DNA of 23,684 bases from a virus, in IMG/VR virus record IMGVR_UViG_3300028027_000240, positions 1 through 23,684 of that record, one strand, 5' to 3'. Below are positions 1 to 23,684 of the stretch, piece after piece. Under the pieces are notes generated by a model, which saw only the letters and a list, made by a program, of their open reading frames with translations, was not told the DNA's origin and did not search any database. Positions within the stretch are counted from its first letter, which is position 1; every line of letters begins with the position of its first letter. Both the position numbers and the translations under genes were made by a program.

Positions 1-300
1 CAGACTGCTTCGCTCCAAGCTAAAGCACAACGAGACCAAGCCGAGGCTCAGAAGACTATGGTTGAGACCCAACTGTTGCCTGAAGAAACCAAAGCAAAGA
101 TTGTCAGTGCCTTAACCAACAACCTGAACGAAACCGATGAGTCAAAAGACTTCCAAAATCGTGTAAAATTAGCTGAACTCATGTTGAAAGAGAAAGAGAT
201 TGACCAAAACATGAAGGTAGTTGAGCTGCAAACCTCTGCAAAGAAGCGCAAAGACGAGGCAGACAACAACTTTAAAGCTCAATTTACTGCGAATCAATGA
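1..300 (+). CDS. Probable portal protein, C-terminal fragment
   Basis: The reading frame is open from the first base of the window, so this is the 3' end of a longer gene. The visible 99 residues are strongly charged and helical, rich in Gln, Lys and Glu (QAKAQRDQAEAQKTMVE, then AELMLKEKEIDQNMKVVELQ). Such a coiled-coil tail is usual at the C-terminus of podovirus portal (head-tail connector) proteins, which form the dodecameric DNA channel at one capsid vertex. Its place upstream of scaffold and capsid genes fits that role. The stop codon overlaps the next start (ATGA at 297-300). The identity is inferred from tail composition and gene order, because the diagnostic core lies outside the window. 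A different structural gene with a helical tail is possible. Confidence 0.6.
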   Translation, partial: QTASLQAKAQRDQAEAQKTMVETQLLPEETKAKIVSALTNNLNETDESKDFQNRVKLAELMLKEKEIDQNMKVVELQTSAKKRKDEADNNFKAQFTANQ

Positions 301-1754
301 AATTTACTGATATAACCTTAGGCGATGCTTCGGTTGAAGCAAAAGTAGAGACTTTAGGGGTTGTTCTCGATAAAAAATTGTCGGAAATAAGCTCACAGGT
401 CTCTACTGTCTCTAAACTCATTGGTCCAATCGGTCCAAAAGGCGACAAAGGAGACATCGGTTTACAAGGCATAGCTGGAATTAACGGACAAAACGGAAAA
501 GACGGTCTACCCGGCAGAGATGGTAAGGACGGTAAAGACGGTATTGACGGTTCTCATGGTATTTCTGTCGTTAATGCTTCGGTAGCGTTAGATGGCGCAC
601 TTGTTTTAGAGTTATCTGATGGAACTGAGGTAGATGTTGGTGAAGTTGTCGGTCCTGCTGGTGCTGGAGGCTTAAACGGCGCTCAAGGTCCTATGGGATT
701 ACAAGGTCCGCAAGGCGAACAAGGTATCCAAGGTATTCAAGGTGTCAAAGGTGATACAGGCGAACAAGGAATACAGGGAATTCAAGGTATCCAAGGTGTT
801 AAAGGCGATACTGGTGACACAGGCGCAACAGGTCCTGCAGGTGCCACTGGTGCTACTGGTCCTGCTGGAGTGGGTGTTGCCGTCGGCGGAACGACAGGAC
901 AAGTCCTTGCTAAAATAGATAATACTGATTACAACACGCAGTGGGTTACTCCAGCAAGTGGTGGTGTTTCTTCGTTTAACACAAGGACAGGAGCTGTAAC
1001 ATTAACATCTTCGGATGTGACAACAGCCTTAACCTACACTCCCTATAACGCTACAAACCCTAACGGCTATACCTCAAACGTAGGTACAGTAACAAGTGTT
1101 GGTGGAACAGGTACAGTCAGCGGTTTAACACTAACTGGGACAGTTACAGCTAGTGGTAACTTGACATTGGGCGGTACATTAAGTGCTACAGCCAGTAACA
1201 TCAGCGACTTCAGTACTGCTGTAGACACCCGTATTGGTGCAGCTTCGATTAATGCTTTATCTGACGTGGTTATTAGTTCTCCAGCTAACACTCAAGTATT
1301 AACCTATAACGGTACAAACTGGGTTAACGCTGCTGCTCCTTCGGGCGGTGGCGGTGGCTCTATAACTCATGCTGAAGCATCGCTTTCAACTGATGTGCAG
1401 ATGCCCACTTCTGGTACTTGGTATGATGGTCCTTCTTTATCTTTGGCAGCAGGAACTTGGTTGGTCAACACTCACACTACCTTTGCTAGAACCGCCACAA
1501 CCGCTTTAACCTATTTTAATCGTATTACAGATGGCACAACACATCATTCTAGTGGTTCACAATACATGGCTTCGGTAGCCAACCACACCGCTAATATCTC
1601 TTTAACAGCAGTAATTACGTTAGCGTCAACAACAACAATTAAGATTCAAAGCACTACCAACTCTGGTGCTACATCTGCACTGATGAAAGCTGCTTTATTA
1701 GCTAACGGCTCAGGCAATAACGCTACCCAAATAACAGCTATAAAATTAGCTTAA
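297..1754 (+). CDS. Collagen-like phage fibre protein with C-terminal globular domain
   Basis: This is a 485-residue structural adhesin. Two Gly-X-Y collagen-like tracts are visible at about residues 43-88 and 119-193, the second built from repeats of GIQGIQGVKGDTG. They are followed by a Ser/Thr/Gly-rich shaft (about 194-345, with GQVLAKIDNTDYNTQWV and FNTRTGAVTL, motifs common in phage fibres). A C-terminal region (about 355-485) looks like a C1q/TNF-type jelly-roll head. Trimeric collagen-like stalks carrying such heads are known in phage tail fibres and capsid fibres. The start ATG overlaps the stop of the preceding gene, so the two are translationally coupled. Its position between portal and scaffold genes, away from the main fibre locus, is unusual and could mean a head fibre. 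Fibre identity is fairly sure; its exact place in the virion is unknown. Confidence 0.8.
   Translation: MKFTDITLGDASVEAKVETLGVVLDKKLSEISSQVSTVSKLIGPIGPKGDKGDIGLQGIAGINGQNGKDGLPGRDGKDGKDGIDGSHGISVVNASVALDGALVLELSDGTEVDVGEVVGPAGAGGLNGAQGPMGLQGPQGEQGIQGIQGVKGDTGEQGIQGIQGIQGVKGDTGDTGATGPAGATGATGPAGVGVAVGGTTGQVLAKIDNTDYNTQWVTPASGGVSSFNTRTGAVTLTSSDVTTALTYTPYNATNPNGYTSNVGTVTSVGGTGTVSGLTLTGTVTASGNLTLGGTLSATASNISDFSTAVDTRIGAASINALSDVVISSPANTQVLTYNGTNWVNAAAPSGGGGGSITHAEASLSTDVQMPTSGTWYDGPSLSLAAGTWLVNTHTTFARTATTALTYFNRITDGTTHHSSGSQYMASVANHTANISLTAVITLASTTTIKIQSTTNSGATSALMKAALLANGSGNNATQITAIKLA
718..825 (+). repeat. Imperfect tandem repeat encoding Gly-X-Y collagen tract
   Basis: The DNA here repeats units encoding GIQGIQGVKGDTG and GIQGIQGIQGVKGDTG, with silent differences between copies (ggtatccaaggtattcaagg against ggaattcaaggtatccaagg). 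It is the most regular part of the collagen-like fibre gene and a likely site of length change by slippage or recombination. Confidence 0.75.
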
Positions 1755-1755
1755 A

Positions 1756-2313
1756 TTAAAACTGATATAAAAAGTCAGCTATCTTTTGGTGTTCGTCAGC
1801 TGTACCGTTGTTTTTAATGCGATTGGCACGCCAAGAGATAATGACAACATTGCCTGAAACATAGCCTTTATTCGAGTCAATACGGTCAAAAGATACAGTA
1901 TTTTCAGATTTATTCTCTGTAAAGTAGTCGAGTTCAAGTCCTAATATAGGACAATGGGTAGGAAACTCTAATTCACCAAACTCAACAGTAAATTCTTTTC
2001 CTTCTCTAACAGCGTTTGATTTCTTTTTGCGGAATTTTTCACGCATAATTTGATAAATTAGACTTTTACGGTGTTCTTTGTTGTTCCATTGAGGACCCCA
2101 TTTTTTAAACATCTTTTCATTGAGTTCTTTTTGTTTTTGTTCCTGACGAATAGAGAAAGAATCAATGTTTAATTGCTTTGTTATTTGTTTTATCCGCTGA
2201 CGAGATACAGGTGTACTGACAGCCTTGGCAATAACGTCTAGTTTTTCACCTTGCAGTGCCATAGTTTTGATAAGTTGACGGTCTTCTTTGGTTAAGCGTG
2301 CTTTAAATGTCAT
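1756..2313 (-). CDS. HNH-family free-standing endonuclease with N-terminal helix-turn-helix
   Basis: This 185-residue protein runs against the surrounding structural genes. Residues 1-50 (LTKEDRQLIKTMALQGEK through VSRQRIKQITKQLNI) resemble a helix-turn-helix, and residues 55-105 are very basic. The C-terminal part holds CPILGLELDY (121-130), SFDRIDSNKGYVSGNV (141-156) and SWRANRIKNN (160-169). That combination is characteristic of a phage HNH/recombination-endonuclease family, with the Asp/Asn residues at the metal site. Such genes are usually mobile homing-type endonucleases that cut related phage genomes lacking them. A good Shine-Dalgarno (AAGGAG) precedes the ATG, and a near-consensus promoter lies just upstream. 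The 3' end stops 1 base from the end of the collagen-fibre gene. The sequence is more AT-rich than its neighbours, consistent with acquisition. Confidence 0.82.
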   Translation of the reverse strand: MTFKARLTKEDRQLIKTMALQGEKLDVIAKAVSTPVSRQRIKQITKQLNIDSFSIRQEQKQKELNEKMFKKWGPQWNNKEHRKSLIYQIMREKFRKKKSNAVREGKEFTVEFGELEFPTHCPILGLELDYFTENKSENTVSFDRIDSNKGYVSGNVVIISWRANRIKNNGTADEHQKIADFLYQF

Positions 2314-2332
2314 GGTTTCTCCTTAAACCACT

Positions 2333-2361
2333 ATTTTACACCAACGCTTTACAAATGTCAA
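2333..2361 (-). promoter_or_regulatory. Sigma70-type promoter of the HNH endonuclease gene
   Basis: On the - strand, TTGACA (2361-2356) is separated by exactly 17 bases from TAAAAT (2338-2333). This is a perfect -35 and a 5/6 -10 box. The predicted start lies about 15 bases before the ATG of the HNH gene, leaving room for its AAGGAG ribosome-binding site. It lets the inserted gene be transcribed independently of the structural operon. Confidence 0.75.
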
Positions 2362-2381
2362 TAAATATCTTTCTTCAAGTA

Positions 2382-2410
2382 TTGTAAGTAAAGCGAAAGT
2401 GTGGTAGAAT
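2382..2410 (+). promoter_or_regulatory. Sigma70-type promoter for the capsid-assembly block
   Basis: TTGTAA (2382-2387), a 17-base spacer and TAGAAT (2405-2410), with TGG directly before the -10 (extended -10). The spacer ends AAAGTGTGG, a motif shared with three other promoters in the window. It lies divergent to the HNH promoter and upstream of the genes starting at 2463, so it probably drives the small protein, zinc ribbon, scaffold and capsid genes. Confidence 0.7.
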
Positions 2411-2462
2411 TGCAACAAAATAAGTAAGTAAGTACTCACTTCTCCTCAAAGGACAAAGAAGC

Positions 2463-2723
2463 ATGATAGACAAGAAACTTCAACAGTATTACGAGAACCG
2501 CTTTTCAATGATGTCTACTGAAGGGTGGCAAGATTTAGTGGAAGATGCACAAAATATGTTCAATTCGTTGAACCATGTGCTATCAATCCAAAGCGAAGCG
2601 GATTTAATGGTAAAGAAGGGACAACTGGACTTGCTTCAGTGGCTCATTACCCTTAAACCTGCTTCAGAACAGGCTTACGCATCATTGCAGGACGACTCTG
2701 CGGGAGCAGCTCAGGATGCGTAG
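2463..2723 (+). CDS. Small conserved phage protein upstream of scaffold
   Basis: This 86-residue, mainly helical and acidic protein begins MIDKKLQQYYENRFSMM and includes GWQDLVEDAQNMFNSLN. I recognise it only as the type of short protein found next to capsid-assembly genes in aquatic podoviruses; no function can be assigned. It is the first gene after the promoter at 2382-2410. The sequence GGACAAAGAAGC before its ATG supplies a modest ribosome-binding site. It overlaps or abuts the zinc-ribbon gene downstream. It could be a minor virion or assembly factor, but no catalytic motif or membrane segment is visible. Confidence 0.75.
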   Translation: MIDKKLQQYYENRFSMMSTEGWQDLVEDAQNMFNSLNHVLSIQSEADLMVKKGQLDLLQWLITLKPASEQAYASLQDDSAGAAQDA

Positions 2724-2724
2724 G

Positions 2725-2943
2725 ATGTACGATTTTAAGTGTAGTGAAGAACATATTACAGAAGGTTTTGTTGATTATGAGACAACAACAATCTCCTGTA
2801 GTTGTGGGAATGTAGCTAATCGGATTATCTCACCCGTGAGAATTAGTTTAGACGGTACAGACCCAATCTACGTGTCTGCTCACGATAAGTGGGCGAAAAG
2901 GCACGAAGACAAGCAGAAGCAAGAAGCAAAGCAAAACGCCTAA
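2725..2943 (+). CDS. FmdB-type small zinc-ribbon protein
   Basis: This protein of about 72 residues starts MYDFKCSEEH and carries CSCGNVANRIISP further on. The pattern of an N-terminal Cys/His pair, a central CxCG and a RIISP stretch matches small phage zinc-ribbon proteins of the FmdB putative regulatory family. The tail is highly charged (KWAKRHEDKQKQEAKQNA). The family is of uncertain function: a zinc-binding fold, perhaps nucleic-acid or protein binding. I chose ATG 2725 because MYDF matches the family's N-terminus. ATG 2716 is in frame, adds MRR and is preceded by GGGAG, so it remains possible and would overlap the upstream gene by 8 bases. It sits in the scaffold/capsid transcription unit. 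Confidence 0.72.
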   Translation: MYDFKCSEEHITEGFVDYETTTISCSCGNVANRIISPVRISLDGTDPIYVSAHDKWAKRHEDKQKQEAKQNA

Positions 2944-3009
2944 GACACCTCGAAAGAGCCTTAGATTACAAATCCTAAAATCACTTGATTCGGTGACAGG
3001 AGACTTTAA

Positions 3010-3846
3010 ATGGCAGCAAACTTTATTCAAGAAGAAGAACTGTTTAACAGCAGCGAGCAAGAAGAAGTACAAGATGTTACAACCCCAGTACCTGACTCTA
3101 CATCGGCAGATACTACTGAAGCGGTTGACACAAAGAGTGAATCTGTCTTAACCGACATTATACCCGAGAAGTACAAAGGTAAGTCGGTTGAAGAAATTGT
3201 GAAGATGCACCAAGAGGCTGAAAAGCTAATAGGTCGTCAAGCAAACGAGGTTCACGAAGTACGGGCGCTGGCAGACCAACTGTTAAAACAACAACTCGAC
3301 TCTAGGGCTAAGGAAGCGAAGCCTATTGAAGAATCGCTCGAAGAAGACTTTTTTGCAGACCCAGCTAGGGCAGTCAACAGACAAGTAGAGAAGCATCCTG
3401 CAGTACTTGAAGCAAGACAAGCAGCATTAGAAATGAAGCGCATGAAGACAGCTCAACAGTTGTCCTCAAAGCACCCAGACTTTGCAACCATCGCACAAGA
3501 TGCAGGGTTTCAAGATTGGGTTAAATCTTCTGCTATTCGCTTAAACTTGTTTGCTCGTGCAGACGCTGAATATGACTTTGAATCTGCTGATGAATTGCTT
3601 AGTACCTACAAGGAACTAAAGCAAATCAAACAACAGAACCAAAATGTCCAATCAGCTAACGTAGAAAGCAAAGCTCAAGAACAGGCAATGAAGGCAGCTA
3701 CAGTCGATGTTGGTGGCGCTGGTGAAACCAGTCGAAAAGTATATCGTAGAGCAGACCTTATTAAACTGAGAATGACCGACCCTGACAGGTATATGCAACT
3801 CTCTGACGAGATTATGCAAGCATACGCTGAGGGGAGAGTTAAGTAA
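3010..3846 (+). CDS. Capsid scaffolding (assembly) protein
   Basis: This 278-residue acidic, Glu/Gln-rich, almost wholly helical protein lies directly upstream of the major capsid gene, the standard place for a scaffold. The N-terminal 45 residues are disordered-looking and acidic (EEELFNSSEQEEVQD). IIPEKYKGKSVEEIVKMHQ at about 50-68 is a segment often seen in phage scaffold proteins. A long coiled-coil-prone region follows, and the C-terminal YRRADLIKLRMTDPDRYMQL is a basic helix-turn-helix of the kind that binds coat protein. The role expected is to template procapsid assembly inside the shell and then leave. A clear AGGAG Shine-Dalgarno lies 9 bases before the ATG. No protease motif is seen. 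Confidence 0.88.
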   Translation: MAANFIQEEELFNSSEQEEVQDVTTPVPDSTSADTTEAVDTKSESVLTDIIPEKYKGKSVEEIVKMHQEAEKLIGRQANEVHEVRALADQLLKQQLDSRAKEAKPIEESLEEDFFADPARAVNRQVEKHPAVLEARQAALEMKRMKTAQQLSSKHPDFATIAQDAGFQDWVKSSAIRLNLFARADAEYDFESADELLSTYKELKQIKQQNQNVQSANVESKAQEQAMKAATVDVGGAGETSRKVYRRADLIKLRMTDPDRYMQLSDEIMQAYAEGRVK

Positions 3847-3877
3847 TTTTAGACTTTCTAATTAAAGGAAATAAATC

Positions 3878-4834
3878 ATGGCAAAAGTAGCATACCCCGG
3901 CGGTAGTTCATCTATCGTCAACACAACTAATGCAGCAACCTTCATTCCAGAAATTTGGAGTGATGAGGTTATCGCTGCGTACAAGAAAAACCTAGTATTG
4001 GCAAACCTTGTTCGCAAAATGTCTTTCAAAGGCAAAAAAGGCGACACGCTGCACATTCCTAAGCCAACTCGTGGTACTGCAACCCTCAAGGCTGCTAACA
4101 CCGCTGTTACGATTCAGGCTGACGTTGAGAGCGAAGTACAAGTTCTGATTAACCGTCATTTCGAGTACTCACGTTTCATCGAGGACATCACTGAAGTTCA
4201 GGCTTTGGCATCGCTCCGTTCTTTCTACACGGAAGACGCTGGTTACGCTTTGGCTAAACAAGTAGATGACGACCTCATCTCTTTGGGTAAGTCTTTCGGC
4301 GACGGCGACGCATCTGATTGGGTACACAGCAATGCGTACTTTATTGATGCAACCACAGGTTTGACAGCTTATGCTCTCGACACTGTAACCACCTCTGACT
4401 TGTTCACTGACGCTGGTTTCCGTAAGCTCATCCAGTTGATGGACGACGCTGACGTACCAATGGATGGTCGTAAGTTTGCGATTCCTCCTTCACTGCGTAA
4501 CGCAATCATGGGTATTGACCGTTATAACAGCTCTGACTTCGTTGATGGTCGTGGCGTAAACAATGGTCAAATCGGTAAGCTGTATGGCATCGACATCTAT
4601 GTGTCGAGCAATATGCCTACGATTGAGACTGCTGTTGACAACATCGCTGGTGACGCAGTTAAAGCTGCCCTCTTGTTCCATACCGACACAATGGTATTGG
4701 CAGAGCAGTTAGGTGTTCGTAGCCAAACGCAATATAAACAGGACTTCCTCTCAACTCTTTATACCGCAGACACTCTCTTCGGTACAAAGGTTGTCCGTCC
4801 TGAGGCAGGTTTTGTTCTTGCTGTTAATGCTTAA
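3878..4834 (+). CDS. Major capsid protein (HK97-fold, podovirus type)
   Basis: This 318-residue protein follows the scaffold gene and has the layout of podovirus coat proteins: a short N-terminal arm (MAKVAYPGGSSSIVNTTNAA), FIPEIWSDEVIAAYKKNLV, then a Gly/Lys-rich loop with GDTLHIPKPTRG. The middle part has RFIEDITEVQALASLRS, DLISLGKSFGDGD and GIDIYVSSNMP. It ends TKVVRPEAGFVLAVNA. It should form the icosahedral shell. No cleavable pro-region is evident, since scaffolding is a separate gene. A strong Shine-Dalgarno (AAAGGAA) precedes the ATG, and a rho-independent terminator follows, as expected for a highly expressed gene. Identity is clear from gene order and sequence character. Confidence 0.93.
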   Translation: MAKVAYPGGSSSIVNTTNAATFIPEIWSDEVIAAYKKNLVLANLVRKMSFKGKKGDTLHIPKPTRGTATLKAANTAVTIQADVESEVQVLINRHFEYSRFIEDITEVQALASLRSFYTEDAGYALAKQVDDDLISLGKSFGDGDASDWVHSNAYFIDATTGLTAYALDTVTTSDLFTDAGFRKLIQLMDDADVPMDGRKFAIPPSLRNAIMGIDRYNSSDFVDGRGVNNGQIGKLYGIDIYVSSNMPTIETAVDNIAGDAVKAALLFHTDTMVLAEQLGVRSQTQYKQDFLSTLYTADTLFGTKVVRPEAGFVLAVNA

Positions 4835-4848
4835 TTAAGCAACTAGGT

Positions 4849-4878
4849 GGGAGGCTCGAAAGAGCTTCTCATCTTTTT
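4849..4878 (+). terminator. Rho-independent terminator after capsid gene
   Basis: GGGAGGCTC (4849-4857) pairs with GAGCTTCTC (4862-4870) through nine base pairs, including two G-T pairs, around a GAAA tetraloop. The sequence ATCTTTTT follows. It lies 15 bases after the capsid stop codon and would limit read-through into the HNH and fibre genes. Confidence 0.82.
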
Positions 4879-4894
4879 AAAAGTGTGTTATACT
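4866..4894 (+). promoter_or_regulatory. Extended -10 promoter upstream of second HNH gene
   Basis: TTCTCA (4866-4871) lies 17 bases before TATACT (4889-4894), which is preceded by TGT (extended -10). The -35 box is weak and lies in the 3' arm of the capsid terminator. The core AAAAGTGTGTTATACT is almost the same as the promoter core before 9702. It should restart transcription for the HNH gene and, downstream, the fibre locus. Confidence 0.6.
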
Positions 4895-4918
4895 TAGCAT
4901 ATTTCTAAAAGGATTCTA

Positions 4919-5401
4919 GTGAAGCACTGTTCTAACTGTAACCAAACAAAAGAGTTTACAGAGTTTTATACAAACAAAGGTAAACACCATTGCTACTGTA
5001 AAGAATGTACAAAACAAAAGAACAAAGAATGGAAATTACGCAATAAAGACAAAGTAGCTGAATACGACAAAGCATGGCAACAAGCTAATAAAGATAAGAA
5101 GTCAAAAAACTACAAAAACTGGCAGGTTAACAACAGAGCCAAAGTAAACAGCTACAATTCGTATAGACGAGCTTTAGAATTACAAGCAACACCAAAGTGG
5201 TTAACAGCTTCACACAAACTGCACATGGAGTGTAAATACTCTTTAGCTGTGATGTTTAGTAAGTATACCGCAGAACAGCATCATGTAGACCATATTGTTC
5301 CGCTTAACGGAAAAACAGTATGTGGTCTTCATGTACCTTGGAACTTACGAGTCATTCCCGCTACAGAGAATCTTCGTAAATCTAACAAAATAGGAGATTA
5401 A
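4919..5401 (+). CDS. HNH endonuclease with N-terminal zinc ribbon
   Basis: This 160-residue protein starts at GTG with an AAAAGGA Shine-Dalgarno 5 bases upstream. C4/C7 and C27/C30 (CSNC, CKEC) form a small zinc ribbon. A very basic Lys/Asn-rich linker follows at about 32-80. The C-terminal HNH nuclease has HHVDHIVPL (121-129), CGLHVPWNLRVIP (135-147) and ATENLRKSN (148-156). These features fit a free-standing homing-type endonuclease. Its N-terminal 45 residues closely resemble those of the endonuclease VII-like gene at 21212-21688, which carries a different catalytic domain. It is inserted between the capsid terminator and the fibre genes. Its last codons (TAGGAGATTA) contain the ribosome-binding site of the next gene, so the insertion is neatly adapted. 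The gene is rich in A. Confidence 0.85.
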   Translation: MKHCSNCNQTKEFTEFYTNKGKHHCYCKECTKQKNKEWKLRNKDKVAEYDKAWQQANKDKKSKNYKNWQVNNRAKVNSYNSYRRALELQATPKWLTASHKLHMECKYSLAVMFSKYTAEQHHVDHIVPLNGKTVCGLHVPWNLRVIPATENLRKSNKIGD

Positions 5402-6685
5402 ATGCCGATTTATCGTGGTCCCGGCGGTCCCGGAGATGCTGTAGCAGATAGCTCTAGTGAAGCCTTATTAATTCGTGATTTAGTTGCAGAAGCTGATGCT
5501 GACGCTGCCGCTGCTGCTGCAAGTGCTGCCGCTGCTTCTTCTTCTGCTAGTGGTGCATCTTCTTCCGCAAGTGCTGCTTCTACATCCGCAAGCAACGCTG
5601 CAACATCAGCTACCAATGCGTCCAACAGTGCATCCTCTGCATCGACCTCAGCAACCAACGCAGCCAACTCCGCTACTGCAGCTCAGACTGCAGAGACTGC
5701 TGCTGAACTAGCAGAAACAAACGCAGAGACTGCAGAAACTAACGCTGCAGCTAGTGCAAGTGCAGCTTCTACTTCAGCGACCAATGCTGCAAGTTCAGCA
5801 TCCAGTGCTTCTACATCAGCCACTAACGCAAGTAACTCAGCCACCGCTGCTGCGTCTAGTGCTTCCGCTGCCTCTACGAGTGAAACCAATGCTTCTAATT
5901 CAGCAACTGCTGCTGCATCGTCTGCAACATCGGCTTCTAACTCTGCAAGCACAGCCACAACCCAAGCAACCAACGCATCTAATTCCGCTACTTCAGCTTC
6001 AACTTCAGCTACAAACGCTGCTAACTCAGCGACTGCTGCATTAGCGTCTGAGACTGCTGCTGCATCAAGCGCATCCAGCGCAAGCACATCAGCAAGCAAT
6101 GCCTCTACTTCTGCAAGTAACGCAGCCACATCCGCTACTAACGCTTCTAACAGTGCTTCTTCAGCAAGTACTTCAGCGACTAACGCATCCAATTCAGCTT
6201 CTGCTGCAGCTACATCAGCAACCAATGCAGCAAACTCTGCTACTTTAGCAGCAAGCTACACACCAAGTCAAACAGGTAACTCTGGTAAGTTCTTAACTAC
6301 TGACGGTACAAACACTTCTTTTGCACACGTCCCTATCTCTGTTACTGGTGGAGATTTAACTTTATCAGGAAATTCTGGAGCTGCAATCACTAATGCAACT
6401 CTTGCTACTGTTAATAGCAACACAGGCTCATTCGGCAGTTCAAGTTCTATTCCAGTAGTGACTGTCAATGCTAAAGGTTTAGTAACTGCGGTAACAACTG
6501 CAACTGTAGCTGGTGGTCAATACTTTGGTACTGCAGCATCTAAAGCAATCGCATACAACGAAGACTCTATTGCAGAGAACATCACAACAACAAGCGGTAA
6601 GAACTGTCTCTCAGTCGGTCCAATAACGATTGCGTCTGGGTTCTCAGTTACGATTGCTTCTAACCAGCGATGGATTATATTATGA
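5402..6685 (+). CDS. Tail fibre protein with long Ala/Ser heptad-repeat shaft
   Basis: This 427-residue protein has a short N-terminal segment (MPIYRGPGGPGDAVADSSSE). A shaft from about residue 33 to 285 follows, made almost only of Ala, Ser, Thr and Asn in seven-residue units such as STSATNA, SNSASSA and ANSATAA, with Ala at the core positions. Similar alanine-heptad shafts occur in lambda-type side tail fibres and are expected to form trimeric coiled coils. A C-terminal region (about 288-427) holds GKFLTTDGTNTSFAHVP, NSNTGSFGSSSSIPVVTVN and SVGPITIASGFSVTIAS, which are beta-rich fibre motifs. The start lies immediately after the HNH stop, with TAGGAG upstream. The stop overlaps the next start (ATGA). 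It probably reaches towards the host surface and carries the next gene product or a distal tip. Fibre role is sure; attachment point is inferred. Confidence 0.85.
   Translation: MPIYRGPGGPGDAVADSSSEALLIRDLVAEADADAAAAAASAAAASSSASGASSSASAASTSASNAATSATNASNSASSASTSATNAANSATAAQTAETAAELAETNAETAETNAAASASAASTSATNAASSASSASTSATNASNSATAAASSASAASTSETNASNSATAAASSATSASNSASTATTQATNASNSATSASTSATNAANSATAALASETAAASSASSASTSASNASTSASNAATSATNASNSASSASTSATNASNSASAAATSATNAANSATLAASYTPSQTGNSGKFLTTDGTNTSFAHVPISVTGGDLTLSGNSGAAITNATLATVNSNTGSFGSSSSIPVVTVNAKGLVTAVTTATVAGGQYFGTAASKAIAYNEDSIAENITTTSGKNCLSVGPITIASGFSVTIASNQRWIIL
5500..6258 (+). repeat. Heptad-coding repeat tract of fibre gene
   Basis: More than 30 seven-codon units made of Ala, Ser, Thr and Asn codons. 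A 26-residue block encoded at 5585-5662 recurs with the same amino acids at 6110-6187, but 16 of its 26 codons differ silently. The tract therefore repeats at protein level while being scrambled at DNA level. It also creates long spurious open frames on both strands. Confidence 0.8.
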
Positions 6686-7221
6686 GCCTAGTCTTACAAT
6701 CAAGCGGTGGTGGACAAATCACCATTCAAGAGCCTACTACTGCTAGTAACTTTACGCAGACATTACCGGCTGCTACTGGCGAAGTAATGGTTAGCGGTAA
6801 TCAACCAGCATTTAGTGCTTATGCAAATGCCGCACAAACCATTACAAACGGTAGTTTTACTCAAGTTTCTTTTCAAACAGAAGAATTTGACACTAATAAT
6901 AATTTTGCTTCTAACACTTTTACTCCTACTGTTGCTGGTTATTATCAAATGACATTTAACCTAAAAGCACAAGCCGCTACGACTTTATCAAGGCTTATTT
7001 GTTCGGTATATAAAAATGGGGCAACAACTGGTAGGCAATGGGATTGCGATGTAGATAGTGGGGCTGCTTGGTTTGTAAATGGTTCAAAACTTGTGTATTG
7101 CAATGGAACTACCGATGCAATTACTTTGTATGTGTATATGGAAGGAACAGGAACTTTAACTGTTAGTTCAACTGATGCAAATACAAGTTATTTTTCAGGT
7201 GTTTTAGTAAGGACTGCATAA
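6682..7221 (+). CDS. C1q-like domain fibre/adhesin protein
   Basis: This 179-residue protein begins MSLVLQSSGGGQITIQEP, with a short N-terminal adaptor-like part containing TTASNFTQTLPAATGEVMV. From about residue 35 to the end it has PAFSAYANAAQTITNGS, FQTEEFDTNNNF and FTPTVAGYYQMTFNLK, the hallmark of C1q/TNF-type jelly-roll domains found in phage fibre tips and adhesins. I start it at ATG 6682, which overlaps the preceding stop (ATGA). An in-frame ATG at 6670 lies inside the previous gene and seems less likely. It is probably a trimeric distal head associated with the heptad-repeat fibre just upstream. The stop overlaps the next start (TAATG). Confidence 0.8.
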   Translation: MSLVLQSSGGGQITIQEPTTASNFTQTLPAATGEVMVSGNQPAFSAYANAAQTITNGSFTQVSFQTEEFDTNNNFASNTFTPTVAGYYQMTFNLKAQAATTLSRLICSVYKNGATTGRQWDCDVDSGAAWFVNGSKLVYCNGTTDAITLYVYMEGTGTLTVSSTDANTSYFSGVLVRTA

Positions 7222-7379
7222 TGAATTTATACGAAAAAATCCTATTAATTTACCCTGAACTTGCAACTTTTGACTTTGCAAGTGGTGTAATTACCCTTCA
7301 AAATGATGGTCAAGGCGATTACATTGCTAAGTGGGAACACCCAACCCTGCCTAAACCAACTGCGGAGCAACTAGCGTGA
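7221..7379 (+). CDS. Small fibre-associated protein (52 residues), XkdW-like
   Basis: ATG 7221 overlaps the stop of the preceding gene (TAATG). The frame reads MNLYEKILLIYPELATFDFA, then ITLQNDGQGDYIAKWEHP and ends TAEQLA. The pattern of YPEL, a D/N-G turn, YIAKW and PT-EQL is typical of short phage proteins encoded beside tail fibres, related in style to the XkdW family. These may act as fibre-assembly chaperones, but that is not proven. Its TGA overlaps the next GTG start (GTGA at 7376-7379), so it sits in a tightly coupled run between two fibre genes. No membrane or catalytic motif is present. Confidence 0.75.
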   Translation: MNLYEKILLIYPELATFDFASGVITLQNDGQGDYIAKWEHPTLPKPTAEQLA

Positions 7380-8347
7380 GTACAGTAAATGTCAATAGAG
7401 TAGTCGATGCAAGCGGTGGAGTTCTAGCACCCATTAGTTCAGTCATGCGGAATCGCATCATAAACGGTGCGATGGTTATTGACCAAAGAAACGCTGGTGC
7501 TAGTGTTACTGTAAATGATGCACAAGTTTATACCCTTGACAGATTTAGAACGCAAGATGCAACAGATGGTGCTTTTACTGTTCAACAAGTATCTGATGCG
7601 CCTACTGGTTTTATTAACTCAGCAAAAATAACTGTTACAACTGCTGATGCTTCTTTAGGTGCAACACAATTTGCAAACTTTACGCAATTTATTGAAGGTT
7701 ATAACATCGCTGATTTAGGATGGGGTACAGCAAGCGCAAAAACAATCACACTTTCGTTTTGGGTTAAATCTTCTTTAACTGGTACTTTTGGAGGTGCGCT
7801 TTTAAATAGTTCGGTTAATAGAAGTTACCCCTATACATACACAATTTCTTCAGCTAATACTTGGGAACAAAAATCTATTACCATTGCTGGCGATACAAGC
7901 GGAACATGGCTAACAACTAATGGCACAGGAATAGCGGTACATTGGGGTCTTGGTGTTGGTTCAACTTATAGCGGAACTGCTGGTTCTTGGTCAGGGTCGC
8001 TTTACCTTTCAGCTACAGGCGCAACATCCGTAGTCGGCACAAACGGTGCAACCTTCTACATTACGGGCGTACAACTAGAAAAAGGCACACAAGCTACTAG
8101 CTTTGAGTATAGACAGTATGGACAAGAGTTGGCTTTGTGTCAGCGGTATTTTTATTCATCACAACAACTAGTTCAATCTATTGCAAATCCAACTATTCCA
8201 CAACAGTTTCCAGTAACTATGAGAATTGCCCCAACATTAGCTGGAGGAGGTTCGGGGTTTACAACTGGTTTTGTTTATGCAACTTCATTCGGGGTTTATC
8301 AAACAAGCGGTGCAATTCAAACAATTACAGCTGCGGCGGAGTTATAA
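7376..8347 (+). CDS. Tail fibre / carbohydrate-binding-like protein
   Basis: This 323-residue protein starts at GTG 7376, overlapping the preceding stop. The N-terminus has RNRIINGAMVIDQRNAGASV and a YTLDRFR motif, common at the head of beta-sandwich fibre domains. The middle (about 70-215) resembles a carbohydrate-binding-module sandwich (TLSFWVKSSLTGTFGG, SANTWEQKSITIAGDTSGTW). FYITGVQLEKG followed by ATSFEYRQYGQELALCQRYF (about 228-260) is a very common phage fibre motif. The C-terminal 60 residues are variable-looking and may hold the receptor-binding tip. The stop lies directly before the ATG of the next small gene. The role is probably host or surface-glycan attachment. A nuclease or hydrolase is not suggested by any visible motif. 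Confidence 0.85.
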   Translation: MSTVNVNRVVDASGGVLAPISSVMRNRIINGAMVIDQRNAGASVTVNDAQVYTLDRFRTQDATDGAFTVQQVSDAPTGFINSAKITVTTADASLGATQFANFTQFIEGYNIADLGWGTASAKTITLSFWVKSSLTGTFGGALLNSSVNRSYPYTYTISSANTWEQKSITIAGDTSGTWLTTNGTGIAVHWGLGVGSTYSGTAGSWSGSLYLSATGATSVVGTNGATFYITGVQLEKGTQATSFEYRQYGQELALCQRYFYSSQQLVQSIANPTIPQQFPVTMRIAPTLAGGGSGFTTGFVYATSFGVYQTSGAIQTITAAAEL

Positions 8348-8536
8348 ATGTATAAAATAATTAAAACAAAATACACAACTTATGTTAAACGCTTATCAGA
8401 CGGTGCTTGCGTCCCTTTTGCTTATGGTAACACCGATTACGCTCAGTTCAAAAAAGACATCCTAGATGGCGCAGAACTATTAGACGCTGACGGACAGGCA
8501 ATGGATGCTATTCAATTTGTAAATACTTTACCGTAA
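8348..8536 (+). CDS. Small fibre-associated protein (62 residues)
   Basis: It begins MYKIIKTKYTTYVKRLSDGA and continues CVPFAYGNTDYAQFKKDILD, with GAELLDADGQAMDA near the end. The combination RLSDGA-(C/F)-(V/I)-P, NTDY-QFKKD-G-EL and DADG is seen in short proteins encoded directly after phage tail fibre genes, probably assembly helpers or small structural parts. The ATG follows the fibre stop without a gap, giving translational coupling. No signal peptide or membrane segment is present. Function unknown. Confidence 0.75.
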   Translation: MYKIIKTKYTTYVKRLSDGACVPFAYGNTDYAQFKKDILDGAELLDADGQAMDAIQFVNTLP

Positions 8537-8548
8537 GAAAGCGTAACC

Positions 8549-8755
8549 ATGGTAGACATTGACCCTATAGAGTATGGAAAGCTCGTTAATTCTGTTGAGA
8601 ACCTAGAGCGTAAAGTAGATGCTATGGATAACGACATTAAGAAGTTAGTGGCTATGGCAGAGCGTAGTAAAGGTTCTCTATGGGCTTTGATGGGAGTTGC
8701 TTCAGTTGCTGGTGCTTTCATCAGTTATGTATCAGAATTAGTGTTTAAAAAGTAA
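8549..8755 (+). CDS. Small single-pass membrane protein, holin-like
   Basis: This 68-residue protein has an N-terminal charged helical part with heptad character (YGKLVNSVENLERKVDAMDN, KKLVAMAERS). A single hydrophobic segment at about residues 43-62 (SLWALMGVASVAGAFISYVS) and a short Lys-Lys C-terminus follow. This layout matches small phage membrane proteins often annotated as holins or holin-like. A better holin candidate sits beside the endolysin at 16902-17318, so this one may have an accessory role or none in lysis. It lies in the fibre locus, 12 bases after the previous gene. Confidence 0.68.
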   Translation: MVDIDPIEYGKLVNSVENLERKVDAMDNDIKKLVAMAERSKGSLWALMGVASVAGAFISYVSELVFKK

Positions 8756-8758
8756 ACT

Positions 8759-9109
8759 ATGAGACCAGTATCCGTCGGTGTTAATTTAACTCCTACTGTC
8801 AAGACAACAGTGTTTACTGTTCCTACAAGACAAGTAGCAAAGTTTAACTTACTCTTTGCATCCAACCACACTGCTGCTGCTAAGAACTTTACAGCGTATT
8901 GGTACGATAAAAGCAATAACACTGAAGTGTCTATTGTTGAGGATTATCCATTAGCTGCTAAGACATTCTTAAAGTTTGACGGTGGTGCTTATGTCACTCT
9001 CGAAGAAGGTGATGAAATACGGTTATTGGTGGAATCAGGTGCAGACTGTTCCGCTATCTGTACCTTTGAATTAGAAGCAACTTCTGCAGTTCAATACAGT
9101 CAATATTAA
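8759..9109 (+). CDS. Hypothetical small beta-rich virion protein
   Basis: The 116-residue sequence is rich in Thr, Val and Ala (MRPVSVGVNLTPTVKTTVFT, YVTLEEGDEIRLLVESGADC) and has alternating hydrophobic residues typical of a beta-sandwich. I recognise the style from uncharacterised phage structural genes near tail proteins. No specific family can be named. It begins 3 bases after the previous stop with only a weak ribosome-binding site, so coupling is likely. It could be a fibre tip, a decoration protein or a small tail component. Confidence 0.7.
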   Translation: MRPVSVGVNLTPTVKTTVFTVPTRQVAKFNLLFASNHTAAAKNFTAYWYDKSNNTEVSIVEDYPLAAKTFLKFDGGAYVTLEEGDEIRLLVESGADCSAICTFELEATSAVQYSQY

Positions 9110-9121
9110 TAGGAGACAGCT

Positions 9122-9265
9122 ATGCCAATGGTAAAAGACAAGAAGTTCCCTTACACCGCTAAAGGTAAGAAAGAAGCTAAGTCGTATGCTAAGAAGACAG
9201 GAGCTAAGATGACTACTCCTAAAGCTAAACCAATGAAGAAGATGGGAGCTATGCGTGGCTACTAA
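9122..9265 (+). CDS. Tiny Lys-rich phage protein (47 residues)
   Basis: The frame reads MPMVKDKKFPYTAKGKKEAK, then SYAKKTGAKM and ends KKMGAMRGY. A strong AGGAG (9111-9115) lies 6 bases before the ATG. The KKFPYTAKGKK-AKxYAKKTGAKM pattern recurs in very short basic proteins of aquatic podoviruses. It is extremely basic and Lys/Ala-rich, so nucleic-acid binding or packing within the virion is plausible but unproven. Its end overlaps the next gene's GTG start by 11 bases. Confidence 0.72.
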   Translation: MPMVKDKKFPYTAKGKKEAKSYAKKTGAKMTTPKAKPMKKMGAMRGY

Positions 9266-9407
9266 ACCGGGATTGTACGCCAATATTCAGAAAAAGAGAG
9301 AACGTATTAAGGCTGGCTCTGGTGAAAAGATGCGTAAAGTAGGCGCTAAAGGCGCTCCTTCAGCTAAAGACTTTAAGGATGCTGCTAAGACAGCAAAGAA
9401 GAAATAA
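9255..9407 (+). CDS. Tiny Lys-rich phage protein (50 residues)
   Basis: GTG 9255 opens the frame MATKPGLYANIQKKRERIKA, then GSGEKMRKVGAKGAP and a Lys-rich end. GGGAG at 9244-9248 serves as the ribosome-binding site, inside the preceding gene. KPGLYANI--KR-RI--GSGE-MR-PG-KGAPS--DF--AAKTA is a recurring pattern in short phage proteins. Function is unknown. It overlaps the preceding gene by 11 bases and the following ATG by 1 base (TAATG), so three small basic proteins are made in tandem. Confidence 0.72.
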   Translation: MATKPGLYANIQKKRERIKAGSGEKMRKVGAKGAPSAKDFKDAAKTAKKK

Positions 9408-9652
9408 TGCCTAAGAAAGCGTTTCAGAACCCTGAAGGCGGGTTAAACCAGAAAGGTCGGGATTATTACAATAAGACCACTGGTTCTAAGCTAAAGCCTC
9501 CTGTATCTGCTAAAGAGGCTACAAAGTCGCCTAAAGCGGCTGGACGGCGTAAGAGCTTCTGCGCTCGGATGGGCGGTGTTGCGGGTCCGATTAAGGACGA
9601 AAAGGGTAGACCAACCCGTAAAGCATTGGCATTAAAAAAGTGGGATTGTTAG
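9407..9652 (+). CDS. Small basic phage protein, DUF6321-like
   Basis: This 81-residue protein contains NPEGGLNQKGRDYYNKTTGS, LKPPV, then GRRKSFCARMGGVAGPIKD and a C-terminal ALKKWDC. The GGLN-KGR--YN--TG--LK-P / RKSFCARM-G / L-KW-C pattern matches the DUF6321 family common in marine and freshwater phages. The family has no proven function. The two cysteines, in SFCARM and at the very C-terminus, may pair or bind metal. The gene is coupled to the upstream small gene by TAATG and ends shortly before the promoter at 9663-9691. Confidence 0.75.
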   Translation: MPKKAFQNPEGGLNQKGRDYYNKTTGSKLKPPVSAKEATKSPKAAGRRKSFCARMGGVAGPIKDEKGRPTRKALALKKWDC

Positions 9653-9662
9653 CAGAAATCGC

Positions 9663-9691
9663 TTGCAATTTTCTTAAAAGTATGATACACT
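9663..9691 (+). promoter_or_regulatory. Extended -10 promoter before the tail-tube genes
   Basis: TTGCAA (9663-9668), a 17-base spacer and TACACT (9686-9691), preceded by TGA (extended -10). The core TTAAAAGTATGATACACT closely matches the promoter at 4866-4894. The -10 ends only 10 bases before ATG 9702, so the mRNA would begin within a few bases of the start codon. Confidence 0.7.
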
Positions 9692-9701
9692 GGTAAACAC
9701 G

Positions 9702-10358
9702 ATGGCATCTAAAAACTACCTAGAATTAACGAACGATGTGTTAATCCGACTGCGTGAGCCAGAGGCTTCCTCAGTGTCTGATAACGCCTATGTTAAACTC
9801 ATTGCAAAATATGTAAACGATTCTAAACGTCAAGTCGAGGATGCTTACAACTGGAACGCATTATCAGAGACCTTATCTGCCACCACAGGCGCTGATGTCT
9901 TTAACTATGTATTACAAGGAACTGGACAACGATTCCGAGTGATTGATGTCCTCAACGACACCAGTAACTTTGTCATGCGCAATGCCACCACTCGGTGGAT
10001 GAACGATATGTTCCTCATTGCTACTCCAGCAAAGGGTGCTCCGTATTATTACAACTTTAACGGTACGGACGAGAATGGAGACACACAGGTAGATTTGTTT
10101 CCTATTCCAAACGGTGTTTATAACATTCGATTTAACGTTATTCGACCACAGGTTGAACTTGTTGCTAACTCGGATAAGATATTAGTCCCACACGAGCCTG
10201 TAGTCTTAGGTGCGTTAGCACGAGCGCAAGCGGAACGTGGAGAAGATGCAGGAACTCAGTCTAGTGAAACCTACGCTTTATTTAAACAATCTTTAGCAGA
10301 TGCAATATCTCTTGAAAGTGCAAGATATTTTGAAGAAGAAGCGTGGTACAGTATTTAA
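9702..10358 (+). CDS. Head-tail adaptor / tail tubular protein A-like
   Basis: This 218-residue protein starts MASKNYLELTNDVLIRLREP, followed by YVNDSKRQVEDAYNWNALSE and FRVIDVLNDTSNFVMR. In podoviruses, proteins with this opening lie directly upstream of the large nozzle protein and form the ring joining portal to tail nozzle (like T7 gp11). The C-terminal half is helical (LGALARAQAERGEDAG, SARYFEEEAWYSI). The start codon has no clear Shine-Dalgarno and is about 4 bases after the expected transcription start, which suggests near-leaderless translation. It overlaps the next gene by 1 base (TAATG). The role is assigned from gene order and sequence style. Confidence 0.8.
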   Translation: MASKNYLELTNDVLIRLREPEASSVSDNAYVKLIAKYVNDSKRQVEDAYNWNALSETLSATTGADVFNYVLQGTGQRFRVIDVLNDTSNFVMRNATTRWMNDMFLIATPAKGAPYYYNFNGTDENGDTQVDLFPIPNGVYNIRFNVIRPQVELVANSDKILVPHEPVVLGALARAQAERGEDAGTQSSETYALFKQSLADAISLESARYFEEEAWYSI

Positions 10359-11977
10359 TGGCTGCTGAACTCAGAACTTCCTCTATTGCCGCTCCCGGAT
10401 TTTACGGCTGCAATCTTCAAGAGTCGAGTATTACTCTGTCTTCAGGCTTTGCACTGAAGGCACAGAACTGCGTTATTGACCGCTACGGTCGTATCGGTGC
10501 TCGTCGTGGTTGGACACCGTTAAATGCAACGAACACAGACTTAGGTTCTAATCCGATTGAAGCAATGATGGAGGTAGTAGATGGTGGAAGCAATACTATT
10601 ATATCAGCAGGTAATAACAAGTTATTCACTGGTCGCTCAACACTTACACAACGTCTTGTCCGAAATGCAGACAATTCAGGAAACGCTACTTACACGATAA
10701 CAGGTAACAACTGGCAGATGGCATCAATGCCTTACGGTGATGTCAATGACTTTCAGCCTCATGCCTATCTTGCACAGGCCGGGCATCCGATGCTGGTTTG
10801 GCATGAGTTACCAGTGTCTGGGGGTAGTGCTCACGCCCACGACTCAGGAACCTTTGGTTTTCAGCAGATAGGGGATGTTGGTACATTACCAGCAAACCAT
10901 TCTACTGCATCGTTTAAGCCTAACGCAGTGTTCTCAGGCTTTGGTCGTATCTGGGTCGGTAACATCGTTGGTGATACACAGACTGTGTACTTCAGTGATT
11001 TACTGCGTGGCTCAGACTTTACAACTGGCTCTGCTGGTTATTTAAACTTACAAGAAGTCTTCCCGAACGGGGACAACATCGTCGCTATCGCAGGACACAA
11101 TGGATTCTTGATTATCTTTGGTCGTAACAACATTGCAATCTATGAGAATCCAATCGACACTAGTAGCTTACGCCTTGTTGAGTGTATATACAATGTAGGT
11201 TGTATTGCTCGTGATTCGGTACAGAACATTGGTACAGATATTCTGTTCTTGTCTGATGCGGGTGTACGTAGCCTTGCTCGTGTGATTCAAGAGAAGTCAT
11301 TACCCATGAACGACATCTCTAAGAATGTTCGTGATGACTTAATGGGTAACGTATTTGCTGAAGCAGACTTAGGTAAGATTAAGAGCATTTACCACGACAG
11401 AGACGCTATCTACTTGTTGTCGTTACCGACAACTAAGTTCGTGTATTGCTTTGATACTCGCTCACGACTGCAAGACGGTTCTGCACGGGTAACTATTTGG
11501 GACAACTTACAACCTAAGTCATTCTGCATTACACAAGCTAAAGAGCTATTAATTGGACAGCCTTCGTACATTGGTAAGTACTTTGGACACTCTGACAATG
11601 GCACAAGCTATCGTTTACAGTATTACACCAACTACTTTGATTTTGATGCTTCTACGAAGCTAAAGATTTTAAAGAAGATTGGCTGGGTTCTAATTGGCGG
11701 TACAAACCAAGCTGTGGCTGTTAAGTGGGGTTTTGATTATACCGAAGGTTATCAAGCCACTACTTATGTCTTGGACACGGCGGTAGTCTATGAATATGGC
11801 ATCGGCGAGTACAACATCGCTGAATACAGCTCAGGTATCGTTATTGACCGATTCTCAGTCAATGCTGGTGGTCAAGGCACAATTATGCAACTAGGATTAG
11901 AAGCAGACATCAACGGTAATCCTTTGTCTATTCAGAAGATAGATGTTGCCGTTAAAGCAGGTAAAACAATCGTTTAA
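10358..11977 (+). CDS. Tail tubular protein B-like / tail nozzle protein
   Basis: A protein of about 539 residues with SSIAAPGFYGCNLQESSITL near the start, then CVIDRYGRIGARRGW, LFLSDAGVRSLARV and many beta-propeller-like segments. The RYGRIGARRGW opening and the position after the adaptor gene are characteristic of podovirus nozzle/stabilisation proteins (T7 gp12 or P22 gp10 function). I chose ATG 10358, overlapping the upstream stop as TAATG. An upstream in-frame GTG at 10343 would add five residues and lies inside the adaptor gene. It should form the distal tail tube that binds fibres and seals the DNA channel. Confidence 0.84.
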   Translation: MAAELRTSSIAAPGFYGCNLQESSITLSSGFALKAQNCVIDRYGRIGARRGWTPLNATNTDLGSNPIEAMMEVVDGGSNTIISAGNNKLFTGRSTLTQRLVRNADNSGNATYTITGNNWQMASMPYGDVNDFQPHAYLAQAGHPMLVWHELPVSGGSAHAHDSGTFGFQQIGDVGTLPANHSTASFKPNAVFSGFGRIWVGNIVGDTQTVYFSDLLRGSDFTTGSAGYLNLQEVFPNGDNIVAIAGHNGFLIIFGRNNIAIYENPIDTSSLRLVECIYNVGCIARDSVQNIGTDILFLSDAGVRSLARVIQEKSLPMNDISKNVRDDLMGNVFAEADLGKIKSIYHDRDAIYLLSLPTTKFVYCFDTRSRLQDGSARVTIWDNLQPKSFCITQAKELLIGQPSYIGKYFGHSDNGTSYRLQYYTNYFDFDASTKLKILKKIGWVLIGGTNQAVAVKWGFDYTEGYQATTYVLDTAVVYEYGIGEYNIAEYSSGIVIDRFSVNAGGQGTIMQLGLEADINGNPLSIQKIDVAVKAGKTIV

Positions 11978-11986
11978 GGAACAGAC

Positions 11987-12646
11987 ATGGCGGACTACCA
12001 AAAGGCAACTAATTTTACAGCTAAAGACAGCTTACCTACAGGCAATGCTGGTAAGATTGTTAAAGGCACTGAGCTTGATACAGAATTTAGCGCAATCTCA
12101 AACGCTATTGCATCTAAAGCAGACATCAACAGTCCTTCGCTTACAGGAACTCCTACAGCGCCTACAGCGTCGGCAGGTACGAACACAACACAGTTAGCAA
12201 CTACAGCGTTTGTTACCGCTGCTTTGTCTGCTGCATATCCTGTCGGCTCTATCTATATCAACGCCACTAGCGCATCCAATCCCTCAACCTTGCTTGGCTT
12301 CGGAACATGGACAGCCTTTGGTGCTGGTCGTGTTATGGTTGGTTTGGACGCAGGTGATGCACTCTTTGATACTGCTGAAGAGACTGGTGGTTCTAAAGAT
12401 GCTGTTGTTGTGTCGCATACACACACTGCAACTGTGACAGACCCCGGACACGCTCACTCGTACAATCAACCAGTACAGAGTAACGCTGCTAACCCTCCGG
12501 GTTCATCAGGTTCACAAGCAAGTGCAACAACTACTGGAACAGCGACTACTGGTATATCTGTGACAAACAGTACAACTGGTTCAAGTGGCACTAACGCTAA
12601 CATACAGCCATACATTACAGTTCGTATGTGGAAGCGTACAGCTTGA
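11987..12646 (+). CDS. Short tail fibre / collar-type receptor-binding protein
   Basis: This 219-residue protein has an N-terminal attachment part (MADYQKATNFTAKDSLPTGN through about 45) and a connector with SLTGTPTAPTASAGTNTTQL (51-70). AAYPVGSIYINA and GTWTAFGAGRVMVGLD (106-121) follow, which are tail-collar motifs. The His pairs H144/H146 and H155/H157 (SHTHT, GHAHS) and the terminal NIQPYITVRMWKR match collar and T4 gp12-like receptor domains, where paired histidines bind metal along the trimer axis. A good Shine-Dalgarno (AAGGAA) precedes the ATG. It probably contacts the host surface. Its TGA overlaps a TTG start of the next gene. Confidence 0.85.
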   Translation: MADYQKATNFTAKDSLPTGNAGKIVKGTELDTEFSAISNAIASKADINSPSLTGTPTAPTASAGTNTTQLATTAFVTAALSAAYPVGSIYINATSASNPSTLLGFGTWTAFGAGRVMVGLDAGDALFDTAEETGGSKDAVVVSHTHTATVTDPGHAHSYNQPVQSNAANPPGSSGSQASATTTGTATTGISVTNSTTGSSGTNANIQPYITVRMWKRTA

Positions 12647-12936
12647 GTTTTAAAGTACCAGTCGTTATTCGTGAAGACTATACCATGTTGTTAGAGTTAC
12701 ATGACAACTTAATATGGTTTCACACAGATGTTCGTAAATGGACACCGACAGTTAAAGCAAAGTTTTTAGAAGAATTAAATCTGTTGCAACACTTAGTAGC
12801 AGTGCCTTTAGTAGCAATAGCACACACAGATAATAAAAAGTTAGTTAAGTTTGGAAAATCAATCGGGTTTGAGTTTAAACAAGACATCATAGGTCAGGAT
12901 AATCAAATGTATCACATATATAGTAGGAGTCTATAA
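12643..12936 (+). CDS. Small GNAT-like protein, T7 gp13-type position
   Basis: About 97 residues beginning SFKVPVVIREDYTMLLELHD, with LVAVPLVAIAHTDNKKLVKF and a C-terminal FEFKQDIIGQDNQMYHIYSR. The end resembles the last strand-helix-strand of a GNAT acetyltransferase fold (AHTDNKKLVKFGKSIGFEF), as in the T7 internal virion protein A family, which lacks most of the catalytic core. I start it at TTG 12643, which overlaps the preceding stop (TTGA) with TGGAAG upstream. A GTG at 12628 is the only other nearby in-frame start. It lies directly before the ejection-protein genes, as gp13 does in T7. Catalytic activity is doubtful; a virion-assembly role is inferred. Confidence 0.68.
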   Translation: MSFKVPVVIREDYTMLLELHDNLIWFHTDVRKWTPTVKAKFLEELNLLQHLVAVPLVAIAHTDNKKLVKFGKSIGFEFKQDIIGQDNQMYHIYSRSL

Positions 12937-14081
12937 TGGGTAAGTCAGCAGGAATTATTGGCGGAGTCGCTGGCGGCATTGGTGGCGCTCTCTTAGGCGG
13001 ACCAGCCGGAGCAGCTACGGGCTTTCAGCTCGGTAGCGGTGTTGGTGGTATGCTCGGTGGTGGCGGTGGAAGCAACGTCAGTGGCTACTACAACGATGCT
13101 GCTGCTGCTCAACAAGCCGCTGCACAGCAAGCAGCTCAGATGGCTCAGTTCCGCCCTGTAGGCATTACAACAGGATTCGGTTCATCTACATTCGGATACA
13201 ATCCGCAAGGACAACTCAGCAGCGCAAGTTATCAGTTAACTCCTGAACTGCAAGCTATTCAGCAAAGAGCATTAGCTGCTGCTGGCGCATACAATCCTGA
13301 GCAAATTGGACAGATGGCTCAGCCTTTAGGCGCTGGTGCTGAGTCATTATTTGGTCTTGGACAACAGTATCTTGCTACGTCTCCTCAAGAAGCTGCTGCA
13401 ACAGCGATGGCACAGCGTCAAGCATTGCTGGCTCCCGGACGTGCTGCTGAAGACGCAAGACTAATGACTACCAACTTTGGTCGTGGTACAGGCGGTCTAG
13501 GTGTACAGACTGGTACAGGCACTGCTCCTTCTAATCCATTAGCACAAGCACTCTTTAATGCACGGGCGCAGCAAGACGCTCAGTTAGCTGCTGAAGCCGA
13601 TGTTCTTGGACAACAGCGTGCTACCTTTGGCGCTGGTTTATTCGGCACAGGTGCAAACCTGCTGAGTCAAGTTCCTGCACTAAGTTCTGCTGGCTACGCT
13701 CCATTAACAACTCGTTTAGGTCTTGCAGAGTCGGTAGAAGGTTTAGGACAACGAGCCTTAGATATTGGTTCTGCTCTTGGTGCAAGAACTTCTACCGCTG
13801 GAGCGCAAGCAGGTAATTACTTGTTGCGTGGTGGTTTAGAATCTGCACAGACTGGATTAGCTGGAAACATTGCTCAAGCCGGTATCAACGCTGCTGGACA
13901 AACATCCGCACTGAATACACTTGGTGGTGTCTTTTCAAACCCATCCGTAGGTAACTGGTTTGGCAGTCTCATCGGTGGCGGTTCTACAGGCGGTGCTTAC
14001 GGTTCAATGGGTGGTATTCCCGGCTTAGGTGGCTCAATGGGTACTGGGTTACGCACCGGCGGCGGTATTGGTTTCCGCTAA
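12936..14081 (+). CDS. Gly/Ala-rich internal virion (ejection) protein
   Basis: The 381-residue protein has a Gly-rich hydrophobic N-terminus (IIGGVAGGIGGALLGGPAGA, residues 7-26) resembling glycine-zipper membrane segments. Ala/Gln-rich helices follow (AAAAQQAAAQQAAQMAQ and SPQEAAATAMAQRQALLAPG), and the C-terminus is Gly-rich. This layout is usual for the first of the podovirus ejection proteins (T7 gp14-like), which leave the capsid and insert in the outer membrane during DNA entry. The gene order (collar fibre, GNAT-like protein, three large Ala-rich proteins, lysis) supports that. It starts at a TAATG overlap. The function is inferred from position and composition, not from a specific motif. 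Confidence 0.75.
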   Translation: MGKSAGIIGGVAGGIGGALLGGPAGAATGFQLGSGVGGMLGGGGGSNVSGYYNDAAAAQQAAAQQAAQMAQFRPVGITTGFGSSTFGYNPQGQLSSASYQLTPELQAIQQRALAAAGAYNPEQIGQMAQPLGAGAESLFGLGQQYLATSPQEAAATAMAQRQALLAPGRAAEDARLMTTNFGRGTGGLGVQTGTGTAPSNPLAQALFNARAQQDAQLAAEADVLGQQRATFGAGLFGTGANLLSQVPALSSAGYAPLTTRLGLAESVEGLGQRALDIGSALGARTSTAGAQAGNYLLRGGLESAQTGLAGNIAQAGINAAGQTSALNTLGGVFSNPSVGNWFGSLIGGGSTGGAYGSMGGIPGLGGSMGTGLRTGGGIGFR

Positions 14082-14098
14082 TCAACTAAGGAATAATT

Positions 14099-15196
14099 AT
14101 GGCAGATAGTATTGTAGGTGGTTTATTTGGAGTTTCTCCTGAGATGTATTCTCAAGCAAGGAACGCTAGAGACTATGCACAAGTGTTAGACATCGGTACT
14201 CGCTATGCAGCGCCGGGAACAATGATGTCTCCTTCCCTTGGTCCTCTGTACGCTCAAGCAGCGCAGACAGGACAGTTGCTGGGTAAAGGTGTTGGCGGAT
14301 TACTTGGTGTTGAAGACCCGGAACTGAAGCGTATAACAGCGATTAAAGACTTGTCTTCACAGTTTGATTTAACTTCTCCAACTGGGATGCGGGACTTTGC
14401 TCGTTCATTACAACAGATTGCACCACAAGAAGCAATGATGGCTGCAAAACGTGCTGATGAGATGATGGCTGTAGGAGAACAAACCGCATTACGTAAAGCA
14501 CAAGCGGAACAAGCGGAAGCAGGTAGAGTTGTTCAAGTTGATTTAGGAGACCGTGTTCAACTGGTCAATGCTTTAACTAAAGAAGTTATCCGTGAGATTC
14601 CTAAAGGATTAACCCCTCAGCAAGCCGCTAAACAAGCAGGTGGTGGAGCTGCTGGAGATGGTGTTGGTAAGTTAACTCCAGCGCAGAAAGCAGTTGATAC
14701 GAAGTTTAGCAAAGAGTACACTGACTTTGTATCTGCTGGCGGAAGCACAACAATCACTAAGAATTTACAAATGCTTGATGATGCTATTAAGATTATTGAG
14801 ACAGAGCCAGAAGGCGCTACGTCAGGTAAGATTGTTGGATTGTCTGATAAAACAGGTACAATTTCGTACACTCACCCTAAAGCAGCAGAAGCTAAAGACT
14901 TAATCGGGGGTGTAGCACAGTCTAACTTACGAGCCATTCTAGGTGGTCAGTTTGCTGCTCGAGAAGGTGAACAGTTGCTTGCTCGTGCTTATAACACAGC
15001 ACAGCCTAAGAAAGATAACTTAAACCGCCTCAAAGCACTTCGTAAGCAGATTCAAGACGCTGCCGATGCTAAAATCAACGCATCACAGTACTATGAAGAA
15101 AATGGTACGCTTAAAGGGTTTAAAGGTAAATACTCAGTTACTCCTGATGTAGGCGCACAAGACAACAATGACCCACTAGGTTTAAGGAAGAAATAA
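14099..15196 (+). CDS. Internal virion / ejection protein
   Basis: This 365-residue protein opens with a mildly hydrophobic Gly-rich part (MADSIVGGLFGVSPEMYSQA and GQLLGKGVGGLLGVEDPELK). Helical segments follow (LQQIAPQEAMMAAKRADEMM). The C-terminal domain has KFSKEYTDFVSAGGSTTITK, LDDAIKIIETEPE, GGQFAAREGEQLLARAYNTA and KKDNLNRLKALRKQIQDAAD, a pattern seen in internal virion proteins of podoviruses. It is the middle of three ejection-type genes and corresponds by position to T7 gp15. A Shine-Dalgarno AAGGAA lies before the ATG, and the stop overlaps the next start (TAATG). No enzymatic motif is visible. Confidence 0.75.
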   Translation: MADSIVGGLFGVSPEMYSQARNARDYAQVLDIGTRYAAPGTMMSPSLGPLYAQAAQTGQLLGKGVGGLLGVEDPELKRITAIKDLSSQFDLTSPTGMRDFARSLQQIAPQEAMMAAKRADEMMAVGEQTALRKAQAEQAEAGRVVQVDLGDRVQLVNALTKEVIREIPKGLTPQQAAKQAGGGAAGDGVGKLTPAQKAVDTKFSKEYTDFVSAGGSTTITKNLQMLDDAIKIIETEPEGATSGKIVGLSDKTGTISYTHPKAAEAKDLIGGVAQSNLRAILGGQFAAREGEQLLARAYNTAQPKKDNLNRLKALRKQIQDAADAKINASQYYEENGTLKGFKGKYSVTPDVGAQDNNDPLGLRKK

Positions 15197-16902
15197 TGGC
15201 GACATTAGCGGATATTCGTAAGCAATACCCACAATATGCAGATATTTCTGACGAGCAGTTAGCTAAAGGGTTTCACGAAAAGTTCTATAGCGATATTCCT
15301 TTTACTGAGTTCTCTGCTCAAATTGGTTTTAAACCTGTTATTGCTGCCACACAAACAGCTCCTGATGTCCGCAGTGAAGTAATGGCTGAGACAGGTGGCG
15401 GAGCTGCTGTTGGTATGCCTCGTCGTGGTCGTGCTGCTGTTGTACAGCCAACTACTCCGCTAGAAGCCACCGCTACAGGTGTGTTTAAAGGTGCTATAGT
15501 TAACCCGGTTCTCGCTGCTACACAGGTGTTAGGTGGTGAAAGAGGACGGCAGATTGCGGAAGATGTGCAACAGCAATACGCTCAGACAAGACAAGAAGCA
15601 GGAATGTCTGGTTTTGACGTGCCACAACTGATTGGTGCTGTCGCAAGTCCTGTTAATCGTTTGATACCCGGTAAAGGCTATGTCGGCGGCGCTATCGGCG
15701 CAGCTACGCAGCCATTAGAAGGTAAATACGAAAGCACGTTTGACTTGTTGGCTGACAAAGCAAAGCAAGTTGCTGGTGGTGCGATTCTTGGTAAAGTAAC
15801 TGACAACTTAATTGGTGCGTTAACACCTCGATTAAAAGAAGGAGCTCGTGAGTTGATGGACCAAGGTGTTCCTGTCTCTCCCGGACAAGCCTATGAAGGC
15901 GCACCCGGTTGGTTATTCCGACAGATTGAGAGTTTTGGTTTAGGTCCTAAAGCAGACAAGATTAACAAAGCCTTTAATGGTGTTGTTGCTGACGATGTGT
16001 TGTCAACGCTAGGGCAGAGAGTGCCTGAAACTGTCAAACCCGGACAGCAAGCAGTCGCTTATACGCAACAGCAGATTAGCAAGTATTATGACGATGCTTT
16101 GTCTTCTATCGGAAAGAACCCTTTAGACACAGAATATAAACAAGGCATCAATACAGCTCTGAAAGACGCTGTGGATACTTTAGCAAATCCTCAAGAGCGT
16201 GAGTTTGTCCGTAAGAAACTAATGAACAGTCTCAACACAAACCTTGGAAACAAAATTGACAAGAACGGTGAAATATCTGGTGAAGGCATTAAAAAAGTAC
16301 AAGAGTGGTTAAAGAGCGAAGTTTCCAAACTAGACGGTAAAACAGGCGCAGTTCCTGAAGCATTAAAATCAGGATACGGAGATGTTCTTGCAAACCTTAA
16401 CCAATTCATCAGTCGGGTAGACAAAGACGGTCTTATCGCTAATGCCGATGCTGCTTGGGCTAAGTTGTACAGCTTTGCTGATGCTTCTAAACGTGCAACA
16501 CCTAAAGGCGGTATCTTTAATCCTGAACAGCTTTCACAGGCTGCTGCTGCACAAGCTCAGACAATTCTCAGTGCTGGTGGCGGTAAAGGTGCTTTAAACG
16601 AAACAGCACAACGAGCCTTAAATGTACTGGGTAAACAAGACCCTGTCGGTATGCTCAAAGGTGTGATGATAGCGTCTAAAGCTACAACAGGTGTTGCTAC
16701 AGCCTTGATTATTCCTCAAGTTGCTATTCCTGTTTTAGTTGCTTCTGGCATGACATACGGCGCTGCTAAACAACTGATGAAATCACCTAGTGCAGCTCGT
16801 CTTGCTGTGAAGAAAGCCTTAGAAAACAACACAGGTATGTTCGGCGCTGCTGGAGCAGACCTGTATAACCAGATGCTTCGTGAAGACGGAGAGGCAAGAT
16901 AA
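15196..16902 (+). CDS. Large internal virion / ejection protein
   Basis: This 568-residue protein starts MATLADIRKQYPQYADISDE followed by QLAKGFHEKFYSDIPFTEFS, an N-terminal motif often found on large phage internal proteins. The middle is Gly/Ala-rich and helical (about 90-220). A long Lys-rich helical region follows (about 270-430). A hydrophobic stretch near the end (TTGVATALIIPQVAIPVLVA) could span a membrane. By order it corresponds to T7 gp16, but I see no lytic transglycosylase signature and it is much shorter than gp16. It likely forms part of the DNA-ejection conduit. The start is at a TAATG overlap and the stop overlaps the holin start in the same way. Confidence 0.75.
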   Translation: MATLADIRKQYPQYADISDEQLAKGFHEKFYSDIPFTEFSAQIGFKPVIAATQTAPDVRSEVMAETGGGAAVGMPRRGRAAVVQPTTPLEATATGVFKGAIVNPVLAATQVLGGERGRQIAEDVQQQYAQTRQEAGMSGFDVPQLIGAVASPVNRLIPGKGYVGGAIGAATQPLEGKYESTFDLLADKAKQVAGGAILGKVTDNLIGALTPRLKEGARELMDQGVPVSPGQAYEGAPGWLFRQIESFGLGPKADKINKAFNGVVADDVLSTLGQRVPETVKPGQQAVAYTQQQISKYYDDALSSIGKNPLDTEYKQGINTALKDAVDTLANPQEREFVRKKLMNSLNTNLGNKIDKNGEISGEGIKKVQEWLKSEVSKLDGKTGAVPEALKSGYGDVLANLNQFISRVDKDGLIANADAAWAKLYSFADASKRATPKGGIFNPEQLSQAAAAQAQTILSAGGGKGALNETAQRALNVLGKQDPVGMLKGVMIASKATTGVATALIIPQVAIPVLVASGMTYGAAKQLMKSPSAARLAVKKALENNTGMFGAAGADLYNQMLREDGEAR

Positions 16903-17318
16903 TGTTTCCACTAGACACTGTACTCAATGTTGGAATGAAGATTCTCGACAAGTTCTTTCCTGACCCAGAGCAGAAAGCTAAAGCTCAGTTAGAACTGCTC
17001 AAGATGCAACAGGAAGGCGACTTCAAGAAGATTGAAGCTGACATCGTAGAGCAACAGGAGCTTACTAAGCGTCAACAAGCAGATATGGCTAGTGATAGCT
17101 GGTTGTCTAAGAATATCCGCCCAATGACTCTAATCGCTATCCTGACTGGTTATTTTGTCTTTGCAATGATGTCTGCCTTTGGCATGAACGCACACCAAGC
17201 CTATGTTGAGCTACTGGGACAGTGGGGGATGCTAATTATGTCGTTCTACTTTGGTGGTCGTACACTAGAGAAAATCATGGACATGAAATCTAAGAGTAAA
17301 GACAATGCAACTAACTGA
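16902..17318 (+). CDS. Holin, three-TM/GTA-holin superfamily type
   Basis: The 138-residue protein has an N-terminal amphipathic segment (DTVLNVGMKILDKFFPDPEQ), a charged helix (30-65), and then WLSKNIRPMTLIAILTGYFV leading into hydrophobic segments at about residues 75-95 and 101-118. A basic C-terminus follows. The phrase W(L/V)SKNIRP followed by two membrane helices, and a DPEQKAKAQLELLKMQQ-type N-terminus, mark the three-TM (gene-transfer-agent type) holins. It should permeabilise the inner membrane to release the endolysin encoded directly downstream. The two genes overlap by 14 bases. It starts at a TAATG overlap with the last ejection gene. Confidence 0.84.
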   Translation: MFPLDTVLNVGMKILDKFFPDPEQKAKAQLELLKMQQEGDFKKIEADIVEQQELTKRQQADMASDSWLSKNIRPMTLIAILTGYFVFAMMSAFGMNAHQAYVELLGQWGMLIMSFYFGGRTLEKIMDMKSKSKDNATN

Positions 17319-17739
17319 AAACTTCTCCTTGCAGGAAATGACTGTCTCGGAGATAGGTCAGCGCAGAGGGCTAGATAACACCCCTAACGCTACCGAGATA
17401 GCCAATCTTGTGCGTACAGCAGGACTATTAGAGCAGGTCAGAAAGCTCATAAACAAGCCAATTATCGTCAATTCTGCCTTTCGCTCTAAAGCGGTGAACG
17501 ATGCTGTCGGTTCACGAGACACTAGCCAACACCGTATCGGCTGTGCAGCAGATATTAGAGTCCCCGGAATGACACCTAAACAGGTCGTAGAGGCGTGCAT
17601 CAAAGCCAACATACCCTTTGACCAAATCATCGAAGAATTCGGCTCATGGACGCATATAAGCGTTCCTGACAGTGCTGCTAGACCACCTCGCAGACAGGCT
17701 CTGATTATTGACCGTCAAGGCACTCGTCCGTTCAAGTAA
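17305..17739 (+). CDS. Endolysin, peptidase M15 family
   Basis: This 144-residue zinc peptidase would cleave peptide stems of peptidoglycan at lysis. The N-terminal LTENFSLQEMTVSEIGQRRG is typical of M15A phage enzymes. VNSAFRSKAVNDAVG leads to SQHRIGCAADIRV, giving the zinc ligands H76 and D83 in an HX6D pattern. A Glu pair (E110/E111) is the likely catalytic base, and WTHISV supplies the third ligand H117. All key residues are present. No signal peptide is seen, so export depends on the holin at 16902-17318. It is the last gene of the + strand block. No Rz/Rz1-like spanin pair was found after it. Confidence 0.9.
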   Translation: MQLTENFSLQEMTVSEIGQRRGLDNTPNATEIANLVRTAGLLEQVRKLINKPIIVNSAFRSKAVNDAVGSRDTSQHRIGCAADIRVPGMTPKQVVEACIKANIPFDQIIEEFGSWTHISVPDSAARPPRRQALIIDRQGTRPFK

Positions 17740-17950
17740 ATTGTATCTTATATGATACATTATGGCTGTTAATGTACACAATGTGATACATTTTACACGC
17801 TAACATATTGTAAGATAAAGTGCAGAATGTGCGTTACTTGTAACATTTTGTATGTGTTTGTACAAAAAAGTGTGCTATATGTAACATTTCCCTATCGGTA
17901 AAGTTTTTCTGTTTCTGCACAAATATTAAGCAAACTAACCCGTTCGGGAC
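17740..17950. repeat. AT-rich convergent intergenic region with dyads and short repeats
   Basis: No gene is visible in the 338 bases between the endolysin and reductase stops. This part holds several small symmetric or repeated elements. TGTATC/GATACA form an inverted pair at 17742-17759. An interrupted dyad, AATGTACACA against TGTGATACATT, lies at 17771-17792, and GTTAC-TT-GTAAC at 17833-17844. TGATACATT occurs twice (17753-17761 and 17784-17792), as does TGTAACATTT (17839-17848 and 17880-17889). AAAGTGTGCTATATG at 17867-17881 resembles the phage -10 cores but lacks a -35. The role is unknown: protein-binding sites, a replication or packaging landmark, or relics of promoters are all possible. 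Confidence 0.55.
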
Positions 17951-17952
17951 AT

Positions 17953-17975
17953 AAAAAAACAGCCCCGAAGGGCTG
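17953..17975 (-). terminator. Rho-independent terminator of the replication/RNR operon
   Basis: On the - strand, CAGCCC and GGGCTG pair (17975-17970 with 17965-17960) around a TTCG tetraloop, and seven T residues follow (17959-17953). This is a near-ideal terminator for transcripts coming from the reductase gene. On the + strand the same hairpin lacks a T tract, so it works in one direction only. Confidence 0.88.
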
Positions 17976-18007
17976 CTATAAAGTTACAACATACAAGGAA
18001 TTAGGTG

Positions 18008-18068
18008 GGGGCGGTTAACACCTTTCAGCCGACAGACGGAAGTTCCTCCGCCCTTAAATTCAGCACCC
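18008..18068 (-). other. GC-rich structured 3' untranslated segment of RNR transcript
   Basis: Between the reductase stop and the terminator lies a segment much richer in G and C than its surroundings. In the - strand RNA, GGGCGG (18053-18048) can pair with CCGCCC (18014-18009), and a GGTG/CACC pair can close outside it. On the other strand AGGTG and CACCT can also pair. It could protect the 3' end of the mRNA or be processed as a small RNA. No known riboswitch or ribozyme core was recognised. Confidence 0.4.
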
Positions 18069-18077
18069 CCGTAAATC

Positions 18078-19988
18078 TTAAATCTCACAGCCTCCAGCGG
18101 CAGTGCAACTTAACATCTGAGCGCCTTCGACGTTATCGTCATACTCTTTGAAGTTCTCCCAATCTACCGTCTCAGGAACTAACGACTTTAACTTGTTGTA
18201 AGTTTCTTCGTCACACTCCTCATACGGTGCTTGCTTGTAAGTTCCACCATCCATCGGTAGGAACGACACACCTGTAACCTCATCGAAGTGCTTAAATGTC
18301 CATGCTCCGACATCCATCCATTCATTCTCCAAGACAGAGATAGTTACTGACGGCTTGTGTTCGCAGTAGTGGCGCTGAAAGATTAACCACAAGCGCAGAT
18401 GCTGAATAGCAGTCAAGTCTTCACGCAGTAACGCACCATCAGCCACAGCAACAGGGAAGCTAAATACTGTTGTTGAGTCCGGCTTCATTACACAAGGCTC
18501 TGCAACAAATCCGGCTTGAATCATAAACTGTGTCAAAGGGTCTTTATTGTCAGCTCGTACACGACGAATATAATACTTGCTATGCTGAGGATGAATCCCA
18601 GATGCGGTAGAACAGAGTTGTGATACAGTTCCTTCCGGCTTAACAGCCGTAACCGCAACACTCTGATTGATTCCAATAGCGTTAGCAAACTCAGCGTTAG
18701 TAGCAACAGCAAGGTCACGGAGCGCCTCCAATCGAGCAGGTAATGATTCATCATCGGGGTTATTGAGTAAGGTATTGTCGCAGATACCAGTCATTGACAC
18801 ACCTAAAAGTGCTTCTTCTTCGGTGTTCTTTTGCCAAATCTTACGTAAGTAAGGGAAGTCGGTAAGACTAGCCTGAAAAGTACCCAGAATGGTAGCAAGA
18901 CGAATCTTACGACTAATATCATCAATACTATCAGTGCTGCGAATGATGCAGCTAGAGAGGTTACAGAATTGATAAGGACGTAAAATAATCTCTGAGCAGG
19001 GGTTTGTACCAAACGCATACGACGCATCCCTACGACCATTCTTCGCAGCTTGCTTCTGACTTGCTTCACGATTGAAGATACCACGCTCTCCGCTGTGTGA
19101 TTCATAGATTGAACTCCATTCCCGCATGAATTGACCAATAGATGGAGTCTCAACATAGGTAGCAGAGTTGTTTGCTAACGCACGTTGACCTTGACCATCC
19201 CACCAGTTACCTGCTTTAGCATGAGCCATCTTGTCGTCTGACAAATCAGACAGGCTAATCATTGCCGAGCGTCGTACTCCGCCCACAACAACAACTTCCC
19301 CGATTTTGCAGAGAATATCATGACATTCGAGTGATGATAAGCGCCGACCAACTGCCCCTCTAAATTTGGCAACACAGAAACGATAAAGTTCTTCCAAAGG
19401 TCCGGGTCCAGAAGCACGTCCTCCGAAAGTTTTGAGTCTTGCTCCAGCAGGTCGAACCTTTGATACGTCAAACCTTGGAATTTCACCAGCATACAAAAGA
19501 GCAATGAGCTGTCTAAGCGATTTTGCCCATCCTTCTTTAGAATCCGAAACAACAACAGTGCTTTTACTATCAAACAACTGAGTAGGGACTTCGGGTAACT
19601 TAGAAACATATTGTTGCTCCACAGAGAAACCGACACCAGTGCCACAGAGAAGAATATACATTGCTTCGTCAAAGGCTTTGGGGTCGTCGATTGGTAAATA
19701 AGAACAGTTAAATGCTGCTACATTCTGACGCTCTAATGCAGGTCCTGCCGTCATCACTGCACGCATTGATGGTACGACATCCAATGCTGTTACTGCTTGT
19801 TGTAGTTCGTTACGCAACTCTTTTGTCAGTGTGTAGTTTTGTTTAGTCTGTAGGTGCTTTTCCATAAAGTCAAAGTACCGTGCTACTGTCTCATCCCAGT
19901 GTTCACGACGACCTTTATCATCCAAGTAACGGCTGTATCTGGATTTGGCTATAAAAGTGTTGTACGGGGTCATATTGTATGCTGTCAT
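18078..19988 (-). CDS. nrdJ: Class II (B12-dependent) ribonucleoside-triphosphate reductase, monomeric
   Basis: This 636-residue enzyme makes deoxyribonucleotides for phage DNA synthesis using adenosylcobalamin to start the radical. Visible motifs are FNCSY with the substrate-side cysteine C95, VGGVRRSA (235-242), ANNSA (272-276), the active-site loop GTNPCSE with N329, C331 and E333, FCNLSS (341-346), the phosphate-binding KPEGTVSQL (450-458), and two C-terminal redox cysteines C628 and C634. The length and the absence of a second subunit fit the monomeric RTPR type. The C-terminal pair is spaced CX5C rather than the usual CX4C. The ATG overlaps the stop of the upstream 51-residue gene. It is the last gene of the - strand operon and no intein is seen. 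Oxygen-independent reduction suits hosts that make or import B12. Confidence 0.93.
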   Translation of the reverse strand: MTAYNMTPYNTFIAKSRYSRYLDDKGRREHWDETVARYFDFMEKHLQTKQNYTLTKELRNELQQAVTALDVVPSMRAVMTAGPALERQNVAAFNCSYLPIDDPKAFDEAMYILLCGTGVGFSVEQQYVSKLPEVPTQLFDSKSTVVVSDSKEGWAKSLRQLIALLYAGEIPRFDVSKVRPAGARLKTFGGRASGPGPLEELYRFCVAKFRGAVGRRLSSLECHDILCKIGEVVVVGGVRRSAMISLSDLSDDKMAHAKAGNWWDGQGQRALANNSATYVETPSIGQFMREWSSIYESHSGERGIFNREASQKQAAKNGRRDASYAFGTNPCSEIILRPYQFCNLSSCIIRSTDSIDDISRKIRLATILGTFQASLTDFPYLRKIWQKNTEEEALLGVSMTGICDNTLLNNPDDESLPARLEALRDLAVATNAEFANAIGINQSVAVTAVKPEGTVSQLCSTASGIHPQHSKYYIRRVRADNKDPLTQFMIQAGFVAEPCVMKPDSTTVFSFPVAVADGALLREDLTAIQHLRLWLIFQRHYCEHKPSVTISVLENEWMDVGAWTFKHFDEVTGVSFLPMDGGTYKQAPYEECDEETYNKLKSLVPETVDWENFKEYDDNVEGAQMLSCTAAGGCEI

Positions 19989-20143
19989 TATCGTATTTCT
20001 TTCTCTAGTTTATCGGCGTTGTCCTCGATGCGGTCTGAGAACATTTCTACTATATCCTCACTGCTAATATTTAAAAGCTCCAATAAGGTTACTTCATCTA
20101 TGGCGGTTAACCTTTCTTTGATTTCGTGCAAAAGCAGCGGCAT
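19988..20143 (-). CDS. Small conserved phage protein (51 residues)
   Basis: The frame reads MPLLLHEIKERLTAIDEVTL, then LELLNISSEDIVEMFSDRIE and a charged end. AGGAAGAAG lies just before the ATG. The sequence DEVTLLELL-ISSEDIVE-F-DRIE is one I recognise from very short acidic proteins encoded in replication regions of many podoviruses; none has a known function. It is fully helical and acidic, without cysteines or membrane segments. Its stop overlaps the reductase ATG (TAATG), so its translation is tied to that of the reductase. A regulatory or adaptor role is possible but unproven. Confidence 0.78.
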   Translation of the reverse strand: MPLLLHEIKERLTAIDEVTLLELLNISSEDIVEMFSDRIEDNADKLEKEIR

Positions 20144-20152
20144 ATCTTCTTC

Positions 20153-20476
20153 CTATTTGTAATACTTGTTGTTTACTTCATCGTAATTCTCTATCAAAAA
20201 CTCTAAATAATGCTGAATCTTCTTTAGGTCTTCTTTTCCGTTCTTGTAAGGGAAACGGAGGATATATTTTACCACATTATGTGACCACGGGTCAAGTCCC
20301 CAATCAAGGGCGATTGTCCACGGCTGGACACCTTTTTTGTAGTGTGTACCACCTACTTGACGACTTAAAGTGTCCCCGGGGTCTTCCATTCCTTCTTTAT
20401 AGCCCTTAATTAAATCAGCTAAGGTTTCTTCACGAATATAGCCAAACGGTGTTGGCATTGCTACTGGGGTTGTCAT
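20153..20476 (-). CDS. DUF3310 protein
   Basis: This 107-residue protein has a VGGTHYKKGVQPWTIALDWG block at residues 41-60, followed by HNVVKYILRFPYKNGKEDLK and KIQHYLEFLIE. That is the signature of DUF3310, a small helical phage domain of unknown biochemical function, often near nucleotide-metabolism or replication genes and sometimes labelled as a nucleotide-kinase-like protein without proof. Residues 1-38 form an extra N-terminal piece (FGYIREETLADLIKGYKEGM) not part of the core. The start overlaps the end of the exonuclease gene (ATGA). The gene lies 9 bases from the next gene downstream. Confidence 0.85.
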   Translation of the reverse strand: MTTPVAMPTPFGYIREETLADLIKGYKEGMEDPGDTLSRQVGGTHYKKGVQPWTIALDWGLDPWSHNVVKYILRFPYKNGKEDLKKIQHYLEFLIENYDEVNNKYYK

Positions 20477-21210
20477 ACTATTCCTTTCACTTCTACACGA
20501 CCACGGGTTGATTTAGTTCCTTGACTCCATGTACCACAATCACGGCACTGGTAGCGTTGGTATGCACCAGTGGTAGATACCGCTGTACCACGCTTCTGTA
20601 AGTGTGTAGACGAGCAGTTAGGACATACAGCGCCTTCGGAGAACATATTGTGGTTTGGATGGTTCTTAATCCATGGACGGAGTGTGTCGTATAACGACTC
20701 TAACAACACTACGTCTTGAATGTTGTACGACTCCATTCGCTTCCACGCATCTTTGTCACCCTTCATGCACTTTGTCCAGAGTTCCATACCTTCATGCTCT
20801 TGCTTCTTACCTAAGCCAAGCCTTTGTGCTACAAAATCCAGCTTGTTTGACGGGAATCTGAAGTTACTTTTAACCACCTGTAACAAGTCAATCTGCTTAT
20901 AAGGCGCTGGGGGTGAAAACTGATGTAGCAAAAACTCTTTATTAATAACGGGAATATCGAATTTGCGACCATTGTAGTGAACCACGACATCTGCTTCTTC
21001 TAGTAATTTATGAATACTTTTAAGCATTGTTTTTGGCTTAGATTGATGCACAGAGTCAAACAATACTTCATCAGAGCCATACCACTTTGCAGCATAACAC
21101 AACACATAAGATGAATCAACAATGTGATTGGGGGAGATGTTCTGGTCCCAAAGACCCCAAACTAATGCGGTCATTGGTGCTGTCTCTAAATCCATTAATA
21201 AGATTTTCAT
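20473..21210 (-). CDS. DEDDy-type 3'-5' exonuclease with C-terminal zinc ribbon
   Basis: This 245-residue protein has an RNase H-like exonuclease fold. LLMDLETAP gives D7 and E9, HYNGRKFDIPVINKEF gives D85, and YNIQD gives Y162 and D166, completing the DEDDy set of metal ligands. A YprB/DnaQ-like domain of this kind removes nucleotides from 3' ends and could proofread or process recombination intermediates. A C-terminal zinc ribbon with C196/C199 and C222/C225 (CPNC, CRDC) and a basic tail (GTKSTRGRVEVK) is likely to bind DNA. The ATG is 1 base after the stop of the upstream endonuclease gene, whose last codons (AAAAGGA) provide its ribosome-binding site. Confidence 0.87.
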   Translation of the reverse strand: MKILLMDLETAPMTALVWGLWDQNISPNHIVDSSYVLCYAAKWYGSDEVLFDSVHQSKPKTMLKSIHKLLEEADVVVHYNGRKFDIPVINKEFLLHQFSPPAPYKQIDLLQVVKSNFRFPSNKLDFVAQRLGLGKKQEHEGMELWTKCMKGDKDAWKRMESYNIQDVVLLESLYDTLRPWIKNHPNHNMFSEGAVCPNCSSTHLQKRGTAVSTTGAYQRYQCRDCGTWSQGTKSTRGRVEVKGIV

Positions 21211-21211
21211 A

Positions 21212-21688
21212 TTATCCTTTTGAATACTTCGTTAGGTATAAAGCTGCTTTTGTCAATACTGAAGCACTGTCCTTTAAAAGCCCAATGCCTGTGTTACATC
21301 CATTACAAAGAACTCCTCGATTTTCACCGGTATCGTGGTCGTGGTCTAATACTGCTCGTTCCTTGCATTTTTTATCAAAAACTAAATCAACAGAACAGAT
21401 AGCACATTGATTATTTTGTGCTTTTGCCATATCTAAAAACTCTGCGTAGCTAACACCGTAATGTGATTTATAGTGCCAATCAGTTCTTTTAGAAATAGCG
21501 TGTGTTTTGTTCTTTTTATACCAATTAGAACACGACTCTGCTTGTTTTTCTTTGTTTTCGTTTACCCATGCTCGATTCTTTTTAGTTGTACATTCTTTAC
21601 AGTATGAGTGTAGCCCATCTTTACTTGCTGTCCTTTTATGAAAACTAATAGCGGGTTTCTCAACTCGACAAGAACTACAACTTTTCAT
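21212..21688 (-). CDS. Endonuclease VII-like nuclease with zinc ribbon (probable mobile gene)
   Basis: The 158-residue protein starts MKSCSSC, with C4/C7 and C30/C33 forming a zinc ribbon (YCKECTTKKNRAW). A basic linker follows. The C-terminal domain has CAIC (C95, C98), VLDHDHDTGENRGVLCNGCN (113-132) and IGLLKDS, the zinc-plus-DHDH pattern of recombination endonuclease VII, which cuts branched DNA in T4. In many phages this domain occurs in free-standing homing-like genes. The N-terminus is very like that of the HNH gene at 4919-5401, which favours mobility over a housekeeping resolvase. It is fitted into the operon with no spare bases: ATGA overlap upstream and a single-base gap to the next ATG. 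Both roles remain possible. Confidence 0.85.
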   Translation of the reverse strand: MKSCSSCRVEKPAISFHKRTASKDGLHSYCKECTTKKNRAWVNENKEKQAESCSNWYKKNKTHAISKRTDWHYKSHYGVSYAEFLDMAKAQNNQCAICSVDLVFDKKCKERAVLDHDHDTGENRGVLCNGCNTGIGLLKDSASVLTKAALYLTKYSKG

Positions 21689-21987
21689 TCTTCACCGTCC
21701 CAGTCGCTAAACAAGTCGCTACGCTCACGATTCTTTAGAACCATCTGATACTCCTCAGTGGTGATGTGGTTTACACCGCCATCTTGGTTAGTGATTTCAG
21801 GAAAGTCTGTCAGAAACACAAGTCTCTCTTTGATGGGATAGCCGTACTGCAGTGTCAAGAAGTCAGCAAACTTGCTAACTAACTTAACCCACGACACATC
21901 GTAAGTAAAATCGCCATCATAGGTTTGTATGCCATCAAGGTCGGCTAGTGCAAACTTTACGTTTATTTCTTTATCATCATTCATCAT
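21685..21987 (-). CDS. Hypothetical acidic phage protein
   Basis: A protein of about 100 residues containing INVKFALADLDGIQTYDGDF, YGYPIKERLVFLTDFPEI and an acidic C-terminus (SDLFSDWDGEE). I do not recognise the family. The start is uncertain. ATG 21987 has GGAG 9 bases upstream and is preferred, but in-frame ATGs at 22002 and 21984 also exist, all overlapping the end of the nuclease gene upstream. Its stop overlaps the next gene's start (ATGA). It sits among DNA-processing genes, so a replication or recombination role is possible but only from context. Confidence 0.72.
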   Translation of the reverse strand: MMNDDKEINVKFALADLDGIQTYDGDFTYDVSWVKLVSKFADFLTLQYGYPIKERLVFLTDFPEITNQDGGVNHITTEEYQMVLKNRERSDLFSDWDGEE

Positions 21988-22333
21988 CGTCTTCATCTCC
22001 ATTGTAGGACATCAAATCAAATAAAACTTCTGCATCAATCACAGCGAGTGGCTTCGAGTTGTTTTGTTTGATAATCACAATCGGTTCACCATCGCCATGT
22101 TTCTTACACTGCTCGTAGTAATTATACACAGCAATCTTTGCTAAAGACTTACACTCAAATGTTGCCGGAAGTTCCTCCTTAGCGTATTGCGACATCACTA
22201 CATCTTCACCGTGGCTTCCCATCGGACAACTGCGTAAGTCCTTGTCCGTCAACTGGGGATACCTCTCCAGCAACTGCTTTACTGTCCACTGCTGGAGCAG
22301 CCTTCCTTTTTGTTTTGCTGAGCTTGTTTTCAA
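21977..22333 (-). CDS. PD-(D/E)XK-type nuclease, probable resolvase/endonuclease
   Basis: With a TTG start at 22333 the protein is about 118 residues: (M)KTSSAKQKGRLLQQWTVKQL, CPMGSHGEDVVMS (36-48), then TFECKSLAK (58-66) with E60 and K62 as the ExK pair. D44 would be the acidic partner. This small PDDEXK-like arrangement occurs in phage enzymes that cut branched or viral DNA, a role like T7 endonuclease I. The frame is open upstream to ATG 22492, but that extra part looks like a shadow of the overlapping gene. MKTSSAKQKGR is a natural N-terminus, with AAAGG 9 bases before the TTG. The N-terminal coding part overlaps the preceding gene by 128 bases. Confidence 0.75.
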   Translation of the reverse strand: MKTSSAKQKGRLLQQWTVKQLLERYPQLTDKDLRSCPMGSHGEDVVMSQYAKEELPATFECKSLAKIAVYNYYEQCKKHGDGEPIVIIKQNNSKPLAVIDAEVLFDLMSYNGDEDDDE

Positions 22334-22553
22334 AATTGATTGCCTTTCGTTTTGTAAGCATTTTTTTAGGGATTGTAATGCTGTTGTTACACATTCCTTC
22401 GGTGATAGTCCCTGCAAGCTCGATTTGCTCAGCGTCTTCATAAACAACAAATCCCACTGTTTTGCACTGCAAATCTTCTCTTTTTGCTTCATGCCATTCG
22501 CCTTGTGCTAACGCATCTAACCACTCAACATAAACTAGCTTGGAAGTTGCCAG
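22206..22553 (-). CDS. Small phage protein with unclear start, between exonuclease and nuclease genes
   Basis: The conserved-looking part is KLVYVEWLDALAQGEWHEAK, then KTVGFVVYEDAEQIELAGTI and NSITIPKKM. The pattern YVEWLDA, (C)KTVGF--YEDAE-I-LA and ITIPK is typical of a short phage protein of unknown function, probably a small beta fold. No ATG, GTG or TTG lies near this region. The only ATG in frame (22667) is deep in the exonuclease gene and would add a very basic stretch that looks spurious. A CTG at 22553, read as (M)ATSK, with AGAGAAG about 10 bases upstream, is the best local start. The last 40 residues overlap the nuclease gene and may have no function of their own. The frame is surely used in its middle; the start is not settled. 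Confidence 0.55.
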   Translation of the reverse strand: MATSKLVYVEWLDALAQGEWHEAKREDLQCKTVGFVVYEDAEQIELAGTITEGMCNNSITIPKKMLTKRKAINFENKLSKTKRKAAPAVDSKAVAGEVSPVDGQGLTQLSDGKPR

Positions 22554-23212
22554 ACTTGGTTGGCTTCTCTTTGTAACCAGAGTAGCCGTCCGTTCTCCAA
22601 CACTCGCTGCTGGTCGCCCTCGTAGGCTTTGAGGACTGCTTCGTATAGTTCGTTTTCGTTTGTACATTCTGCTAGTATCCTTTTAGCTTTAACAGGACCG
22701 ATACCTTTCAGTCCAATAATGTTGTCAATCCTGTCGCCTGTTAATATCTGAGTATAAAAAGAATGTAGCCCTTCAAACTCAGAGACATAATACTTTTCTT
22801 TCTTACGGTAGTTGTAATGCCAACCTCTGAACTGGTTTAAATCTTTGTCGATATGCACCATAATAGATTCATCTTCAGAGACCGCATACGCAGCGATACC
22901 AACCGCATCGTCTGCTTCAATACCGTTGACTACTTCAAAGCCCCAAGAGTTCACTAGGTGGTCTCTAAGTGCCTGTAAATGTACTGGTTTCTCGGATATT
23001 CTCTGACCTTTGTATGGAACTGTAACTGCTATCGAATCACGGAAGTTGCCTTTGCCCGTTAGGAAGCCCTTGTAATCTTCACAGTCCAAGTCCATACAAA
23101 GTTCAGTCATTGTTTCCTCAAGCCTTGCTATCGCAATGTATTCCTCAGCGTCGTTGCTAGAGAAACCCACTGCGTAGCAGAGGCTATCGGCATCAATGAA
23201 GGCTGTTATCAC
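22535..23212 (-). CDS. 5'-3' exonuclease / flap endonuclease
   Basis: This 225-residue FEN/PIN-like nuclease starts at GTG, overlapping the SSB stop (GTGA). D7 and D9 (FIDADS), the EADD motif at 99-102 (GIEADDAVGIAA), DKD at 122-124 (HIDKDLNQF) and the helix-three-turn-helix TGDRIDNIIGLKGIGPVKAK (158-177) are all present. Metal ligands and the DNA-binding motif of the T7 gp6/T5 exonuclease class are therefore intact. It would remove RNA primers, degrade host DNA ends or process recombination intermediates. Its 3' end overlaps the next, poorly defined gene. The enzyme is shorter than T7 gp6 but complete. Confidence 0.9.
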   Translation of the reverse strand: MITAFIDADSLCYAVGFSSNDAEEYIAIARLEETMTELCMDLDCEDYKGFLTGKGNFRDSIAVTVPYKGQRISEKPVHLQALRDHLVNSWGFEVVNGIEADDAVGIAAYAVSEDESIMVHIDKDLNQFRGWHYNYRKKEKYYVSEFEGLHSFYTQILTGDRIDNIIGLKGIGPVKAKRILAECTNENELYEAVLKAYEGDQQRVLENGRLLWLQREANQVWQLPS

Positions 23213-23619
23213 AGGATGTCGTCGTCCAAGTCATCGGCAGCAGCGTCGGCATTGTACTTTACCAAATCGGTAATGACAATCTTTGCAAGCGATGCGCTAA
23301 CGCCTTTCTTGTTCTTCCAAGTCCAGCTATAAGGCTTAATCAATGCCACAGCTTTAGAGCCGTTGCCTACGGTGTCCTTGACTTCGTTACCATCTTTGTC
23401 GTAAGGCTGGATAGCATAGTTTGACTTGACTGTCAGGAACCAACCCTTCTCAGGCTTGTCTTCACGCTTGCGTGGCTCAAGACCAATCGACTCCAATGCC
23501 TCCACAGCCTTGTCAGACAGGTTAGCCAAGTCACACTGGAACTTGCCACTCATGTCGTTTACACGGTCAAAGAAAGCCCACTGAATTTCTGCTTCGATTT
23601 TTACTGGTTTAATTTCCAT
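23209..23619 (-). CDS. Single-stranded DNA-binding protein (T7 gp2.5 type)
   Basis: The 136-residue protein has KFQCDLANLSDKAVEALESI, GWFLTVKSNYAIQPYDKDGN, then VGNGSKAVALIKPYSWTWKN and SASLAKIVITDLVKYN. It ends in a very acidic tail (AAADDLDDDIL). An OB-like beta fold with an acidic, aromatic-poor tail is the layout of phage SSBs, whose tail contacts polymerase and helicase. GNGS-A and the ITDLV-Y end match phage SSB families of this type. The ATG has a strong AAGGAG 8 bases upstream. It is the first gene of the visible - strand run, with a promoter-like sequence upstream. Confidence 0.85.
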   Translation of the reverse strand: MEIKPVKIEAEIQWAFFDRVNDMSGKFQCDLANLSDKAVEALESIGLEPRKREDKPEKGWFLTVKSNYAIQPYDKDGNEVKDTVGNGSKAVALIKPYSWTWKNKKGVSASLAKIVITDLVKYNADAAADDLDDDIL

Positions 23620-23664
23620 TTTAAAACTCCTTATCTACTACGGTTTATGAATACTGCAACAACT

Positions 23665-23673
23665 ATTGTACCA
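23665..23673 (-). promoter_or_regulatory. Extended -10 promoter before SSB gene (edge of window)
   Basis: On the - strand TGG-TACAAT (23673-23665) forms an extended -10 box with the same TGTGG(T)A pattern as the + strand promoters. The -35 box would fall just outside the window. It would start the SSB-to-reductase operon about 40 bases before the SSB ATG. Confidence 0.5.
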
Positions 23674-23684
23674 CAACTACTGCA

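Follow-up and report, generated by a model that had tools for sequence, protein, structure and literature searches.

The window analyzed here is a virus record of 23,684 bases, taken at its full length, in which a small gene lies on the minus strand within a replication operon arranged in the order ssDNA-binding protein (phrog_112), 5'-3' exonuclease, small gene, and RusA-like nuclease. In a preliminary description of this DNA, the small gene had been presented as one without an ordinary start codon, for which a CTG start at 22553, a -1 frameshift from the exonuclease, or a far ATG with an overlap of about 130 bases might account. The features of the locus are as follows:

22535..23212, minus strand: 5'-3' exonuclease gene, upstream of and overlapping the small gene (phrog_107, E 3.2e-60)
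22683..22685, minus strand: in-frame TAA upstream of the small-gene ATG (codon -47); an in-frame stop lies nearby in 65/65 sequences
22678..22684, minus strand: Shine-Dalgarno-like AAAAGGA, 11 nt from AGG to ATG; AGG conserved in 65/65
22206..22667, minus strand: small gene of 153 aa in the ORF list, most likely starting at ATG 22667-22665; ATG here in 65/65 distinct sequences
22535..22667, minus strand: exonuclease/small-gene overlap of 133 nt, small-gene residues 1-44, comprising the leader MYKRKRTIRSSPQSLRGRPAASVGERTATLVTKRSQPSLATS and the core start; no stops in 65/65
22578..22580, minus strand: CTG at codon -12, best read as an internal Leu codon, possibly a secondary start
22551..22553, minus strand: CTG at codon -3, the start proposed in the preliminary description, best read as an internal codon
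22338..22538, minus strand: predicted small beta-barrel core, residues 44-110 (AlphaFold2 model)
21977..22333, minus strand: RusA-like Holliday junction resolvase-type nuclease gene, downstream, TTG start 22333 (phrog_244, E 1.7e-9)

Codons of the small frame are counted backwards from Ser42, with codon -41 as residue 1 (ATG 22667), codon -12 as CTG 22580, and codon -3 as CTG 22553. With the exonuclease ORF ending at 22535, the overlap from ATG 22667 measures 133 nt, stop included, and 201 nt (22534-22334) of the 462-nt small gene lie outside both neighbours. The overlap of 128 bases with the nuclease gene at the 3' end, which had also been described previously, is real as geometry: the implied start TTG 22333 corresponds to TTG in 35 and to GTG in the other 5 of the 40 homologues placed among 65 sequences (window included; 24 not placed), and in one further relative (L051) the junction between small gene and nuclease is rearranged, with the nuclease starting at ATG (MKTSSAKQKG) in another relative frame. 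Three other genes of the record are mentioned in passing: an Endonuclease VII-like HNH gene at 21212-21688 (PF02945, E 1.6e-18) that lies within the replication operon and perhaps encodes a homing endonuclease; a protein with collagen-like repeats at 297-1754 (PF01391, E 7.2e-19), probably a tail fibre; and a repetitive, very Ser/Ala-rich ORF at 5402-6685, probably encoding a fibre or stalk protein.

Relatives were collected from IMG/VR with a query containing only the core and no leader, which found 60 loci encoding relatives of 70-94% identity, and with an exonuclease search, from which the best 80 of 385 matches were kept and which added relatives with other downstream genes. Because the core-only search yielded 60 such loci, 59 of them with ATG at the homologous place (the remaining one, L002, is cut off by the contig end), the frame containing KLVYVEWLDA, a 153-aa ORF, exceeds chance, as had been claimed. 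The collection comprised 218 loci including that of the window, of which 217 had an exonuclease match, 198 were usable, 97 were distinct, and 95 had a readable exonuclease (L054 and L184 were dropped as unreadable). The test set, termed AB, consists of 65 distinct sequences (64 relatives plus the window) in which the EW core is found at the same frame and register; their exonucleases are 51-100% identical to that of the window, and identity among them falls to about 50%. The other 30 of the 95 belong to group C, with a small gene of the PDIIQISW type, to group D (L120 and L125), or to more distant phages. Group C, which represents few independent lineages, was counted as 15 rows in the column-swap, pairing, and stop-making-codon analyses (L118 and L119 left out) and as 16 rows (with L118) in the analysis of NTG codons and synonymous change. 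The AB sequences contain 49 distinct leader peptides and 54 distinct leader DNAs, and since they are thus not independent, AB counts overstate the number of events; the column counts and the column-swap null described below reduce the effect of kinship without removing it.

The sole ATG, GTG or TTG codon before the core is ATG 22667, inside the exonuclease gene, and no second one occurs in frame between it and the KLVYVEW core, in agreement with the earlier observation that none lies nearby. Alignment of the start region in relatives, which had been suggested as a way of finding the conserved codon, points to this far ATG: it is present in 65/65 AB sequences and is preceded in every one of them by AGG, at a distance of 11 nt (60 sequences) or 10 nt (5 sequences), contrary to the claim that an ordinary start is missing. 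The AGG coincides with exonuclease residue 178, where Arg is encoded by AGG in 60/60 cases, as against 69 of 482 Arg codons at residues 2-165; where the residue is Lys (5 cases), the codon is AAG followed by a codon starting with G, and AAGG is kept. An in-frame stop precedes the ATG in all 65 sequences, at codon -43 (40), -47 (18) or -49 (7), with no NTG codon between stop and ATG. Pairing with the anti-Shine-Dalgarno sequence at the ATG averages -5.3 kcal/mol in AB versus -1.6 kcal/mol in group C, and the motif counts by its conservation and not by its strength, because 19.5% of the 18-mers in these exonuclease genes reach -5 kcal/mol or lower; a bare AGG within 22 nt upstream is also found in group C, in 7 of 15 rows. 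Where AB has the ATG, the 15 group C rows have CTG (12), TTG (1), CTA (1) or ATG (1). Synonymous change in AB is also low directly upstream of the ATG (exonuclease residues 171-181, 22670-22702), at 0.65 for the whole set and 0.79 for the 34 nearest to the window; constraint on a ribosome-binding region would fit this, as might other causes.

From this comparison of sequences we propose, with a probability of about 0.88, that translation of the small gene (153 aa) begins at an ordinary start codon, ATG 22667, located within the exonuclease gene and served by a Shine-Dalgarno-like AAAAGGA of its own. Initiating there, inside the 3' end of the exonuclease gene, ribosomes would traverse the final 133 nt of that gene in the -1 frame and continue into the core; a ribosome starting there would have to enter the small gene, because none of the 65 AB sequences has a stop between ATG and core. 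One stretch of DNA would thus encode parts of two proteins, as the small gene would begin inside the exonuclease gene. The far ATG was among the options listed in the preliminary description, which found the resulting leader odd; the comparative evidence favours it nevertheless. An ATG-started short form, which was to be looked for in relatives, was encountered only as starts of the group C/L119 type, in relatives whose small gene is of another version: that of group C seems to start at a GTG near the last Trp codon of the exonuclease with AAAGGA upstream (L096-L116), and in L119 the start is ATG with AAGGAG.

In the overlap, an exonuclease codon ending in T creates a small-frame stop if the following codon starts with AA, AG or GA. 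The leader frame contains no stop from ATG to core in 65/65 AB sequences, and stop-making T-ending exonuclease codons number 0/490 at residues 183-210 versus 1325/2623 at residues 2-170 of the same genes. Among alignment columns with at least 30% of rows occupied, any T is found in 0/11 columns of the overlap (residues 183-222) versus 47/47 control columns (Fisher p 4e-12); when every column is counted, T appears in 0/12 (residues 183-210) versus 78/84. In the column-swap null, each overlap column gave way to a column for the same amino acid drawn at random from residues 2-165 of those sequences, which respects relatedness, and over 2000 draws 62.5 ± 3.4 of the 65 sequences acquired a stop, with a minimum of 40, as against 0 observed. 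Tyr197 illustrates the pattern: it is encoded by TAT solely before GGA, where no stop arises (3/65), and otherwise by TAC. An open leader might also follow incidentally from the codon usage and protein sequence of the exonuclease, with no selection on the small frame. The leader does overlap conserved exonuclease residues, and T-ending codons that would be harmless are themselves rarer in the overlap, at 174/761 (23%) for residues 183-210 versus 42% elsewhere. However, harmless T persists at 23% in the very stretch where harmful T is 0/490, the column-swap null does not fall below 40 sequences with a stop, and group C does contain stop-making codons in the same stretch (53/129), its ATG being mostly missing; an origin as a by-product is therefore extremely improbable.

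We are confident, on these comparative grounds, that the leader frame is open and under selection. Selection on the leader residues themselves is likely: leader peptide identity across AB is 0.553 versus 0.459 ± 0.017 in a stop-free null that borrows codon columns from elsewhere in the exonuclease gene, and 0 of 1000 draws were as high. Synonymous change over the leader is suppressed to 0.78 in all 65 sequences, with no control stretch of 29 codons as low, and to 0.65 in the 34 nearest to the window, a value that is unremarkable in that subset, where 14-17% of control stretches are as low. Residue-level selection is graded no higher than likely because of the pairing, this result in the 34 closest sequences, the low synonymous change upstream of the ATG, and the rarity of harmless T. 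Seventeen further contigs, picked by eye, served as an outside test set; they came from a search with an alignment of 39 long proteins (A1) in which the best 80 of 402 matches were kept. Two of them (L287 and L292) had earlier shown an incomplete exonuclease, and two (L292 and L294) were cut off and unreadable; the ATG and an open leader were present in 15/15 readable contigs, as was AGG, judged by eye. These contigs are biased towards leader carriers, since the alignment used for ranking included the leader, a bias from which the core-only search is free.

The two CTG codons were weighed as starts in several ways. Codon -12 is GTG in 52, ATG in 5, CTG in 5 and TTG in 3 of the 65 AB sequences, and codon -3 is TTG in 32, CTG in 29, GTG in 3 and ATG in 1; the TG of each is explained by the exonuclease, because each overlaps an exonuclease TGG (Trp212 in the case of codon -12). 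Codon -12 was first favoured as the main start on account of GTG and ATG in relatives, and it was dropped because the frame upstream of it was found to be under selection. A second, shorter product made from codon -12 in addition to the long form from ATG 22667 would be compatible with the ATG start. This codon is GTG or ATG in 57/65, the third base of the corresponding exonuclease Leu codon is G in 62/82, a larger share than in other conserved Leu columns, and pairing upstream averages -5.6 kcal/mol (-6.4 kcal/mol in the window). The TG is supplied by the Trp codon, however, and the third-base test is confounded, because 28/30 sequences outside AB, where the codon is not known as a start, also have G or A at that base; the window itself has CTG there, with GGAG 14 nt away. 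On balance a pair of products appears rather unlikely, while retaining some plausibility. CTG as the only start, either 22580 by homology with the GTG or ATG of relatives or 22553 as originally suggested, is very improbable. CTG can be a genuine start, as in the FIB plasmid rep gene according to the excerpted text of PMC11983097, and CTG 22580 recurs in 5/65 distinct sequences (six contigs including that of the window). A start at either CTG would leave unexplained the invariant ATG, the AGG motif and the 0/490 stop-making codons upstream of both. A CTG-start gene would be recognized by having no standard start in frame, and here a conserved in-frame ATG lies upstream. Codon -3 in particular was rejected, as its first base alternates between T and C and looks like an unselected wobble base before an exonuclease Trp codon, and pairing before it is weak (mean -2.4 kcal/mol, -2.9 kcal/mol in the window).

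The least probable of the readings is that programmed -1 frameshifting towards the end of the exonuclease gene gives a fused product, as the preliminary description had also suggested. The small frame is indeed the -1 frame of the exonuclease, but no X_XXY_YYZ heptamer is shared at a single position by more than 10 of the 65 AB sequences between 60 nt before the ATG and 60 nt past codon -12; the search for a conserved slippery heptamer in the exonuclease frame of these sequences was thus negative, and the window has none in that region. Slippage upstream of the in-frame stop (65/65) would terminate there, and the conserved ATG and AGG would be left without explanation. An assembly error was rejected because the same arrangement recurs in many contigs.

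In the reading with the ATG 22667 start, the product is a predicted small beta-barrel flanked by an N-terminal leader and a C-terminal tail, both basic. The AlphaFold2 model, made on alignment A1, has five strands within residues 44-110, where ten-residue blocks have pLDDT values of 84-91 except for two at 54 and 68 (residues 51-70); leader and tail are of low confidence, and the mean pLDDT is 64.3. The leader is probably disordered, and it carries on average a net charge of +6.5 per 29 residues versus +3.5 in the same frame elsewhere in the exonuclease gene, where 18% of stretches of that length reach +6. The predicted fold matched 19 viral models at E ≤1e-3 (best 3e-7), which represent uncharacterised phage proteins 82-133 residues long. 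Fold matches in the PDB are weak: the best Foldseek E value is 0.2, with many Hfq chains and other small barrels, and Hfq chains reach Z of about 6-6.6, as against up to 7.2 for an unrelated chain. On the basis of charge, modelled fold and neighbours, we infer that the small protein may be a nucleic-acid-binding accessory of the replication/recombination operon. The position of the small-gene stop varies among relatives, and for this reason the tail is not regarded as conserved.

When the core protein was searched against the phage collection, no match was found at E 10, nor any at E 1 when a related core served as the query. None of 50 candidate stretches in bacterial and archaeal genomes was confirmed, there was no sequence match in the PDB at E 10, and Pfam gave no match for the window protein at E 1. 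In PHROGs the small protein had no match at E 0.001 and one weak match at E 0.027, and 19 of the 39 aligned members matched phrog_25889 (best E 9e-4, no description). Among 1683 phage records with a related exonuclease, the four records MW202701, MK613347, MK613348 and OK172329 have no annotated gene of this type adjoining it; in MW202701 the next two ORFs were translated, and neither was similar to the small protein by eye. In OK172329, approximately 700 nt after the exonuclease gene are without annotation.

In a tree of 84 distinct exonuclease rows (residues 1-170, with a midpoint root for drawing only), AB does not form a single clade: groups C and D are nested within it, and leader carriers occur on both sides of the deepest split. 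Most simply read, the tree suggests an old leader in these phages that C and D lost, or that was replaced there by recombination of the 3' end and the small gene; this history is inferential because the midpoint root serves for drawing only. A broader interpretation, to which we give even odds, is that a co-directional overlap of 133-193 nt with both frames under selection has been kept down to about 50% exonuclease identity and was lost or swapped out in C and D, with stop-making codons back in C, and that the basic leader would have a replication function of its own. If this is true, the two kinds of phage constitute a natural experiment on the gain or loss of a dual-coding leader.

What had seemed a gene without a proper start thus becomes a testable and well-supported dual-coding overlap common to many relatives. 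If the ATG reading is right, annotation of a nearer start would remove 29 residues (codon -12) or 38 residues (codon -3) of a conserved leader. The codon-avoidance test used here is applicable to other phage operons.

The predicted five-stranded core has possible counterparts in small barrels of the Sm/Hfq/SH3 type and in phage proteins including one of Pelagibacter phage HTVC025P; the small protein has no PDB sequence match, and its PDB fold matches are weak, Hfq chains being tied with other folds. In the FIB plasmid rep gene, as far as the excerpted text of PMC11983097 goes, the true start is a CTG demonstrated by N-terminal analysis and mutation. It resembles the present case in that the start lies upstream of the one usually annotated, and differs from it in that the CTG is genuine there, while the CTG codons of the small gene are unsupported and its start is most likely ATG. 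Same-strand overlaps of prokaryotic genes, in the sections of PMC2478687 and PMC3887535 drawn upon, arise as here when the 5' end of the downstream gene extends into its upstream neighbour. In its set, the survey in PMC2478687, so far as it is quoted, judged no co-directional overlap of more than 60 bp to be real, the longest real one being 56 bp (holD-rimI), and took overlap beyond 60 bp as a sign of misannotation; the phage overlap described here, at 133-193 nt, is well above that limit, and the comparative evidence indicates that it is real. A close parallel is found in the two-component spanins (Rz/Rz1 type), for which the excerpts of PMC6139136 list 228 overlapped and 182 embedded pairs among 528, 116 of them in the -1 frame, and state that annotation often overlooks such overlapping phage genes or misplaces their starts. 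As in the small gene, a downstream phage gene begins inside the upstream one, in another frame of the same strand; the spanins are lysis genes, whereas the small gene belongs to a replication operon and its overlap would carry a leader before a separate conserved domain. Long same-strand overlap is therefore of a kind already known in phages, to which the small gene, judged from its conservation, appears to add a well-supported case.
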